The notes below the pieces were generated by a model, which was not told the origin of the DNA, did no database searches, and worked only from the letters and a program-made list of their open reading frames with translations. Both the position numbers and the translations under genes were made by a program. Of a stretch of 64,000 nt of DNA, positions 1 through 64,000 are shown piece after piece (positions within the stretch are counted from its first letter, which is position 1; the number at the start of each line of letters is the position of its first letter). This DNA is from Terriglobia bacterium (GTDB taxonomy: Bacteria; Acidobacteriota; Terriglobia; Terriglobales; Acidobacteriaceae), in NCBI GenBank assembly GCA_020072585.1, contig JAIQGL010000016.1:1-64000 (forward strand), read 5' to 3'.

Positions 1-380
1 GCGGACCGGAGCCGTTGACCAGATAAGTGAAGTCAATGAAGTTGAATGGTGGCGGAGGAAACGAAGTTTTCCAGCAGAGCGCGCAGTTCGGGAGTCTCAA
101 TATTCTTCTCGCCGATGTCCCCGCCACTGGCCACCTGGATGGCCGAGGAGAGGTTCGCCAACATCATGCGTAAGGAGCGCTCGTGCTGCGAAAGATCGTC
201 CGCCAGCGACCGCGTCACCGCGTTCTGCAGCAGCATCTCGTTGGTCTTCAGGCGGTCCCGGTTAATGGCTTCCACCTGGGACGAATAGAAATACATCGGG
301 ATAATGCTGATCACCAGAAGCACACCGAGGATTACATACAGAATCGGGATGCGCGCGGGGCTGGCGATCTTGAAGGACAA
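1..380 (-). CDS. N-terminal part of a membrane sensor-type protein, cut by the window edge and apparently frameshifted
   Basis: The reading frame gives one transmembrane helix (about residues 8-28, ILYVILGVLLVISIIPMYF) followed by a periplasmic helical stretch rich in charged residues, the layout of the N-terminus of a transmembrane histidine kinase or other cache/HAMP sensor. The start is uncertain; a TTG at 380 is preceded by AGGGAG and sits just before the helix, whereas the upstream extension to 623 is low-quality sequence. The frame stops at position 33, yet the neighbouring frame continues to the edge with sensor-like residues (NFIDFTYLVNGSGP), suggesting a one-base shift near positions 40-50. 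The kinase part is not in the window, so the family is an inference. Confidence 0.45.
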
Positions 381-626
381 ATCTCTCCCTTCACTCCTCG
401 TGGGCGCCGACGGCGAAGTAGACGCAGGTTTCAAGTTCTGGAACCTAAATTTTAACGGGGAACTGGGTGGTTCGGCTGAAAACACGGGCCAGCGGACATT
501 ACCAAAGTACCATGCAAACCGGGCTCTGGACGCGGATTTGGCAGGCAAGACAGACGTCAGACGTCGGCCCTCGGACCTCAAAATCAAGAGCTTAGGGTTA
601 AAAGCCAAATAGCTAAAAGCCAAGAG

Positions 627-1082
627 CTAGGAGCCAAACGCCGAACTCTCGCTCTTGCCGCTCCTCGTCATCAGCTCATAGATGGCATCGCGGGGAGCTT
701 TGCCCTGATGCAGAATGGCATGCATCTGCTCGGTGATCGGCATTTCGACGCCGCGCACTTGGGCCAGTCCTACCGCCGCGGTCGTGGTAAAGATTCCCTC
801 CGCCACCATTCCGTGCATGCCGGTGACGATCCCCGGTAGCTTTTTTCCGCGGCCCAACTCGATGCCCACACTGCGATTGCGCGACAGCCTTTCAGACTGG
901 CGGTTCAGCACCTGCATCATCAGCGGATCGAAGATGCCGGCCTTTTCCAGTAATAGCATGTTGCGATGGACGCGGGCGAAAGAGGCGTTGAGACGGTTGA
1001 GTAGATCGTAGACGAGGGGTTTGTATGCGCTGCTGGAACTGCTTGACTCTTTTGGTGTGCTGCTAAAATCAGTGTCAGCCAT
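627..1082 (-). CDS. GpsA C-terminal-domain fragment joined to an unrelated N-terminus
   Basis: The protein has 151 residues. From about residue 67 it closely resembles the C-terminal end of NAD(P)-dependent glycerol-3-phosphate dehydrogenase GpsA: SRNRSVGIELGRGKKL, then GMVAEGIFTTTAAVGLA, VEMPITEQ and the terminal ELMTR. The NAD-binding Rossmann domain and the catalytic lysine region, which make up most of the usual 330-340 residues, are absent. The first 66 residues (Ser-rich start, then a helical stretch ending MMQVLNRQSERL) are not recognised. The start at 1082 has AAGG seven bases upstream. It cannot be an active dehydrogenase; it may be a gpsA remnant or a small protein that reuses the helical domain. 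The gene is read codirectionally with the sensor fragment. Confidence 0.6.
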   Translation of the reverse strand: MADTDFSSTPKESSSSSSAYKPLVYDLLNRLNASFARVHRNMLLLEKAGIFDPLMMQVLNRQSERLSRNRSVGIELGRGKKLPGIVTGMHGMVAEGIFTTTAAVGLAQVRGVEMPITEQMHAILHQGKAPRDAIYELMTRSGKSESSAFGS

Positions 1083-1360
1083 GGGTCGCCTTTCTCAAGA
1101 AGGTGATTTGTGGTTAGGGACCGTCCGTGCTCTAACACGGGCGCGTCCCGTCTTTTTTTGTAACCGATTTGGTGAAACGATGCAACGAAAAAGAAGCGAA
1201 GTTTGAAGAAACGAATTTTGTAAAGCAGTCGCTTTAGATTGTGAGGCGGCAATTTTAATGCTTGCGAACACTGTGGCTCGCTAAGGGTCTAAATTTGGAC
1301 TTTGAATTTTTTGGGCGGGCAACCTTGCAGGAGACAAACGCCAGGATGGGATAATGAACA
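1083..1360. other. Intergenic region
   Basis: This AT-richer stretch separates the divergent gpsA-like and DUF2971 genes and probably holds both promoters. No clear -35/-10 pair, palindrome or RNA gene could be assigned by eye. Confidence 0.4.
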
Positions 1361-2389
1361 ATGCCTGTTCTCCCTTACTACAGTCAGAAGGAGCCTCCAT
1401 CTGATGCGGTGATTTGGCGCTTCCTTGATCTCCGGAAGTTCCGTGACCTGATGGCCAGCCAGGAACTATACTTTCGGCGCGCAGATTTGTTCGATGACCA
1501 AAGCGAAGGGTTGCCGCCCGAGCAGTACGTCCGGCATGTTTTAGGGCTCGCCCCTTATGACATTAAAGACGAAGTTGCTCTCAACAACCATCTCGGTTCA
1601 TTGGCTCAGAGCCGAGAGATGTACTTTATTACATGCTGGTACCTATACCACAAGGAAGACCTGGCGATTTGGGAGCAGTACGGTCCCGATGGCGTGGCTG
1701 TGACTTCAAGGTATGGACTTTTGAAAGAGTCCCTAGCCAGCATTCCTGACGATACACATATTGGCCTGGTTCAGTACGGAACGGCCCATCTCACCGACCG
1801 GTTCAATGCAATGGAGTTCATTACGACTAAGCAGGGGAAATATGCGGTCGAGTGTGAGGTGCGAGCCATTTTAACGTCCAATAATCCCTTGGACGGGGGA
1901 AATCGGCACTTCGACTTGAATGGCTTTCCCCATCGCGTGCCGCTTGCTCAGAATCCCCGCCACCCATGGGTTCAAGATTGCAAACGGCGGCGGATCTCAC
2001 TGCGGGACCTCTTGCAAGGGGTAGTCATTTCACCGTGGGCCGAACCCGATGAGGTTGAAGAAATCAATCTGTGGACGAAGGATCGACTTTCTATGGTGCC
2101 AACGAACTCCGGTCTTAAGAGCGACAGGACTCCAACGCTCAAGGAGTATCGCGATTACCATCACATACAGATGCCGACACCGCAACCTCAGAGGCTCGCC
2201 AGCGCGCAGGAATTGGAGCATTACTACGAAGAACTGATGACCTTGGATCTAGCTCGTGTTCGCTTCCTGTACAGACAACGTTGGGAAACGTGCCGGTTAG
2301 GGACTGATGGTTTGCCAAGTAAGATAGATCTCCAATATCTTGACACCACCTTACGTGTACTGAAAGATTTGAGCGCAATAAAGGCGTGA
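1361..2389 (+). CDS. DUF2971-like protein
   Basis: The 342-residue protein has the hallmarks of the DUF2971 family: an N-terminal stretch with W/Y-R-x-LDL...LYFRRADLFDD, a central FITCWY..EDLAIWEQYG motif and a later LRDLLQGVVISPWA motif. The function of the family is unknown; members are often found in variable genomic islands and near defence or restriction genes. No signal peptide or membrane segment is visible, so a cytoplasmic location is expected. The ATG at 1361 follows GGGATAATGAACA without a strong Shine-Dalgarno sequence. It stands alone between the gpsA-like ORF and the REP/RAYT island, a location consistent with accessory DNA. The family call is from motif recognition only. Confidence 0.65.
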   Translation: MPVLPYYSQKEPPSDAVIWRFLDLRKFRDLMASQELYFRRADLFDDQSEGLPPEQYVRHVLGLAPYDIKDEVALNNHLGSLAQSREMYFITCWYLYHKEDLAIWEQYGPDGVAVTSRYGLLKESLASIPDDTHIGLVQYGTAHLTDRFNAMEFITTKQGKYAVECEVRAILTSNNPLDGGNRHFDLNGFPHRVPLAQNPRHPWVQDCKRRRISLRDLLQGVVISPWAEPDEVEEINLWTKDRLSMVPTNSGLKSDRTPTLKEYRDYHHIQMPTPQPQRLASAQELEHYYEELMTLDLARVRFLYRQRWETCRLGTDGLPSKIDLQYLDTTLRVLKDLSAIKA

Positions 2390-2483
2390 CACTGGGACGC
2401 AGGTCGGGTGGGCACTTTCGTCTAATGCTGCGAATGATGGGGCATCAATGCGTTTTTTTAGTTTCGGCGATGCATCCAAGCCC

Positions 2484-2569
2484 AGCGCCGCAGGCGCGCC
2501 GAGAAGTTAGCCCAGGGCGTAAGCCCTGGGTAAGCAGAGAAGAAGACCAGAGCGCCGGAGGCGCGACAC
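2484..2569. repeat. REP-type palindromic repeats on the left side of the RAYT gene
   Basis: Two palindromic elements lie here. AGCGCCGCAGGCGCGC is followed by AGTTAGCCCAGGGCGT and its partner AAGCCCTGGGT (a CCCAGGGC/GCCCTGGG hairpin), and then GAGCGCCGGAGGCGCGACAC at 2550-2569. The last 20 bases occur in inverted orientation at 3007-3026 on the other side of the transposase gene. The element is GC-rich, palindromic and extragenic, as expected for REP sequences mobilised by RAYT enzymes. Confidence 0.8.
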
Positions 2570-2570
2570 A

Positions 2571-2987
2571 TCATCCAAAAACGTATCGCGGATCATATTC
2601 AATGCCGTGCTTCTCCAGCAACGCAATGAATTCCTCTTCAAATGTCATCTTGGCGTGGTGCTGTTCCTGATTCTGGATATACCGAACCGCAGCCGCAATA
2701 TTCGATTTGCTCACCCCAAACCCGCCATAGCCCTGTTGCCACGCAAACCGACCGATTTCGTGGGACATCCAGCCTGACGAGTTCGATTTAATGTCCCTGA
2801 TTGCATCGGCGATCATGAGCGTAGGTGGAAATTGCAGCAGTAGGTGAATGTGATCTTCCATCCCGCCGATGGAGTGAACGAAGATGCCCTGGTGCTTACA
2901 AATGCCGGCGGTGTACGCCCATAGGCGCTCCTTCATTTGCGCTGGGATGATTTTCCGCCGCTCCTTTGTACTGAAAACGATGTGCAT
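2571..2987 (-). CDS. REP-associated tyrosine transposase (RAYT, IS200/IS605-type Y1 transposase)
   Basis: The 138-residue protein shows the Y1-transposase fold: VFSTKERR near the start, the metal-binding HUH motif as EDHIHLLLQF (residues about 44-53), and a helix with the catalytic tyrosine region AAAVRYIQNQEQHH (about 97-110). Such enzymes nick and join single-stranded DNA at REP hairpins. The ATG at 2987 gives a protein slightly shorter at the N-terminus than usual; the same frame continues upstream as TTYFQNV without an ATG, so the usual MPHTY-like start may be lost. Matching REP palindromes sit directly on both sides, supporting the RAYT rather than the insertion-sequence assignment. No partner transposase or TnpB is present. 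Confidence 0.85.
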   Translation of the reverse strand: MHIVFSTKERRKIIPAQMKERLWAYTAGICKHQGIFVHSIGGMEDHIHLLLQFPPTLMIADAIRDIKSNSSGWMSHEIGRFAWQQGYGGFGVSKSNIAAAVRYIQNQEQHHAKMTFEEEFIALLEKHGIEYDPRYVFG

Positions 2988-3006
2988 TACATTTTGAAAA
3001 TACGTA

Positions 3007-3131
3007 GTGTCGCGCCTCCGGCGCTCGCATTCTAAAACAACTTGTCACCCAGGGCTCATCCACCCCAGCTCGCCAAAAACCGGCGGGCCGGGGACCCCGG
3101 TCACGCCCTGGGCTAACTTCGCGGCGCGCCT
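3007..3131. repeat. REP-type palindromic repeats on the right side of the RAYT gene
   Basis: GTGTCGCGCCTCCGGCGCTC at 3007-3026 is the reverse complement of the left-flank element at 2550-2569. At 3104-3131 the CGCCCTGGGCTAACTTCGCG block is the reverse complement of the AGTTAGCCCAGGGCG block at 2505-2519. The two flanks are therefore arranged as mirror images around the transposase gene, with an extra GC-rich insertion (3040-3103) on this side. Confidence 0.8.
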
Positions 3132-3174
3132 GCCACCCCACCGCGCGCAAAAGCGGCACGCGTCGGGGACCCCA

Positions 3175-3341
3175 GACTCCGGCGCTGGCCTGTAGTTGGT
3201 ATTAGCACCTTATCGATGCCAACACCGATTCTAATAAGCTAACGCGAGACAGCAGCGGGGCAGGTCCCTCGGGTCCTATTTGGCTGCTCTGCCCATTCAC
3301 GCCAAAAGTGGCGTGAATGGGAACCCGGACTCCGGCGCTGG
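3175..3341. repeat. Short direct repeat pair plus a 12-bp perfect hairpin
   Basis: GACTCCGGCGCTGG occurs at 3175-3188 and again at 3328-3341. Between them a perfect inverted repeat, CCCATTCACGCC (3292-3303) and GGCGTGAATGGG (3310-3321), encloses a six-base loop. There is no T-tract after it. These appear to be further extragenic palindromes of the same repeat-rich island, and no gene is supported in 3132-3418. Confidence 0.55.
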
Positions 3342-3418
3342 GGGAATTTCTGCACAGGAGCACTCCCTTTCAAAAAACGCGAAAAGATGGGGCATGGACG
3401 AAAAACAGCACGACTCTG

Positions 3419-3835
3419 TCAGACGGAAATCTTATGCCCCAACTCCGTTGGACTCGTGCGGACGCGGGCGCTTGTAATCGCTGCGCCCAGCGCCACAAGA
3501 GGCAGCAGAGTCCCCAGAAACACCAGGTGATACCAGACTGGGAACTTTACCCAAAGTTGAATGTGTACGGGAATGAAGAGCGCCAGAATAATTGCGCCGA
3601 GCACCCAGCGCGGGCCCATCCTGGACGGAGCTATCAGGCCGGCTGCCGCACCGGCAGCGAGCGAGGCCAGAGCGCCAAGAATTAAACGCGCGAGCTTCAT
3701 GCCCAGTGTAAAAGTCAGTGCCGGTTCAGCCTGGGTATAACCCGCCAGTCCGGCGCGTAGCCCAAAGTTGAGAAGAGTCGCTACCACCATCCACGCCACA
3801 AGCCCTGAAACCACCGCGAGAATCGACCGTGTCAT
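3419..3835 (-). CDS. Small four-helix integral membrane protein, unknown function
   Basis: The 138-residue protein is almost entirely hydrophobic: helices at about residues 4-24 (ILAVVSGLVAWMVVATLL), 45-67 (ARLILGALASLAAGAAAGLIA), 75-92 (WVLGAIILALFIPVHIQL) and 98-117 (YHLVFLGTLLPLVALGAAI). No catalytic motif is visible and the family is not recognised by name. It is divergent from the PadR regulator at 3885 with only 49 bases between the starts, which contain a 16-bp palindrome, so it is probably the regulator's target. An efflux-accessory or membrane-stress role would be guesswork. Confidence 0.65.
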   Translation of the reverse strand: MTRSILAVVSGLVAWMVVATLLNFGLRAGLAGYTQAEPALTFTLGMKLARLILGALASLAAGAAAGLIAPSRMGPRWVLGAIILALFIPVHIQLWVKFPVWYHLVFLGTLLPLVALGAAITSARVRTSPTELGHKISV

Positions 3836-3855
3836 AACAGGTTTCTCTCTTTTTA

Positions 3856-3878
3856 TAGTTTAATTAAACTAGTATACT
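3856..3878. promoter_or_regulatory. Divergent promoter/operator region of the PadR gene pair
   Basis: TAGTTTAATTAAACTA (3856-3871) is a perfect 16-bp palindrome, followed directly by the palindrome AGTATACT (3871-3878). TATACT at 3873-3878 is a good -10 hexamer for padR, placing the transcript start close to the padR ATG at 3885, that is, a leaderless or almost leaderless message. TATAAA on the other strand (3856-3851) could serve the membrane-protein gene. A PadR dimer bound to the palindrome would repress both genes; this is inferred from position. Confidence 0.5.
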
Positions 3879-3884
3879 CCAACT

Positions 3885-4472
3885 ATGAAGGCCGAGCTAC
3901 TGATTCTTGGCGTCCTGCACAGGGGCAATTTCCACCCCTATGAGATCAAGCGCCGCCTGCAAAATGCGATGATCGAGTGCTATACCGACGTGGACGTGGG
4001 TACACTCTATTACGCGATACGGCAACTGGAGAAGAGCGGGTTGATTGCAGCAGTCCGGCAGGAGCGCGTAGCCCGCGGCGGCATGCGCACCGTGTACGGA
4101 ATTTCAGCCAGCGGCAAGCGGCGATTTCAGCAGCTTCTGAACGAGCAATTTGCCGCTCCGGGACCGGTGGCCCAAACGCTTTACGGCGCGATGCTTTTCC
4201 TGCAATTCGGCAACCTGCCTTTGATCGCAGATCTGCTGCGAAGCAGGATCTTGCGCGAGACGGAGTCGATCCGGGAAACCGCGGAAATTCGCAAGCAACT
4301 CGGGGCCATTCCGGCGACGGGTGCGCTTCATCTGATGAAACACATTGAGCTTCAGCATCGCCTTGACCGGAAGTGGCTTCAGGGGGTGCTCAGCGACGTG
4401 GAGGGAGGGCATGTGCGGGACGTGGCAGACCGGAAGAAGCTGACGCGCGGCTGGCGGGCGTCCAAGACGTGA
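3885..4472 (+). CDS. PadR-family transcriptional regulator
   Basis: The 195-residue protein starts with the PadR winged-helix: ELLILGVLHRGNFHPYEIKRRL, then DVDVGTLYYAIRQLEKSGLI (recognition helix) and the wing around YGISASGKRRFQQLL. The C-terminal half (residues about 90-180) is the helical dimerisation region of the longer PadR-s2-like members. It probably acts as a ligand-responsive repressor of itself and of the divergent membrane-protein gene. The ATG at 3885 lies about seven bases after the -10 TATACT, so no Shine-Dalgarno sequence is available. The start choice is supported by the motif beginning at residue 3. Confidence 0.88.
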   Translation: MKAELLILGVLHRGNFHPYEIKRRLQNAMIECYTDVDVGTLYYAIRQLEKSGLIAAVRQERVARGGMRTVYGISASGKRRFQQLLNEQFAAPGPVAQTLYGAMLFLQFGNLPLIADLLRSRILRETESIRETAEIRKQLGAIPATGALHLMKHIELQHRLDRKWLQGVLSDVEGGHVRDVADRKKLTRGWRASKT

Positions 4473-4685
4473 CGCCGCCTTCTGGGCCCATGGAAGGGCT
4501 GGTTTTGGCTTACATGGATAGAGAAGCCCTCGGCTGTGATTTCCCACCACGCGAAGCCATCTCCCACTGTGGTCTCTGTTTATGACGACAACGGCCGGCG
4601 TCATAGACAGAATGACCGAGTTTTAGAACGGTTTGTTTTTTCCGATCAGCCGCGACGGATATTCCCTGTTTCGGGTTCTTCTTGC
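4473..4685. other. Intergenic region between convergent genes
   Basis: The padR gene and the next minus-strand gene converge here. Open frames in this stretch are short and compositionally poor. No clear terminator hairpin with a T-tract was found. Confidence 0.35.
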
Positions 4686-5087
4686 CTACCGGGGTTGGCC
4701 CCGTCGCAGGCTCCATAGTCCGCGCACTGAGAGGATAAAGGAGAGCATCCCGGTGATGCCGAGGACGAAGAACGTCCAGAAGAACAAGAAGGCTCCGCTG
4801 TACTTGGCGAACTCGCCGGCGAAAATGCCTCTGGGGCCCATCACATGGATGACGGGCATTCCCATTGCAAGGATCGACCCGATCAGCATGATGATGTGCC
4901 CCGACCGCCGTTCGGCGAGCACCAGCGTTCCGTACAGCCAGACGACCAGGACGGGCACCGCAACCAGGGTCGATCCCCCTCCCTCGGGGTTGCCGGCCTT
5001 GGCGTGCAGGGTATCCTGCGTGAGGTGAAACGTCATGAAAAGGATCGAGAGCAGAGAAGCGATGATTAATAGGTGGTTTTGCTTCAT
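4686..5087 (-). CDS. Small four-helix membrane protein, unknown function
   Basis: The start at 5087 is preceded by a strong AGGAGGA six bases upstream and gives a 133-residue protein beginning MKQNHLLIIASLL. Helices are seen at about residues 4-20, 43-60 (VAVPVLVVWLYGTLVL), 66-83 (IIMLIGSILAMGMPVIHV) and 97-121 (FLFFWTFFVLGITGMLSFIL). A conserved-looking His in FHLTQD lies after the first helix and another in PVIHVMG. The family is not recognised. It is a single gene, divergent from the DUF3455 gene, and nothing nearby fixes a function. Confidence 0.65.
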   Translation of the reverse strand: MKQNHLLIIASLLSILFMTFHLTQDTLHAKAGNPEGGGSTLVAVPVLVVWLYGTLVLAERRSGHIIMLIGSILAMGMPVIHVMGPRGIFAGEFAKYSGAFLFFWTFFVLGITGMLSFILSVRGLWSLRRGQPR

Positions 5088-5207
5088 GGATATTCCTCCT
5101 GCCAGGTCTGCAAGAAAAAGTCTGCAAGAAAGTTCCTTGTTCCTATTCAAAGATCTTCATGCTCTAGGGAGCTTGAGAAGCAGACGGCTACTGGTACGGG
5201 CCGTTTC

Positions 5208-5855
5208 ATGGAATTGTTCCAACTTTCACAGCTGATTCGTCGGCTCAGCTTTGCTAGTTCTTGGCGTCCACGGCAGGACAGGGCGAGCGCTGGGACAGAT
5301 GAACACGTATCGATTCGGGACAAGGACTTACTAAAAGAGAAATTAAGGAGAATAAGAGCAGATAAGTTCACGGCGAAGGCTATAATTTCTGCCGTGGAAA
5401 AGCCAACTGTTCCCAGTTCGATCCAGGCGCCAGCGGAAGAAGAAGTTGTCCTGGTGGCCCGCGCCTCAGGGTTCCAGATCTATGTCTGCCGTTTTGATGG
5501 TGAGGGCAAAACTGGATGGGTTTTGAAAGCGCCGGAAGCGCAGCTTTTTGGCCAGCAGGGTGAGTCCATGGGAAGGCATTTTGGCGGCCCTACGTGGCGG
5601 CACAACGATGGCAGCGAGATTACCGCCCGCCTGGCGGCCAAGGTGGACGCACCGGAGCAGGGCGCAATCCCGTGGGTGCTGCTGACTGTTACCGGACACA
5701 CCGGAAGCGGAGTGCTGAGTGGCGTGACCACAATTCAGCGGATTAACACTGCCGGCGGTCTGGCGCCGGCGGAAGGTTGTGGCACGACGAATATTGAAGC
5801 GGAGTTCAAGAGCGGCTACACGGCGGACTATTACTTCTATGCGCGGCGTGCGTAG
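5208..5855 (+). CDS. DUF3455-like protein
   Basis: From about residue 75 the sequence follows the DUF3455 pattern: ASGFQIYVCRF, WVLKAPEAQLF, GRHFGGPTWRHNDGSEI, AIPWVLLTV, GVTTIQRINTAGGLAP and the final TADYYFYARRA. The function is unknown; fungal and bacterial relatives are usually secreted. Here no signal peptide is visible and the first 60 residues are charged and unlike the family, so the start is uncertain (ATG at 5208; an open frame extends back to 5073). The last 19 bases overlap the convergent AraC gene. Confidence 0.7.
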   Translation: MELFQLSQLIRRLSFASSWRPRQDRASAGTDEHVSIRDKDLLKEKLRRIRADKFTAKAIISAVEKPTVPSSIQAPAEEEVVLVARASGFQIYVCRFDGEGKTGWVLKAPEAQLFGQQGESMGRHFGGPTWRHNDGSEITARLAAKVDAPEQGAIPWVLLTVTGHTGSGVLSGVTTIQRINTAGGLAPAEGCGTTNIEAEFKSGYTADYYFYARRA

Positions 5856-6640
5856 GCAGTTGGACTCATGCCGAACTCAGAACGGAATGCGTGATTGAAG
5901 TTCGATAGGTTCCTGAAGCCGGTATCCAGGGCGATTTCAAGTACTTCGTCCAGTGTGCTGCTCAGGCGCACCGCGGCCTCACGCAGGCGCGCCCGCAAAA
6001 TGAACTGGTGCGGCGTAACCCGGGTCACATGCTTGAACGTGCGCAGAAAGTGGAACTCACTCATCTTTGCCCGGGAAGCAAGCGTGTTGAGCGCCAGCGG
6101 CTCGCCCAGGTTGGCTTCAATAAAGCGCAGAGTGGCTGAGATTCGGCGCTCGTCGGCTGCTGTTGGCAGGCCCCGCTCGTGGTCAGTCTTTCCCACGATC
6201 GTAAGCGCTGCGGCGGCCATGCCGTGCGCCAACTCTTCAAGGTTCAGCCTGGCCGGCGACTGTGTTGCCAGCCGTGCATCCACCACTTGCGGCGAGAGAG
6301 CAGGCATTGGGGGAATGCGATGGACAGGGAAGTTGGCCGCGACTCCGGCGCGCTCAAAAAACTCTGGCGTGTATTGAAAGGAGACGCAACGGTCCCCTGT
6401 GCCATGTTCGTGGCCGCATTCAAAGCACTGTCCGGGGGTGTCCAGCAGCAGCGATCCTGCTGCCATTACTTCAGAGCCGCTTGCTGAGCGATATTGAAAC
6501 GATCCTTCAATTACCACGGCAATCAGCACTGAAGAGTGTTGCTCTTCGAAGGGACGATCCTGTGGTCCTGAGGTGCAGACGACATCGCTGACGCTCCAGT
6601 CGTTCCCTCTGGCCAGGATGTTTGTAGCAATTTTCCCCAA
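5837..6640 (-). CDS. AraC-family transcriptional regulator
   Basis: The C-terminal 100 residues contain the two AraC helix-turn-helix units: LGEPLALNTLASRAKMSEFH followed by FKHVTRVTPHQFILRARL, and LSSTLDEVLEIALDTGFRN followed by FNHAFRSEFGMSPTAYARR. The N-terminal 130 residues look like a cupin-type sensing domain (ASGSEVMAAGSLLLDTPGQC). The start is a TTG: 6640 is preceded by GAGGCGG ten bases upstream, while a TTG at 6661 leaves only 14 bases to the divergent gene. It is divergent from the lipocalin-like gene at 6676 and likely controls it and the following DinB gene. Confidence 0.85.
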   Translation of the reverse strand: MGKIATNILARGNDWSVSDVVCTSGPQDRPFEEQHSSVLIAVVIEGSFQYRSASGSEVMAAGSLLLDTPGQCFECGHEHGTGDRCVSFQYTPEFFERAGVAANFPVHRIPPMPALSPQVVDARLATQSPARLNLEELAHGMAAAALTIVGKTDHERGLPTAADERRISATLRFIEANLGEPLALNTLASRAKMSEFHFLRTFKHVTRVTPHQFILRARLREAAVRLSSTLDEVLEIALDTGFRNLSNFNHAFRSEFGMSPTAYARRA

Positions 6641-6662
6641 GTGTCGCCCGCCTCGATTCAAC

Positions 6663-6668
6663 TATAAC
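6663..6668 (+). promoter_or_regulatory. Candidate -10 element of a leaderless transcript
   Basis: TATAAC lies eight bases before the ATG at 6676, so the transcript would start at or next to the start codon. The overlapping TATAGT on the other strand could serve the AraC gene. No good -35 is visible; the element would need an activator such as the adjacent AraC protein. This is position-based inference. Confidence 0.35.
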
Positions 6669-6675
6669 GCTTTTT

Positions 6676-7218
6676 ATGACAACTCAAATCATAACGCAAG
6701 ACCCATTCATAGAGGCGATTTCTTCGTCCGGGCGTTCGCCGGAAATCGCGCCTGCTGACGATGTTTATGGCTGGCTGATTGGAAGCTGGGAGTTGGATGT
6801 TCGCCGCTATGGCGTTGACGTTTCCGCGCGCAACATCAAGGGCGAGGTCCATTTTAGCTGGGCGCTCGAAGGCCGCGCTGTCCAGGATGTGTGGATCATG
6901 CCGCGCCGCTCAGAGCGTACGTCTCAGCTCGACAAGACCTGCAACATGTTCGGCACCACGCTGCGCGTGTGGGATGCGTCCCTTCAAGCCTGGCGTATCA
7001 CATGGATCAACCCTGTTACCGGCAGCCGTGACGAACTGATTGGCCGCTGGAATGGCAAGGACATCGTCCAGATAGGCGCGCGTGCCAATGGAACGCCTAT
7101 CCGCTGGATGTTCACCCAGATTACGCAAGATTCGTTCCGATGGACCGGCGAAGTGCTGGAAGCAGATGGCCACACCTGGCGACTGGAAGGCGAGTTCCTG
7201 GCCCGCCGCAGAAGTTGA
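6676..7218 (+). CDS. Lipocalin-like/DUF1579-type protein
   Basis: The 180-residue cytoplasmic protein has a repetitive beta pattern with conserved WLIGSWELDVRRY near residue 35, GEVHFSWALEGRAVQDVWIMP near 57, and later GRWNGKDIVQ and TWRLEGEFLARR. This matches the beta-barrel DUF1579/lipocalin-like proteins of unknown activity. It precedes a DinB gene by 34 bases and is divergent from an AraC regulator, so the three probably form a small regulated unit. No signal peptide is present. The exact family assignment is tentative. Confidence 0.55.
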   Translation: MTTQIITQDPFIEAISSSGRSPEIAPADDVYGWLIGSWELDVRRYGVDVSARNIKGEVHFSWALEGRAVQDVWIMPRRSERTSQLDKTCNMFGTTLRVWDASLQAWRITWINPVTGSRDELIGRWNGKDIVQIGARANGTPIRWMFTQITQDSFRWTGEVLEADGHTWRLEGEFLARRRS

Positions 7219-7252
7219 GCAGACAAAAATCCCAATACAAAGGACTATTTCT

Positions 7253-7774
7253 ATGGCAAGCAACGCAACTCTTCGTAAAAACGCACCGCACTTGATTCAA
7301 GTCGATTCAGCCCTGCGTGAGCACGCACTTCATCTATTGAAAGGTGATGGCGCTCATCTGGAGTTTGATGTCGCGGTACAAGACATACCCGCGCCACTTC
7401 GTGGCAAAAAGCCCAAAGGCGCGGCGCATACACCGTGGCAGGTGCTGGAGCATCTGCGCATCGCCCAGGCTGACATTCTCGGATACTTGCGTGACTCTGC
7501 GCATCAGTCTCCGGAGTTTCCATCAGGCTACTGGCCCAGTGCGGAAGCGCCGCCGAACGAGAAAGCCTGGAATAAGAGCGCCGAGGAATTCCGTGCCGAT
7601 CTCAAAACCCTTACAGACATGGTGACAGACCAGAGCACAGACCTGCTGGCGTCGCTGCACGGCTTGGAAGGGCAGACGATCCTGCGCAAGCTGCTGATGC
7701 TGGCGGACCATAACTCTTATCATCTGGGAGAGTTGGTGGTTTTGCGACGCACATTGGGCGCATGGCCCGAATGA
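7253..7774 (+). CDS. DinB-superfamily four-helix protein
   Basis: The 173-residue protein shows the DinB/YfiT layout: an N-terminal helix, HTPWQVLEHLRIAQADIL with the first metal-site histidine (about residue 66), and a C-terminal LMLADHNSYHLGELVVLRR with the H-x3-H pair of the predicted metal site. DinB proteins include thiol-dependent S-transferases and many unknowns. The ATG at 7253 was chosen because the family domain begins shortly after; there is no strong ribosome-binding site. It lies 34 bases after the lipocalin-like gene and is likely cotranscribed. Confidence 0.8.
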   Translation: MASNATLRKNAPHLIQVDSALREHALHLLKGDGAHLEFDVAVQDIPAPLRGKKPKGAAHTPWQVLEHLRIAQADILGYLRDSAHQSPEFPSGYWPSAEAPPNEKAWNKSAEEFRADLKTLTDMVTDQSTDLLASLHGLEGQTILRKLLMLADHNSYHLGELVVLRRTLGAWPE

Positions 7775-7851
7775 GAGAGTTGGTCAACAAATAAATGGAA
7801 CAGCTGAAGTAAATGAGCAGCTGAGGCGCTGAGTGAGCGGCGAAGGTTTAT

Positions 7852-8943
7852 CTATGCCACTGTGCGCTTCAGCTGTCCGCATGCAGCATAGATGTCTCTG
7901 CCGCGCGGACGGCGCACAAATGCAGGGATCCCCGCTTTGACCAGCAGGTCCTTGAAAATCTGCACGCGTTGCTCGGTCGGCGTGCCGAACTGAATGCCGG
8001 GTCCCGGATTGAGAGCGATCAGGTTCACCTTACAGCGGATCCCGCGCAGCAATTCGATCACCTCACGTGCATGAGCGGCGCTGTCATTCACTGTGTCCAG
8101 CAGTACGTATTCAAAGGTGATGCGCTCACGATTGCGAAGAGGGAAGTCGCGGGCCGCCTGCATCAGCATTTCCAGGTTCCACTTCTTGTTGATCGGCATG
8201 ATGCGGCTGCGGACCTCATCATTGGAAGCGTTGAGCGAGATGGCCAGCTTGGGCCTGACCGGTTCGGCGCCAAAATCATGAATCCGGGGAACAATCCCTG
8301 AAGTTGAAACCGTCATGCGTGATTCCGGAAAGCCAACGCCATCTACTAACAGCCGCACTGCTTTCATGAACTGCGGATAGTTGAGAAACGGTTCGCCCAT
8401 GCCCATAAACACAATATTCACGCGCTGTCGCTCCAGGTCCACGTGCCGGTCATTGAGCACGGCAATCACCTGGCCCACAATCTCTCCAGCGCTCAGGTTG
8501 CGCTTTACGCCCATGAATGCCGTCAGACAGAACTGGCAGTTCACCGCGCAACCCACCTGGCTGGAAACGCAGATTGTGGCGCGATGCCAGTCAGAATCGC
8601 CTGCCTCGGTGCCGTCGCCGGTTTCTCCGCCATCACCTTCCGGCATCCAGACGGTCTCCACGGTCTCTCCATCAGCCATGGCAATGAGGTAGCGGACTGT
8701 TCCATCCACGGATTGAAAGCTCTTCTCGATGCGCGGATGCCGAATCTCGAAGCCCTCTTCCTTCAGCGCCGCACGAAACTCTTTAGGCAGTGTTGAGATA
8801 GAGTCGAGCCCGGCAAGCCGCTGCGGATAGAGAGCATCAAAAAGCTGGCGCGCCCGGTATTCGGGCTGCCCATGTTTTTGTGCAATAACGCTAAGCTCTT
8901 GATAATCAAGGCCTAGAAGTCCTTCTTGGAGCAGTTCAGGCAT
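7852..8943 (-). CDS. rlmN: Dual-specificity 23S rRNA/tRNA adenine-C2 methyltransferase RlmN
   Basis: RlmN is a radical-SAM enzyme that methylates C2 of A2503 in 23S rRNA and A37 in several tRNAs. The 363-residue protein has the cluster motif CAVNCQFCLTA (CX3CX2C), the GMGEPFLNY motif, the SAM-binding region TVSTSGIVPRI, LAISLNASND, and the C-terminal RRPRGRDIYAACGQL with the methyl-carrying cysteine. The N-terminal accessory domain (LGLDYQELSVIAQKHGQPEYRARQ) is typical. A short acidic Gly/Asp-rich insertion (about residues 103-117) lies between the N-terminal domain and the radical-SAM barrel. It is divergent from the M16 peptidase gene. Confidence 0.95.
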   Translation of the reverse strand: MPELLQEGLLGLDYQELSVIAQKHGQPEYRARQLFDALYPQRLAGLDSISTLPKEFRAALKEEGFEIRHPRIEKSFQSVDGTVRYLIAMADGETVETVWMPEGDGGETGDGTEAGDSDWHRATICVSSQVGCAVNCQFCLTAFMGVKRNLSAGEIVGQVIAVLNDRHVDLERQRVNIVFMGMGEPFLNYPQFMKAVRLLVDGVGFPESRMTVSTSGIVPRIHDFGAEPVRPKLAISLNASNDEVRSRIMPINKKWNLEMLMQAARDFPLRNRERITFEYVLLDTVNDSAAHAREVIELLRGIRCKVNLIALNPGPGIQFGTPTEQRVQIFKDLLVKAGIPAFVRRPRGRDIYAACGQLKRTVA

Positions 8944-9025
8944 CTATACCTTAAATCTTACACGCACTAGCCAAAAAGCGCCTTAATTGCGCGATACCAC
9001 CGTAAGCTATTGATTCTTAATCACA

Positions 9026-9031
9026 TATAAT
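9026..9031 (+). promoter_or_regulatory. Candidate -10 element upstream of the M16 peptidase gene
   Basis: A perfect TATAAT lies 49 bases before the ATG at 9080 in the 136-bp divergent spacer with rlmN. The sequence 17-18 bases upstream does not resemble TTGACA, so only the -10 is supported. Confidence 0.35.
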
Positions 9032-9079
9032 TAACCGTGCGACCTTTTCCAGTGTGTAAGAATCAAATATGGACTTGAG

Positions 9080-10384
9080 ATGGAAACTGCTGTACTAAGT
9101 CGCCCTCCTTTAAGTGAGCCACGGAACATTCAACGCGAGGTTCTTCCCAACGGTTTGATCGTGTTGAGTGAAGAGATGGCGCACATTCGCTCCATTGCCA
9201 TTGGCATATGGATGAAGACCGGTTCGCGGGATGAGTCGCCTGAGTTGAATGGCATTTCTCACTTCACCGAACATATGGTCTTCAAAGGGACCAAGACACG
9301 TTCTGCGCGTGATATTGCCCGCCAGGTAGACTCCATCGGCGGCAACATGGACGCATTTACCGGCAAGGAAACCATCTGCTTCAATATCAAAGTCTTGGAT
9401 GAACATGTTCCAGTAGCGCTCGATATTTTAAGTGACCTCGTCCTCAATCCCGTCTTTGATCCCAAGGATATTACGCGGGAAAAAGGCGTGATCATGGAAG
9501 AGATCAAGATGGATGAGGACAATCCGGACTACCTTGTCCATGAGATCTTCACGCAGAATTTCTGGAAAGACCATCCTCTGGGCAAGCCAATCCTTGGGAC
9601 CAAGGAGACAGTGCGCTCCTTTGAACAGCAGAAGCTCTTTGACTTTTACCGCCAGCGCTTCTCACCCAACAATATGATTATTTCGGCGGCCGGCAATCTG
9701 AATCATCAGCGCTTTGTGCAGTTGATTAAGGAGCGCTTCGCCGGGCTGGATCGCGTGCCCAATGGCTTCCATTTGCCTGCGCCTGCGATCACGCCGCACG
9801 TCATCACGCGCAACAAGAAATCGTTGGAGCAGGTGCAACTCTGCATCGGAGTAGCTTCACACCCCATCTATGATGAGAAGCGCTACGTCTCCTATGTATT
9901 GAATACCGTATTAGGCGGCGGCATGAGTTCCCGCCTGTTCCAGAAAATTCGCGAGGAGCAGGGCTTGGTCTACTCGATCTATAGTGACCTGAACCCCTAC
10001 CGCGATACCGGCTGCATGGCCATCTATGCTGGAACTTCGCTTGAGTCAACGCGCAAGGTTGTGGATTCCGTGCTGGCTGAGTTCCGCGAATTGAAGTCAG
10101 AGCCCATCCCCGAGGACGAGTTGCGGCGCGCCAAAGACCAGCTAAAAGGCAGTCTGATGTTGAGCCTGGAATCGAGTACCTCGCGCATGTCCAATCTGGC
10201 CCGGCAGGAAATGTATTTCAAACGCTTCTTCAGCATGGACGAAACCATTGAACAAATCGAAGTGGTCAAGGGTGAAGAGGTTTGTGAAATGGCCAATACT
10301 CTGTTCCATTCGGACAAAGTCGCCGTGACCGTCCTGGGAAATCTGGATGGACTGAAGCTGTCGCGAGAGAACCTGGTTTGCTAA
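9080..10384 (+). CDS. M16-family zinc metallopeptidase (processing-peptidase type)
   Basis: The 434-residue protein carries the inverted zinc motif HFTEHMVFKG (HXXEH) with the downstream second glutamate in the EEIKMDEDNPDY region, and the C-terminal GGGMSSRLFQKIREEQGLVYSIYS motif typical of the M16 family. Family members degrade or process peptides; bacterial relatives resemble mitochondrial processing peptidase beta. No signal peptide is present, so a cytoplasmic role is likely. The length is normal for the single-unit bacterial subfamily (about 420-440 residues). It stands alone; no pnp or dut neighbours, which often accompany it, are in the window. Confidence 0.92.
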   Translation: METAVLSRPPLSEPRNIQREVLPNGLIVLSEEMAHIRSIAIGIWMKTGSRDESPELNGISHFTEHMVFKGTKTRSARDIARQVDSIGGNMDAFTGKETICFNIKVLDEHVPVALDILSDLVLNPVFDPKDITREKGVIMEEIKMDEDNPDYLVHEIFTQNFWKDHPLGKPILGTKETVRSFEQQKLFDFYRQRFSPNNMIISAAGNLNHQRFVQLIKERFAGLDRVPNGFHLPAPAITPHVITRNKKSLEQVQLCIGVASHPIYDEKRYVSYVLNTVLGGGMSSRLFQKIREEQGLVYSIYSDLNPYRDTGCMAIYAGTSLESTRKVVDSVLAEFRELKSEPIPEDELRRAKDQLKGSLMLSLESSTSRMSNLARQEMYFKRFFSMDETIEQIEVVKGEEVCEMANTLFHSDKVAVTVLGNLDGLKLSRENLVC

Positions 10385-11663
<1,279 letters not shown>

Positions 11664-11776
11664 GCTGCGAGAGACCTCGATACCACCGCCTCAAGGAACG
11701 AATAACGGGCTGTGAAGGGCAAGCCTGTCTACTATTATTTGCCGGAACGTTTTGCATGAACAAACAGGGAGATCCT

Positions 11777-12295
11777 ATGTCGTCTGCGCCAGACCGACGC
11801 CTGCTTGACGCTTTGCTGGACTCGTGGGAGCGGAACAACATGATTCTGGTCAATCTACTCCGCGCCGTTCCGAAAGACAGGTTAGACACCAGGGCAATGG
11901 AAGGCAGCCCGTCCATCGCTGAGCTTTTTGGGCATATCCATTATGTCCGTCTTATATTTGTCTCCGAGGACGCTCCCGAACTCTCGGGTGACATGCCCGC
12001 GAAAGAGTGGACAGCGGGGCCCGACTCCGATCGCATGGCGCAGCTTCTGAACAACAGCGCTAAGGCCGTGCGGGATGCCGTAAAGAATCGGGTGGAGTCA
12101 GGCCGGGAGATGGACCTTCACTACGACCACCCAATCCTTTTGCTCCAGCACATGATCTGGCATGAAGGCTACCATCACGGCCAGATCAAGCTGGTCCTGA
12201 AGTTGACGGGCCACCCTATCACCAATGAGCAAGCCGGGCCGATCACGTGGCGCGTTTGGATGGACAAAAAGGTGAAATCATCTGAACCACGATAA
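11777..12295 (+). CDS. DinB-family protein
   Basis: The 172-residue protein has the DinB pattern with a helix containing AELFGHIHYVRLIFV (first metal-site His) and the C-terminal HMIWHEGYHHGQIKLVLKL that provides the H-x3-H pair. It is only distantly similar to the DinB protein at 7253. The start at 11777 follows GGGAGATCCT; an in-frame ATG at 11756 is possible and would add seven residues. It is isolated, so its role (metal-dependent thiol transferase or unknown) is not fixed by context. Confidence 0.8.
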   Translation: MSSAPDRRLLDALLDSWERNNMILVNLLRAVPKDRLDTRAMEGSPSIAELFGHIHYVRLIFVSEDAPELSGDMPAKEWTAGPDSDRMAQLLNNSAKAVRDAVKNRVESGREMDLHYDHPILLLQHMIWHEGYHHGQIKLVLKLTGHPITNEQAGPITWRVWMDKKVKSSEPR

Positions 12296-12420
12296 CCAGA
12301 TAGACAACTAGTGAGGAAATACAGAGATGGAAATAAAGAGTTGGCTCACAACCCTCTGCCCAAGGACATGAGCAGGAATCGACTGTAGGGTTCCCTCGCT
12401 GCGCTCGGGATTTACAGAGG

Positions 12421-13695
12421 CTATCTTTCCACCACGCTCTCCAGCATCTCAAAAAACTCCGGAAAAGAAATCTTTGCTGACTCAGCGCCATGGATCACGC
12501 TCTGGCCTTCTGCTCTTAGCGCGGCCACGGCAAATGCCATGGCAATGCGATGGTCGCCGCCGGAATCAATTTCTGCTCCATGCAGCTTCTGATTTCCTGG
12601 GACGCGCAGGCCGTCCTCGCGCTCTTCGCATTCGGCGCCCATGGCTCGCAGATTTTTGGCCACCAGCGCAATACGATCTGACTCCTTCACGCGCAGTTCT
12701 TTCGCGTCGCGGATCTCGATGCCATCCCGTGTATATGGCCCGATGGCAGCCAACACGGGCAATTCATCGATCAGCGCCACTGACTGTGCTCCAGCAATCG
12801 TGGTTCCTGTGAGTTTGCCGTATTCCACTTTGATGGTGCCCACCAGTTCGCCGTGATGCTCTTCCAGATTGATCACGGAGAGGCGTGCCCCCAGGATTTT
12901 CATCACATCCAGCAGGGAAGCGCGGGTTGGATTGAGCAGCACGCTCTCAATCACCAGATTGGAGCCGGGAAACAGAGCGGCAGCACAGAGGAAAAATGCG
13001 GCTGAGGAAATATCCCCCGGTACCGCGGCCTCAATGGCTTTCAGCTTCTGGTGGCCTCGCACGGTCACTCGATTTTTACTGCGTGACAACTCCACCCCAA
13101 AGGCGCGTAATGCCTGCTCCGTGTGGTCACGTGTGCGATGCGGCTCTTCAACAGCGGTCTCGCCTTCGGCAAATAATCCGGCAAACAGGACCGCGGACTT
13201 TACCTGTGCGCTCGCAATCGGCGTTGTGTACTCAATGGCATGCAATTTTGCGCCGCGAATATGCAGCGGAGGGCGGTCGCCGGCGGCAGCGCTGATTTCG
13301 GCGCCCATCAGACGCAATGGCGTAATGATGCGTCCCATGGGGCGGCGTGTGAGTGATTCATCGCCATGCAGATCGCAGGCAAAATCCTGGCCAGCCAGGA
13401 TTCCTGGAAGCATGCGCATAGTAGACCCGGAATTGCCGCAGTCCAGGCTCGTTTCCGGTGGTTGCAGACGCTCCCGGCCTTCAATTTCGATTGTGCCATC
13501 CTGATTTTTTCGCACCGCGCATCCCAACTGTTGCACGCAGGCTACGGTGTTGGCGCAGTCCGCACCGGTGGAAAAATTTGCCAGCCGCGTTGTTCCCTCA
13601 GCAATGGCAGCCAGCATGGCATACCGGTGTGAGATTGACTTATCTCCGGGCAGCCGTAGCGCACCCAGAATGTTTTTTGCAGGACGAATGATCAC
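12421..13695 (-). CDS. aroA: 3-phosphoshikimate 1-carboxyvinyltransferase (EPSP synthase)
   Basis: This enzyme joins shikimate-3-phosphate and phosphoenolpyruvate in the sixth step of the shikimate pathway. The 424-residue protein has the substrate-binding LRLPGDKSISHRYAMLAAIA near the start, the DCGNSGSTMRML motif (residues about 85-96), RRPMGRIITPLR and the C-terminal DHRIAMAFAVAAL. The start is a GTG at 13695 with GGAG eight bases upstream; the longer open frame to 13779 adds unrelated residues. It is a single gene here, away from other aro genes. Confidence 0.95.
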   Translation of the reverse strand: MIIRPAKNILGALRLPGDKSISHRYAMLAAIAEGTTRLANFSTGADCANTVACVQQLGCAVRKNQDGTIEIEGRERLQPPETSLDCGNSGSTMRMLPGILAGQDFACDLHGDESLTRRPMGRIITPLRLMGAEISAAAGDRPPLHIRGAKLHAIEYTTPIASAQVKSAVLFAGLFAEGETAVEEPHRTRDHTEQALRAFGVELSRSKNRVTVRGHQKLKAIEAAVPGDISSAAFFLCAAALFPGSNLVIESVLLNPTRASLLDVMKILGARLSVINLEEHHGELVGTIKVEYGKLTGTTIAGAQSVALIDELPVLAAIGPYTRDGIEIRDAKELRVKESDRIALVAKNLRAMGAECEEREDGLRVPGNQKLHGAEIDSGGDHRIAMAFAVAALRAEGQSVIHGAESAKISFPEFFEMLESVVER

Positions 13696-13903
13696 CAGTC
13701 TTGCTCCATAAAATGAAACCGCTTGGAGTTGCCCGAGGAGATTAAAAAATATATTTGCGAGTTCTTTTGCCAAATACAACTCACATGTTTGGCAAACATC
13801 TCATTGTCAGCACTCGCGTAAAAGCGCGATGCCGGCAAGAGGTATCACCCGGTAAGGTCCCCGTCCCTCGCCAGGTTCCTCAATTCAAGATTAGCAGGTT
13901 GTT

Positions 13904-14920
13904 ATGACGAGTCCCCGGGAGATTCTTTCTATTTTGGCATTGCTCAGTTGCAGTGCCTCCCTTCCAGCACAACACATTGGCATGAACCCGCAGCAAGCAC
14001 CGTTTTCGCGATTGAATTCTTCACGGACGGAAACGCGCACAATCAATGGCACAATACACGACACAAACAATAGCCCGCTGAAGGATGTGCGTGTGGAACT
14101 TAGAGACCCCGGCGGCAACGTGGTGAATTCCGTTGAGACAAACTCTTCCGGCAGTTTTGAATTTTCGCTTATTCCTGCCGGAACGTACCTGGTTGTTGCT
14201 ACTTCAGGATTGCGACAGGCTTCTGAGAGTGTTGACACAAGCGCATTCCCAGCCATGGTCAGCCTCCGCATGCCGGCTGATAAGCCGGAAGATGGCGTGG
14301 CAGGCCACTCCATTTCTGTTATGCAGTACCGCATTCCCGCAAAAGCCCGCGAAGAATATCGCAAGGCACATGAGGCGCTGGCGAAAGGAAAGATGGAAGA
14401 GGCAGGCAGGCATCTGGCTAAAGCGCTGGCGCTCTGTCCTGACTATGCTGACGCTCTTACCCTGCGCGGCGTGCTGGAATTGAACCAGAATGATTCGCAG
14501 GCCGCCATCGCCGATCTCGATAAGGCCATCAAGGCAGACGGCAATTACGCCATGGCTTACATGGTCATGGGGTCCGCGCTGAACATGGAATCAAAATTTG
14601 ATGAGGCAATCCGCACGCTGCAACGCGGTGAGTCCCTGGCGCCGGATTTGTGGCAGGCATATTTTGAAATGGGCAAGGCCTACATCGGCAAGGCTGACTA
14701 TCCTTCAGCGCTTCGCCAGCTGGAGCGGGCGGAGAATATAGCGCCACTCGAATATCCGCTCATTCATCTTCTGCGGGGGCAGGCGCTTCTGGGTATGAAG
14801 CAATACCCTGAGGCGATGACCGCTCTCCAGGCGTTCCTGCAAAAGGATCCGCAGGGCCCCAACAGCGAACACGCCCGAAAGATGCTGGAGCGGGCGCAGG
14901 CGTTTATGGCCAATAAATAG
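13904..14920 (+). CDS. Secreted carboxypeptidase-regulatory-like and TPR protein
   Basis: The protein of 338 residues has a signal peptide (about 1-22, ending SLPAQ), a beta-sandwich carboxypeptidase-regulatory-like domain at about 45-110 (INGTIHDTNNSPLKDVRVEL then GSFEFSLIPAGTYLVVA), and four to five TPR repeats at about 145-335 (e.g. ALAKGKMEEAGRHLAKALAL). This architecture is common in Acidobacteriota and suggests a periplasmic scaffold. No catalytic residues are seen. The ATG at 13904 directly begins the signal peptide. It follows aroA divergently with a 208-bp spacer that shows no obvious motif. Confidence 0.8.
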   Translation: MTSPREILSILALLSCSASLPAQHIGMNPQQAPFSRLNSSRTETRTINGTIHDTNNSPLKDVRVELRDPGGNVVNSVETNSSGSFEFSLIPAGTYLVVATSGLRQASESVDTSAFPAMVSLRMPADKPEDGVAGHSISVMQYRIPAKAREEYRKAHEALAKGKMEEAGRHLAKALALCPDYADALTLRGVLELNQNDSQAAIADLDKAIKADGNYAMAYMVMGSALNMESKFDEAIRTLQRGESLAPDLWQAYFEMGKAYIGKADYPSALRQLERAENIAPLEYPLIHLLRGQALLGMKQYPEAMTALQAFLQKDPQGPNSEHARKMLERAQAFMANK

Positions 14921-14947
14921 AAGTTTTCGGCCCCCGCGTTGTCTGGC

Positions 14948-15265
14948 TTAGGTATTCATCACCCGATTCTCAGTGGGCGAAGCTGCGGGAAGCATCAGGG
15001 GTTCTTCCGGTATGACGATCCAGGATGCACCATAGGCCAGCGCGCCAACGCCTCCACATACCACGCAGAGCGCCCACGCTATGCGAATAAGAGATACATC
15101 AAGATCGAAGTAGTTCGCGAATGCCAGACAGACGCCAGCAATCTTCCGTCCCTGGCGCGGACGTACCAGCCGTCTTGGGGCGACTATCCCAGCCACCTGC
15201 TTGCCGCAATAGGCGCATATATTTGCATCATCTTGAATAACCTTACCGCAGTAGTTGCAATACAT
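14948..15265 (-). CDS. PspC-domain protein with N-terminal zinc ribbon
   Basis: The 105-residue protein begins with a zinc ribbon (MYCNYCGKVIQDDANICAYC, two CxxC pairs) followed by a PspC domain: RRGRKIAGVCLAFANYF-like helix and the hydrophobic segment RIAWALCVVCGGVGALAYG. PspC proteins associate with the inner membrane and with phage-shock responses. No pspA or pspB is nearby. It converges with the TPR gene, 27 bases apart. Confidence 0.88.
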   Translation of the reverse strand: MYCNYCGKVIQDDANICAYCGKQVAGIVAPRRLVRPRQGRKIAGVCLAFANYFDLDVSLIRIAWALCVVCGGVGALAYGASWIVIPEEPLMLPAASPTENRVMNT

Positions 15266-15689
15266 CAGTTTTCCTCCAATCCGGCCTGCTTAACTGCTTC
15301 CCAATAATACGCATTTCTTCCGTGGAAAGTTCATCCCGGTGGCCATAAGGGGTCTCTCAAGGGGGCTTGGCCGCTTTTTGCGCACCTTGCTGCCCTGATT
15401 CTGGCTATCTTATTTGTTTTTTGTTTGTCTCTGTCAGATGCAGTACCCACCGTCGCGCCCGAGCCAACCCATCCCTCACAGAACCTCAATGGCGTCTGGA
15501 TCGCAGGCGGAGGTAAGGTAGTGTTTGCCCTTAGCTTCCTTGCACATAGCGCCAAAATGCGATTACGGAGGTAATAGGGAAAGCCATGGCAGGTAAGGTG
15601 TCATGCGGCCCACTATCGGGCGGTTTACCTGATATCTAAGCCACGGCAGAAACGGTACAACAGTGCTGCTCCCCCGCATCCTTGGCAAA
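15266..15689. other. Intergenic region
   Basis: A 74-codon open frame on the minus strand (15331-15555) has arginine-rich, low-quality composition and no start signal, so it is not called. No RNA gene or clear hairpin-T terminator is seen. Confidence 0.35.
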
Positions 15690-15947
15690 ATGGATACGGA
15701 AAAGAAAACTATGACTAGACCGCTCAAACCAGTGAAGGAGTTCTACACAGAACCCGAGGCCGCTGGATACCTTAATATTCCTCTAAACGAACTGTATTCG
15801 CTTTTGGATGAATACATCTTCAACGATGGTAGCCCCCGACCACACGATCTTACGTTTTGTGAGGCCGATCTTGTGCTGCTTGGCTTTTGGAGCAAAACCA
15901 AGGATAACCCCAAGGTCCTTCGGATGCCCCGGCGCCGGGAAGCCTGA
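15690..15947 (+). CDS. Small protein with an excisionase/MerR-like helix-turn-helix
   Basis: The 85-residue protein contains VKEFYTEPEAAGYLNIPLNE, which resembles the first helices of helix-turn-helix_17/excisionase domains (EAAxYLxI...L), followed by a short acidic region and FCEADLVLLGFW. This type of small protein could bind DNA, but no target is evident. The start at 15690 is one of two options (the other ATG is at 15711); neither has a strong ribosome-binding site. It lies alone on the plus strand. Confidence 0.5.
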   Translation: MDTEKKTMTRPLKPVKEFYTEPEAAGYLNIPLNELYSLLDEYIFNDGSPRPHDLTFCEADLVLLGFWSKTKDNPKVLRMPRRREA

Positions 15948-16090
15948 AGCTTTTACATCGTAAGAATTTCCAGGTACATTGTCCTAATGGACAATGCTAT
16001 TCCGTAAGTAATTGGATTGATTGGATTTAAATCTACTGGCCTTTGGAAGTTGAAGTGCCCTGTATTTCTTGTGAGAACAGGGGTCTCCCG

Positions 16091-16522
16091 ATGGCACATT
16101 TGGCACCCAATTACGAGGAACGGCAGGAATTCTGGAAGCCCGCTGTAGCTCCCCGGCAAGAAGCATTATCCGCTGAAACCACTGACCAGGTGTGTCAGGA
16201 ATGCGGCACCGACTTCGTTCTCGGTTCGCGTTTCTGCTACGTCTGCGGTGTGGACAGGAATGCCAATCTTGCCGCAGCAGATGCTTCCGGACTGCGCGCC
16301 TGGATTGACTTTGCCTCTCTGCGCGAAGCTTTGGGGCAGAGCAATGCCTCATTGGTGGCGTTGATCTTGGGCTGTGCTTGTGTGATTGCCGCGATTGTTA
16401 CCGGATTTGTATTCACGGCGACCACCTTGCTGGACTGGCAAGCCGTGCAGTTGTGGCGCATTGAGTGGCTGCTGGGCGCCGTGGCGATGTTTGCGGCAGG
16501 CTTCCTGCTCAAAAAGAAATAG
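16091..16522 (+). CDS. Zinc-ribbon protein with C-terminal membrane helices
   Basis: The 143-residue protein has a CxxC pair as CQECGTDFVLGSRFCYVCG (residues about 34-52), typical of a double zinc ribbon, and two membrane helices near the C-terminus (LVALILGCACVIAAIVTGFVF and WLLGAVAMFAAGFLL) ending in KKK. No catalytic domain is visible; such proteins are widespread and uncharacterised. The ATG at 16091 has AGGGG eight bases upstream and gives the better start. A hairpin with a T-run follows at 16541-16567. Confidence 0.6.
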   Translation: MAHLAPNYEERQEFWKPAVAPRQEALSAETTDQVCQECGTDFVLGSRFCYVCGVDRNANLAAADASGLRAWIDFASLREALGQSNASLVALILGCACVIAAIVTGFVFTATTLLDWQAVQLWRIEWLLGAVAMFAAGFLLKKK

Positions 16523-16540
16523 TTTTTCTCCCCTTAAGAG

Positions 16541-16567
16541 AGGCGGCGCGCGCATTCGCCGCCTTTT
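16541..16567 (+). terminator. Rho-independent terminator of the zinc-ribbon gene
   Basis: AGGCGGCG (16541-16548) and CGCCGCCT (16557-16564) form an eight-bp GC stem with an eight-base loop, followed by TTTT. It lies 19 bases after the stop codon at 16522. Confidence 0.7.
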
Positions 16568-16623
16568 GACTTTTAGCTCATCAATTTTGATTGTGGCTCT
16601 CTTTCGCCGGTAGACGAAGCAAA

Positions 16624-16643
16624 CGGCTGCCCAAGGGCAGCCG
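16624..16643 (-). terminator. Hairpin downstream of the Ser/Thr/Pro-rich gene
   Basis: CGGCTGCCC and GGGCAGCCG form a nine-bp stem. On the minus strand it lies 34 bases after the stop at 16678 and is followed by TTTGCTTC, a weak T-tract. It could terminate the minus-strand gene. Confidence 0.45.
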
Positions 16644-16677
16644 CAGCATGTGTTGCACAAGGAATTGATTCGCTTGT

Positions 16678-17298
16678 TCAGGACAGAGGAGGCCGTGAGC
16701 TTGGACTTGTAGTGCTCGGCGGCGTGCTGGAAGGCGAGGTGCTACTGGGTGAAATGCTGTTGGGTGGAGCGCTTGTTGGTAATGTGCCTACAGAGCTGTT
16801 GCTGCCAGGAGCGCACGGCGGATTGGCTACTGTCTGAGAAGTGCCGGCAACTGTGCCGGAGCTTGCGGTGCTTCCCGTTGACGAAGTCGTGGTGCTGGGC
16901 GATGTCGAAGCCGCCGTGCTTCCGCTGCTGGTGCTATTGGCAGGAGTGCACGGCGCGACCGTTGAATTGGTTCCAGTGGTTCCGCCTGTCACCGATCCCG
17001 CCTGGCCTGCCACGCCGGGCGTGCCTTGCGTTACTGAAGGTGAGCCCGTTGAACTGGTCCCAGGTTGCGATGTCTGCAAAGTTCCCATGGATCCCGTTGT
17101 CCCTGATGTAGAAGTCGTGCCTGAAGGCGTTGATGTGGTGCCTTGCGGTGTCGAAGTCGTTCCTGGCTGGGTTTGCGTTGTGGGCGTGCCAGTCTGTGGC
17201 CCGATGCCGGGACTTGGTGTGACTGTGCCTGTATTTTGCGCGGAGGCAATGCCGATCGACAGTGCAAACACGTATGACGCTAACAAAATCTTTTGCAT
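16678..17298 (-). CDS. Secreted Ser/Thr/Gly/Pro-rich low-complexity protein
   Basis: The 206-residue protein has a signal peptide (MQKILLASYVFALSIGIASA) and is otherwise composed of threonine, serine, glycine and proline repeats, with a tail of repeated S-P-S-S motifs and two proline-cysteine spots. This composition suggests an extended, possibly glycosylated, surface or periplasmic linker protein. No enzymatic domain is present. The ATG at 17298 has AGAGGAG upstream. It is divergent from the polysaccharide locus with a 397-bp spacer. Confidence 0.65.
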   Translation of the reverse strand: MQKILLASYVFALSIGIASAQNTGTVTPSPGIGPQTGTPTTQTQPGTTSTPQGTTSTPSGTTSTSGTTGSMGTLQTSQPGTSSTGSPSVTQGTPGVAGQAGSVTGGTTGTNSTVAPCTPANSTSSGSTAASTSPSTTTSSTGSTASSGTVAGTSQTVANPPCAPGSNSSVGTLPTSAPPNSISPSSTSPSSTPPSTTSPSSRPPLS

Positions 17299-17695
17299 AG
17301 AAGACTGCTCCTCTTGATTTCTGCGGCCCGTCTCTTCTGCCGCAGAGATACTCACTCTAAGAATCTGGTTAATAGTGGGATGCCATCATTGCCGCCATAT
17401 GATGTCGCAGGCAGAGTTGCCGAATGCACTATTTGCCCTCACATGGAAAATAAATGTCCGCCAAAAACTCTTTCATGCTCCTTAAGGTGTTTAGCAGCGC
17501 CATGGACAAAATGCGCTACTTGCTTCTATTCTTCCGCGTGTACCGTACAATAAAATGAATTTTCACTGTAAGCTGATCAGGCACTTGTACTCGCTGGAGC
17601 CTATTGCTTTTCATCGCGTGTTGAAGGGGAAGAGAATTTTGAGCTTATTGTTTACTGGAAAACGGTTCACCGGAAAACGGTTAATCAGGAACCGC
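17299..17695. other. Spacer upstream of the polysaccharide locus
   Basis: This stretch probably holds the promoters for the divergent low-complexity gene and for the long plus-strand locus. The open frame continues upstream of 17696 to 17555 but its residues are basic and family-unlike. No repeat or hairpin with T-run was identified. Confidence 0.35.
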
Positions 17696-20392
17696 ATGCG
17701 CCTGGCCTTTGTGCTGGCGCTGATTGTGTTCAGTGTCGCCTTTACAGCAAGGTCGTTTGCCCAGGAAGCGGATCTCACGGCAGACGAGATTATTCAGATT
17801 CTCCAGGAAAACCCTGATGTTCTCGCCGAAGCCAAGGCGGAGATCGTGAATCAGCTTCGCGACCGCGGCTATAACGTGTCTGAAAGAGACGTCACGGATG
17901 ACCGGCTGTTCAGCCAGATTCGCACGGACGATCGAGTGCGCCAGCTGGCGGCCAATGAACTGGCCAAGCGTGGTTTTGGTCCCGCGCAGCAGGGCGACCA
18001 ATCTGCTGATCAGCAAAATGAGCCTCTGACATCGCAAACGCAGAATGGACAGCAACAACAGCCTGCTCCGCGGCCGGGCACTGTGGGACGACAACCCTCG
18101 GGTTCTCAGCAGGGCGCCGGCAGCGGCCAGGTGCGCCCCAGGCGCCAGCCGCAAACCAGTAAAGGTCCGTCGCAGGACCAGTATCCTTTGCGCAATTTGC
18201 CCGCCTTACGGGATCTGTACACGCAGGCAGCCACGGATGAATCCAGGCTGGAGCGGTTTGGCGCGGCGTTATTCCGCAACAGCGCAGCCGCCGCGGACAA
18301 AGCTCCCCTGAGCGTTCCTGTGGGCCCGGATTATGTCCTTGGTCCCGGAGACGAACTGGTCATTGATTATTGGGGCGCCTCATCTCAACATATCCAGCGC
18401 TCCGTTGACCGTGAAGGGCGTGTCTCTATTCCTGAAGCTGGCTCCGTCGTGGTTGCCGGCCGCACTTTGGGTGAGACCCAGCAGACAATCCAGAGAATGC
18501 TCAGCCGTCAATTGCGCGGCATTTCCGTGGACGTAACACTGGGCAAGCTTCGCACCGTGCGGGCCTACGTTGTGGGCGACGTAAAGAACCCAGGCGCGTA
18601 TGACATCAGCTCTCTCTCCACGGCTTTAAGTGCGCTCATCATCGCCGGTGGCCCTACGGAGACAGGTTCCTATCGGACTGTAAAGCACTATCGTGGCAAA
18701 GCCCTGGTGGAAGAAGTGGATCTCTATGAACTCATGTTGAAGGGCGTAAGCTCCGGGGAAGTGCATATTGAGTCCGGCGATAGCATTCTGGTGCCTCCCA
18801 TCGGCCCCCAAGTCACGGTCGCCGGCAAGGTCCGCCGTCCCGCCATTTATGAGCTCCGCCGTGAGCAGACACTCGACCAGATTCTTGAACTGGCGGGAGG
18901 CGTTCCGGTGACAGGCGAACTAAGCCGCATTACAGTGGAGCGAACCCAGGCCCACACGCGCAAAGAAATGCTGAGCGTCAACCTGGGAAGTGGAACAGGT
19001 GTTCAGGCTGCGGATGACGCGTTCAGAAGATTCCATATTGAGGATGGAGATGTCGTTACCGTGGCGCCGATCCTTCCTTACAGCAACCGCACGGTCTACC
19101 TGGAAGGCCATGTGTTCCGTCCGGGAAAATTTCCATATAAAGATGGTTATAAAGTTACCGATCTGGTCGCTTCTTTTGATGATCTCTTGCCTGAACCGGC
19201 CGACCGCGCGGATATTGTCCGCCTGCATCCTCCTGATTTCACTCCTGTGGTGATTCCGTTCAACTTGCGTGATGTGCTGGCCAAGCGCGTGGAAGCGCCG
19301 AGCCTGGAACCGTTTGACACGGTCCGGATTTATGGCCGATATGACACTGATGCCCCTAAGGTTTCTATTTTTGGCGAGGTGCTGCGCCCTGGCGAGTATC
19401 CGCTCTCTGAAAAAATGACGGCGGCCGATCTGTTGCGCATGTCCGGCGGATTCAAGCGCAGCGCATATCAGCAGGCGGCCGATCTCACCAGTTATTCCAT
19501 CATTGATGGAGATCACGTGGATCTTGAGCATCGTGACATTCCCATTGCCCGGGCGCTGGCTGGTGAAGCGGACACCGATGTTCTGCTCAAACCAGGCGAT
19601 GTCCTCACGATTCGCCAGATTGGTGGATGGAATGACGTTGGCGGGGCCATCACCGTTGGTGGTGAGGTCGTGCATCCCGGCAGGTATGGCATTCAGCGTG
19701 GAGAGCATCTCAGCTCCATCATCAAACGCGCTGGCGGTTTCTCCAGTGAAGCGTATCCCTATGCGGCCATCCTGGACCGCGCCCAGGTACGTGAGGCAGC
19801 GGCAAAAAGCCGCGAAGACCTGGTCGCCAGGGTCCAGGCACAAAACATCACGGGATCAGCCGGTACCTCTACCAGTGCACGTAGTGGAGGGATCAGCGCC
19901 ACGGAGCGTGAGCGCCAGCAACTCATCAGCAAATTAAAGCAAATTCAACCCAGCGGACGCATGCTGGTCCACATCAGCACGCAGGTGGAAAAATGGGAAA
20001 ACACGCAGGCTGATGTGGAAATCCGCCCCGGCGATACCCTTTATATTCCCAAGCGGCCGAACTTTGTCATGGTGGCGGGGCAGGTTTATAACCCGGTAGC
20101 CATCACCTTTAGTTCAGGCAAACATGCCAACTGGTACCTGAAGCAGGCAGGAGGCGCGACCACTCTCGCCAACAAAAAAGAAATATTTGTCGTCCGCGCG
20201 AATGGGACCGTGGTAGGCAGAGGATCAGGAGAATGGTGGTCCGGCAACGTTTTGAGCACTACCCTGCAAGCGGGAGACACTATCTACGTTCCAGAGAAGG
20301 GCGCTGGTGTTGGATTGTTTAAGAACCTGAGCCAGTCGATCTCGTTGCTTTCCGGTGCAGCAGTGGCCGTGAGCGTAATCAGGACGTTCTAA
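17696..20392 (+). CDS. SLBB-domain polysaccharide export protein (Wza-like, long form)
   Basis: The 898-residue protein has a signal peptide (FVLALIVFSVAFTARSFAQ), a Gln/Pro-rich linker (about 120-185), the Poly_export domain at about 215-300 (VGPDYVLGPGDELVIDYWG) and then at least five SLBB repeats (motifs such as AYVVGDVKNPGAY, VTVAGKVRRPAIYEL, VYLEGHVFRPGKFPY, VSIFGEVLRPGEYPL, ITVGGEVVHPGRYGI, VMVAGQVYNPVAI). Long multi-SLBB exporters form the outer-membrane channel for capsule or exopolysaccharide. The start at 17696 begins the signal peptide and has AGGA seven bases upstream; the longer frame to 17555 is less likely. It heads the locus. Confidence 0.9.
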   Translation: MRLAFVLALIVFSVAFTARSFAQEADLTADEIIQILQENPDVLAEAKAEIVNQLRDRGYNVSERDVTDDRLFSQIRTDDRVRQLAANELAKRGFGPAQQGDQSADQQNEPLTSQTQNGQQQQPAPRPGTVGRQPSGSQQGAGSGQVRPRRQPQTSKGPSQDQYPLRNLPALRDLYTQAATDESRLERFGAALFRNSAAAADKAPLSVPVGPDYVLGPGDELVIDYWGASSQHIQRSVDREGRVSIPEAGSVVVAGRTLGETQQTIQRMLSRQLRGISVDVTLGKLRTVRAYVVGDVKNPGAYDISSLSTALSALIIAGGPTETGSYRTVKHYRGKALVEEVDLYELMLKGVSSGEVHIESGDSILVPPIGPQVTVAGKVRRPAIYELRREQTLDQILELAGGVPVTGELSRITVERTQAHTRKEMLSVNLGSGTGVQAADDAFRRFHIEDGDVVTVAPILPYSNRTVYLEGHVFRPGKFPYKDGYKVTDLVASFDDLLPEPADRADIVRLHPPDFTPVVIPFNLRDVLAKRVEAPSLEPFDTVRIYGRYDTDAPKVSIFGEVLRPGEYPLSEKMTAADLLRMSGGFKRSAYQQAADLTSYSIIDGDHVDLEHRDIPIARALAGEADTDVLLKPGDVLTIRQIGGWNDVGGAITVGGEVVHPGRYGIQRGEHLSSIIKRAGGFSSEAYPYAAILDRAQVREAAAKSREDLVARVQAQNITGSAGTSTSARSGGISATERERQQLISKLKQIQPSGRMLVHISTQVEKWENTQADVEIRPGDTLYIPKRPNFVMVAGQVYNPVAITFSSGKHANWYLKQAGGATTLANKKEIFVVRANGTVVGRGSGEWWSGNVLSTTLQAGDTIYVPEKGAGVGLFKNLSQSISLLSGAAVAVSVIRTF

Positions 20393-20406
20393 CTGAAGGG
20401 AATGAG

Positions 20407-22911
20407 TTGACCCGCATGGGACACAGCAAGGCTGCTTTTCTACTGTTAGTTTTTGTTGTTACCACAGCTGCATGGGGCCAATCCCTGAATGGCGCAGAAA
20501 CAGATGCTGCGGGAGTAGCTTCAACCGCAGCTCCCACACCAACCCCAACATCAACAGCGCGGGCCATTGACAATTCGCACGATGCAAGTGACAACCCGGT
20601 AAAGTTCCTGCGTAATCTTGCTTACGACCAAAAAGCTATCTGGACCAGCCCATTCAAGGCCAGGATTGAGGACTTGAACTGGATTGTTCCGCTCGCCGGT
20701 GTAAGCGCGGGCCTGCTCAATGCTGACGCGGAAATGTCATCGCGGATCAAAGGCACTGGTACGTTTAGCAAGCATTCCGGAACCATCTCCAATGGCGGGG
20801 TTGCGGCCGCGTTGGGCGGAAGCGGTGGGCTATATTTGCTAGGCAAGCTTAGACACGATGATCATCAGAAAGAAACCGGCATTCTGGCGATTGAAGCGGC
20901 CACGGACAGTCTGGTGGTGGGTGAAGTTCTCAAGGCCGTTACCCAGCGTGCCCGGCCTACGGATGGCAATAAACAGGGCGATTTCTTCAACAGCACGTCA
21001 ATCGCAAACTCCTCCTTTCCTTCAGCGCATGCTCTGATCGCCTGGTCTGCCGCAAGTGTTCTGGCCCATGAATATCCCGGCCCGTTGACTCAGATATTTG
21101 CCTACGGGCTGGCTACAGGTGTGAGTGCGGCCCGTGTATCTGGCCGCAATCACTTCCCAAGCGATGTGGTGGTAGGCAGCGCCATGGGATGGCTGATCGG
21201 CCGGCAAGTTTACAAAGCTCACCACGATGCTGAGTTGCCCGGTGCCGGCTATGGCAACTTTGTCCGTGATCCTACGCCGGAAGGACGTCCGAACTGGGAG
21301 CGTGCCTCCGCTTATGTTCCCATGGATAGCTGGGTTTATTCCGCATTTGACCGTCTGGCTGCCCTGGGTGTGCTGAACAGCGGAATCGTAGGCCTCCGGC
21401 CCTGGACGCGCAAGGAATGCTCCCGGCTATTGGAAGAAGTATCCGGCGAGGTGGATGAATCCAATCCTGACGAAGCCTGGCGAGTTTATGCCGCGCTGGC
21501 CCGCGAATTTGCGACCGAGCTGAATGAAGAAGAGGGTGACTATATCGGCCTTGACTCCGTGTATGCTCGCGTGAGCGCCATCTCAGGTCCGCCGCTTACG
21601 GATGGCTATCATTTTGGCCAGACCATAGTGAACGACTATGGCCGGCCTTATCAGCGTGGAACGAACGGTCTGACAGGATTCACTTCCACCGGCTCCAGTG
21701 GTGCGCTCGGCTTTTATGTGCGCGGAGAGTATGAACACGCGCCTTCAGCCGCGGGCGTTTCTCAAACCGTGCAGGATGCCATCCAGGTGGCGGACGAAAA
21801 GGGGCCTCAGCCGGCAACACCCATTTCGGCTTTCAACCAATTCCGTTTGCTCGATGCCTATCTGTCTTTAAATATCAAAGGCTGGCAGACCTCATTTGGC
21901 AAGCAGACACTCTGGCTGGGCCCTACGCAGGACCCGTTTCTGTGGGGTAATAACGCCGAGCCAATCTACATGCTGCGTGTTGACCAGACGCACCCGGAAA
22001 AATTGCCGGGTTTTTTGGGATTGCTGGGACCTTTTCGCTCTGAATTCTGGGTGGGCAAGCTCACGGGACATCATTGGGACACTACGCAGGACCCAACTCT
22101 GGGAAGAGTCTTTTCATTGGGCAGATCGCTTTCAAAACAGCCCATGGTGAATGGCCTGAAAGTGAGCTTTAAACCCACAGCCAATTTTGAGTTTGGCGTG
22201 GGCCGTACTGGAATGTTTGGCGGCCCGGACTATCCCGTGACTGTGGCATCGATCAGGCACTCCCTCTTCTCTACCAGCAACGCGGTTGGCCGAGGTCTGG
22301 ATCCAGGTGACCGGCGATCGACGTTTGACTTCAGCTATCGCATCCCTGGCTTCAGAAAGTGGTTGACCCTTTATGAGGACTCGTTTGTTGAAGACGAGAT
22401 TTCGCCCATCGGCTATCCACGCCGCGCCGCACACAATCCGGGACTGTACTTGTCACATGTACCCGGAGTCGAGCACCTGGATTTCCGCTTCGAAGCGTCC
22501 TATACAAATCTGCCTGGTTTGATTCAGCCTCCTGACGGGGGGTTCTTCTACTGGAATGTGCGCTATCTGGATGGCTACACGAACAAAGGCAACATTCTGG
22601 GCAATGCCACGGTGGGCCGGCAGGGAATTGCCTACCGTGCAGACAGCACTTACTGGTTTGCTTCTGACAAGACGATCAAGTTCGGTTATCGCAGTGAAAT
22701 CGCTGACAACGCGTTCCTACAGGGCGGGAACCTGCGCGATGTTCACTTCAAATCAGAGTGGACCTTCAGTCCTCGTGTCTCGTTTTCCAGTCTGCTGCAA
22801 TATGAGTGGTGGAACTTCCCGCTGTTGAGTGCCGGTAAAAAACAGAATGATTTTACCGCCTCATTTCAATTAACATATTGGCCGCATTGGAGACTGAAAC
22901 GTGGAAGCTAG
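20407..22911 (+). CDS. PAP2-family phosphatase fused to a capsule-assembly Wzi domain
   Basis: The 834-residue exported protein (signal peptide to about residue 25) has two parts. Residues about 85-275 are a PAP2 phosphatase with all three signature motifs: KAVTQRARP, PSAHA and SARVSGRNHFPSDVVVG. Residues about 310-830 resemble Wzi (ERASAYVPMDSWVYSAFDRL, DSVYARVSAISG, the W-rich beta strands and WLGPTQDP), an outer-membrane beta-barrel that anchors capsule. The fusion would couple lipid-pyrophosphate cleavage to polysaccharide handling. The start is TTG 20407 (AGGGA upstream) or ATG 20416. The end overlaps the next gene by 11 bases. Confidence 0.85.
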   Translation: MTRMGHSKAAFLLLVFVVTTAAWGQSLNGAETDAAGVASTAAPTPTPTSTARAIDNSHDASDNPVKFLRNLAYDQKAIWTSPFKARIEDLNWIVPLAGVSAGLLNADAEMSSRIKGTGTFSKHSGTISNGGVAAALGGSGGLYLLGKLRHDDHQKETGILAIEAATDSLVVGEVLKAVTQRARPTDGNKQGDFFNSTSIANSSFPSAHALIAWSAASVLAHEYPGPLTQIFAYGLATGVSAARVSGRNHFPSDVVVGSAMGWLIGRQVYKAHHDAELPGAGYGNFVRDPTPEGRPNWERASAYVPMDSWVYSAFDRLAALGVLNSGIVGLRPWTRKECSRLLEEVSGEVDESNPDEAWRVYAALAREFATELNEEEGDYIGLDSVYARVSAISGPPLTDGYHFGQTIVNDYGRPYQRGTNGLTGFTSTGSSGALGFYVRGEYEHAPSAAGVSQTVQDAIQVADEKGPQPATPISAFNQFRLLDAYLSLNIKGWQTSFGKQTLWLGPTQDPFLWGNNAEPIYMLRVDQTHPEKLPGFLGLLGPFRSEFWVGKLTGHHWDTTQDPTLGRVFSLGRSLSKQPMVNGLKVSFKPTANFEFGVGRTGMFGGPDYPVTVASIRHSLFSTSNAVGRGLDPGDRRSTFDFSYRIPGFRKWLTLYEDSFVEDEISPIGYPRRAAHNPGLYLSHVPGVEHLDFRFEASYTNLPGLIQPPDGGFFYWNVRYLDGYTNKGNILGNATVGRQGIAYRADSTYWFASDKTIKFGYRSEIADNAFLQGGNLRDVHFKSEWTFSPRVSFSSLLQYEWWNFPLLSAGKKQNDFTASFQLTYWPHWRLKRGS

Positions 22912-24244
22912 GGGCCCGGCCACCGTTCCCATCTACGCCCCCTCCGTTCATCCGGAATTGGAGAAGCGCTACCCGCCCCCAGCGCCTGACCCGGAGGACA
23001 AAAAAGCGGAAAGACTGTGGGCGTTGTGGCGCGCGCGCCGTTTCATCTGGGGCGTTGCCTGGAAAACGTTCCTGGCCTCTGTTGTTATAGCCTTCGTTGT
23101 TCCCGCGCATTACAAATCTGCGGTTCGGTTTGTTCCCGGAGAAAACTCCAGCAACAGTGGTGGCAGCTCCATGATGGGGCTTTTGAGCAAAGCCATCGGC
23201 GGGAGTGACAGCTTGTCCTCTGGGCTTGGGCTGGATGCCGCCGGATTGCTTGGGGCCAAGACACCAGGAGCGTTCTATGTTGAAGTCCTGAAGAGCCGAA
23301 CCGTCCAGGACCGGTTGATTAACCGCTTCGACCTGCGCGCGCGTTATGGAAAAAGTACTTACTTTGAGGCCCGCAAGAAACTTACAAAGTTTACCGAAGT
23401 TGAGGAAGACAAGAAAAGCGGCGTAATCACACTCACCATTACGGACTATGAGCCAAAAGTCGCGGCCCAGATTGCCAATGCTTATGTGGAAGAGCTGAAC
23501 CGGCTCGCCGTTGACCTGAACACCTCGTCGGCACATCGCGAGCGGCAGTTTCTGGAGCAGCGCCTGGCTGCCGCAAAAGATGATTTGGCCCACGCGACAG
23601 CGGGCTTGAGCCAATTCACCAGCAAAAACTCCATGGTCGATCCCCAGAATGAAGGCCGCGCCGTAATGGATGCTGCTGCTCGCATGCAGGGTGAACTTAT
23701 CGCAGGTGAAACGGAATTAAAAGGCCTGCAGCAGATTTATTCTGACGATAATATTCGCGTGCGCACACTCAAAGCCCGTATGACGGAATTGCGGTCGCAA
23801 CTGAAAACTCTGGTGGGCCACAACAGTGATGTCCTGGCGGCAGATTCATCATCGTCAGCGGGCGATTCTCCTTATCCTTCCATGCGAACTCTTCCGGCGC
23901 TGGGCTCGCGTTACGCTGATCTATACCGCGAAGCGAAGATCCAGGAAGCAGTTTACGCTTTTGTGACTCAGCAATTGGAAATGGCAAAGATTCAGGAAGC
24001 CAAGGAACTTCCAATCGTTAGAGTTATGGATGCTGGAGTGGCTTCAGAGAAACGATCCAGCCCCATCCGCAGCCTGATTGTATCGGGCAGTGTTTTGGGC
24101 GCCCTGATGCTTGCGTGTTTCTGGGTAATGGGCAGACATCGATGGGAGCAGGTCCCCGCGAACGATCCTTACCGTTTGTTGGCATCTGATATTGCAGCAG
24201 AGTTGAAGTCTGCGCTGGGTAAGCTGCGGGGCCGGGCCACATAG
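22901..24244 (+). CDS. Wzz/chain-length-determinant-type protein without a kinase domain
   Basis: The 447-residue protein has a proline-rich N-terminus, a first membrane helix at about 53-68, a Wzz domain, a long coiled coil (about 205-310: REIQFLEQRL-like helices with AKDDLAHA) and a second membrane helix (about 388-408, LIVSGSVLGALMLACFWVMG). The cytoplasmic tyrosine-kinase domain is absent. It is expected to sit in the inner membrane and set polymer length with the Wzy-type protein at 28428. The GTG start at 22901 overlaps the preceding gene by 11 bases. Confidence 0.85.
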   Translation: MEARGPATVPIYAPSVHPELEKRYPPPAPDPEDKKAERLWALWRARRFIWGVAWKTFLASVVIAFVVPAHYKSAVRFVPGENSSNSGGSSMMGLLSKAIGGSDSLSSGLGLDAAGLLGAKTPGAFYVEVLKSRTVQDRLINRFDLRARYGKSTYFEARKKLTKFTEVEEDKKSGVITLTITDYEPKVAAQIANAYVEELNRLAVDLNTSSAHRERQFLEQRLAAAKDDLAHATAGLSQFTSKNSMVDPQNEGRAVMDAAARMQGELIAGETELKGLQQIYSDDNIRVRTLKARMTELRSQLKTLVGHNSDVLAADSSSSAGDSPYPSMRTLPALGSRYADLYREAKIQEAVYAFVTQQLEMAKIQEAKELPIVRVMDAGVASEKRSSPIRSLIVSGSVLGALMLACFWVMGRHRWEQVPANDPYRLLASDIAAELKSALGKLRGRAT

Positions 24245-24280
24245 AAGTTAGCATTGGACAAAATCTGAGTAGGAGCTTGC

Positions 24281-24931
24281 ATGCCTCCTGGACACGACGG
24301 CCGAGAATGGGATTTTCACAAAGACGCGGGTCTATCGATTGCGAAATATTTTCAGGACCTGGGTGCCTTAATTCCGCAGCTGCCCTATAGCGATCTCAGC
24401 AGTATTCTTGCAGTTTTTCTTGAAGCGTTTGCGGAACAGCGGACGGTCTTTGTTTTTGGCAACGGTGGAAGTGCTGCCAGTGCGTCACACATGATGTGCG
24501 ACATGAATAAAGGCATGAGCGACGTGAACGCAAACAAGCGGCCCAAAGTCATGGCTCTCACGGACAACGTGCCGCTTATAAGCGCCTGGGCCAATGATTG
24601 CGGATATGAACGGATATTTTCAGAGCAACTCAAAACCTTTGTAAAGCCACGCGATGTGGCATTCGCCATTAGCACCAGCGGCGATTCGCCCAACGTGCTT
24701 CTGGCCCTGAAAACAGCAAGAGAGCACGGCGCCTTGACCGTGGGTCTTGCTGGCTGCCAGGGTGGTCGGATGAAGGAGTTGTGTGATGTCTGCGCCATCG
24801 TCCCCTCAGACAATATTCGGGTGATTGAAGATCTTCACCACGCCATGATGCATTCGATCTTTACCGCAGTGCGCGAGGGCCTGCTCGCGGCAACTACCAG
24901 GAACCTGCTGGCGCGGGCGGCATCGTTTTAG
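24281..24931 (+). CDS. gmhA: SIS-domain sugar isomerase, GmhA (sedoheptulose-7-phosphate isomerase) type
   Basis: GmhA converts sedoheptulose 7-phosphate to D-glycero-D-manno-heptose 7-phosphate, the first step to ADP- or GDP-heptose. The 216-residue protein has the SIS motifs VFVFGNGGSAASASHMMCDM, ISTSGDSPNVLLALKTAREHG and the C-terminal IEDLHHAMMHSIF with the active-site His. The ATG at 24281 has AGGAG seven bases upstream. Within a polysaccharide locus it suggests a heptose-containing polymer; a closely related phosphosugar isomerase with another substrate remains possible. Confidence 0.82.
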   Translation: MPPGHDGREWDFHKDAGLSIAKYFQDLGALIPQLPYSDLSSILAVFLEAFAEQRTVFVFGNGGSAASASHMMCDMNKGMSDVNANKRPKVMALTDNVPLISAWANDCGYERIFSEQLKTFVKPRDVAFAISTSGDSPNVLLALKTAREHGALTVGLAGCQGGRMKELCDVCAIVPSDNIRVIEDLHHAMMHSIFTAVREGLLAATTRNLLARAASF

Positions 24932-24939
24932 GTCTCTGC

Positions 24940-26070
24940 ATGAAGATTGCATTTGACTTGCGGAGAATCGGCAACCCGGGTATCGGCAGGTACATGAAGT
25001 GCCTGTCGGAATCCATCACGGCTCAGGCGCCGGAGCATGAATATCTGCTCATCATGCCTCCGGGCGGAGAAGGTCTGGTGGATGCGCCGAACGCAGAGAA
25101 GATCGCTCCTCGGCTGAAGTACTATTCCGTCCGGGAGCAGATCGAGTTGCCTCGGATTCTAATCCGCCACAAGATTGACCTGCTGCACTCGCCGCATTTC
25201 CTGCTGCCTCTGGTGCGGCCCTGTCCTGCTGTTGCCACCATCCATGACGTGATCTACATGGCCTGCCCGCGGGATCTGCATTCACGTGCCGGTCGACTCT
25301 ACTATCGGGCCATGATGAAGGCATGCTCTCGCCTTGCTACGCGCATTGTCACCGACTCTGAATATTCAAAGAGAGAGATTGTCCGCCATTTGCGCGCCGC
25401 CCCAGCAAAGATTGAGGTGATTTATCCCGGCGTAGATCAAGGATTTCGCCGCGTGACTGATTCAGTGCGGATTGACGCTGCGCGTTCGAAGTACGGCCTT
25501 GATCGCGATTACATTCTTTGTGTCGGTATCTATAAGCCGCGCAAAAATCATGCGGGATTGCTGCGGGCTTTTCGCTGTTTTCGCGAAAGCGGCGGCGAGG
25601 CACAGCTCGTTATCGCCGGTCCCATGGCTGAAGGAGAACATGTGTTGCGCCGGCTGGCCACGGAGCTGGGAATTGCGGAACACGTCGTCTTCGCCGGATT
25701 CGTGAACGAACCTGATCTCCCCGCGCTCTACTCGGCGGCACGCGTGTGCGTCTGTCCCTCATTCTATGAAGGGTTTGGTTTTACCGTGTTGGAAGCAATG
25801 GCATGCGGTAGTCCGGTGGTTTGCTCTTCTGCAACTTCACTACCGGAAGTTGCAGGCGCGGCGGCGTTGTACGCCGACCCTCACGCTCCGGAGCAGATGG
25901 CCACTCAGATTCTTCGTGCTATGTCTGATGAGGTTTTACGCACATCACTGGTCCAGCAAGGGCGCCAGAATCTGCAGCGCTTCAACTGGGCGGACACGGC
26001 AAGGCAGACCTTGGCGGTCTATCACCATGCCTTGCAGATGCCTCTGCCAAAGCAGCCTACGCATGAGTAG
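24940..26070 (+). CDS. GT4-family glycosyltransferase
   Basis: The 376-residue GT-B enzyme starts MKIAFDLRRIGNPGIGRYM and has the acceptor-side HSPHFLLPL and VATIHDVIYMACPRD, and the donor-side YILCVGIYKPRKNHAGLL and PSFYEGFGFTVLEAMACGSPV (the EX7E motif). It would transfer a sugar from a nucleotide donor to the growing lipid-linked repeat unit at the inner-membrane face. Donor and linkage cannot be predicted. The ATG is eight bases after the gmhA stop and the end overlaps the next gene by eight bases, so they are translationally coupled. Confidence 0.9.
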   Translation: MKIAFDLRRIGNPGIGRYMKCLSESITAQAPEHEYLLIMPPGGEGLVDAPNAEKIAPRLKYYSVREQIELPRILIRHKIDLLHSPHFLLPLVRPCPAVATIHDVIYMACPRDLHSRAGRLYYRAMMKACSRLATRIVTDSEYSKREIVRHLRAAPAKIEVIYPGVDQGFRRVTDSVRIDAARSKYGLDRDYILCVGIYKPRKNHAGLLRAFRCFRESGGEAQLVIAGPMAEGEHVLRRLATELGIAEHVVFAGFVNEPDLPALYSAARVCVCPSFYEGFGFTVLEAMACGSPVVCSSATSLPEVAGAAALYADPHAPEQMATQILRAMSDEVLRTSLVQQGRQNLQRFNWADTARQTLAVYHHALQMPLPKQPTHE

Positions 26071-27271
26071 CATCAACAGACGCGGGACGGTGAGAGTCGC
26101 TTTTGATTCATCCGCATTGAAGGCGCGTTACCGCAATCATGGAATCCAGGTGTATGCGCGCAACCTCTTGGGTGCGCTACGGGAATCAGCCCCGCAACAC
26201 GGCATGGAGATCAGGCCATTTGTTTCTTCGCTGGAAGAAATGAATGCATTGAGTGAACAGGAACCAGGCTTTCGTCCGCGCAAGACGCGGTTGCTTGGAT
26301 TTGATCGCGTCTGGCGCTACGGCGGGGCCACGGCGGCAGCGTTTCTGGATGGCGCAGATATTTTATTCAATCCGAACGGCGCTTCGTTGCCCATCAACAT
26401 GTTGCTCCCGACCGTGACGACGATTCACGATCTCACTCCCATGGTGATGCCCTGTTTTCCTCGGCGCATTAGTTTCCTGCTCAAGTTCTTGCTGATGCGT
26501 TCGGCGAAATCGTCAGCCGCGCTCATTACCGTTTCAGAAAATTCCAGACAGGACATTGTGCGCCTCTGCGGTGTCCCGCAATCGAAAATCCATGTGGTGT
26601 ATGAGGGCTATGACCGCGCACTCTTCAATGAAGCTGCGCCGGACCAGACTTTACTGCAGACATTACTGTCGCGTTTGGGAATCAGCCGGCCGTATATTCT
26701 CCACCACGGCGCGATTCAGCCAAGAAAGAATCTGCCGCGCCTGATTGCAGCCTACCGGCAGATGCTCGCGCGGAACAGCTGTCATGACTTCGATCTTGTG
26801 CTGTCTGGGCCTCTCGCGTGGCAGGTTGACGAGACGGTTGCTGCTGCACAAGACAAAAGTGGCAATCGGGGCAAGGTGGTACTTACCGGAGCACTCAGTG
26901 ATCAGGACCTCTCCATGCTGCTGAGAGGAGCCGCGTTGGAAGTAGTCCCGTCACTCTATGAAGGGTTCTGTTTACCTATGGTGGAGGCCATGGCTTGCGG
27001 TGTTCCCACAATTGCTGCCAACAGCTCATGTCTGCCCGAGATTTCCGGGAGCGTGTTGCGGTATTTTGATCCATACTCCGTTGACGAGTTGGTCACGCGC
27101 ATGGAGGAAGCGGTGCAATCCGAGGATTTGCGCGCCGAACTTGCCGCCCGCGGTAAGGAACGGGCGCGGCAATTCAGCTGGGAGCTTTGTGCGCAGCAGA
27201 CGTTGGTGATACTGGCACAGGTTGCGCGTACCAGCCGTACCAGAGCACGGGCTGCGGGAGTTGCGTTGTGA
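26063..27271 (+). CDS. GT4-family glycosyltransferase (paralogue pair, first copy)
   Basis: The 402-residue protein is a close paralogue of the following gene. Shared segments include IHDLTPMVMP, ILHHGAIQPRKNLPRL, LSMLLRGAALEVVPSLYEGF and MVEAMACGVPTIAANSSCLP. The EX7E donor motif is intact. The start ATG at 26063 overlaps the preceding stop in an ATGAGTAG arrangement; the much longer open frame from 25766 lies inside the previous gene and is spurious. It probably adds one sugar of the repeat unit. Confidence 0.88.
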   Translation: MSSINRRGTVRVAFDSSALKARYRNHGIQVYARNLLGALRESAPQHGMEIRPFVSSLEEMNALSEQEPGFRPRKTRLLGFDRVWRYGGATAAAFLDGADILFNPNGASLPINMLLPTVTTIHDLTPMVMPCFPRRISFLLKFLLMRSAKSSAALITVSENSRQDIVRLCGVPQSKIHVVYEGYDRALFNEAAPDQTLLQTLLSRLGISRPYILHHGAIQPRKNLPRLIAAYRQMLARNSCHDFDLVLSGPLAWQVDETVAAAQDKSGNRGKVVLTGALSDQDLSMLLRGAALEVVPSLYEGFCLPMVEAMACGVPTIAANSSCLPEISGSVLRYFDPYSVDELVTRMEEAVQSEDLRAELAARGKERARQFSWELCAQQTLVILAQVARTSRTRARAAGVAL

Positions 27272-28422
27272 AGATCGCTGTGGACTCATGGACGCTGGCC
27301 AGCCGTTTTCGCTGCCAGGGCACATACGTCTATACCCAAAATCTCTTGCGCGAATTCAAGAAGATTGCCTGCAATGGCTCCGGTGTCCGCTTCTCGCTTT
27401 TTGCGTCGCACAGCAACGGCAATGATGCTGTGCTGATCGATCCGGCAGAAAACTTTGAACTCCTTTCTTCGCCGTTACTGGATTATGACCGCGTCTGGAG
27501 ATTGGGGGGCGCCGGTTTTTCTGCGGCGCGGTCTCATGCGGACGTGATCTTTATTCCAACGGCCGCCACCTTGCCTGTTGGCCGGGTTCCCGCTGTTTGC
27601 ACCATTCATGACGTTACGCCCATTACCATGCCAACGCGTTCCAGCAGGATGACTGCGGCACAACGTGTCTTCCTTAGGAGCTGTGCCAGGCTTTCTCGCG
27701 CGATCATCACATCGTCTGAATGTTCAAAACACGATATCGTTACTCTGCTCGGCGTGCCGGAAGAGAAAGTTACCGTTATCTACGACGGTTGCGATCATGA
27801 TGTTTTCAATCCGCTGCCGGCTAATGCGGTTATGCTTGAGTCATTGCGTGAGCGGCTTGGCGTGCAGAAGCCGTACCTGTTGCATCACGGTACGATTCAG
27901 CCGCGAAAAAACCTGGAGCGGCTGATTGAGGCATTCCGTTTGATGCTGGTGCGCGATAGCAATCTCGACCTTGATTTGGTCCTGGCAGGACAGATTGGCT
28001 GGGCCAGCGATGCAATCCTGAATGCAGCCCGGCACACCAACAGCAGGGGCAATGTGGTTATTACCGGCGCACTGGCGGAGGCTGATCTGGCAATGTTGAT
28101 TAAGGGCGCCACTCTGGCAGTGATCCCTTCGCTCTATGAGGGCTTTTCTCTGCCGATGGTCGAGGCCATGGCTTGTGGTGTGCCGACTATAGCTTCGCGC
28201 ATGTCTTGCCTGCCCGAGATCTCTGGAAATGCTCTTGCATACTTCAATCCGCTCTCCATTGAAGACATGGCAACCTGTATGCGCTCCGTACTGCTTGATC
28301 CACAATTCCAACAACGCCTGCGGCAAAACGGAATTGAACGTGCCCGCCAGTTCAGCTGGGATCGGTGTGCGCGGGAGACGCTTCAGGTACTCATGCAAGT
28401 GGGAGAGCCGTCAGGGAACTGA
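27268..28422 (+). CDS. GT4-family glycosyltransferase (paralogue pair, second copy)
   Basis: The 384-residue protein shares motifs and order with the gene at 26063 (IHDVTPITMP, LLHHGTIQPRKNLERL, LAMLIKGATLAVIPSLYEGF, MVEAMACGVPTIASRMSCLP), consistent with tandem duplication followed by divergence. It starts with GTG at 27268, overlapping the stop of the previous gene by four bases (GTGA). N-terminal KIAVDSWTLASRFRCQGTYV is the usual acceptor-domain start. The substrate is not predictable. Confidence 0.88.
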   Translation: MKIAVDSWTLASRFRCQGTYVYTQNLLREFKKIACNGSGVRFSLFASHSNGNDAVLIDPAENFELLSSPLLDYDRVWRLGGAGFSAARSHADVIFIPTAATLPVGRVPAVCTIHDVTPITMPTRSSRMTAAQRVFLRSCARLSRAIITSSECSKHDIVTLLGVPEEKVTVIYDGCDHDVFNPLPANAVMLESLRERLGVQKPYLLHHGTIQPRKNLERLIEAFRLMLVRDSNLDLDLVLAGQIGWASDAILNAARHTNSRGNVVITGALAEADLAMLIKGATLAVIPSLYEGFSLPMVEAMACGVPTIASRMSCLPEISGNALAYFNPLSIEDMATCMRSVLLDPQFQQRLRQNGIERARQFSWDRCARETLQVLMQVGEPSGN

Positions 28423-28427
28423 GAGCG

Positions 28428-29843
28428 ATGGAATACCCGGCGATATCCCGCGAGATTTTCCAGCAACGGTCCCGCACTTACGAAGAATGGCTAATCGTTG
28501 GCATTGCCGTGGGCCTCACTGTTGCTGCGCTCTTGAGCCCTCTGGCTTTGCCGCTGGCCATCACCGGTCTGGTATTTGTTCTGGCCGCATTGCGATTCAA
28601 GCCCTTGCTCCTGGTTGTTGTCTTCTTTGTGCCTCTCACGCCGTTTCTTAATTGGAATTTCCCCATCCGAGACCTGAGTACGCTGGTTCGCTTTAGCTTT
28701 TTTGCGGGTGTTGTGGTTTATCGCATGAGCCATCGGGAAGATTTACGCGGCTGGCTCTGGTCCGGATGGCTGACGCGTATGATGCTGGGTTATTGCGCCG
28801 TTGCGTTCGCCTCCACAGCGTTTTTCAATCCGCTTACTCTGGACGCGCAGCGTGAACTCATGCGCCTGGCTTCGTATGTCTGTTTCTATTACGTTGTGAC
28901 GGATTGGCTGCAAAATTATCAGTGCATGCGAGCGCTGTTGAAGATCTTGATGGCCTCAACCATATTGGTGGCATTTTACGGTTTTTATCAGGCAATTACC
29001 GGCGGATACACGTTTCTTTATGACATTCTCTATCCGGTGCAGGAAGAGATATTGCAGATACCTGCATGGGAAGGGCGTATCACATCTTTTCTTGAACACT
29101 ACAACGGTCTGGCTGGGTATTTGAATCTGGTGGTGCCGTTCTGTCTTGGCTTTGCTCTGCGCGGCAGAGATCCGGTACTACGCAGACTAAGCTGGTGGTG
29201 TCTGGTAATGGCAAGCCTTGCGCTCCTTCTTACACAGAGCCGTGGTGGATTGCTTGCGTATGCCGCAATTCTTCTTATGAGCGCATGGTTCTTTGCTCCC
29301 AATCGCCAGGTGAGAATACGCCGGGTCGCGATTGTGCTGTTATTGTGCGTGCTAGCCGCAGCAGTGGCAGGGCTCTTCTTTCAACGGCTTGCTGAAATCG
29401 ACGATTTCACCGCCGTTTCCCGTGTGGCGATCTGGGGCGGCGCCTTCACCGTATTTGCACGCGCTCCTGTGTTGGGGATCGGCTTTGGCAATCTCAGAGC
29501 TCTGATGGGAGGTCTGTTGAACCTTCCTGATGGCTGGACGGGAGACGCTCACAATTTGTATCTGGAACTACTGGCGGAAACGGGAATTATTGGTTTTCTG
29601 GCATTTGCCCTTTTGGCCGGAGTCGCGATGCGTGGAGCGTTGAAACGATATCGTTGTTTGCAGGATGAGTTTGGGAGGATCATGGGCTTTGCGATCTTCG
29701 CAGCTCTTGCTGGTGTGCTGTCGCACGGAGCAGTCGACTATCTTTTTCACACCACTCCGCAGGTGGCCGCGCTGTTTTTTCTTGTCCTGGGCATGCTCAG
29801 GGCCCGGAGCGGTGGTGAGGCCATGGTCATTCATGCTGACTGA
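28428..29843 (+). CDS. O-antigen ligase/Wzy-type polysaccharide polymerase
   Basis: The 471-residue integral membrane protein has about 10-12 helices and a large periplasmic loop (about residues 190-320) with LTQSRGGLLAY and a conserved GIGFGNLRAL motif, as in the Wzy_C/O-antigen ligase superfamily. It would polymerise or ligate lipid-linked repeat units at the periplasmic face. The ATG at 28428 is five bases after the preceding stop. Polymerase versus ligase cannot be decided from sequence; the Wzz-like protein in the same locus favours polymerase. No Wzx flippase was recognised in the window. Confidence 0.85.
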   Translation: MEYPAISREIFQQRSRTYEEWLIVGIAVGLTVAALLSPLALPLAITGLVFVLAALRFKPLLLVVVFFVPLTPFLNWNFPIRDLSTLVRFSFFAGVVVYRMSHREDLRGWLWSGWLTRMMLGYCAVAFASTAFFNPLTLDAQRELMRLASYVCFYYVVTDWLQNYQCMRALLKILMASTILVAFYGFYQAITGGYTFLYDILYPVQEEILQIPAWEGRITSFLEHYNGLAGYLNLVVPFCLGFALRGRDPVLRRLSWWCLVMASLALLLTQSRGGLLAYAAILLMSAWFFAPNRQVRIRRVAIVLLLCVLAAAVAGLFFQRLAEIDDFTAVSRVAIWGGAFTVFARAPVLGIGFGNLRALMGGLLNLPDGWTGDAHNLYLELLAETGIIGFLAFALLAGVAMRGALKRYRCLQDEFGRIMGFAIFAALAGVLSHGAVDYLFHTTPQVAALFFLVLGMLRARSGGEAMVIHAD

Positions 29844-29892
29844 CCTGGCCATCGGCCGCAATAACCTGAGTGAACGAACTAAAAGAGGGAAG

Positions 29893-30756
29893 ATGGAAGT
29901 CGTGCTGTCTTGTAATGTGTGCCAGAGCGATCGCATACAAAAGTTGGACCCAAAGTTTAACTTTTGCCGATGCCACTCCTGCGGATACGTGTTTGACAGT
30001 CCCCGGCCGTCAGTTGATGAAGTAGCTAACTTCTATTCTCAGCCCGCCAAGTATGATTCATGGCTCAAGGAAGAGAGAGCGCGCGATGCTCTCTGGCAGC
30101 GAAGGCTGAGAAAGCTTTTGCCCCACAGAGCAGAAGGCAACCTCCTGGACATCGGCGCAGGCACAGGACAATTTCTCCATCATGCGCGGCCATTTTTCAC
30201 AGAAATAACAGGCACTGAAATTTCACAGAGCGCAATAAGGATTGCAAGAGAGAGATATGGTATTGAGCTGTTTGCAGGGCAAGCAGAAGAATTGGACATG
30301 GCGGCCTGTTCATTCGCCAACATCACTTTGTTTCACGTCCTTGAGCATGTGCATGATCCGGTTAGGTTGGTGAGCCGATGCAGCGAGCTGTTGCGGCCGC
30401 AGGGCATTCTGGCGATTGCGGTGCCGAATGACGTACTGGCATGGAGTTCTGCGATCAAAAAAATAGGGAAGCAGCTCGGCCTCAAGCCGTTCCAAAAGTT
30501 CAGCCCTGTGCTGGGCATATCACGGGCGGGAACATCGCGCGAGATACATCTCTCGCACTTTACGCCGGCCGTTTTACGCCAATTGGTAAAGAATTCCGGC
30601 ATGACCCTGGTGGAAGAATCGATCGACCCTTACTATGTTTCAAGTGGCATAGGGTTGCTGGCTGATAGTACGTATTACGCATTGCACCGGATCCTGCAAG
30701 CTGTGCTCAAAGTCAATTATTACAACACGCTTTGGATGATCGCCCGCAAACCATGA
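29893..30756 (+). CDS. Class I SAM-dependent methyltransferase with N-terminal zinc ribbon
   Basis: The 287-residue protein opens with a zinc-ribbon (CNVCQSDRIQ and CRCHSCGYVF) and continues with a Rossmann methyltransferase: GNLLDIGAGTGQFLHHARPF (motif I), TGTEISQSAIRIARERYG, and ITLFHVLEHVHDP. This arrangement is typical of sugar- or lipid-modifying methyltransferases in capsule loci. The ATG at 29893 follows AGAGGGAAG; an in-frame ATG at about 29834, overlapping the previous gene, is an alternative. It is coupled to the next gene by a four-base overlap. Confidence 0.85.
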   Translation: MEVVLSCNVCQSDRIQKLDPKFNFCRCHSCGYVFDSPRPSVDEVANFYSQPAKYDSWLKEERARDALWQRRLRKLLPHRAEGNLLDIGAGTGQFLHHARPFFTEITGTEISQSAIRIARERYGIELFAGQAEELDMAACSFANITLFHVLEHVHDPVRLVSRCSELLRPQGILAIAVPNDVLAWSSAIKKIGKQLGLKPFQKFSPVLGISRAGTSREIHLSHFTPAVLRQLVKNSGMTLVEESIDPYYVSSGIGLLADSTYYALHRILQAVLKVNYYNTLWMIARKP

Positions 30757-31535
30757 AATCACTTCAGGAATTACAAAGAAACTGGGAAGGATTCGCGCAA
30801 ACTGATCCCCTGTGGGCGATTTGCACCGACCCAAACAAACGAAACAATCGCTGGAGCCGGGAAGAGTTTTTTGTCACGGGCAAAAGCGAAGTGAAAATTA
30901 TTCTGGGCTGCCTTGCTGAAGTGGGAGTGCCCATTGTGCGGAATTCGCCTGCTCTGGACTTCGGCTGTGGGGTAGGCCGCCTCACGCGCGCTCTGGCCGC
31001 GTATTTTCCTGAATGCTGGGGCGTGGACATTTCTCCCACCATGATTGCACTCGCTCGGGAGTTCAATCAGGACCTTCCGCGATGCCGGTTCCTGCTGAAC
31101 GAACAAAACCAGTTACAGGGTTTACAGGATAATTACTTCGGCTTTATTTACACCAGCATCGTGCTCCAGCACATCGCCGAGCCTTTTAATCGAAAATATA
31201 TTTCTGAACTGGTACGTGTCTTGAAGCCCGGCGGTACGCTGGTATTTCAGATGCCTGACAGTCTGCGTGGCAGCTTGCTCAGAAAATTGCGGGCAAGGTT
31301 GGCATTGCGCTCCAAAGTAAAGTCTTTGCTGGGCGGAGGAAAGCTGTTCAGGATGGAGATGCATTGCCTGGAAGAAGCGGCGATCCGCAAGATGGTGGCG
31401 GAGAGCGGAGCACGGGTATTGGATGTGCGTCTCACCAACTCCGCCGACGCTGCGTTCTGCGGCAAACTGCAATACCTGAAGCAAGAGCCGGAATCTGGTT
31501 ATGTCAGCAAACAGTATTGCGTGGTCAAACACTGA
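30753..31535 (+). CDS. Class I SAM-dependent methyltransferase
   Basis: The 260-residue enzyme shows motif I ALDFGCGVGRLTRALA, motif II WGVDISPTMIALAREF and VLQHIAEPFN before LKPGGTLVFQMP. It is probably a sugar methyltransferase acting on the polymer together with the preceding one. The ATGA overlap with the upstream gene (30753-30756) fixes the start. The substrate is unknown. Confidence 0.87.
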   Translation: MKSLQELQRNWEGFAQTDPLWAICTDPNKRNNRWSREEFFVTGKSEVKIILGCLAEVGVPIVRNSPALDFGCGVGRLTRALAAYFPECWGVDISPTMIALAREFNQDLPRCRFLLNEQNQLQGLQDNYFGFIYTSIVLQHIAEPFNRKYISELVRVLKPGGTLVFQMPDSLRGSLLRKLRARLALRSKVKSLLGGGKLFRMEMHCLEEAAIRKMVAESGARVLDVRLTNSADAAFCGKLQYLKQEPESGYVSKQYCVVKH

Positions 31536-31550
31536 TGAGGTTGTCAGAAC

Positions 31551-32663
31551 ATGCGCATTGGGTTTGACGCCCGCTGGTACAACGATTCCGGAGTGGGGAG
31601 CTACGTAGCGGGGTTGGTGCCTGCACTTGCTCACGCAGGTTGTGATCTGGTTGTGTATGTTGACCCGGCTAAACCGGTTCCAGGGCTGGACAAGCTTGCT
31701 GTCAACGTGGTCCCAGTGAGTGTGGGAAGATATTCGCCGTTTGCATCGATTGAATTCCGCCGCCGGGCAAAGCAGGACAAGTTGGATGTGTTTCACAGTC
31801 CGTTTTACGTTGCGCCGAGGTTAGAGTGTCCAACCATTATTACGGTTCATGATCTGATTCCGTTTCTCTTCCCAATCTACCCATGGATGAAACAGCAGAT
31901 GGTTAAAGCTGGATATAGCACGGGGGTTTGCCGGGCAACGCACATCATCGCCGATTCGCAGCATACCTCCAGTGATCTCCAGAAGGTTCTGGGAGTCTCT
32001 CCAAGGCGGATCACCGCAGTGCATCTTGCAGCCGAGAGAAAGGTCTTTAGTCCTTGCGGTACGGCAGAAGAGCTGGAACGTCTGGATGAGAAGTTTGGTG
32101 TGCGCCAGCCGTACTTTGTTGTGGCCAGCGCGCACAACTGGCGCACTAAAAATCTGGAAGGAGCGTTGAAGGCGGTTGCGAGTGCGCACAACCAGACAGA
32201 TTTGAAATTTCAAACAGCTGTCTATGGTTCGCCACAAGGGATTGAGGCCCTGCGTTCGAATGATCTATGGGCAGAACTCAATATTTGCAGAGTGGGCTAT
32301 GTGGAGCGTGGAGAACTGGCCATGCTGTTCCGCCATGCTCACGCTTTTGTGATGCCGTCACTTTATGAAGGATTTGGGCTTCCTTTGGTAGAAGCAATGT
32401 CCTGCGGATGTCCGGTCATTACATCAAACCGCGGGTCGCTTCCAGAGGTTGCAGGCGGGGGCGCGCAATGTTTTGATCCAGTTGACGCGGATGCGATGGC
32501 GGCGGCGCTACACGCCCTGTTGCGTAATCCCCATGAGCTAGAGCGAAGAAAAGCGGCCGCATTACGTCGCGCTGCTGATTTTTCCTGGGACAAAACGGCA
32601 TTCGATACCATATCGGTATATCATCACGTAAATCGAAAAAGTTTCAGCGCCATTAGCAAATAA
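31551..32663 (+). CDS. GT4-family glycosyltransferase
   Basis: The 370-residue protein starts RIGFDARWYNDSGVGSYV and has TVHDLIPFLFP, YFVVASAHNWRTKNLEGALK and MPSLYEGFGLPLVEAMSCG with the EX7E pair. It differs from the duplicated pair, so it is likely to add a different sugar. The ATG follows the previous stop by 15 bases. It is followed by the GDP-sugar dehydratase gene. Confidence 0.9.
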   Translation: MRIGFDARWYNDSGVGSYVAGLVPALAHAGCDLVVYVDPAKPVPGLDKLAVNVVPVSVGRYSPFASIEFRRRAKQDKLDVFHSPFYVAPRLECPTIITVHDLIPFLFPIYPWMKQQMVKAGYSTGVCRATHIIADSQHTSSDLQKVLGVSPRRITAVHLAAERKVFSPCGTAEELERLDEKFGVRQPYFVVASAHNWRTKNLEGALKAVASAHNQTDLKFQTAVYGSPQGIEALRSNDLWAELNICRVGYVERGELAMLFRHAHAFVMPSLYEGFGLPLVEAMSCGCPVITSNRGSLPEVAGGGAQCFDPVDADAMAAALHALLRNPHELERRKAAALRRAADFSWDKTAFDTISVYHHVNRKSFSAISK

Positions 32664-32689
32664 CTATCCCGTAAGAGGTATGCGTTTAC

Positions 32690-33694
32690 ATGCGAGCATT
32701 AATCACCGGAGTGACTGGACAGGACGGGTATTATCTGGCCAGGTTGCTGCTGGAAAAAGGATATGAAGTTCACGGGATGGTTCGCAACGGGATGAGTAGT
32801 CCGCCACGTGAAAATCCTGACGGCCTTGCGGGACTCGGCAGCAAGGTCAGTTTCATCGAAGGAGATATTACCGATCAAGCCTCGCTCGACCGGGCCATGC
32901 AGCAAGTCAAACCGGATGAAGTCTACAATCTGGCCGGGCAGACCTTTGTTCCAGTGGCGTGGAGCCAGCCGTTTTTGACCATGGAGATCACTGGCATGGG
33001 CTCGCTGCGGATGCTGGAAGCAATCCGCAGACATGCCCCGAAAGCAAGGTTTTTGCAGGCTTCAAGTTCAGAGATGTTTGGCAAGGCAGAACATAGCCCG
33101 CAGACAGAAACAACCCGGCTGCGCCCGCGCAACCCATATGGTGCGGCCAAGCTGTTTGCTCATCACATGACAATCAACTATCGCGAAAGCTATGGCATAT
33201 TTGCCTGCTCCTGTATCGCGTTCAATCATGAGTCGCCGCGCCGGAGGGTGGAGTTTGTTACGCGCAAAGTTTCACAGCAAGTTGCCCGGATCAAACTGGG
33301 AATGTCCAGCAGGTTGAAGATCGGAAATATTGATGCCCGCCGTGACTGGGGTTTTGCCGTGGACACGGTTCGCGCCATGTGGCTCATGCTGCAACAACCC
33401 CGGCCTGATGACTTTGTGATCGGTACAGGGGTAACCCACAGTGTGAAGCAGCTTTTGGATATTGCTTTTGCTCACGTTGGCCTGGACTGGAGAAAACATG
33501 TGGAGATCGATAGTGGGCTGGTCCGTACCGCTGAAGATGACGCGTTGTGTGGCGATTCCAGCAAGGCACGAGAAATTCTGGGCTGGAAGCCCGAGGTGAC
33601 TTTCAAGCAGATCGTGGAGATGATGGTCGATTCTGATCTTGCCATGTTTTCCCATACACCAATGCCGACCCTCAGGGCCGTTGCGGGAGATTAA
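32690..33694 (+). CDS. gmd: GDP-sugar 4,6-dehydratase (Gmd-like, possibly GDP-heptose-specific)
   Basis: The 334-residue extended SDR enzyme has the NADP motif ITGVTGQDGYYLARLLLEKG, SSSEMFGKAEHSPQTE, the catalytic Tyr-x3-Lys in RNPYGAAKLFAH and NHESPRRRVEFVTRKV, which matches the GMD family. GMD makes GDP-4-keto-6-deoxymannose; DmhA/WcbK relatives use GDP-heptose in the same way. The GmhA and nucleotidyltransferase genes in this locus make a heptose substrate worth considering. The start has GTAAGAGGT before ATG at 32690. Confidence 0.85.
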   Translation: MRALITGVTGQDGYYLARLLLEKGYEVHGMVRNGMSSPPRENPDGLAGLGSKVSFIEGDITDQASLDRAMQQVKPDEVYNLAGQTFVPVAWSQPFLTMEITGMGSLRMLEAIRRHAPKARFLQASSSEMFGKAEHSPQTETTRLRPRNPYGAAKLFAHHMTINYRESYGIFACSCIAFNHESPRRRVEFVTRKVSQQVARIKLGMSSRLKIGNIDARRDWGFAVDTVRAMWLMLQQPRPDDFVIGTGVTHSVKQLLDIAFAHVGLDWRKHVEIDSGLVRTAEDDALCGDSSKAREILGWKPEVTFKQIVEMMVDSDLAMFSHTPMPTLRAVAGD

Positions 33695-33696
33695 AG

Positions 33697-34356
33697 TTGT
33701 CTGCACTTGCCGCCACACAACCGGAACCCATTCAGCAGAGTCCGCGCCCTGCTCTGACTCGGTGGGACCGCAGGTTGAAGAGAATGATGGATGTTCTTGG
33801 GGCTGGAGCTCTTCTCATTCTGTCTGCGCCGCTCATGGCTGCACTGGCATTGCGAATCAAACTCCATGATGGTGGGCCGGCCTTGTTCCGCCGGCGGGTC
33901 ATAGGGCCAAATGGAGAGTTTGACGCTTTTAAGCTGCGGACCATGCGTGTGGATGCCGACGAAGTATTGCGCCGCGATGAGGAGCTGCGCCGGCAATTTG
34001 AAATCAACTTTAAACTGAAAAACGATCCACGCGTGACGCCGGTTGGCGTTGCATTTCGCCGAAACAGCCTGGACGAGCTTCCCCAACTCTGGAATGTGCT
34101 GAAAGGAGAGATGAGTTTGGTTGGTCCCAGAATGATCACTCCTGCGGAACTTAAGCGCTACGGAACCGCAGGCTGGATATTCCAGCACATGCGGCCGGGG
34201 TTGACCGGCTATTGGCAGATCCATGGCAAAGAGGAAACAGGCTACGATCACCGGATCAACATGGACCTTTTTTACGTGGAAAACTGGTCGCTCTTGTTCG
34301 ATCTGAAAATACTCATCCGGACCCCCTGGCGGGTCCTGCGCGGTTCTGGGGTCTAG
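33697..34356 (+). CDS. Priming sugar transferase (bacterial sugar transferase, WcaJ/PssY type)
   Basis: The 219-residue protein transfers a sugar-1-phosphate to undecaprenyl phosphate and starts repeat-unit synthesis. It has one N-terminal reentrant/membrane segment (LGAGALLILSAPLMAALAL) and the cytoplasmic motifs DAFKLRTMRVDADE, NSLDELPQLWNVLKGEMSLV and RPGLTGYWQIHGK. It lacks the N-terminal multi-helix half of full-length WbaP-type enzymes, as in PglC-like short forms. The start is TTG at 33697, two bases after the preceding stop, so coupling is likely. Confidence 0.9.
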   Translation: MSALAATQPEPIQQSPRPALTRWDRRLKRMMDVLGAGALLILSAPLMAALALRIKLHDGGPALFRRRVIGPNGEFDAFKLRTMRVDADEVLRRDEELRRQFEINFKLKNDPRVTPVGVAFRRNSLDELPQLWNVLKGEMSLVGPRMITPAELKRYGTAGWIFQHMRPGLTGYWQIHGKEETGYDHRINMDLFYVENWSLLFDLKILIRTPWRVLRGSGV

Positions 34357-34358
34357 TT

Positions 34359-35360
34359 ATGGCAAATGTATTGGTTACAGGCGGCGCTGGTTATGTTGGA
34401 TCAGTCTGTTGTGCTGAACTTTTGCGCCGGGGACATTCAGTGACGGTTGTGGACGATCTTTCCACAGGATGCCGGAACGCAGTGCCTGCTGGAGCAGCTT
34501 TCTTTCAGGTCGACATTGGCAACCAGAGCGCGATGCAGTCACTGGTGAGCCATATCCGGTTTGATGCAGTCTTTCATTTTGCAGCGAAGGCGTTAATTCC
34601 GGAGTCGGTGAGCAATCCGGGGATGTTTTTTCAGCACAACGTGGCTTCAGGCATCGCGATGCTGGAAGTTCTGCGTGCTGCAGGGATCAGGAATTTTGTG
34701 TTCTCATCTTCCGCTGCGGTATACGGCACGCCAGAGCGCGTCCCGATTGAGGAAGATGACCCCAAGAATCCGGTCAATTCCTATGGCGAGACCAAGCTGA
34801 TGTTTGAGCGCATACTTGAATGGTATGCACGGGCCTATGGATGGAGCGTGACGGCACTGCGTTACTTCAATGCTTCCGGGGCGACCGCGGAACTGGGCGA
34901 ACGGCATGATCCTGAGACGCATATTATTCCACTCCTTCTGCAGGCTGCCGCAGGCGAGCGCAAGGTTTTCAATATTTATGGCGATGAATATGACACACCA
35001 GACGGTACCTGCGTGCGCGATTATGTCCACGTGCTGGACATTGCAAGCGCCCATATCTGCGCATTGCAAAAACTAAATAATCCTGGCATGAGCGCTTACA
35101 ACATTGGTCTGGGAGCAAGCTACTCAGTGCGTGAAGTGTGCAAAGCCGCGGCTGAACTCACGGGCCGTGCAATTCCCCTGCGCATCAGCGCTCGCCGGGA
35201 AGGCGATCCAGCGGTCTTGTGCGCCAGCCCGAAACGAATTATGCGTGAACTGGGTTGGACGCCGGAACACTCTTCACTGCGTGAAATTATTGAATCCGCA
35301 TGGCAATGGAAGCAAAGACAACTTAGTTCTGCGCTGGCCATATCTTCATCGTTGCACTAG
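34359..35360 (+). CDS. galE: UDP-glucose 4-epimerase
   Basis: The 333-residue SDR enzyme interconverts UDP-glucose and UDP-galactose. It has NVLVTGGAGYVGSVCCAELL, FHFAAKALIPESV, SSSAAVYGTP, the catalytic Tyr-Lys in NSYGETKLMFE, YFNASGA and PDGTCVRDYVHVLDIASAH, all characteristic of GalE. The ATG at 34359 follows the sugar transferase stop by two bases; the longer open frame from 34212 overlaps that gene and is spurious. It supplies UDP-galactose to the locus. Confidence 0.9.
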   Translation: MANVLVTGGAGYVGSVCCAELLRRGHSVTVVDDLSTGCRNAVPAGAAFFQVDIGNQSAMQSLVSHIRFDAVFHFAAKALIPESVSNPGMFFQHNVASGIAMLEVLRAAGIRNFVFSSSAAVYGTPERVPIEEDDPKNPVNSYGETKLMFERILEWYARAYGWSVTALRYFNASGATAELGERHDPETHIIPLLLQAAAGERKVFNIYGDEYDTPDGTCVRDYVHVLDIASAHICALQKLNNPGMSAYNIGLGASYSVREVCKAAAELTGRAIPLRISARREGDPAVLCASPKRIMRELGWTPEHSSLREIIESAWQWKQRQLSSALAISSSLH

Positions 35361-35411
35361 GAGCATGAATCTGCATCGCTTCCATGCTGGCTGTTCGGCT
35401 GCTTTTACTTT

Positions 35412-36125
35412 ATGAAGGCTTTTATTCTGGCCGCAGGAAACGGCACGCGACTACGCCCACTGACTGACAATGTCCCCAAATGCCTGTTGCCGATCCAGGG
35501 TGCGCCTTTGCTGGAAATATGGCTCAACAATTGCAAGACTGCGGGCATCACTGACGTTTTGGTCAACGCCCATGCGCATTCAAACTTCGTGAAGGAATTT
35601 GCTGCGGCGCAGAAGAGCGGTGTTAGCGTTCGCGTTGCCGAGGAGCCGGAACTTCTGGGCAGTGCTGGGACGCTGGCAGCAAGCTGGGATTTTGTTGCCG
35701 GTGAAGAAGCATTCTTTATTCTGTACGGCGACGTGCTGACGAACATCGACTTGCGGCGCATGCTTGAATTCCACAACAACCGCCGGCTCTCTGCAACCAT
35801 TTGTGTTTATCAAGTGCCCGATCCAACGCGCTGCGGTATTGTCAGCGTCGATGAAAATATGGTCATCCAAAGCTTTGTTGAAAAACCTGTGCAGCCCGCA
35901 AGCAATTGGGCGTTCGCTGGCATCATGATCGCCACCGATGAGATCCTTGGTTTGCTGCCGGACCACAGGCCGGCGGACATTGGCTTTGATCTGCTGCCAA
36001 AATTAATCAGGCGCATGGCCGCGTACGAAAGCTCTGCATACATTTTGGACATTGGTACACTCGAGAATTATCAGTCTGCTCAGAAATCATGGCCGGGCCT
36101 GGATGGATGCCAGCCAAACCGTTAA
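35412..36125 (+). CDS. Sugar-1-phosphate nucleotidyltransferase (HddC-like)
   Basis: The 237-residue protein has the signature AFILAAGNGTRLRPLTDNVPK, the EEPELLGSAGTLAASWDF segment and a YGDVLTN metal site (Asp of GDV). Short members without a C-terminal hexapeptide domain include HddC, which makes GDP-D-glycero-D-manno-heptose, and RfbA/ManC-like enzymes. Together with GmhA and the Gmd-like enzyme the heptose role is plausible but no HddA kinase is in the window. The ATG at 35412 has no strong ribosome-binding site. Confidence 0.8.
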   Translation: MKAFILAAGNGTRLRPLTDNVPKCLLPIQGAPLLEIWLNNCKTAGITDVLVNAHAHSNFVKEFAAAQKSGVSVRVAEEPELLGSAGTLAASWDFVAGEEAFFILYGDVLTNIDLRRMLEFHNNRRLSATICVYQVPDPTRCGIVSVDENMVIQSFVEKPVQPASNWAFAGIMIATDEILGLLPDHRPADIGFDLLPKLIRRMAAYESSAYILDIGTLENYQSAQKSWPGLDGCQPNR

Positions 36126-36127
36126 CC

Positions 36128-36823
36128 ATGGGACCAGGAATGCTCGCAGGCGTGATCTTTGATTTTGACGGAGTCATCGCGGACAGCCATCCTGTCCACT
36201 TGCGAGCATGGAAAACTTTCTTGCGCTCCCTGGGAAAAGATGTGCGGGATGATGAGCTTGCCTTCGTTCTGGAGGGTTCAAAGCGCGAAGAGATCCTGCG
36301 GCATTTTGTGGGCAACATTACGGAACAACAAGTCAGAGATTTCGGCGCAGAAAAAGAAAGATTATTCCAGGCGATAGCAAGCGAGCTGAGGATGGTGCGC
36401 GGCTTTGCCGAATTTCTGGCGCAAATTGAAACTGCGGGGATACCGGCTGCCGTGGCTACCTCAGGCAGCCGTCCACGCGTGGAGCGCACATTGGAGAAGT
36501 TTGCTCTGCGTGACCGATTCCGCTTGATTGTGACCGGCGATGACGTTCCCAGGGGCAAACCTGATCCGGCGCTATTTCTCCTGGCCGCGCGTAGCCTGCA
36601 AACCGAGGTGGAAAATATTCTGGTTTGTGAAGATGCCGTTTCCGGCGTTGTTGCCGCCAGGGCAGCTGGAATGAAATGCCTTGCGATCGCCGCCAACAGC
36701 AGAGCAGCTAGATTGAAAGAAGCGGGAGCCAGCATTATTGTTGAGGATTTTACACAAACAACGTTGGGTATGGTCAGGCAACTCTTTGCACAACAGCCGC
36801 CCGCAGCAACAAGCGTGACGTAG
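36128..36823 (+). CDS. HAD-superfamily hydrolase (beta-phosphoglucomutase/phosphatase-like)
   Basis: The 231-residue protein has motif I VIFDFDGVIADSHPVH, motif II with a Ser in AVATSGSRPRV, and motif III/IV GKPDPALFLLAARSLQ and VCEDAVSGVVAARAAG. The helical cap domain at residues 20-85 is of the C1 type found in beta-phosphoglucomutases and sugar phosphatases. In this locus it may act on the heptose or another sugar phosphate. The start was put at 36128, directly after the preceding TAA; ATG 36089 would overlap that gene and ATG 36140 is also possible. Confidence 0.85.
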   Translation: MGPGMLAGVIFDFDGVIADSHPVHLRAWKTFLRSLGKDVRDDELAFVLEGSKREEILRHFVGNITEQQVRDFGAEKERLFQAIASELRMVRGFAEFLAQIETAGIPAAVATSGSRPRVERTLEKFALRDRFRLIVTGDDVPRGKPDPALFLLAARSLQTEVENILVCEDAVSGVVAARAAGMKCLAIAANSRAARLKEAGASIIVEDFTQTTLGMVRQLFAQQPPAATSVT

Positions 36824-36862
36824 GTCAGGCCTAGTGGCGTTTCCATCCCATGAAAAGTTTTC

Positions 36863-36905
36863 CAACAGACGAGCTCCCGGGAAGGAGCGTGGAGCTCGTC
36901 TGTTG
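36863..36905. terminator. Large inverted repeat between convergent genes
   Basis: CAACAGACGAGCTCC (36863-36877) and GGAGCTCGTCTGTTG (36891-36905) form a perfect 15-bp stem with a 13-base loop, between the end of the polysaccharide locus and the end of the monooxygenase operon. AAAAGTTTTCC is on the left side, so T-tracts are weak. A bidirectional terminator is the simplest reading. Confidence 0.65.
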
Positions 36906-36991
36906 CCTGAAGAGACCAGACAGCGCCAATCGCTTGGCTTGGATGATCTCCTCATTTTCGCGGGACGCGAACATCGTTAAAACGAACATCG

Positions 36992-38038
36992 TTAAACGGC
37001 GCGAGCCAGTGTTCTGGCGCCGGCTCTGATTACCTGGCTGGAGAACCGCTCCATCTCTTCCAGTTGCGGACTGAACTGTAGAAGCAGCAAATCAGCGCCC
37101 GCATCTTCAAATTCAGCGATCCGTTCGGCCACCTGCTCGGGTGTGCCAACCAGGCCGGAACGCAGGCCGCGGTTTGACACCGAGTAATCTTCAAGCGACA
37201 CGCGCTGTTCCAGTTGCGTGTTGGCCAGCCATTGCTGATAGTTCTGGTAGCCTGCGGCGTTTTGCTGCACGTCAGTAATGCGGCGCAACTCCTCACGGGC
37301 TTCGCGCTCGGTGTCGCGAACAATAGCATAGGCAGCCACGCCAAACTGCATCGGAGGCAGCCCCCATCTTTCGCGGCGGGCAGAGAGGTCGCGTACTTTC
37401 TCGCGGATCTTCTCCGGTGGATCGCCGTGCATCACGTAGGCATCGCACTTTTGCGAAATCAGGTTCTTAGCTGCTTCTGACTCTCCACCAGCATAAAACA
37501 CCGGACGCGGACGCGAGACCGGCTTCGGCTGCAAAATCAGATCGTCAACTTTGTAGTACTTGCCTTCATAGGTGACGTGGTCGTATTTCCATGCTTTATC
37601 CACAATATCGAGCCACTCTGAGGTGCGGGCGTAGCGATCGTCATGCTGGTCAAAGTGCACGCCGTACTTGCGCGCCTCGTCCGCCCACCATGAGGAAACA
37701 ACATTCAGTGAGATGCGGCCATTGCTGATGTGGTCAATATTGGCGGCCTGCTTGGCCAGCAGCGCGGGGTTGTGAAATGTAGGACGCACCGCAACCATCA
37801 GCTCCAGCCTGTGCGTGACCGCTGCCAGAGCGGCTGCCGTTGACCAGGCATCCAGCGACGGTTCTTCCGGGCCCTTGATGTCATTCAGATTGAGTTCGGC
37901 AATCAGCGTGAGATCAAAACCTATCTCTTCGCTGCGGCGCGCCAGCCGGCTCACGTAAGACCAGCTTACTTCCATCTGTTCATCTTCAACATTGCGCAGC
38001 CAGCCGCCGAAAACGGGAAGCCAGTATCCGTAACGCAT
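36992..38038 (-). CDS. LLM-class flavin-dependent monooxygenase (alkanesulfonate/dimethylsulfone-type)
   Basis: The 348-residue TIM-barrel protein resembles SsuD/SfnG enzymes: RYGYWLPVFGGWLRNVEDE at the start, VAVRPTFHNPALLAKQAANI, GRISLNVVSSWWADEARKYG, FDQHDDRYARTSEWLDIVD and PRPVFYAGGESEAAK. SsuD and SfnG use FMNH2 and oxygen to release sulfite from organosulfur compounds. Substrate choice cannot be read. It overlaps the upstream ATP-grasp gene by one base (TAATG), so both are cotranscribed and lie behind the polycysteine leader, which fits a role in sulfur supply. Confidence 0.85.
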   Translation of the reverse strand: MRYGYWLPVFGGWLRNVEDEQMEVSWSYVSRLARRSEEIGFDLTLIAELNLNDIKGPEEPSLDAWSTAAALAAVTHRLELMVAVRPTFHNPALLAKQAANIDHISNGRISLNVVSSWWADEARKYGVHFDQHDDRYARTSEWLDIVDKAWKYDHVTYEGKYYKVDDLILQPKPVSRPRPVFYAGGESEAAKNLISQKCDAYVMHGDPPEKIREKVRDLSARRERWGLPPMQFGVAAYAIVRDTEREAREELRRITDVQQNAAGYQNYQQWLANTQLEQRVSLEDYSVSNRGLRSGLVGTPEQVAERIAEFEDAGADLLLLQFSPQLEEMERFSSQVIRAGARTLARAV

Positions 38039-39003
38039 TACGCGGCCTCCTTTTCCAAGAAGTCCACCAGCCGCACAAAGGGATCAAAGCCCACTACTTT
38101 CGGACCGTCGGCCACAAAGTTCGAGAGCGCGTTGATGTCGTAAAAATAAAGCTGGCCATCGCGATCATCGGTGATGTACTCAATGCCGCCCACTTCAATG
38201 CGCGCTTCCTGCATGATGCGCTCGACTTGCTGAATAATCTCGTCCGGCGGAGTGTAACCTTCCACTTTCAAACCGGTTTTCGGCGCGTCCACGGGGCAGG
38301 CCGCGCGAGCCAAGTCCTGGCCGCCGGTGGTCTTGCAGATGTCCGCCGGGCACAGGTCAAAAGTTTCACCCGTCAGATGGACTTTAATTCCATACAGAAA
38401 CTTGCCGCCCACAACTTCAACGCGAACAATGTGTCCGCCGCGTGCCGGGATAAATTCCTGTACCAGCGCAGTTGTATCCAGTCCAAGATCAAGCGTGCCG
38501 GCTTTTGCCGCTGTTTCAAGCTCAGCTCGCGTATTGAACTTGGTAACGCCTGCGCCACTGCCGCCAATGTTCGGCTTTACCACAATAGGGAAACGCAGAC
38601 CGTTCGAAGCCTCCGCCGCGTCTGCCGGATTGTTAATCACACGGCTCTTCGGATAGGGAAGCCCCAGCGTTTCCAGCAATGAGAGCTGCAGCGCTTTCGA
38701 CGTCTCATAACGAAAAGCCTTCTGGCCATTTACAATGCGTTTGCCGCGCTGCTCCAGATGGTCAAGGTAATAGAGCGTGTAAAAGATGGCCTGCCCATGG
38801 CCGCGACGGTAGGCCGAAGGACTCATTCGATTGAATACCAGTGAGTAGCCGCCCTCACCGTTCAACTGTGCGGGATCAAAGTGGTGTTGGGCCGCGTCAA
38901 TGCGAACATAAGGCACTCCGCGCCGATCCAACTCCTTGAATAGCGGTACAAACCAGTGTGGGTGCTCGTAATAGATGGCGATTGGCTGTTTCAACTTTGA
39001 CAT
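38038..39003 (-). CDS. ATP-grasp-domain protein
   Basis: The 321-residue protein has an ATP-grasp fold: FNRMSPSAYRRGHG and a middle FPIVVKPNIGGSGAGV (Lys and Gly-rich loop), ALVQEFIPARGG and GGIEYITDDRDGQLYFYDIN with an Asp/Glu/Asn metal site. ATP-grasp enzymes join a carboxylate to an amine or thiol through an acylphosphate. It resembles RimK/glutathione-synthetase-like ligases but lacks an identifiable substrate domain. The ATG at 39003 has AGGAA just upstream. Paired with an SsuD-like oxygenase behind a cysteine-type attenuator, it may be linked to sulfur compounds; this is inference. Confidence 0.75.
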   Translation of the reverse strand: MSKLKQPIAIYYEHPHWFVPLFKELDRRGVPYVRIDAAQHHFDPAQLNGEGGYSLVFNRMSPSAYRRGHGQAIFYTLYYLDHLEQRGKRIVNGQKAFRYETSKALQLSLLETLGLPYPKSRVINNPADAAEASNGLRFPIVVKPNIGGSGAGVTKFNTRAELETAAKAGTLDLGLDTTALVQEFIPARGGHIVRVEVVGGKFLYGIKVHLTGETFDLCPADICKTTGGQDLARAACPVDAPKTGLKVEGYTPPDEIIQQVERIMQEARIEVGGIEYITDDRDGQLYFYDINALSNFVADGPKVVGFDPFVRLVDFLEKEAA

Positions 39004-39064
39004 TTCCTTCCCTCTTTCCTTCTTCCTGCGAAAAGGGAGCCCAGTGTCCCGTGAGCAGCCAAAT

Positions 39065-39090
39065 GAAAAAGCCGCTCATTCTGAGCGGCC
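39065..39090 (-). terminator. Attenuator terminator (segments 3 and 4)
   Basis: On the minus strand GCCGCTCA (39089-39082) pairs with TGAGCGGC (39078-39071) around a GAA loop and is followed by TTTTTC (39070-39065). It lies 28 bases after the stop of the leader peptide and 61 bases before the ATP-grasp start. Its 5' arm overlaps the antiterminator arm at 39086-39098, so the two structures exclude each other. Confidence 0.8.
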
Positions 39091-39201
39091 CTTGGTGGTT
39101 GAATCTGAGTCTAAATCCTAAGAAAAATGGCTCACCACCGGCCGCCCGCGTGTACACATACACATACAGCAACACATGGCCATGTTGCTGGCGGAAGCCG
39201 G
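39086..39201 (-). promoter_or_regulatory. Alternative stems of the attenuator (segments 1:2 and 2:3)
   Basis: Segment 1 CCGGCTTCCGCC (39201-39190) can pair with segment 2 GGCGGCCGG (39146-39138) with a three-base bulge. Segment 2, as CGGCCGGTGG (39144-39135), can instead pair with segment 3, CCACCAAGGGCCG (39098-39086), with a three-base AAG bulge: all ten bases match. Segment 3 also forms the terminator stem. The polycysteine codons lie between segments 1 and 2, as required for ribosome-stall control. Pairings were found by eye, not by energy calculation. Confidence 0.65.
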
Positions 39202-39222
39202 GTTGGTAAATGAACGGTGCAT
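39118..39222 (-). CDS. Polycysteine leader peptide of the sulfur-type attenuator
   Basis: The 34-residue ORF begins ATG at 39222, with AGAAGGAT six bases upstream, a strong ribosome-binding site. It encodes MHRSFTNPASASNMAM, then seven codons reading Cys Cys Cys Met Cys Met Cys (39174-39154), then TRGRPVVSHFS and TAG. Five cysteines and five methionines in so short a peptide and the overlap with alternative stems point to a regulatory leader, comparable to polycysteine leaders known from mycobacteria and to trp/his leaders. Cys-tRNA shortage would stall the ribosome at 39160-39174, freeing segment 2 to form the antiterminator. A structural metal-binding peptide cannot be excluded. Confidence 0.72.
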   Translation of the reverse strand: MHRSFTNPASASNMAMCCCMCMCTRGRPVVSHFS

Positions 39223-39621
39223 CTGAAATCCTTCTGATGCTACATGGGGTGAGAGGGAAGAGTCAATACCGAAGTTTTTTAGTATGGAGAGGGGGCGCCG
39301 CAGATCAGTGCGGATGAAACGCAGATCAGAAGGCAGGTATAACCTTACGCGGATAAACATGGATTCGAAAAGAGACCAATTCCGGCTGGCTGCACAGGAC
39401 CAACTTTTCAATTCAGTTCAGATGAAATACAAAAAATTCATTTGCAGAGAAAATGACGACTGGAAAGTGGAAGCTAAGAGTCGATAACTATGTGAGCCGG
39501 TGGGAGATGGTCAAGTTTCTTGCTCTGGCTCGCTCACCATCGCGGGAGCGAATGCCGTGGTGGCCGGGATTCCACATATTGTCAAAGCTTCGGAAATGCC
39601 CAAAGCCAGAGTGGCGCCTGG
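39223..39621. other. Upstream region of the leader and tail of the NnrS-like gene
   Basis: The promoter of the leader-ATP-grasp operon must lie here. TTGACT at 39266-39261 with TAGCAT at 39242-39237 has an 18-base spacing but would put the transcript start inside or after the ribosome-binding site, so it is not accepted. Short open frames here, including one at 39500-39658 on the plus strand, have no family support. Confidence 0.35.
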
Positions 39622-40956
39622 TCAGCCGCGAATGGCGATGGCAGGCTTCATCTGGTGAGCGGGTAGCTGTTTGAATGTTAAAAGCAGGTTCACCGCGAAC
39701 ACGGTCACAGCGATCAACTCACACACTGCGGACCAGGGCAATATTCTCCAGGCCGGAGACCAGTAGTTTTCGTACGCCAGAATCTCGCTGCTTACCCGCA
39801 GACTGCATCCGATGTTCAGCAGCAGCAGGCACGTCAGCATCAATTTTGGACTGTAGAGCACTCGCATTCCCGCAAAGGCAGGCAGTACTCTCTGGCCAAT
39901 GGCGAATACCATGGTTGCAACAAAGCCCACAGTGAGCGCATGGCGCGAAGCGCCAACCCAGCCATTGGCTCGATCCAGATAAGCTGCGCAAATGCCCAGG
40001 CTGGCCGCAAGTAAGAGCCAAAAATAGGCAATTCGAACAAATGCAGGGAATAAAGGATGTACGCCAGTGATTTTGGCCGTTCGTTCGGGCGGTCCTACTA
40101 GGTGAAATGCGCTCACAGCCGCAACTGCGGCCAGAGCAATTACCCAGGCCGCGACATGAGAGAGTCCGGCCTCAGCCAGCACAACTCCGGTGATGCTGAG
40201 CAAAAGAGCGTAACGGAGCACTCGTTCATTCACGGCTTTCAGGCCCAGAAACACCGGCAGCCATCGTGCGCTGAAACCCCACACAGTGGGAACAATGAAC
40301 GCATAGGCCACCAAAGTAAGAAACCTCCCCTCAGAAGACGCTGGGAATTCCGGCCCAATGTTGCGAACGCTTACATACAGTGCAGTCATCAGGTTCATCA
40401 GCAATGCCATGCCAAAACCCGCGGTGCCCACCAGGACTGCAATCATCCAAACTGGTTTACGCTCTTTGGGTTTGTTTGAATCGACCGCGCGATGACTTCT
40501 CACTGAACCGAGAAATATGAGGAAAGCACAAAGCTCAAGCGATGCGGAAAGCGGGAACGATACACGCCAATACAAGTGATAGAAACCTGCGGCCCAGCGG
40601 AGCAGAACGCCGGAGGTCCAGAGCAGCCACGCCGTCCAGGCGAGCACCGCCGGCTGTACTGCGCGCGTAGTCATCTTGGGAATGGAATAGAAACCAATAC
40701 CGAGGATGAATGTTCCAATCCACCCAAAAATCTGGGCGTGTCCGTGGGCTTGGATCCAGCTAGCTGCGATCGTGCCATGCCGCCCGCTGATTGAGATTAG
40801 ATTCCACACGCCCAGGAACGTGCCAGGCAGCAGCATGAAGAACAGCCCTGTGATTGCATAAACCATCATCAATCGCTGGGCGCTCTCCTCCCGTGCCTTG
40901 AGCAGGCTGGCCGGCTCATTCAGCCTGGACTCTTGGATGGTGACTGTTGAGGACAT
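39622..40956 (-). CDS. nnrS: NnrS-like heme/copper membrane protein
   Basis: The 444-residue protein has about 12 hydrophobic helices with HGTIAASWIQAHGHAQIFGW, a His-rich helix, GFYHLYWRV and later SRHALTVGFVATMVFAIGQR, which match NnrS and related membrane proteins linked to nitric-oxide stress. Known NnrS proteins contain heme and copper and protect cells from NO. The gene is five bases after ric on the same strand, so they form an operon. The exact subfamily assignment is by motif only. Confidence 0.7.
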   Translation of the reverse strand: MSSTVTIQESRLNEPASLLKAREESAQRLMMVYAITGLFFMLLPGTFLGVWNLISISGRHGTIAASWIQAHGHAQIFGWIGTFILGIGFYSIPKMTTRAVQPAVLAWTAWLLWTSGVLLRWAAGFYHLYWRVSFPLSASLELCAFLIFLGSVRSHRAVDSNKPKERKPVWMIAVLVGTAGFGMALLMNLMTALYVSVRNIGPEFPASSEGRFLTLVAYAFIVPTVWGFSARWLPVFLGLKAVNERVLRYALLLSITGVVLAEAGLSHVAAWVIALAAVAAVSAFHLVGPPERTAKITGVHPLFPAFVRIAYFWLLLAASLGICAAYLDRANGWVGASRHALTVGFVATMVFAIGQRVLPAFAGMRVLYSPKLMLTCLLLLNIGCSLRVSSEILAYENYWSPAWRILPWSAVCELIAVTVFAVNLLLTFKQLPAHQMKPAIAIRG

Positions 40957-40961
40957 TGCAA

Positions 40962-41693
40962 CTACCCTTCTGCTCCGCCTTCCAAGGCGATCGCACGCGG
41001 AAAAAGGCTATTGTTTTCCAGATGAACATGCTGATGCAGGTCAGCCTCAAACTCTTTCAGAGCGGTATACAACGTTCTGTAGCTGAAACAGCCGTCCTCC
41101 GGGGCCGTGTAGTTAGAGCTGAGAGTGCTGATCTCTTTGAGGGCAGCGCCAGCCGATTCGTGCTCCAACTCCATCATGTGTACCGGATTACCTACGGTGC
41201 CAAAGGCTGGCCTTGGTTTTGCTGTGCCGTTGCTGACGGCTTTTTCCAGAGCAATAATGTGCGGGAACAGAATGTGCTCTTCCTTCATCATATGAGAGGT
41301 GAGCTCGGCGGACATCCCACTGAATGTCTGCTGGATCTTGCCCAGCTCCGGGTGATTTTTTCCATGAACCGATACGACTTTGTTTAGCAGCTGGTGGAGA
41401 CGGGGAAGCTCCTGCTTCACGTATGCATGGTGAGTGGTTACGATGTGCTCGATCAAGCCGCATAACGCACCGTCGAGATCCGGCGAACTCGCCTCAGAGG
41501 GCTGGTTAAAACTGCTGGCTTGTTCCAGAGCACGCAGCACATCCTCAACGGGCACATGCGCCTGCATACAAGCATCGCTCAATGTTTTCGATCCGCCGCA
41601 GCAGTAGTCAATGCCCAGCTTCTCAAAGGCCCTGGTTGCATTGGGGATTCCCGTGGCCAGGTCTCTCACGGTTCTGGTGGCATCGAGATTCAT
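40962..41693 (-). CDS. ric: Iron-sulfur cluster repair di-iron protein (RIC/ScdA/YtfE)
   Basis: The 243-residue protein has the N-terminal DUF542 domain (VRDLATGIPNATRAFEKLGIDYCCGG with its CCGG metal site) and a hemerythrin-like domain with the di-iron ligands: IEHIVTTHHAYVKQELPRLH, MMKEEHILFPH and MELEHESAG, then LHQHVHLENNSLFP. RIC proteins repair Fe-S clusters damaged by nitric oxide or peroxide. The ATG at 41693 follows AAGGAGAAA. A Crp/Fnr-type palindrome lies about 84 bases upstream, and the NnrS-like gene follows within five bases. Confidence 0.92.
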   Translation of the reverse strand: MNLDATRTVRDLATGIPNATRAFEKLGIDYCCGGSKTLSDACMQAHVPVEDVLRALEQASSFNQPSEASSPDLDGALCGLIEHIVTTHHAYVKQELPRLHQLLNKVVSVHGKNHPELGKIQQTFSGMSAELTSHMMKEEHILFPHIIALEKAVSNGTAKPRPAFGTVGNPVHMMELEHESAGAALKEISTLSSNYTAPEDGCFSYRTLYTALKEFEADLHQHVHLENNSLFPRAIALEGGAEG

Positions 41694-41770
41694 GATTTTT
41701 CTCCTTGACAGACTTCGGTGAACTCGAAGCCTCTATGGGCAAGTCTAGGAGAGGGAGGAGAGCAGGCCTA

Positions 41771-41782
41771 TGACTTTTGTCA
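41771..41782. promoter_or_regulatory. Crp/Fnr-type operator upstream of ric
   Basis: TGACTTTTGTCA is a perfect TGAC-N4-GTCA palindrome, the half-site type bound by Crp/Fnr-family proteins. It lies in the 100-bp gap between ric and the Crp/Fnr gene, centred about 84 bases before the ric start, a plausible activator position. Confidence 0.55.
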
Positions 41783-41793
41783 CAGCGAACGCA

Positions 41794-42555
41794 TTATTCG
41801 GAGTTTTCGAGTTCTGCTTGCAGCCGGGGCAGATCGGGGATAGTAACGGTCTTGGCTTCCATGCGTATAAGGTCCTCGGCTTGCAGACGGCTCAAGTTGC
41901 GCGACACCAGTTCCCGCACCGTGCCAATCTCTGATGCCAGCTCCTGATTACTTGGAGGCAGATGGATTTCAATTCCGCCTGGCGTCTTCTTGCCTGCCTT
42001 GGCGAGACGAACCAGGACTGAGATAAGCCTGGAGCGGACAGTTGTAAAAGAAAGTTCTTCAATTATCCCGACCAGTTTACGTAACCGGGCACCGACAACC
42101 TTGAGGACCTTGAGAGGGACCTGGGGATGGACCAGGCAAAGAGAATGAAAGTCCGGCTTGCTGATGAAATAGATTCGGGCATCACCGGCGGCCGCTGTGG
42201 ATGCGGGATAAGTGCCACCATCGAAAAGTGGCAGTTCGGCCACCGAACTGCCTGGGCCCTCAATGGACAATATTTGCTCGCGGCCATTTGGCGAGCTCTT
42301 GAAAATCCGCACATTGCCACTCTCAACGATAAACAGGCCCGTGCAGGCGTCACCTTCCGTGAACAGCAGCTCGCCTTTGCTGTAATTGCGAGGCACGGCA
42401 CGCTCGGCGAGAAACTGAAGTTCAGTTTCCGTGAGCCCATGAAAGATAGGAACGCGTCGAAGAATCTCTAAAGCATTTGGTGCGGGAGGCATTGACTGAT
42501 ATTGTAAACTGCCGCTGAGTAATGTTTCTGGCAAGGCACAAACGGGGCAGATCAT
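41794..42555 (-). CDS. Crp/Fnr-family transcriptional regulator
   Basis: The protein (253 residues from ATG 42555) has a cyclic-nucleotide-binding-like domain (EILRRVPIFHGLTETELQFL, FTEGDACTGLFIVESGNVRI and LPLFDGGTYPASTAAAGDA) and a C-terminal winged helix (SNQELASEIGTVRELVSRNL). It lacks the four Fnr cluster cysteines, though a CPVC pair sits at the very N-terminus. The start at 42555 overlaps the upstream glycosyltransferase stop (ATGA); ATG 42492 would start nearer the family N-terminus. Beside ric and nnrS it resembles DNR/NnrR-type sensors of NO, an inference supported by a matching palindrome. Confidence 0.85.
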   Translation of the reverse strand: MICPVCALPETLLSGSLQYQSMPPAPNALEILRRVPIFHGLTETELQFLAERAVPRNYSKGELLFTEGDACTGLFIVESGNVRIFKSSPNGREQILSIEGPGSSVAELPLFDGGTYPASTAAAGDARIYFISKPDFHSLCLVHPQVPLKVLKVVGARLRKLVGIIEELSFTTVRSRLISVLVRLAKAGKKTPGGIEIHLPPSNQELASEIGTVRELVSRNLSRLQAEDLIRMEAKTVTIPDLPRLQAELENSE

Positions 42556-44252
42556 TCTGCTGCGCTTTTCTCCCTGCCGGGCGACGTAAGTTGAACCTCC
42601 AGTTGATGGCCAGCTCTAATGTGACAGTAGCCTTTTTTCAGTAGAAATAAAATGGCATCCTGAGTAATTCTGCTCTTATAGTGGCGGATGTCCCGAATCC
42701 GTTTGGGGCCGGAAGAGCACTCATTAACCAGATGGAGTGCTGCCGCCGCCACGGATTCACTGGCAATGCAGGAAATGCGGTCGTGCAGAAGTTGACCGGA
42801 ATTCGGTATTGTGCGGTCGAGCTCGATGGTGTGTTCTTCATCCAGAACATCACTTGCATAATGACGAAAGATAGCGTCGTAGTCGAATGATGGACGATTG
42901 CGCGGAGACAGGCGGAGCGCATGGGACCTGCAAGCCTCCAGTTGCTGTAGCCACAGATCGCCAAACTTGAGCGCCGTGGCCCGCCAAGTGAACTCTGCTA
43001 GTACGCGTGCCCGGCCTGCTGCGCCGAATTGCCGCCTCAGTGCTGGGCTTGTTACCAGTAAATGCAATCGATCATAAAGTATCCCGGTATCCACGATGGT
43101 CCGCTGGGCAAGATAGTGCTCGTTGCTGGCAGTCATTACAGTGGCAAACCGGCCAGCGGTTTCGGCGCTGGGACTGCTCCAGTAGGTCGGAATAAGAAAA
43201 CCTTCCTTCCCGTCTCTCACAATGTCCCGGTAGCCGCTCCAGTCTGACGCTACTACAGGGCGCTCCATTGCCATGGCTTCAAGCAGCGTGAGCCCAAACG
43301 TTTCCTGGATATTATCCACGGGGGACACAAAAATATCGGCGGCAGAATAGAGGAGTGGTTTAAGTTTGGGAGCGAGATTGGGAATGATCTTCAGGTTTTT
43401 GCTGATTCCGATCATCGACCCAAATTCTTCCAGCAATTGTGTATAGATTTCCCGTGTGTCCTGGCCGCTTAACACCAGAAGGACGTTTGGGTCCTCGCGG
43501 ACCAGCCTGGAAGTAGCTATCAGTAGAGGCTCAAGGTCCGCTTTAAATTGTTCCGTCAGCCTTCCAAGATAGAGAAGGACGGTACTTTCTTGTGGTATGC
43601 CGAATTCGCGCCGGGCCTGCTCACGGTCTCCGCCAGAAAAATAGCGCTCGTCCACGCCCAGCGGGATCTGGGAAATGCCAAGGGGAGAGTTGCCTGCGTC
43701 GGCATCCGTGCGTCCAGGATTGCCCATAATCCTGTTCGCTTCCCGGAAAATTATCTCCAGAGCTTTTTTTCCTGCGGCACTTGTTGCCACAAGCTGGTCG
43801 TAGGGCTCGCAAAGTATTTTTGTGTATGCATACGATGCGAAGAGCGTGTCCCATTTCACCGCATGCAGAATTGAGCAGAGCGGGAAACTCAAAGAGGCCA
43901 GATAAGGACGTGCAGCCGCCTGATAAGCGAGATCTGACCCCCCTGACAAAAGCAGGCAATCGCGTTCCTTGAAGCAATCTGCTGCATCCTGCAGGCTCAT
44001 TACGCTGACCTTTTCCGGGCCGAATTGCCGCAAGAGGTCTCCCGCCACACGGTTGTTGTTTCCAGAAGCGTTCATGCGAAGGTGAATGCCGGGAGAATTG
44101 AGATCGTCGACGAGCACGTGAACAGCCTCAACAACGTTGAACTCCAGGGCCGCTTTCACGATGTCAGTCTGTGCTACAGTTGCGCCATATCGATCTCCAG
44201 CTTCCAGCGCGTCGGTCCCTCGTCGTGCCCATCCATTCACCGCAAGCTTCAT
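42552..44252 (-). CDS. GT4-family glycosyltransferase with a C-terminal extension
   Basis: The 566-residue protein has GT-B features in residues about 1-430: LAVNGWARRG, LYLGRLTEQFKADLEPLL and IQETFGLTLLEAMAMERPV (EX7E pair), with RADEFTW-like end at LAEFTWRATAL. About 130 residues follow (430-566) without a recognised domain, including HASDVLDEEHTIELDRTI-like helical sequence. It overlaps the DUF4097 gene at its start and the Crp gene at its end by four bases each. An unusual operon; the acceptor is unknown. Confidence 0.8.
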   Translation of the reverse strand: MKLAVNGWARRGTDALEAGDRYGATVAQTDIVKAALEFNVVEAVHVLVDDLNSPGIHLRMNASGNNNRVAGDLLRQFGPEKVSVMSLQDAADCFKERDCLLLSGGSDLAYQAAARPYLASLSFPLCSILHAVKWDTLFASYAYTKILCEPYDQLVATSAAGKKALEIIFREANRIMGNPGRTDADAGNSPLGISQIPLGVDERYFSGGDREQARREFGIPQESTVLLYLGRLTEQFKADLEPLLIATSRLVREDPNVLLVLSGQDTREIYTQLLEEFGSMIGISKNLKIIPNLAPKLKPLLYSAADIFVSPVDNIQETFGLTLLEAMAMERPVVASDWSGYRDIVRDGKEGFLIPTYWSSPSAETAGRFATVMTASNEHYLAQRTIVDTGILYDRLHLLVTSPALRRQFGAAGRARVLAEFTWRATALKFGDLWLQQLEACRSHALRLSPRNRPSFDYDAIFRHYASDVLDEEHTIELDRTIPNSGQLLHDRISCIASESVAAAALHLVNECSSGPKRIRDIRHYKSRITQDAILFLLKKGYCHIRAGHQLEVQLTSPGREKSAAE

Positions 44253-45028
44253 TGAGAATTCTCCTTCAACACTGCTGCGTCAGATCGCGGGGAAAACCGT
44301 GCGTCCTTCCGTTCGCTGGATGGCCCGGGCAGATTTCTTCTTAGAGTTACATGGCCACTGACAGTGCTGATCCTTAAAGTACCTCCACCTTTTCCAATGC
44401 TGCTGACGATGCGCCCTGCACTGAGCGGGTGCGGTGCGGCCATCGCGAAGTCAGAGTGAAGTCGCCGGCCGGGGACCTGAAAATCCAAATGTGTGTTGAT
44501 GTCAATTGGCAAGTACAGGCCAATGTCGCCAGAGACGGTTCGAATACTCAACTGGCCGGGCCAGTTAGCATTGCTGAAGTGCCCGGTAATCGAGCCATTC
44601 ACCATTGCCAGATTCAACAGGCTGATGGAGCGAGGCAAATGAATAATGAAATCCACTTTAGGGCCCCGGCCGTCGCACTCGCTTTTGCACCATTCGGTGT
44701 TTCCGGCGCAGGCTTGAGCTGATGCTCCTTTTGAGTGCGGATCAATCGCGCAGATCAGGGTTACCCCTTTGATCTTCACCACGGTGATATCGACTAGTTC
44801 TGAGCCGCTGCCACTTTTATGAGCAACAACCTCCGTGATTTCACCCGGAATGAAATCCACGCTGATCGAGCCCGTTATGCCCTTGATATCGAGCGTTTGG
44901 TCTGGACTGAGTTGGCCACTCCAGTGAAAGGGAGTTGCGGGGCCGACCTGTGCGATTGAAGTGGCAAAGGGTGAACCAGCAAATAACAGAATGACTAAAA
45001 TAGAGACGGCGCGTTGATTGCGTGGCAT
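44249..45028 (-). CDS. Secreted DUF4097-like beta-helix protein
   Basis: The 259-residue protein has a signal peptide (AVSILVILLFAGSPFATSIA) and a repetitive beta pattern with DIKGITGSISVDFIPGE and SIRTVSGDIGLYLP and ISTVSGHVTLRRNLP near the end, typical of the DUF4097/adhesin-like beta-solenoid family. A Cys-rich stretch (about residues 105-125, ACAGNTEWCKSEC) is unusual. The ATG at 45028 has AAAGGAG eight bases upstream. It overlaps the glycosyltransferase start by four bases. Confidence 0.7.
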   Translation of the reverse strand: MPRNQRAVSILVILLFAGSPFATSIAQVGPATPFHWSGQLSPDQTLDIKGITGSISVDFIPGEITEVVAHKSGSGSELVDITVVKIKGVTLICAIDPHSKGASAQACAGNTEWCKSECDGRGPKVDFIIHLPRSISLLNLAMVNGSITGHFSNANWPGQLSIRTVSGDIGLYLPIDINTHLDFQVPGRRLHSDFAMAAPHPLSAGRIVSSIGKGGGTLRISTVSGHVTLRRNLPGPSSERKDARFSPRSDAAVLKENSQ

Positions 45029-45205
45029 AGATGCGGCTCCTTTCAGATGGCTTGGACTGTCCTGTTTCCAGTCATCCGGGCTGCGAATCCACAATGCAGT
45101 ACTGCTCAGCAATGAACTTTCTAAATGGTCAAGCTGCGTTGTTTTCAGCCGCACTACTTCGTGCAGGAACTCAGTTGAAAACAATGGAGGAGCCGTAAAC
45201 GTAAA

Positions 45206-47650
45206 TCACTCATAGCGCAGAGCCACCATAGGATCAATTCTGGTCGCCCGAGATGAGGGAATATAGCTGGCCAGCGCTCCCACGAGCAGCAGTAAAAGAG
45301 ATACCAGGAAAAAGCTAATGGGATCATTGGATTTTATGCCGTAAAGAAGGCTCGCCATGGAACGTGTCAGGAAAAAAGCGCCGACCAGTCCAAACCCCAG
45401 TCCAATGACAGTCAAGGTGAAACCCTGTTTAAGGAAGAGCCACAGTACGCTTTGGCGGCTCGCTCCCAGGGCCATGCGCGTTCCAATTTCCTGACGTCTT
45501 TGCGAAACAGAGAAAGAAAGAACACCATAGACTCCAATGGCTGCAAGCAATAACGCCAAGCCGGCAAAAGTGCCGAAAAGCCAGGCATCAAATCGCGAGT
45601 TGGCCGTGGTGGATGCCACCAGAGCGTTCATGGTCCGCAGATCCTGGATCTGTTGCGTGCCGTCAAAGTCCTCAACAGTGCGTCGTAGCTCAGCGGAAAC
45701 TCCGGTCAGGCTGTCAACCCTTATTGTCCATGCCAGCTTGCCAGTCATGCCCACAAAGACGTCTTTTGCTTGCGGTAACGGAATAAAAATCGTCGGGCGG
45801 GCAGTCTCTTTCAGATTGATCGTCTTTGTATCGTCAGCAACACCCACGATTTCCCGTGGTGTATCTCTAATCTCCGGATAATCCTGTCCTTGAAACCGGC
45901 CCACCACCACGCGTTCGCCCAATCCGCTGCCTTGAGGCCACCATTTACCGGCGAGCGCTTCGTTGACGATTACCACCGGCGGGCTCCCTTGCGTGTCACC
46001 TGGACCGAAGGAGCGGCCTTGTCGCAGAGCGATTCCCATGACCTTGAAGTAATCGGGAGTTACCAGACGAATTTCCATGCCTCCGATGCTCTGTTCCGGA
46101 TGACCTTCCCGTTCCGTTGGCAGGTTAATGCCCCCGCTGAGAGGCAGCATGTTAATGGCAGCAACGCCACGGACTCCCGGCAATGCCTGAATACGTTGCG
46201 TGATTTCAGTGGCAAACCTCCATGTGCTGGCTGTGTTGGGGTAACGGTCGGGAGCTAGAGGGGTTCCAAAAGTGATAAGCCCTTGCGGCTGGAATCCAAG
46301 ACGCTCCTGATGCAGGTGATAAAGGCTCTGGATCAATAGCCAGGCAGTGAGCACCAGCATGGCGGAAAGTGCCAACTGTCCCACCACCAAAAAGCTGCGG
46401 ATGCGATGGTGCGCGGTCCCCCCTCCAACGACTTGGCCGATGGACTTAAGCGCATCATGCACGTTCAGGCGCCCTGCGTTGAGGGCCGGTACCAGAGTAA
46501 ACAAAAGCGTCATCACGAAAAAGATCAGGGCCGCAAATAGCAGCACATTCTTATCAAGCGTGATAGGAGCAGAAGTCGGCAGATTGAATGGAAGCAGACC
46601 TACCAGACCACCAAGGAGACCGTGTGCGACGAGAAGTCCGGCAGCGATGCCAATGGAGCTAAGCACGGCATTTTCAATCAGGAATTGGCGCAGCAGGCGG
46701 CCGCTGGTGCTACCCACAGCCAGGCGGACAGCCACTTCTTTTTCGCGGGAAGCAAGTCTGGCCAACGAAAGACTGACCAGGTTCGAGCACACAATCAGAA
46801 AAAGAAATCCAGTCGTGCCGAAGAGCAGCAACAAATTTAGACGAACATTCCCAACAAGCCAGTCTTGATACGAGACAGCGATCAAGCCGCGGTATTTATC
46901 CGAAACATGTCCTGCATGCGCAGTTCGAAAGCTTTCCGTCATACTCTGGTTCTCGGCGCGGGCCTGTTCCACAGTCACACCATCTTTCAGACGAGCAATC
47001 ACTGCGGTGTTTGAACCGTTGTCTTCAACGCCTCCAGTGGCACGCAGAGCAATCAGAGCGTCCGCTGCCTGCGGGAACCAGAAATCGCGCGGCAAAACCC
47101 CGATGATGGAATAGCTTCCATTGTCCAGCCGGATGGAGCGCCCAAGGACCTCAGGATCACTCTTGAAAAAGTCGCGCCACAACGCATAACTGAGAATAAC
47201 GGACTGGGGACCTGTAGCGCGGGCTTCCAGGGAATTGAACTCGCGGCCCAGAGAAGGCGTCACTTCCAGAACGCGGAGAAAGTCTGCCGTTACCGTCATG
47301 GCCTTGATCCACTCCCGATCCTTGCCTGCAACGAGGTGCCGCTCGGTGATACCGCGATAACCTGCAATGGAGGAAAACGCATTGCTGTGTTCTTTCCAGA
47401 ACACATATTCGGTCATGGTAATCGAATCCTGGTTCGTGGTCCGCGCCAGACGAACCAACTGTGAAGGCCGGGAATAGGGAAGGGGATGCAACAAGACTGC
47501 GTTGATAACACTAAACATGGCCGTGTTTGCGCCAACGCCAAGCGCAAGTGTCAAAACCGCAATGCTTGTGAATACCGGGTTTTTCCACAGCACGCGCAAG
47601 GTATAGCGCAAATCTTGCCGCAGATTTCCCAGAAATTCGGCACTACTCAT
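45206..47650 (-). CDS. ADOP-family ABC transporter permease (MacB/FtsX type)
   Basis: The 814-residue protein has the N-terminal [20 protein letters not shown], then membrane helix, MacB periplasmic core (about 55-235), an FtsX domain (about 285-405), a second MacB core (about 440-650) and a final FtsX domain with [25 protein letters not shown]-like sequence. This duplicated architecture is the ADOP permease family found in many copies in Acidobacteriota. A partner ATPase is not adjacent. The ATG at 47650 follows AGAGGAG. The substrate is unknown; macrolide-export-type or lipoprotein-related function is possible. Confidence 0.88.
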
Positions 47651-47989
47651 GCTTTCACTCCTCTGTGCTCGGCGTCCGATAGCGGGCAAGTGCCATACTA
47701 TATCGACCCGGGGAAGATAGAGCAACTAAATCATGTGTTGCGTTTTTTCCGGTCCCCGCACAAGACCCTGCGTTCATCAATTTACAAATCTGCCAAACCC
47801 GGCCCTGTCTTGCGCTCTTGCCGATGTTTCGGATTGCGCTCGGCGTGGCCGCTCCTGCCATTACGGAACAACAAGACCACAATGACCCAGTTTTGTTAGT
47901 AAGATGAACCGATATGGAACAAGGTTTACTACTCATCAACTACATCCTACCAATCTGGAACATTGAATAATCTAATTATGCTTTTATCC
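47651..47989. other. Intergenic region
   Basis: No gene or RNA is supported in this gap between the ADOP permease start and the first lanthipeptide promoter. A 94-codon minus frame (47655-47939) is low quality and not called. Confidence 0.35.
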
Positions 47990-48050
47990 TTGACATTTAC
48001 ATTAATAACCCCAGATAAATGCTCCTGGCTTTGCATACATTGTGTGGGCG
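47990..48050 (+). promoter_or_regulatory. Promoter of lanthipeptide precursor 1 (repeat copy 1)
   Basis: TTGACA (47990-47995) and GATAAA (48014-48019) have an 18-base spacing. From 48014 the sequence GATAAATGCTCcTGGCTTTG and then GCATAcATTGTGTgGGCG is nearly identical to that at 48509-48546. The conserved block reaches beyond the -10, so it may also hold an activator site or leader structure. Confidence 0.65.
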
Positions 48051-48087
48051 TGAATCAAAGCCACAAACTACAAGCAAGGAGAATACT

Positions 48088-48258
48088 ATGAGCAAAATAC
48101 TCGCGCTACAGATGCTCGCCGCTGGTGGCGACCTAGTTGCCGCTGAAAGCACAAGCAGTGTGAATTGCTTTGCAGGCGACTCATTCAACTCCAATTGCAG
48201 CGTAAACTGCGGTGGCAAGACAGTAATTGATCCTGTGGACACGACGGTAGCTGTGTAG
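48088..48258 (+). CDS. Lanthipeptide precursor peptide 1, class III type
   Basis: The 56-residue peptide has the class III leader motif ILALQ (residues 4-8, pattern I-x-x-L-Q) and a core with two S-x-x-S-x-x-C motifs: Ser21/Ser24/Cys27 and Ser35/Ser38/Cys41, the arrangement from which labionin or lanthionine rings are made. Ser32 and Cys37 could give a further ring. The start at 48088 has AAGGAG seven bases upstream. Its paralogue at 48588 is nearly identical over the leader and core. A kinase/lyase gene follows. Confidence 0.88.
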   Translation: MSKILALQMLAAGGDLVAAESTSSVNCFAGDSFNSNCSVNCGGKTVIDPVDTTVAV

Positions 48259-48265
48259 CGCTTGC

Positions 48266-48293
48266 GCCCGGCGGGGCTGACGCTCTGCCGGGC
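48266..48293 (+). terminator. Hairpin after precursor 1
   Basis: GCCCGGC (48266-48272) and GCCGGGC (48287-48293) form a seven-bp stem, followed by CTTATCGTTTT, a weak T-tract. It lies eight bases after the stop of precursor 1 and may terminate or partially attenuate transcription. Confidence 0.55.
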
Positions 48294-48485
48294 CTTATCG
48301 TTTTGGCCTCGCCATACTATTATGGATTGTAGTTTGATGACAGGCTACAGGCAGAAAATACCGGCACATTTGCCAGCTAAAGAAACTGTTAGTGTCATAA
48401 TGGGAACATGCGACGGTGAATCTGTCTAATAAATCCCACATCGGAACAACTAAATATTAATAAGTGCGAATAATGCATTTTACTG
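48294..48485. other. Spacer between the two precursor genes
   Basis: No gene is supported here. The stretch is AT-richer than the surroundings and leads into the second promoter. Confidence 0.35.
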
Positions 48486-48546
48486 TTGACATCAGTTTAG
48501 TTCCCCACGATAAATGCTCTCGGCTTTGCATAGATTGTGTTGGGCG
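48486..48546 (+). promoter_or_regulatory. Promoter of lanthipeptide precursor 2 (repeat copy 2)
   Basis: TTGACA (48486-48491) and GATAAA (48509-48514) have a 17-base spacing. GATAAATGCTCTCGGCTTTG followed by GCATAgATTGTGTtGGGCG repeats the block of copy 1 with only a few changes. Confidence 0.65.
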
Positions 48547-48587
48547 TTTATGCGACGACTATCAAGGACAACAGTAAGGGAGGTACC

Positions 48588-48770
48588 ATGAGTAAGATAT
48601 TGGCTCTCCAGATGCTAGCTGCCGGAGGCAATTCTGTTGCTTTCGAAAGCACAAGCAGTGTCAACTGTTTCGCTGGTGACGCTTTCAATTCCAACTGCAG
48701 TGTGAATTGCGGTCCGGCGCCAATCGATCCGCCTATTACCTGCGATCCGGATTACACAGTCGCAATCTGA
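48588..48770 (+). CDS. Lanthipeptide precursor peptide 2, class III type
   Basis: The 60-residue peptide repeats the leader MSKILALQMLAAGG and core STSSVNCFAGD of precursor 1, with Ser32 changed to Ala, both S-x-x-S-x-x-C motifs kept, and a different tail (PAPIDPPITCDPDYTVAI) with an extra Cys53. The ATG at 48588 has GGGAGG six bases upstream. Conservation of the two ring motifs and loss of Ser32 indicate that Ser32 is not essential. Confidence 0.88.
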   Translation: MSKILALQMLAAGGNSVAFESTSSVNCFAGDAFNSNCSVNCGPAPIDPPITCDPDYTVAI

Positions 48771-48780
48771 AGTGTGTCAG

Positions 48781-48804
48781 CCGGCAGGGCTTGAGCCCTG
48801 CCGG
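48781..48804 (+). terminator. Hairpin after precursor 2
   Basis: CCGGCAGGGC (48781-48790) and GCCCTGCCGG (48795-48804) form a perfect ten-bp stem with a TTGA loop, ten bases after the stop of precursor 2. No T-tract follows, so it may stabilise precursor mRNA or lower read-through into the synthetase genes rather than terminate fully. Confidence 0.6.
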
Positions 48805-48890
48805 ATCCAGTCAAATGTTCAGCGGGAATGCAGAAATTGCGCGCGCGAAGCGCTCTGCTTCCAGAACTGGATTAGATAGAGGGGGCTCCC

Positions 48891-50459
48891 GTGGACGATC
48901 CCGGCTTCTATACCATCGGTCATCCTGAATATTATGAGACATTGAGCCGGCTGCCACTCCAGCCTGCCTACGTTGATGCTCTTCGCGTTACTATTCCGGC
49001 GGATTGGGCAGTCATACGCTCTGACATCTGGCTTCAGGCGGGCAGCAGAACGTCTCCGCTGACGGCGCAGGGGTTCAAGATACACCTGTCTTGCGCATTG
49101 CCGGATGCGCTGGACATGATCCAGCGTTTTGTCCCGATCTGCACAAGTAAGAACGTGCAATTCAAGATAGCGGCAGACCCGATGCTCCACGGCTTCCTGA
49201 ACTCGAAAAGATACTCGCGGGGTGGAGCCGGCAAATTCGCGACCATTTATCCCGCCGACCATGCATGCTTTCTGGAGTTGATTGAAGCACTTCATCAGGC
49301 AACCAAAGGTATGCAAGGTCCATACATCTTATCTGACAAGCGATATCCAGGCAGTAAAGTGGTCTTTTACCGGTGGGGCGGATTCCAGAGGATCCGCAAC
49401 TTGAGGCCGGATGGAATCCAGCGCATGATGGTTCGTACTCCGGATGATGAGCTTATTTTTGACGATCGTTTGCCGTTCTTCAAACTTCCGGAATGGGTCA
49501 CTGATCCATTTCCGGAAGAAGCCGACGAGTCGGAGGGTGACAGTGAGCTTTTGCATGACCGGTACAAGGTGCAGAAAGCACTGGCGTTTACCAATACCGG
49601 CGGGGTTTATCTCGCAAGAGATCAACAAACCGGACTTGCCGTTGTTGTGAAGGAAGCCAGACCGCACACGCTGATCTGGGGCGCCAGAAGAGTTGCACTC
49701 GACGCTACAGAGGCCCTGAAGAATGAGTGCGCTGTTCTTGAGCGTCTACAGGGCTTGCCTTGTGTTCCGCAATTTATCGAGTTCTATCAGGAGTGGGAAC
49801 ACACATTTCTCGTTCAGACCTATTTCGACGGAATGCCGCTTGCCAATTTCAGGGCCATGGAAGATGTCATCGTAATGACCAAGATGGAGGACCCGGACGC
49901 GGTCATCCGTTTTTGTGCCATATGGCGTGAAATATGTATTCGCCTTCTTGATGCGGTTGACGCGATCCATTCCCGTGGCGTCATCATCGGCGATATTTCT
50001 CCTGGCAACGTCTTGATCGACCGCACGACGGGAGAAATCGTGCTGATTGATTTTGAAGGCGCCCTCCTGTCTGGCGCTGCTGATGAAATCACACGCATGG
50101 GAGCGAACTGGTTTAACCCTGGTTTTCGTAAGGTGGAAAGCCGGCAAGCTGGATCGTTATCGCACCTGGATGACGCGTACTCTTGCGGCATGCTTCTGTA
50201 CAACGTGGTGTGTCCCATCCAATCGTTATTTGAGTTGGATAAAAAGCAACCGATATTCCGCATACTTGATCACTTTGTTGAAGCCGGATTGCCTGCGGAG
50301 GTTCGGGTGATCATCCAGGCCCTGCTGGCCGGCAATCAAGAGGAGGCGCGCCGCCATGCAGAATCCTGGGAATTGCCAGAGGCACAGTTTGCGGAACCGC
50401 CTTCTGATGGTTCGGTGCCGAACCGCGATGAAGCGGAAAGACAAGCTATTCAAGCATGA
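48891..50459 (+). CDS. Lanthipeptide synthetase lyase/kinase protein (class III LanKC without cyclase)
   Basis: The 522-residue protein has an N-terminal phosphoSer/Thr-lyase-type domain (GHPEYYETLSRLP, SPLTAQGFKIHLSCALPDAL and RGGAGKFATIYP) and a central Ser/Thr kinase domain: TGGVYLARDQQTGLAVVVKE, HSRGVIIGDISPGNVLIDRT (catalytic Asp and Asn) and VLIDFEGALL. Canonical LanKC proteins continue with a cyclase domain; here it is a separate gene at 50505. The GTG start at 48891 follows AGAGGGGG. It would phosphorylate and eliminate core Ser/Thr in the two precursors. Confidence 0.88.
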   Translation: MDDPGFYTIGHPEYYETLSRLPLQPAYVDALRVTIPADWAVIRSDIWLQAGSRTSPLTAQGFKIHLSCALPDALDMIQRFVPICTSKNVQFKIAADPMLHGFLNSKRYSRGGAGKFATIYPADHACFLELIEALHQATKGMQGPYILSDKRYPGSKVVFYRWGGFQRIRNLRPDGIQRMMVRTPDDELIFDDRLPFFKLPEWVTDPFPEEADESEGDSELLHDRYKVQKALAFTNTGGVYLARDQQTGLAVVVKEARPHTLIWGARRVALDATEALKNECAVLERLQGLPCVPQFIEFYQEWEHTFLVQTYFDGMPLANFRAMEDVIVMTKMEDPDAVIRFCAIWREICIRLLDAVDAIHSRGVIIGDISPGNVLIDRTTGEIVLIDFEGALLSGAADEITRMGANWFNPGFRKVESRQAGSLSHLDDAYSCGMLLYNVVCPIQSLFELDKKQPIFRILDHFVEAGLPAEVRVIIQALLAGNQEEARRHAESWELPEAQFAEPPSDGSVPNRDEAERQAIQA

Positions 50460-50504
50460 ACGATTGATAAAAATCCAGGAAACAAGACGGGACTAATCTA
50501 GGAA

Positions 50505-51689
50505 ATGGGTGCTTTCATGCTCGTGGCAAACGCAATTGCTCTCCCGCATATACCGGAATCGAGTGTTTTAGCGCAGACGATCGCCAGCCTGGCCGAGCAG
50601 ATGCTGGTCAGCATGGACACGAGCCGTAAAGACCGGCTTTGGCCGGCCGATGCCATGGTGTTTCAGACCAATGCTCTGAATCTGGCCTATGGCGCTTGTG
50701 GAACTGCGCTTTTTCTGCATGATGCTCTCGGCGAATTGCCCGCTGTTCCACGCGATTGGCTGATGGCACAACCGATTGACAACGTCACCTATCCGCCAGG
50801 TCTTTACTCAGGCATCGCGGGTATTGCCTGGAGCTTTGCGGAGATGGGAATGCTCGATCGGGCCGTCAGCCTATTTGGATTAATTCCGCAATCGCCTCTG
50901 GCATTCAAGACCGCAGAAATCTTCAGCGGCGTTGCCGGTTGGGGTCTGGCAGCTCTTGCGCTGTCTTTAAAGACTGGCGATGAACAGTTTCAAAGCCTGG
51001 CCTGTCAGGCGGGTGACCATCTGCTGAAAATTGCGAAGCATGGCGAACTAGGAGCTTCCTGGCCAGACGAGAATGGTGATGTGCCCCTGGGTTTCGCCCT
51101 CGGCGGTAGCGGGATCGCGGTCTTCCTTCTCTACTTGTGGCATAGCACTGGGGAAAGCAGCTATCTCCAGGTTGCCCGTGAGGCCCTGGAGTTCGATGTG
51201 GCCCACTCCAAGAGCGTCGGCGACGTGCTCTTATGGGGAGCCAGCGTGGAAAGTCGCGGTCATCGGCCGTATTGGTTGCGCGGTGGGGCCGGAGTTGCGT
51301 CCGCGCTTATACGTTTTGCGCAGATGCTGAAAGAAGACCGGTACCTTGACCTGGCACGCAAGGCCGTGCGCCCTTGTGCATCATTTTTTGCAGCGGCGCC
51401 CCACCTCTTTGAAGGATTGGCATCGATGGGTGAGTCGCTCCTGGATGTCTATCTGGTAACCGGCGATGAATTCTATCTTGAAAAGGCGCGACAGAAAGCC
51501 ACCCAGACCCTGTTGTATAGTATCGAGCGGCAGCAGGGCATTGCTTTCCCCGGCAGATATCTCTTTAAGATCAGCCACGACTATGGCGTTGGCGGAGCAG
51601 GGGTTGGACTCTTTCTCCACCGCCTGATTGGGTTGAGGCCGCGGAGGTTTCATGACATCTTTCCTGGGCAATCCCCTGGAGCATTATAG
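50505..51689 (+). CDS. LanC-like cyclase, stand-alone, without zinc ligands
   Basis: The 394-residue protein has the alpha/alpha-toroid repeats with Gly-rich turns (YSGIAGIAWSF, FSGVAGWGLAALAL, LGGSGIAVFLL, LRGGAGVASALIRF, GLASMGESLLDVY, DYGVGGAGVGLFLH). The Cys and Cys-His ligands of LanC and LanL are missing: the WCxG position reads YWLRGG and the CHG position reads HLFEGL, as in class III cyclase domains. It therefore represents the split-off C-terminal third of LanKC. The ATG at 50505 follows AGGAA; the 45-base gap to the kinase gene contains no fusion scar. Confidence 0.85.
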   Translation: MGAFMLVANAIALPHIPESSVLAQTIASLAEQMLVSMDTSRKDRLWPADAMVFQTNALNLAYGACGTALFLHDALGELPAVPRDWLMAQPIDNVTYPPGLYSGIAGIAWSFAEMGMLDRAVSLFGLIPQSPLAFKTAEIFSGVAGWGLAALALSLKTGDEQFQSLACQAGDHLLKIAKHGELGASWPDENGDVPLGFALGGSGIAVFLLYLWHSTGESSYLQVAREALEFDVAHSKSVGDVLLWGASVESRGHRPYWLRGGAGVASALIRFAQMLKEDRYLDLARKAVRPCASFFAAAPHLFEGLASMGESLLDVYLVTGDEFYLEKARQKATQTLLYSIERQQGIAFPGRYLFKISHDYGVGGAGVGLFLHRLIGLRPRRFHDIFPGQSPGAL

Positions 51690-51722
51690 GATCGGAAAAA
51701 TTTAGTTCGTGGAGTTCCACTC

Positions 51723-53609
51723 TTGCCTGAACCAGCGGAGCAACCCAAAAAGTCTCAGATGGAGCAGCTAAAATCTGTTTGGCCGCAGATCAGGGAACTG
51801 GTGTTCCCACGCACACTGCTTCTGGCGACTGGCTTCGTGTTGTTGCTCATCAACAGGGTCATGGGCCTGGCGCTCCCATATTCCAGCAAACTCCTGCTTG
51901 ATCGCGTGATTGCCAGGAAGGACCTGCACTTCCTGGGATTGTTGACCATAGGCATTCTTCTGGCGACCTTGATCCAGGCGAGCACCTCATTTGCACTTGC
52001 CCAACTATTGTCAAAGGAAGCACAGCGGGTGGTTGCCCAGTTGCGCCGCCGGGTACAGGCCCACATCACCACACTTTCCGTGAGCTTCTATGATTCTTCC
52101 AAGACTGGTGCTCTGGTTTCACGCATCATGAGCGATGTGGAAGGCGTACGCAACATCATCGGCACAGGCTTGCTGGAGTTTGTCGGCGGGGTGCTTACCG
52201 CGGGAATCGTCCTGGTTTTGATGCTTCGGATCAATTTGTTAATGACCCTTGTTGCGGTTGGTTCACTGGTGCTTTTTACCGTGGTGCTCAATCGCGCCTT
52301 CAAAGTAATCCGTCCCATTTTCCGCGAGCGCGGCAAGATCAATGCAGAGATTACCGGCAGACTCACAGAATCATTGGGTGGAGTGCGCGTTGTTAAGGGC
52401 TATCACGCGGAAGAAAGGGAACAGGCGGTTTTCGGCGTGGGGGTCCAGCGGCAACTGGACAACGTGATGAAGGCGCTTAATGCGATGTCATCCATGGGGT
52501 TTGCTTCAACCCTGGTGATGGGTTTTGTGGGCGTGGCCATCATGTATATAGGCGCGCGGCAGATTGTGGCCGGCAAAATGACGGCTGGCGAATTGTTTCA
52601 GTACACCATGTTCATGGGCTATCTGGCTGCGCCCGTCTTCCAGATGAGCAGCCTCGGGACGCAGATCACGGAAGCCGTAGCTGGCCTGGACCGTACCCGC
52701 GAGGTACTGAACGAGCTTCCGGAAAATAAAGATCCGGAACGCATTATTCCTCTCAAGGTCCACGGCGAACTAGTTTTTGAAAACGTGGATTTTTCCTATG
52801 AACCCGGTAAGCCTGTGCTGCAGGGCATCAACTTTATGGCCCAGCCTGGAACGGTGACAGCGCTGGTGGGCTCGTCCGGGTCAGGCAAATCCACGATCAT
52901 AGGGTTGGTTGCGGCATTTTATAAACCTAATCACGGTCGTGTACTGGTGGACGGTGTGGACCTCAGCCAGGTGCGCCTGGACTGCTATCGCCCGGCGCTG
53001 GGTGTGGTGCTGCAGGAAACATTTCTGTTCGACGGAAGCATCCGGGAAAATGTCGCATTCTCCCGGCCCGAAGCAACAGAAGAAGAAATCATGCATGCCT
53101 GCCGCATCGCCCATGTGGACGAGTTCGCCGGACGCTTCAATGACAAATATTCCACGATTATTGGCGAGCGGGGAGTCAAATTATCCGGTGGCCAGCGTCA
53201 GCGGATTTCCATCGCACGAGCTGTGCTGGCCGATCCTAGAATCCTAATTCTGGATGAGGCGACATCCAGTCTCGACTCCGAGTCAGAAGCCTATATCCAG
53301 CAGGGTCTCAAGTACCTGATGAAAGGCCGCACAACTTTTGTGATTGCGCATCGCCTCTCAACGATCCGCCAGGCTGACACGATTCTGGTAGTGGAGGCTG
53401 GCCGCATTGTGGAGCGCGGCACACATGTTTCTCTCTATGACTTAAGAGGCCGTTACTATGAGCTTTATACAAAACAGCATGGGGTGGAATCCAACTTTCT
53501 CCTTGAGACGGGAGTGGATGAGAGCTTGGAGGAGAAGCAACCTGCGGGAATTGCAGGCGGGCAGGAAGGCCTTGAAGCGATGCGCTTGATTCGCGGCCAG
53601 GGACTATAG
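51723..53609 (+). CDS. Lanthipeptide ABC exporter (LanT type without peptidase domain)
   Basis: The 628-residue half-transporter has six membrane helices (about 25-320) and an ATPase domain with Walker A GSSGSGKSTI, signature LSGGQRQRIS, Walker B ILILDEATSSLD and the H-loop VIAHRLSTI. No C39 leader peptidase is present, as usual for class III exporters. It would export the processed peptides. The start is TTG 51723, 33 bases after the LanC stop; ATG 51759 is possible. It is followed by the MbtH gene. Confidence 0.88.
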   Translation: MPEPAEQPKKSQMEQLKSVWPQIRELVFPRTLLLATGFVLLLINRVMGLALPYSSKLLLDRVIARKDLHFLGLLTIGILLATLIQASTSFALAQLLSKEAQRVVAQLRRRVQAHITTLSVSFYDSSKTGALVSRIMSDVEGVRNIIGTGLLEFVGGVLTAGIVLVLMLRINLLMTLVAVGSLVLFTVVLNRAFKVIRPIFRERGKINAEITGRLTESLGGVRVVKGYHAEEREQAVFGVGVQRQLDNVMKALNAMSSMGFASTLVMGFVGVAIMYIGARQIVAGKMTAGELFQYTMFMGYLAAPVFQMSSLGTQITEAVAGLDRTREVLNELPENKDPERIIPLKVHGELVFENVDFSYEPGKPVLQGINFMAQPGTVTALVGSSGSGKSTIIGLVAAFYKPNHGRVLVDGVDLSQVRLDCYRPALGVVLQETFLFDGSIRENVAFSRPEATEEEIMHACRIAHVDEFAGRFNDKYSTIIGERGVKLSGGQRQRISIARAVLADPRILILDEATSSLDSESEAYIQQGLKYLMKGRTTFVIAHRLSTIRQADTILVVEAGRIVERGTHVSLYDLRGRYYELYTKQHGVESNFLLETGVDESLEEKQPAGIAGGQEGLEAMRLIRGQGL

Positions 53610-53780
53610 CAACCTGTCCCTCCCGCCTTTTCTGCCAGAAACCATCACAGAATTTTCAAGGCAGCGATTTGAGTTATGGCGTAGCCAGGGGTGCCACTGG
53701 AATTGGATCGGGTTAGATCGAGAGCTGGCGTAAGGGTTAGATCGACTGGCGATGCAAAATATCAGAAGGAGGAATTATTA
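53610..53780. other. Spacer before the MbtH gene
   Basis: No gene is supported; a partly open frame from 53691 belongs to the MbtH frame but lacks family residues. A strong AAGGAGG precedes the ATG at 53781. Confidence 0.35.
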
Positions 53781-53999
53781 ATGTCTAGAGAAGAATCGGA
53801 AGACACAAGGAAATACAAGGTCGTTGTTAATCACGAGGAGCAATACTCCATCTGGTTTGCGGAGCGCGAGAACCCGCTTGGATGGAAAGATGTCGGTAAA
53901 AGCGGAACAAAACAAGAATGCCTGGAGCACATCAAGGAAATATGGACTGATATGAGACCCTTGTCTTTGCGCCGAAAGATGGACAGCGCATCTGCGTAA
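53781..53999 (+). CDS. MbtH-like protein, orphan
   Basis: The 72-residue protein follows the MbtH pattern: [27 protein letters not shown] and [17 protein letters not shown], with the conserved Trp residues and the WTDMRP motif intact. MbtH proteins bind and activate adenylation domains of non-ribosomal peptide synthetases. None is in the window, and the only adenylate-forming enzyme nearby (58128) is a CoA ligase. AAGGAGG eight bases before the ATG predicts good translation. Its position beside the lanthipeptide exporter is unusual. Confidence 0.85.
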
Positions 54000-54309
54000 G
54001 CCGGTATATAGTATTGCCTGGTCTGGTAATGGGGCGGAAATCCGGCAGCTCGCTGAGCATCTTAAACGCAGTTGCTGAGGCCGCCGGGCTCTTTGGTCGA
54101 AGTCATCTCGGAGCAATCCGCCCTCGTGGTAGCAGCCGATGGCATATTTGGGACAAGGCCTTTGTGGTGCAGAGAGGGCTGCGGGCTGGAGGATGTGCGC
54201 AGCGATATAATCCTGTCCGGCCGCTCTTTTTTATCCTATGCGTTCGGAAGATGGAAGCAGAATTGAATGGCTGCTGGAAACCTCTGATCTTTTTTTGCAT
54301 GGAGCCCAT

Positions 54310-54807
54310 ATGGATTCGATCTGTTGTAGTCAGAACGATTTCAAGAGCGCCTGCTCACGATTTCCCAGCGGTGTAACCATCACTACGGTCATGGGTGAGG
54401 GTGGATTGCCCTATGGAATCACTGTAAGCTCGTTTACAAGCGTGTCACTATCACCCCCCTTGGTGCTGGTATGCATTGACCAGCGTTCGCCCGTGCTCCA
54501 GCATATTGAAGTGGGAAAGCACTTTGGAATCAATGTTTTGGCAGCCCATCAGCAGGAACTTTCAATCAAGTTTTCGCGTGACAGGAACGACCGCTTTTCC
54601 GGGATCCAATGGTCTGCTGGCCAAACAGGCGTGCCTCTGCTGTCTGATGTACTTGCAAGTTTTGAATGCGAAACGGTTCAGATGCTGGTCGGCGGAGACC
54701 ACTGGATTCTCTTAGGGAAGGTTCTGCACGCGAACTCCCAAAATGGGGAGCCGCTTATCTACGTGAATCGTTGTTATGCATGCGCCAAGGAGTTGCAGGC
54801 GGGTTGA
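54310..54807 (+). CDS. Flavin reductase-domain protein (HpaC-like)
   Basis: The 165-residue protein has the Flavin_Reduct pattern: FKSACSRFPSGVTITTVMGE, PYGITVSSFTSVSLSPPLVL and SPVLQHIEVGKHFGINVLA and the C-terminal GDHWILLGKVLHA. It would reduce FMN or FAD with NAD(P)H for a partner monooxygenase. It precedes the pcaHG genes by 19 bases and is probably cotranscribed, suggesting aromatic hydroxylation. No oxygenase component is adjacent. The start at 54310 has GGAG six bases upstream; ATG 54238 is possible. Confidence 0.82.
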   Translation: MDSICCSQNDFKSACSRFPSGVTITTVMGEGGLPYGITVSSFTSVSLSPPLVLVCIDQRSPVLQHIEVGKHFGINVLAAHQQELSIKFSRDRNDRFSGIQWSAGQTGVPLLSDVLASFECETVQMLVGGDHWILLGKVLHANSQNGEPLIYVNRCYACAKELQAG

Positions 54808-54826
54808 GATAGAATCGAAAGGTTCT

Positions 54827-55552
54827 ATGGACCGCATAGCAGACAAAAAGGCAACGATTCAACCGTACCTGCGTCATCAGCCGGGCACGCAGCCAAATTC
54901 GCTCTATGAACCCTACCGCGCTACGGTCTTGCGGTCTCCGAGCAAGCCTCTGATCTATTTGCCGCATACGCTGTCAGAGGTCACAGGCCCGGTCTACGGG
55001 CAGGATGCAGTCGCCGAGAACGATCACGACCTGACTCGCCAGCATGCCGGTGAGCCACTGGGCGAGCGAATCATTGTGACTGGGCGAGTGCTCGATAGCA
55101 ATGGCCGTGCCGTACCCAACACGCTGATTGAAATCTGGCAGGCAAACTCTGCTGGCCGCTATACTCATATAAAGGACCAGCATCCGGCGCCGCTTGATCC
55201 CAATTTTTCCGGTACAGGGAGAACGCTCACGGACGAACACGGCGCTTATCGTTTCATAACCATCAAGCCGGGGCCGTATCCCTGGTTCAACCACCACAAT
55301 GCCTGGCGCCCTGCCCACATACACTTTTCGGTCTTTGGAAGGGCCTTCATCTCTCGCCTAGTCACACAGATGTACTTTCCCGGCGACCCCTTGTTTGCCT
55401 TTGATCCTATCTTTCAATCGGTGCCCGACGAAAAAGCCAGGCAGCGCATGATTTCCAGATTTGATATGGAAACAACTCAGCCCCAATGGGCCATCGGCTA
55501 TAAGTTCGATATCGTATTGCGCGGCCCTGAGGCCACGCCGTTCGAGACATAA
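54827..55552 (+). CDS. pcaH: Protocatechuate 3,4-dioxygenase, beta subunit
   Basis: The 241-residue protein has the intradiol signature VLDSNGRAVPNTLIEIWQAN and the iron ligands of the beta subunit: Tyr in TIKPGPYPWFN and the pair in RPAHIHFSVFG, with the second Tyr in the TQMYFPGD region. The enzyme opens protocatechuate to 3-carboxy-muconate. The ATG at 54827 follows AAAGG. The alpha-subunit gene begins two bases after the stop. No other beta-ketoadipate genes are in the window. Confidence 0.9.
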   Translation: MDRIADKKATIQPYLRHQPGTQPNSLYEPYRATVLRSPSKPLIYLPHTLSEVTGPVYGQDAVAENDHDLTRQHAGEPLGERIIVTGRVLDSNGRAVPNTLIEIWQANSAGRYTHIKDQHPAPLDPNFSGTGRTLTDEHGAYRFITIKPGPYPWFNHHNAWRPAHIHFSVFGRAFISRLVTQMYFPGDPLFAFDPIFQSVPDEKARQRMISRFDMETTQPQWAIGYKFDIVLRGPEATPFET

Positions 55553-55553
55553 T

Positions 55554-56141
55554 ATGGACACCGTTCCCACACCTTCACAAACGATTGGCCCATTTTTCCA
55601 TTTCAGCCTGACAACGGCTGAGCATTGCGTCAGGTGCATTGCTGGGCCGCAGACTCGGGGCGAACGCGTCTGGTTGCTGTGCCGGGTGTTGGACGGCGAG
55701 GGTGCACCTGTCCCCGATGCCATGATCGAGATCTGGCAGGCCGACGCTGAAGGCCACTACCGTTCTGCCGGGGATGTTCAGGGGGATGTTCAAAACAATG
55801 CGGTTGATCCGGCGTGGCGCGGATTCGGGCGCCTGGCTACTGGAGAAGACGGCAGTTGTGAATTTGAGACCGTCAAGCCGGGGCGCGTTCTGGGACCGGG
55901 CAATGTCTTTCAGTCGCCGCATGTTGAGGTGGCAATATTCGCTCGCGGAATACTCAAACAGCTCTCCACTCGGATTTATTTTGCCAACGATCCAGCGAAC
56001 CAGGAAGATCCGGTGCTTCAGCTTGTCCCGCAGGAGCGGAGAGCAACTCTAATGGCGCAACCTGATCCGGGGCGTCCAGGGCATTGGCGCTTTGATGTGC
56101 ATCTGCAGGGTGAGCAGGAGACGGTATTTTTTAATGTGTAA
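55554..56141 (+). CDS. pcaG: Protocatechuate 3,4-dioxygenase, alpha subunit
   Basis: The 195-residue protein has the alpha-subunit features TPSQTIGPFFHFSL, LDGEGAPVPDAMIEIWQADA and HVEVAIFARGILKQLSTRIYF. It lacks the full set of iron-binding residues, as expected for the alpha chain. It forms the alpha-beta heterodimer with PcaH and is translated from an ATG two bases after the pcaH stop. Confidence 0.9.
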   Translation: MDTVPTPSQTIGPFFHFSLTTAEHCVRCIAGPQTRGERVWLLCRVLDGEGAPVPDAMIEIWQADAEGHYRSAGDVQGDVQNNAVDPAWRGFGRLATGEDGSCEFETVKPGRVLGPGNVFQSPHVEVAIFARGILKQLSTRIYFANDPANQEDPVLQLVPQERRATLMAQPDPGRPGHWRFDVHLQGEQETVFFNV

Positions 56142-56223
56142 TATCGCTGCGGCGGAGGCAATTTTGCCACACCGATCCAGCCTGCTAAGCGGATTGCCTC
56201 GACTCCTGATATAACACCATTTG

Positions 56224-57378
56224 ATGTTTGCCGATCGCACTAACTGGAACTTAAAATCTAACCGTCTGGCTGAAGCGCTGGAGCGCCACAAAACGAGTGG
56301 GCGCAAGCTCTTTGATCTCAGCGCCTCCAACCCCACCGAATGCGGCTTTAAATATGACGTGGCGGCAATCATGCGCGCACTCTGCACACCAGCATCATTG
56401 CAGTACCATCCTGACCCGCGCGGCCTCAAGTCCGCTCGCCTCGCTGTAAGCGACTATTACTCTGCACGCGGTGACCGCGTCAGCATTGATGATCTGCTGC
56501 TGACCACCAGCACGAGCGAGGCTTATTCGTGTGTCTTCCGCTTGCTCTCGAATCCGGGCGATGAGATGCTGATTCCAACACCGAGCTACCCGTTGTTTGA
56601 CTTCCTTGCCGACATAAACGACGTTAAGCTCATCCGCTATCCGCTTTTCTACGATCATGGCTGGCACATTGATCTTTACGCCTTGAAGCAGGCGATCACT
56701 CCGCGCACCCGAGGCGTGATCATTGTTCACCCTAATAATCCGACCGGGCACTTCACCAAAGCGGAAGAGACAACGCAACTCAACCAGATCTGCTTCGCGA
56801 ACCAGATGGCCATTATTGCCGACGAAGTCTTTTTGGATTTCCCGCTGGGCGCCGCTGAAAAAAGTTTCGTCGCTAATGAAGGCGCTCTGACCTTTACCAT
56901 GAGCGGCATCTCCAAGATCTCCGGCCTTCCACAGATGAAATTTGCCTGGCTGGCCGCCAGCGGTCCTGAAGAGATGAAAAGGGAAGCGGGCGCACGCCTG
57001 GAGATGATCGCTGACACTTATCTTTCGCTGAATGCACCCATCCAGATGGCTGCGCCCGTGCTGCTGCAACACCGCACCGCTTTTCAGCAACAGCTCATGG
57101 CCCGCGTGCGCAGGAATCTCGCCGAACTCGACTCTCAACTCGCCGGCAAGAATCACCTGGGCCGTCTGGCGGTGGAAGGGGGATGGTACGCCGTTCTGCG
57201 TGTCCCGGCCATGCGTACGGACGAAGAGCTGGCAATCGAGCTGCTGAAGAAGCACGATGTCTATCTGCACCCCGGACACTTTTATGATTTTCCCGGGGAA
57301 GGCTACCTGGTGGTCAGCCTGATTACGCCGGAACAAGATTTTAGTGAAGGCCTACGCCGACTGTTGTCAGCGGCCTGA
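56224..57378 (+). CDS. PLP-dependent aminotransferase, class I/II
   Basis: The 384-residue fold-type I enzyme has the family blocks TTSTSEAYSCVFRLL, VIIVHPNNPTGHFTKAEE, IIADEVFLDFPLG and SGISKISGLPQMKFAWLA, with the PLP-binding Lys in the SKISG segment. An ADE-V/F and NNPTG pair is typical of aspartate-type aminotransferases. The substrate is unknown. The ATG at 56224 follows a TTG start option at 56221. It is transcribed with the dioxygenase genes 82 bases upstream or from its own promoter. Confidence 0.88.
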   Translation: MFADRTNWNLKSNRLAEALERHKTSGRKLFDLSASNPTECGFKYDVAAIMRALCTPASLQYHPDPRGLKSARLAVSDYYSARGDRVSIDDLLLTTSTSEAYSCVFRLLSNPGDEMLIPTPSYPLFDFLADINDVKLIRYPLFYDHGWHIDLYALKQAITPRTRGVIIVHPNNPTGHFTKAEETTQLNQICFANQMAIIADEVFLDFPLGAAEKSFVANEGALTFTMSGISKISGLPQMKFAWLAASGPEEMKREAGARLEMIADTYLSLNAPIQMAAPVLLQHRTAFQQQLMARVRRNLAELDSQLAGKNHLGRLAVEGGWYAVLRVPAMRTDEELAIELLKKHDVYLHPGHFYDFPGEGYLVVSLITPEQDFSEGLRRLLSAA

Positions 57379-57462
57379 AATAAGGCCCTGTAAAATCGCG
57401 AGCTTCACAAACCGGACGATAGAGGCCCCAGCCTATCGCTCGGGATGGTAGAAAAAACCGAC

Positions 57463-58056
57463 TCAAATTTTGTTCGAACGCAGCGTCAGGTCACCTACCC
57501 CTACATGCGCATGCAGACGGTACTTACCCGGCCCAACGGTCTTGAATGAGCGCCAGACCCCACTCCTCACGTTCTTGAAAATGGGCGCATTCACATCTCC
57601 GATGCGCACTGAAAAATCGGCATGCGCGTAGTCCCTGGGGTGCAACTCGTTTAACTCCAGATTTCCCGCGCGGACCTCGATATCTTTGTTGCCCTCAACA
57701 TCGCCCACGCGGAGCCCGCCTGTAGCCATCCGCACGCGGAGATCAGTCTTGCGCGGGACCTCAATGACGGCATGAAAGCTCGATTTAGGACCGGCGATCT
57801 TGAGATAGTTCTGGCCGTGCCCCGAACTGATCTGCACCTGCACTTTTGGCAGGTCGGCGGTTTTTCCTTCTTCATAGACTACGGCGATGCTGTCAGAAGC
57901 GCTGGCTACGATCTGGTAGTCACCGGAGCCAAGCTCGATGTCCAGAGGCCAGTTAGGGTCAGGCCTTAATTCATATCGGCGTTCATGACCATTCTGTGTT
58001 TGTGCACAGGCAAGAGAAACGGATAGCGCGAGTAAGAAAGGCAGGAGCTTTTTCAT
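57463..58056 (-). CDS. Secreted beta-rich protein, DUF4097-like
   Basis: The 197-residue protein has a signal peptide (MKKLLPFLLALSVSLACA) and a beta pattern with VRMATGGLRVGDVEGNKDIEVRAGN-like repeats, resembling DUF4097/bactofilin-like beta-solenoids. No catalytic residues are visible. It is convergent with the aminotransferase gene and preceded by the benzoate-CoA-type ligase 71 bases upstream on the same strand. Confidence 0.6.
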   Translation of the reverse strand: MKKLLPFLLALSVSLACAQTQNGHERRYELRPDPNWPLDIELGSGDYQIVASASDSIAVVYEEGKTADLPKVQVQISSGHGQNYLKIAGPKSSFHAVIEVPRKTDLRVRMATGGLRVGDVEGNKDIEVRAGNLELNELHPRDYAHADFSVRIGDVNAPIFKNVRSGVWRSFKTVGPGKYRLHAHVGVGDLTLRSNKI

Positions 58057-58127
58057 ACACGCCTCCTTGCAATCTATATACGCCGGTTGGGCTGAAAAGG
58101 TTCCCGGACGTCCTTATTAATTGCATT

Positions 58128-59714
58128 TTATTTTGCTGGATGGCTCGCTGTTTCTGATGCCGATTGCCGCAGCTTGTAGCGTTGTATCTTCCCGGTGGCC
58201 GTCTTAGGAAGCTCTTTCACGACTTCAAAAGTTTGAGGGCACTTGTATGCCGCAAGTCTGCCCAGTACATGTTGCCGAATCTCTTCAATCATTTGTGGCG
58301 TAGCGCTCATGCTGTTCTTGAGCACCACATAGGCAGCTGGCTTTACCAGTTGATTGCCATCCGGGTTTCCAATGGCGGCTGCTTCCTGCACCATGGGATG
58401 TTCCAGCAGCACGCTTTCTATCTCGACCGGGCTCACCCACATGCCTTTGACCTTCATCATGTCGTCGTTGCGGCCTACATACCAGTAATATCCGTCCGGA
58501 TCACGATAATATTTGTCGCCGGTGCGTATCCAATGGCCCTCGATCGTCTCTTTGGTTTTTTCGTGCTGGTTCCAGTAGCAGGAGCAAACGGAATCACCTT
58601 TGATGAGGAGGCTGCCGATCTCGCCGTCAGATACATCGTGCCCATTTTCATCCACAATGCGAGCTTCATAACCCGGCATGATCTGGCCGCTCGATCCCGG
58701 CCGCACCGCTCCCGGACGGTTGGCGATAAACATATGCAACGCCTCGGTTGAGCCGATCGCATCCAGAATCTCAACCTTAAAGCGTTCCTTGAAGCGATGG
58801 AAAAGCGTCGCGGGCAGGGCCTCTCCGGCGGAAACCGCGTAGCGCACGGTGGAGAGATCAAAGTCCGGCCCCCCCTCACGTTTATAAGAAAGCAACGTTG
58901 CGTAGTTTGACGGCACGGAGAAAAAGAGCGTGGGCCTATGTTTTTCTATGACCGAAAAAATGTTTGCTGGAGAAGGCGAACCGGGCCACAAAATGCTGGT
59001 CGCGCCGACGGAGAGAGCGAAATAGAGTCCATTGCCCATGCCATAAGCAAAGAACATCTTGGCCACGCTGAAAAAGCGGTCATTCTCCGTGATCTTTAAT
59101 ATGCCCTTGGCATAAAGTTCGGCGCAGACCACCATGTCATGGTGGAGATGCACACAGCCTTTGGGAAAGCCAGTGCTGCCGGAGGAGTAGAGCCAGAACG
59201 CGGCGTCATCCTTATTCGTAGGCTCGGGTTCCAGTTCAGGGGAGCTGGCATCGAGGAGTTTCTGGAGAGATTCCATGCCTTCCTGGGCCTTGCCAAAGAC
59301 GACAATGGTCTTGAGGTAGCGAAGTTTTTCTTTTGCAATCGCCTGCACCTGCGGCAGCAGGGCTTCGCTCACGATCAAAACTCGGACACGCGAATCGTTC
59401 AGTATGTACTCATATTCGCTCGGTTTGAGCAAGGTATTGATCGGGATGGGTACGGCGCCAATCTTGACTGCGCCGAAGAAGCAATACGGAAACTCTGGCG
59501 TATCCAGCAGCAGTAGCCCTAAGCGCTCTTCCTGGCGCACCCCAAGTTTTTTAAATGCGTTGCCGGCACGGTTGACCCGCTCAAAGAGCTGGCGGTACGT
59601 CACGCTCTCGTCGCCGCATTCATAGGCCACTCTATGGCCGCGGCCTTGCTGGATATGGCGGTCGACAAAATGTGCCGCCACGTTAAAGATTGTTGGTAAT
59701 TGGATTGATTTCAT
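58128..59714 (-). CDS. Benzoate-CoA ligase-family adenylate-forming enzyme
   Basis: The 528-residue ANL enzyme has the AMP-binding motif YSSGSTGFPKGCVHLHHDM, the A5-type DAIGSTEALHMFIANRP, the RTGDKYYRDPDGYYWYVGRNDDMMKVKGMW hinge block (given in part) and the catalytic Lys in KTATGKIQRYKLR. It resembles benzoate- and 4-hydroxybenzoate-CoA ligases. It would activate aromatic acids, fitting the neighbouring pcaHG genes. The start is ATG 59714, upstream of which lies the divergent sigma-factor spacer. Confidence 0.9.
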   Translation of the reverse strand: MKSIQLPTIFNVAAHFVDRHIQQGRGHRVAYECGDESVTYRQLFERVNRAGNAFKKLGVRQEERLGLLLLDTPEFPYCFFGAVKIGAVPIPINTLLKPSEYEYILNDSRVRVLIVSEALLPQVQAIAKEKLRYLKTIVVFGKAQEGMESLQKLLDASSPELEPEPTNKDDAAFWLYSSGSTGFPKGCVHLHHDMVVCAELYAKGILKITENDRFFSVAKMFFAYGMGNGLYFALSVGATSILWPGSPSPANIFSVIEKHRPTLFFSVPSNYATLLSYKREGGPDFDLSTVRYAVSAGEALPATLFHRFKERFKVEILDAIGSTEALHMFIANRPGAVRPGSSGQIMPGYEARIVDENGHDVSDGEIGSLLIKGDSVCSCYWNQHEKTKETIEGHWIRTGDKYYRDPDGYYWYVGRNDDMMKVKGMWVSPVEIESVLLEHPMVQEAAAIGNPDGNQLVKPAAYVVLKNSMSATPQMIEEIRQHVLGRLAAYKCPQTFEVVKELPKTATGKIQRYKLRQSASETASHPAK

Positions 59715-59963
59715 ATGCGCTACCCGGTAGCTCTCGGGGTACTGCCATAGTATAAATGTCGTGGAATCAGATGGTTAGGATTTTACATTAGACAATCAAC
59801 ATTTAATACAGCCGGAAAATATAGCCGGAACTTACGCTCACTCCCAGCCGTAACTACTGCCAACGGGAGTGCAAAGCGTGATAATTTTGCCCTTCCGTTA
59901 ATAAACGGGTACTTCTCTCGTCAGACATCTTGAGAGGAGCACCGTACTAAATTGCAGGCCACA
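59715..59963. other. Divergent spacer between CoA ligase and sigma factor
   Basis: The region must hold both promoters. It is AT-rich around 59770-59830. A direct repeat of the GCCGGAA type (59812 and 59825) is visible but no clear consensus promoter was assigned. Confidence 0.35.
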
Positions 59964-60506
59964 ATGCAAATAGCGCAGGCGAATATGGCAGTCCTGGCCG
60001 GAGACAGTTTCAGACCGGGGCTGGAGCAGATATTTCTGGAACACAGGGACCTCGTATTCCGTGCCGCTTACCGCGTCACGGGGAATTCGAGCGACGCGGA
60101 AGATGTGTTGCAAACCGTCTTTTTGCGTCTGGTCCGGTTAGAGACGTTTCCGGAAATCGCCAATCTACCGGGTTATCTGCACCGGTCCGCAGTGAACGCG
60201 TCTCTGGACTTGCTGCGGGGGAAGAAGGAAACATTTTCGCTGGATGATGATCCAAACCAGACTGAAGTGGTGTCAACGGACCATGGACCCCATTCGGCCG
60301 AGCTCCGGGACTGGTTGCGCCACGCTCTGGCGCGGCTGAATCCCCGATGGGCGGAGATGTTTGTGCTTCGATTTATAGAGGATTACAGCAATCGTGAAAT
60401 AGCCGGAATTATGAAAACCTCGCCGGCGGTAGTTGCTGTGGTACTGCATCGTACGCGTACTCAACTGAAGAAGGACTTTAAAGGATTGACGAGGGGAAGC
60501 CGATGA
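59964..60506 (+). CDS. ECF-type RNA polymerase sigma factor
   Basis: The 180-residue protein has region 2 (FLEHRDLVFRAAYRVTGNSSDAEDVLQTVFLRL) split here as HRDLVFRAAYRVTGNSSDAE and VLQTVFLRLVRLE, and region 4 (FVLRFIEDYSNREIAGIMKT, then VAVVLHRTRTQL). ECF sigma factors work with an anti-sigma partner, here the gene that starts at 60503 with a four-base overlap (ATGA). The ATG at 59964 was chosen; TTG 59952 is possible. Confidence 0.88.
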   Translation: MQIAQANMAVLAGDSFRPGLEQIFLEHRDLVFRAAYRVTGNSSDAEDVLQTVFLRLVRLETFPEIANLPGYLHRSAVNASLDLLRGKKETFSLDDDPNQTEVVSTDHGPHSAELRDWLRHALARLNPRWAEMFVLRFIEDYSNREIAGIMKTSPAVVAVVLHRTRTQLKKDFKGLTRGSR

Positions 60507-63124
60507 AGCGTCAAGAAAAAAATCCCGCCACGAATCCAGGTGAGCTGCTCGACAATGCGCTGGCTGCGGTACGCGCGGAGCTGCCTGACAATGAGACCAT
60601 ACATACCGCGAGTGACCACGTCTGGCAGCGCTTGAGCCAGGAAGCTGCAGCTCTTCCGCAGATCGAATCCATCTGCGGCTGTGCGGATGTACGTAATTTG
60701 CTTATCCAATACCGTGCCGGCCAGCTGGTCCCCGCGCGTGCTCTGCTGGTGGAATCACACCTGCATGAGTGCGTTGCCTGCCGCAGAGAAGCGGAGACAG
60801 GGAAGCGCGAACGCAGCGCGCTTGCGCCCTGGAAGCAGGAGCTTCCCCAAGTAAGAAATACAGGCTTCCGCTGGGTGGCCGTGGCCGCAGCGATTGCTGT
60901 TTTTGCCATCACAACATACTTTGTCCAGGACAAGTTCTTTTCCGGTCCGCAGGGAATGCGCGCCCGCGTGGAATCATTTAGCGGCGTGTTGAATCGAGTT
61001 GGCTATAGCGGCGATCAGCCGCTCAAGGTTGGCGACGAACTGACAGAAGGCCAAAGAGTTCGCACCGGTGGCGGATCGCATGCAATGTTGCGTTTGCGCG
61101 ACGGCTCGTTGGTGGAGATGAATGAGCGCGCCGAGTTTGGCGTCTCCATGGGCCGCAAAGACACCACAGTACAGCTTGAGCGCGGCAACATCATTATTCA
61201 GGCGGCCAAACGGACCAGCGGCCACCTGTATGTTGCTTCGCCGGACTGCCGCGTATCGGTCACAGGAACAGTATTTTCAGTCAATGCAGGCATGAAAGGC
61301 TCACGCGTCTCCGTAATCGAAGGCGAAGTACGCGTGGCTGAAGCTGGAGCGGAGAAGGTGCTTCATCCGGGCGACCAGCTTTCTACCAACGTTAGTCTGG
61401 GAACTGTCCCGGTGAAACAGGAGATTGCCTGGAGCCAGAACCTGGACAAGCATCTGGCGTTGCTGGCCGAGTTCGCCCACTTGAGCAACAAGCTGGCCAC
61501 CGTGCAGTTGCCTGGCTTGCGCTATCAGAGCCATGTGCTGCCCACGCTGCCTGCCAATACCGTTCTGTTTGCCGGCATTCCCAACCTGGGCGATGCCGTA
61601 CAACAAGCCAACAAACTCTTCCAGCAGGAGTTGCAGGAGTCTGCCGTGCTGCGCGAGTGGTGGCAGCAGACACAAAGCAAGAAGAATGATGGTCCGGAGT
61701 TCAATGAGATCATCGACTATGTTCATGACCTGGGACAGTATCTTGGCGACGAAATTGTTTTCTCCATTGCACTCAATGGGCATGACGGCGAGCCTTTAGT
61801 CGTCGCGCAGGTCCAGCATGATGGCCTGAAACAATTCATTCAACAGGAAGCGGCGAAATACGCCGGCACGAAGTCACACATACGCGTGGTGGATGAACAG
61901 GAACTGAATCAGTTGGCCGCACAGGAAAAAGGAAAGCAGCTTCTGATTCTGGTTCGTCCGGACTTTGTTGCCGCGGCGGCGGACGCTGCCACACTCAAAC
62001 AATTTGCCGCAGGGCTCAATCAGGGTGGCGGGTTTGCGGCAACGCCCTTTGGCCAGCGCATGGCCGCCCAGTATAAGAACGGCGCTGAGATACTGTTTGG
62101 CGCAAACCTGGCAGAGATGACCGCCTCGCACCATCCGCATGGCGCACAGCAGAACGCACACTTTGAACTGACTGGTTTGGCCGATGTTGAGTATCTGATT
62201 GCTGAGCGTAAGGGAAGCGGCGAACAGGTACAAAATCGCGCTCAAGTCACGTTCGTGAACCAGCGGCGCGGCCTGGCTTCCTGGTTAGCTGCGCCTGCGC
62301 CTATCGGCGGGCTGGATTTTGTCTCCAAGGATGCCGGAGCAGTAGCGGCGTTCATCTCCAAGAATCCGGCCGACATGCTGGATGACGTTTTGAAGATTGC
62401 CAACGCCTCTGACACCAACGCGGCGGCACACATCGCTCGCGGCGAATCAGAGCTGAAAATCCGGTTGCATCAGGACCTGGCGGACACTCTGGGCGGCGAG
62501 GTAACCTTTGCCCTGGATGGTCCCATTCTGCCCACGCCCTCCTGGAAGATTGTGTCTGAGGTGCACGATCCCAACCGCCTGCAATCCACGATCCAGCAAC
62601 TGGTTGCGGACGCAAAGGAGCACATAAAAGGCGAGGGTGAAGGCATTGCACTGGACCAACAGACGGCCAACGGGCTGACTTTTTACACAGTCCGCTCAAT
62701 CAATGAAACAAAACCGTTTGAGGTTACGTATACCTTTACGGACGGATATATGATTCTTGCGCCGAGCAGGGCACTGGTAATGAACGCGATCGCGATTCAC
62801 CAAAACGGAAACTCGCTGGCACGCTCCGCTGCGTTCCGCGCACTACTGCCGCAAGACGAGCACGCGGATGTTTCCGCCGTCCTCTATCAGAATCTGGCTC
62901 CGGTCATTGGACCGATTGCCCAGCAACTATCGGCTTCGCAGTTGCAATCATTGCAGCAGATTGCGGCGGAGACCAAACCCAGCGTAGTCTGCGCGTATGG
63001 TGAAGATAATGCCATCCGCGTGGCCACCAGCAGCCGGCTCTTCGGCTTTGACCTGAACACTCTGGCTCTGTCCACGTTGATGAATGTGGCACAGCCTTCA
63101 CGAGCGCATCGCACACTCCGCTAG
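60503..63124 (+). CDS. Anti-sigma/FecR-domain protein with a large extracytoplasmic domain
   Basis: The 873-residue protein begins with a zinc-finger anti-sigma motif (HLHECVACRREAE, residues about 88-100), a single membrane helix at about 122-141, and a FecR domain at about 175-280 (GDELTEGQRVRTGGGSHAML, GHLYVASPDCRVSVTGTVFS). The remaining 590 residues form an alpha/beta-rich extracytoplasmic region of unknown family (repeated ALPANTVLFAGIPNLG and IVFSIALNGHDGEPLVVAQV segments). It would hold the sigma factor at the membrane and sense envelope conditions. The overlap with the sigma gene fixes the start. Confidence 0.82.
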   Translation: MKRQEKNPATNPGELLDNALAAVRAELPDNETIHTASDHVWQRLSQEAAALPQIESICGCADVRNLLIQYRAGQLVPARALLVESHLHECVACRREAETGKRERSALAPWKQELPQVRNTGFRWVAVAAAIAVFAITTYFVQDKFFSGPQGMRARVESFSGVLNRVGYSGDQPLKVGDELTEGQRVRTGGGSHAMLRLRDGSLVEMNERAEFGVSMGRKDTTVQLERGNIIIQAAKRTSGHLYVASPDCRVSVTGTVFSVNAGMKGSRVSVIEGEVRVAEAGAEKVLHPGDQLSTNVSLGTVPVKQEIAWSQNLDKHLALLAEFAHLSNKLATVQLPGLRYQSHVLPTLPANTVLFAGIPNLGDAVQQANKLFQQELQESAVLREWWQQTQSKKNDGPEFNEIIDYVHDLGQYLGDEIVFSIALNGHDGEPLVVAQVQHDGLKQFIQQEAAKYAGTKSHIRVVDEQELNQLAAQEKGKQLLILVRPDFVAAAADAATLKQFAAGLNQGGGFAATPFGQRMAAQYKNGAEILFGANLAEMTASHHPHGAQQNAHFELTGLADVEYLIAERKGSGEQVQNRAQVTFVNQRRGLASWLAAPAPIGGLDFVSKDAGAVAAFISKNPADMLDDVLKIANASDTNAAAHIARGESELKIRLHQDLADTLGGEVTFALDGPILPTPSWKIVSEVHDPNRLQSTIQQLVADAKEHIKGEGEGIALDQQTANGLTFYTVRSINETKPFEVTYTFTDGYMILAPSRALVMNAIAIHQNGNSLARSAAFRALLPQDEHADVSAVLYQNLAPVIGPIAQQLSASQLQSLQQIAAETKPSVVCAYGEDNAIRVATSSRLFGFDLNTLALSTLMNVAQPSRAHRTLR

Positions 63125-63138
63125 CGCACTGAGGCCGG

Positions 63139-64000
63139 ATGCCTGCAATTATTGAAATGCAAAACCTGACGGTGCAGCTGGGCAACAGGACAATCCTGAA
63201 CCAGTTGAACGGCTCGCTGTCAGGTCGTTGTATCGGACTATTGGGGCCGAACGGATCGGGCAAATCAACCCTGATCAACACTCTGCTGGGGTTTTACGAG
63301 CCAGTTGCCGGAGCGGCCCGCGTTTTGGGAAAAGAAGTCAAAAGTAATCTGAGAGAGCTTCGCGCGATGATCGGCTATATGCCGGAGAGTGACGCCTTCA
63401 TCGCCGATATGACCGGCGTCCGTTTCGTCCGCTACATGGCAGAGCTCTCCGGCCTGCCCCGCGGGGAAGCCATGGAACGGGCCCATGAAGCTTTCTTTTA
63501 CGTTGGCCTGGGTGAAGCGCGCTATCGAAAGCTTGGAACGTACTCTCTAGGCATGAAGCAGCTAGCCAAACTGGCCCAGGCCATCGCGCACGGACCAAAG
63601 CTGGTGCTGTTGGATGAACCTACGAACGGCCTCGATCCTGAAGCGCGAATCCGCATGCTGCAACTGGTCAGGGAAATTCGCGATACCGGCGAAGTCACCG
63701 TGTTGATCTCTTCCCACCTGCTGCGCGACATTGAAGAGTGCTGCGACCAGGTACTGATCCTGAAAGATGGCCGGATCGCCGCACTGTGCAATCTGGAAGA
63801 AGAACGCAAAGCCAACCTCAAATTTCTGGAACTGGAAGTTACACAGGGCAACGGCTTTCTTGAGTCAGTACGCGGCATGGGTTGCGAGTGCGCCAGCTTT
63901 GGCGCGGGACGCGTGCGCATTGTGCTGCCAGACGATATTGATCTTCGCCAGATCTATCGCACCGCGGCGGAACATGAGGTGCAGATCCGCCGCATGAACT
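63139..64000 (+). CDS. ABC transporter ATP-binding protein, 3' end beyond the window
   Basis: The ATG at 63139 (GAGG five bases upstream) opens a frame that stays open to the window end (287 codons visible). Motifs are Walker [21 protein letters not shown]-loop [17 protein letters not shown], signature [15 protein letters not shown], Walker [21 protein letters not shown] and the H-loop [15 protein letters not shown]. This is a typical ABC-2 export ATPase whose permease should lie beyond 64000. It follows the FecR gene by 14 bases. Confidence 0.9.

Follow-up and report, generated by a model that had tools for sequence, protein, structure and literature searches.

Why should a short reading frame with a dense run of cysteine and methionine codons stand ahead of an ATP-grasp/monooxygenase operon in an acidobacterium? 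The initial annotation of the window, that is, the whole 64,000-nucleotide stretch of Terriglobia DNA analyzed here, read this frame as the leader peptide of a trp/his-type attenuator with cysteine codons as the sensor. We find that the leader is very probably a ribosome-mediated transcription attenuator, a reading supported by conservation of the leader, by the match between leaders and their own terminators, and by leaders of the same build that precede metY, cysD, and hom in related bacteria.

The leader and its alternative RNA helices

The minus-strand frame of 34 codons is present as annotated, and the CCCMCMC run, with 5 Cys and 2 Met within seven codons, lies exactly where it had been placed (Table 1). 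Among the 923 ORFs of 15 to 60 codons in the 64-kb window, two hold at least 5 Cys in 9 codons; the second (18081, minus strand; VPGRGAGCCCCPFCVCDVRGSFC) is an artefact that runs antisense to the Gln run of a 945-codon ORF. No Rfam family, known sulfur riboswitches included, reaches its gathering score for the window leader or the loci of 19 relatives, and the single match to the leader at E up to 1 is a weak one to an lncRNA family (E 0.77). Acido-Lenti-1 RNA (RF01687) occurs elsewhere in the window (2484-2530, minus strand, 48.6 bits) and also in a relative from the same genus, near the operon (L027, 82-127, plus strand, 41.9 bits).

Table 1. Features of the leader and its operon in the window
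Feature	Positions	Strand	Details
-35-like box TTGACT	39266-39261	-	TTGAC 40-44 nt before the start codon in 9/9 genus leaders
-10-like box TAGCAT	39242-39237	-	18 nt past the -35 box, 14 nt before the ATG
Leader peptide ORF MHRSFTNPASASNMAMCCCMCMCTRGRPVVSHFS	39222-39118	-	34 codons + TAG
Segment 1	39202-39188 (about)	-	pairs with segment 2 (1:2); MFE fold
Sensor codons Cys Cys Cys Met Cys Met Cys	39174-39154	-	Cys/Met cluster conserved in the genus
Segment 2, antiterminator 5' arm	39147-39131	-	lies inside the ORF's final codons
Segment 3 (3' arm of the antiterminator, 5' arm of the terminator)	39103-39083	-	constrained folds, duplex energy
Intrinsic terminator AAGGGCCGCTCA-GAA-TGAGCGGCTTTT + U run (segments 3 + 4)	39093-39066	-	-16.8 kcal/mol
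ATP-grasp protein (RimK-like), first gene of the operon	39003-38038	-	PF08443, E 3.1e-8
FMN-dependent luciferase-like monooxygenase (SfnG/SsuD-like)	38038-36992	-	PF00296, E 2.1e-66

Both helices on which the switch depends are found in the window. The pairing of segments 2 and 3, put at ten bases in the initial annotation, proves even longer, with 17 interrupted pairs and -28.0 kcal/mol, and the annotated terminator of segments 3 and 4 with its T run is present as a G+C-rich hairpin that begins 24 nt past the leader stop codon. The 181-nt leader as a whole folds at -67.4 kcal/mol, compared with -50.2 +/- 3.9 kcal/mol for 200 shuffles (z -4.45), none of which is as low.

Folding the leader under ribosome constraints, a form of the masked folding that the initial annotation had proposed, gives the expected alternation. 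With the ribosome assumed to cover 18 nt upstream and 11-12 nt downstream of the first A-site base, the expected pairs in 2:3 and 3:4 are 14.6 and 0.07 when the A site is at the first Cys codon, and 14.4 and 0.21 at the second. The third (9.5 and 3.8) and fourth (9.2 and 4.0) Cys codons still give more 2:3 pairs, the two helices are near equal at the last one (6.6 vs. 7.6), and a ribosome at the stop codon yields the terminator (0.17 and 10.2). Without a ribosome the fold model gives a mixture, 3.3 pairs in 2:3 and 8.3 in 3:4.

The TTGAC of the -35-like box recurs in other leaders, 35-38 nt before the start codon in 16 of the 19 metY leaders with enough upstream sequence, and overall at such spacing in 26/47 leaders compared with 1.07% of control positions (512 of 48,000 random positions in the same loci). 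It is found in none of the 12 leaders of family f7, five of which carry TATACT 9 nt before the start. The start codons were picked by us, and for some of the f7 leaders the promoter was taken into account in doing so. From standard promoter geometry, the start codon would lie at the 5' end of the transcript in metY leaders and about 4-8 nt inside it in the genus, and the window transcript would start about 8 nt before the ATG at most. The initial annotation had credited the leader with a strong ribosome-binding site, an assignment we do not retain: the AAGGA concerned sits between the -10-like box and the ATG, and the eight further genus leaders do not show it. Because promoter spacing would place the start codon no more than about 8 nt into the transcript, this AAGGA is probably left untranscribed or transcribed in part only, and initiation on the leader is probably leaderless or nearly so, rather than led by a Shine-Dalgarno sequence. 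A passage in an earlier genome survey gives 13.3% as the average share of genes predicted to be leaderless in three Acidobacteria genomes (PMC3160421), and such a mode is therefore not unusual there.

Conservation before the ATP-grasp operon and beyond it

The ATP-grasp gene starts about 60 nt past the terminator, and the ATG of the monooxygenase gene overlaps its end. The closest profiles of the monooxygenase are SfnG and SsuD, both under cut-off (261.9 bits to TIGR04021 SfnG vs. 382.95), and its best solved relatives are 3rao, a putative luciferase-like monooxygenase, and 8vw6, named alkanesulfonate monooxygenase; for the ATP-grasp protein, solved structures offer weak relatives only, RimK-like and similar ones. 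The sulfur link of this operon is by homology only, of the monooxygenase to SfnG and SsuD and of its partner in Gemmatimonadota to SsuE, and sulfur scavenging is its probable role. Upstream of the leader (39622-42555, minus strand) lie genes for a Crp/Fnr-type regulator, a RIC di-iron repair protein, and an NnrS-like membrane protein, which together resemble a nitric-oxide stress cluster.

The leader precedes the same operon in all nine examined genomes of the genus, with the monooxygenase gene next in 9/9. A leader-peptide profile (A2) built from 11 rows, 7 of them from this genus including the window leader, so that matches to those rows arise by construction, gives one good match per genus genome (9/9, E <= 7.8e-6), every one at the ATP-grasp operon, and the next best match has E 0.069. 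The window genome yields its own leader (E 1.3e-13); the sole other match there (E 1.17) was rejected as a second copy. The Cys run and both alternative helices, whose conservation in related operons the initial annotation had named as a check, are kept in all nine genus genomes and recur in other families and in Gemmatimonadota.

ATP-grasp relatives were found in 129 of 399 genomes of the class and, separately, at 22 loci on named contigs, and we surveyed 110 of the class loci (L001, L025-L133; further match rows stand outside this count). At 16 of the 110, a 9-codon stretch of the leader holds at least 4 Cys and a terminator follows, and two others (L030, L036) combine 3 Cys with a terminator. 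The remaining 92, and with them most homologous ATP-grasp genes of the class, have no accepted leader, 26 of them read by eye and the others by scan, with just 123 nt of upstream sequence at L123; this counts against the attenuator reading. Where the ATP-grasp protein is at least 57% identical, the monooxygenase gene is next in 71/75 loci, compared with 0/35 below that value, and those 35 lower-identity loci (L099-L133) hold no accepted leader. Leader-bearing loci have the monooxygenase gene behind the ATP-grasp gene in 12/12 cases in family f7 and 2/2 in f10, and a profile search added an operon with leader from another genus of the window's family (L212). A nucleotide pattern of the sensor region, with at most 1 mismatch, has five matches in the 399 class genomes, which precede this operon (2), metY-like genes (2), and a cysD-like gene (1); the reversed pattern has none. 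The profile search of the phylum sample gave accepted leaders in 3/396 genomes (G000, G143, G147), the other 7 of the 10 matched genomes being treated as chance. Among 89 genomes of f7, the nine strongest profile matches (E <= 5.1e-5), eight of them rows of the profile, all lie at the ATP-grasp operon, and weaker matches were not accepted. At one f7 locus (L056) the ATP-grasp and monooxygenase genes have a leader and a terminator of their own and sit between the genes for tRNA (guanine-1)-methyltransferase and ribosomal protein L19; by eye, several f7 loci without a leader (L057 and L066-L073 compared) seem to have the same methyltransferase gene upstream.

The operon takes a different form in Gemmatimonadota, where 8/11 loci start with a gene for an SsuE-like FMN reductase (L011, 143.8 bits vs. 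a cut-off of 164.05; the other seven 80-95% identical to L011). A Cys leader with terminator stands before ssuE in all eight, and two further loci (L016, L021) have a leader before the ATP-grasp gene, giving 10/11 overall; L014 has a weak candidate only, and in L010 and L023 the clusters of the leaders contain no more than 1-2 Cys. The monooxygenase gene follows in 10/11 loci, at L020 by a partial match, and the sequence of L014 ends too early. Fusions suspected from the ORF lists, ATP-grasp/monooxygenase in L016 and ssuE/ATP-grasp in L011, were discarded, the frames being different. No Cys leader with terminator was found in the single relatives from a Ferruginibacter bin and a Desulfosarcina bin, nor at L009. 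The Desulfosarcina locus (L024, 4593-6201) has a 43% identical ATP-grasp gene followed by an FMN reductase gene. In a Longimicrobiaceae bin (L014, 2807-5993), the ATP-grasp gene comes after genes of the PALP (PLP-dependent enzyme) and conserved hypothetical 698 families, neighbors that may be linked to sulfur.

We further find such leaders before other genes. A search of 396 genomes of the phylum pointed us to L158, in which MSLDAHNSTMAMCICMCICGRGLWVPSRERSN is the leader ahead of a metY gene (homocysteine synthase/O-acetylhomoserine sulfhydrylase family). Within the window's family (f1), 15 of 16 metY loci, 76-100% identical to the L158 gene and counted without three more distant matches at 54-55% identity, have a Cys/Met leader with terminator; three of these leaders were graded weak (L177, L178, L181), one is cut by a contig edge (L175), and the sixteenth locus (L170) has no leader. 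Outside the family, 0/14 metY loci (L182-L195; 10 read by eye, the others by Cys scan) have an accepted leader, and the window genome has no metY relative at E <= 1e-100. The profile search of 130 family genomes matched 34, of which 22 have accepted leaders, 10 look like chance, and L216 and L221 are likewise not among the accepted. Family and f7 profile matches were inspected at 41 loci, with the other weak matches left out (L248, L250, L252, L253, L255, L258, and rows that had no locus among them). Leaders before cysD were seen in two genomes, one scanned with the start of cysN next (L215) and one alike by eye (L211); a similar leader lies at a contig edge (L218), and a single genome has a leader before the homoserine dehydrogenase gene hom (L220). 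Since similar leaders precede metY, cysD, and once hom, we tie them to sulfur amino-acid supply.

Complementarity between each leader and its own terminator was assessed by swapping. Native antiterminator duplexes average -22.96 kcal/mol over 48 leaders vs. -17.59 kcal/mol when swapped, with 0/20,000 permutations as good, although the leaders are related and permutation counts overstate their independence. The separate groups give 0/20,000 (metY, 20 leaders), p 0.0006 (f7, 12), and p 0.013 (genus, 9), and the 23 divergent leaders again 0/20,000. Kinship alone should not produce arm complementarity. A leader's own terminator ranks first in 7/48 cases and among the best ten in 31/48; for the two f10 leaders it ranks 37 and 45, leaving their antiterminator match unsupported. 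Native and swapped energies hardly differ in the eight Gemmatimonadota ssuE leaders (-30.6 vs. -29.3 in direct comparison), because their terminators are nearly alike. The remaining helix, 1:2, fares unevenly: the annotated segments exist, and their pairing is supported in genus leaders (246/20,000 permutations as good in the nine) and metY leaders (1/20,000), but family f7 lends it no support (14,396/20,000).

Compensatory changes, which the initial annotation had suggested looking for, are absent from the ATP-grasp leaders: pair counts in an alignment of 16 (A5) show no double change in 2:3 or 3:4, a further point against the reading. The cores of these helices hardly vary, with 91.4% of cells paired vs. 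27-44% when slid, which explains the lack of changes on both sides. The metY leaders were examined with the alignment-free swap test instead of pair counts, as MAFFT left their segment 2 unaligned. In L027 the tail of the leader is in a different frame from that of the other genus leaders (MGRATGDA) and yet GCGAGCGACCGGTG, its segment 2, is largely kept, as expected if selection acts on the RNA and not on the tail peptide. A hairpin with a T-rich tail was called in 48/48 leader rows, counting the wrong hairpin at L068 (the right one was located separately) and part of a hairpin only at L180. The gap from stop codon to terminator is 17-34 nt in 46/48 rows, the exceptions being L021 (44 nt) and the miscalled L068.

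Proposed mechanism, alternatives, and the amino acid sensed

For the transcript start, stalling, termination, read-through, and operon chemistry we infer the following course. RNA polymerase would initiate at the leader AUG or just a few bases upstream of it, with a ribosome beginning close to the 5' end of the transcript. With ample charged Cys-tRNA the ribosome would reach UAG and cover part of segment 2, segment 3 would pair with segment 4, and transcription would end at the U run. When Cys-tRNA, and possibly Met-tRNA, is short, the ribosome would stall in CCCMCMC and leave segment 2 free, 2:3 would form, and the polymerase would read on into the ATP-grasp and monooxygenase genes, whose products most likely act on an organic sulfur compound, freeing or processing its sulfur.

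A Cys-rich short ORF that adjoins genes for an ATP-grasp protein and a flavin enzyme might also encode a RiPP precursor that the two proteins modify, and the ATP-grasp protein does have a weak match to TIGR04187, the ATP-grasp ribosomal peptide maturase (34 bits vs. a cut-off of 350). We regard this as extremely improbable because like leaders precede metY, cysD, and hom; in addition, peptide sequences beyond the Cys/Met cluster vary from group to group, the frame of the L027 tail has changed around a largely kept segment 2, and a terminator follows the stop codon at close to fixed distance in nearly all rows. Quite unlikely, too, is that the leader works by way of Rho-dependent termination or of first-gene translation, the hairpin being no more than an incidental terminator. 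Rho has been suggested for mycobacterial cys operons, in which, according to passages of PMC1262725, no conserved terminator hairpins lie behind the Cys leaders. Here, however, a G+C-rich hairpin with a U run stands at near-constant distance from the stop codon, and it matches a stretch within the ORF found at that locus.

Within the attenuator reading, we take cysteine to be the main signal in the window, with methionine possible. Sensing of methionine, or of both amino acids jointly so that stalling at either gives read-through, would account for the alternation of Met with Cys codons and for the leader before hom, and, the start itself not counted, Met accounts for 11.8% of the residues of genus leaders and 14.3% of those of metY leaders. 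The Cys:Met ratio moreover shifts from 131:59 in 25 ATP-grasp operon leaders to 59:86 in 21 metY and hom leaders (Fisher p 2.7e-7, a value that overstates independence, the leaders being related). Cys nonetheless fills five of the seven sensor codons in the window, f7 leaders are Cys-heavy (6.0 Cys and 1.2 Met each), and constraints on the RNA, in the ATGGCCATGTG hairpin, may account in part for the retention of the Met codons. Overall, we consider sensing of methionine, by itself or jointly with cysteine, possible, if on the doubtful side.

Relation to known attenuators

In trp/his attenuators, a leader peptide with clustered codons and four RNA segments form mutually exclusive antiterminator and terminator helices. 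The window shares the clustered codons, segments 1-4, and the exclusive pair of helices, and differs in its Cys/Met codons, its probably leaderless or near-leaderless initiation, and a 1:2 helix that is not general. In our reading the leaders work like the trp/his attenuator, what is new being the leaderless-type starts together with Cys/Met codons.

Cys leaders were predicted earlier before actinobacterial cys/cbs genes, as passages of PMC1262725 describe, and leaderless polycysteine short ORFs before sulfur genes, with a proposed cysteine response, have been described in mycobacteria (Canestrari et al. 2020; passages in PMC9031893, PMC9094748, PMC13236596). By these accounts, the mycobacterial ORFs resemble the window in their Cys-codon runs, their shortness, their position before sulfur genes, and the proposed response, and they have a leaderless start (2020 work). 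The passages of PMC1262725 present the mycobacterial cys leaders without a conserved terminator hairpin, in contrast to the terminator/antiterminator switch of the window leaders, which also differ in interleaved Met codons, in the genes they precede, and in their phyla, Acidobacteriota and Gemmatimonadota. The uORFC-8-2 motif upstream of cysS in Rhodobacterales, for which ribosome-mediated attenuation was proposed in the sections of PMC8632094 consulted, likewise joins an upstream ORF with Cys codons to an intrinsic terminator. As described there, it occurs only before cysS in one alphaproteobacterial order, has two tandem Cys codons, and shows two prominent stems, the first holding the Cys codons, whereas the first gene in the window encodes an ATP-grasp protein. 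In the titles, abstract openings, and passages that we read in the open full-text literature, a body of text that excludes subscription journals and preprints, attenuators of this kind were described for neither Acidobacteriota nor Gemmatimonadota.

A broader proposal, to which we give slightly less than an even chance, is that these leaders form a new leaderless attenuator family that reads Cys and Met together, with a Cys:Met ratio tuned to the downstream product. In both Acidobacteriota and Gemmatimonadota they would constitute a sulfur amino-acid regulon that lacks a protein regulator, and they would mark the ATP-grasp/monooxygenase operon, in some cases with SsuE, as an undescribed organosulfur salvage route. 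The leaders define a Cys/Met switch in two soil phyla in which initiation that is probably leaderless is combined with a classical terminator switch. They tie the ATP-grasp/monooxygenase operon to sulfur supply, making its substrate testable, and the leader motif offers a means to find sulfur-starvation genes in uncultured bacteria.
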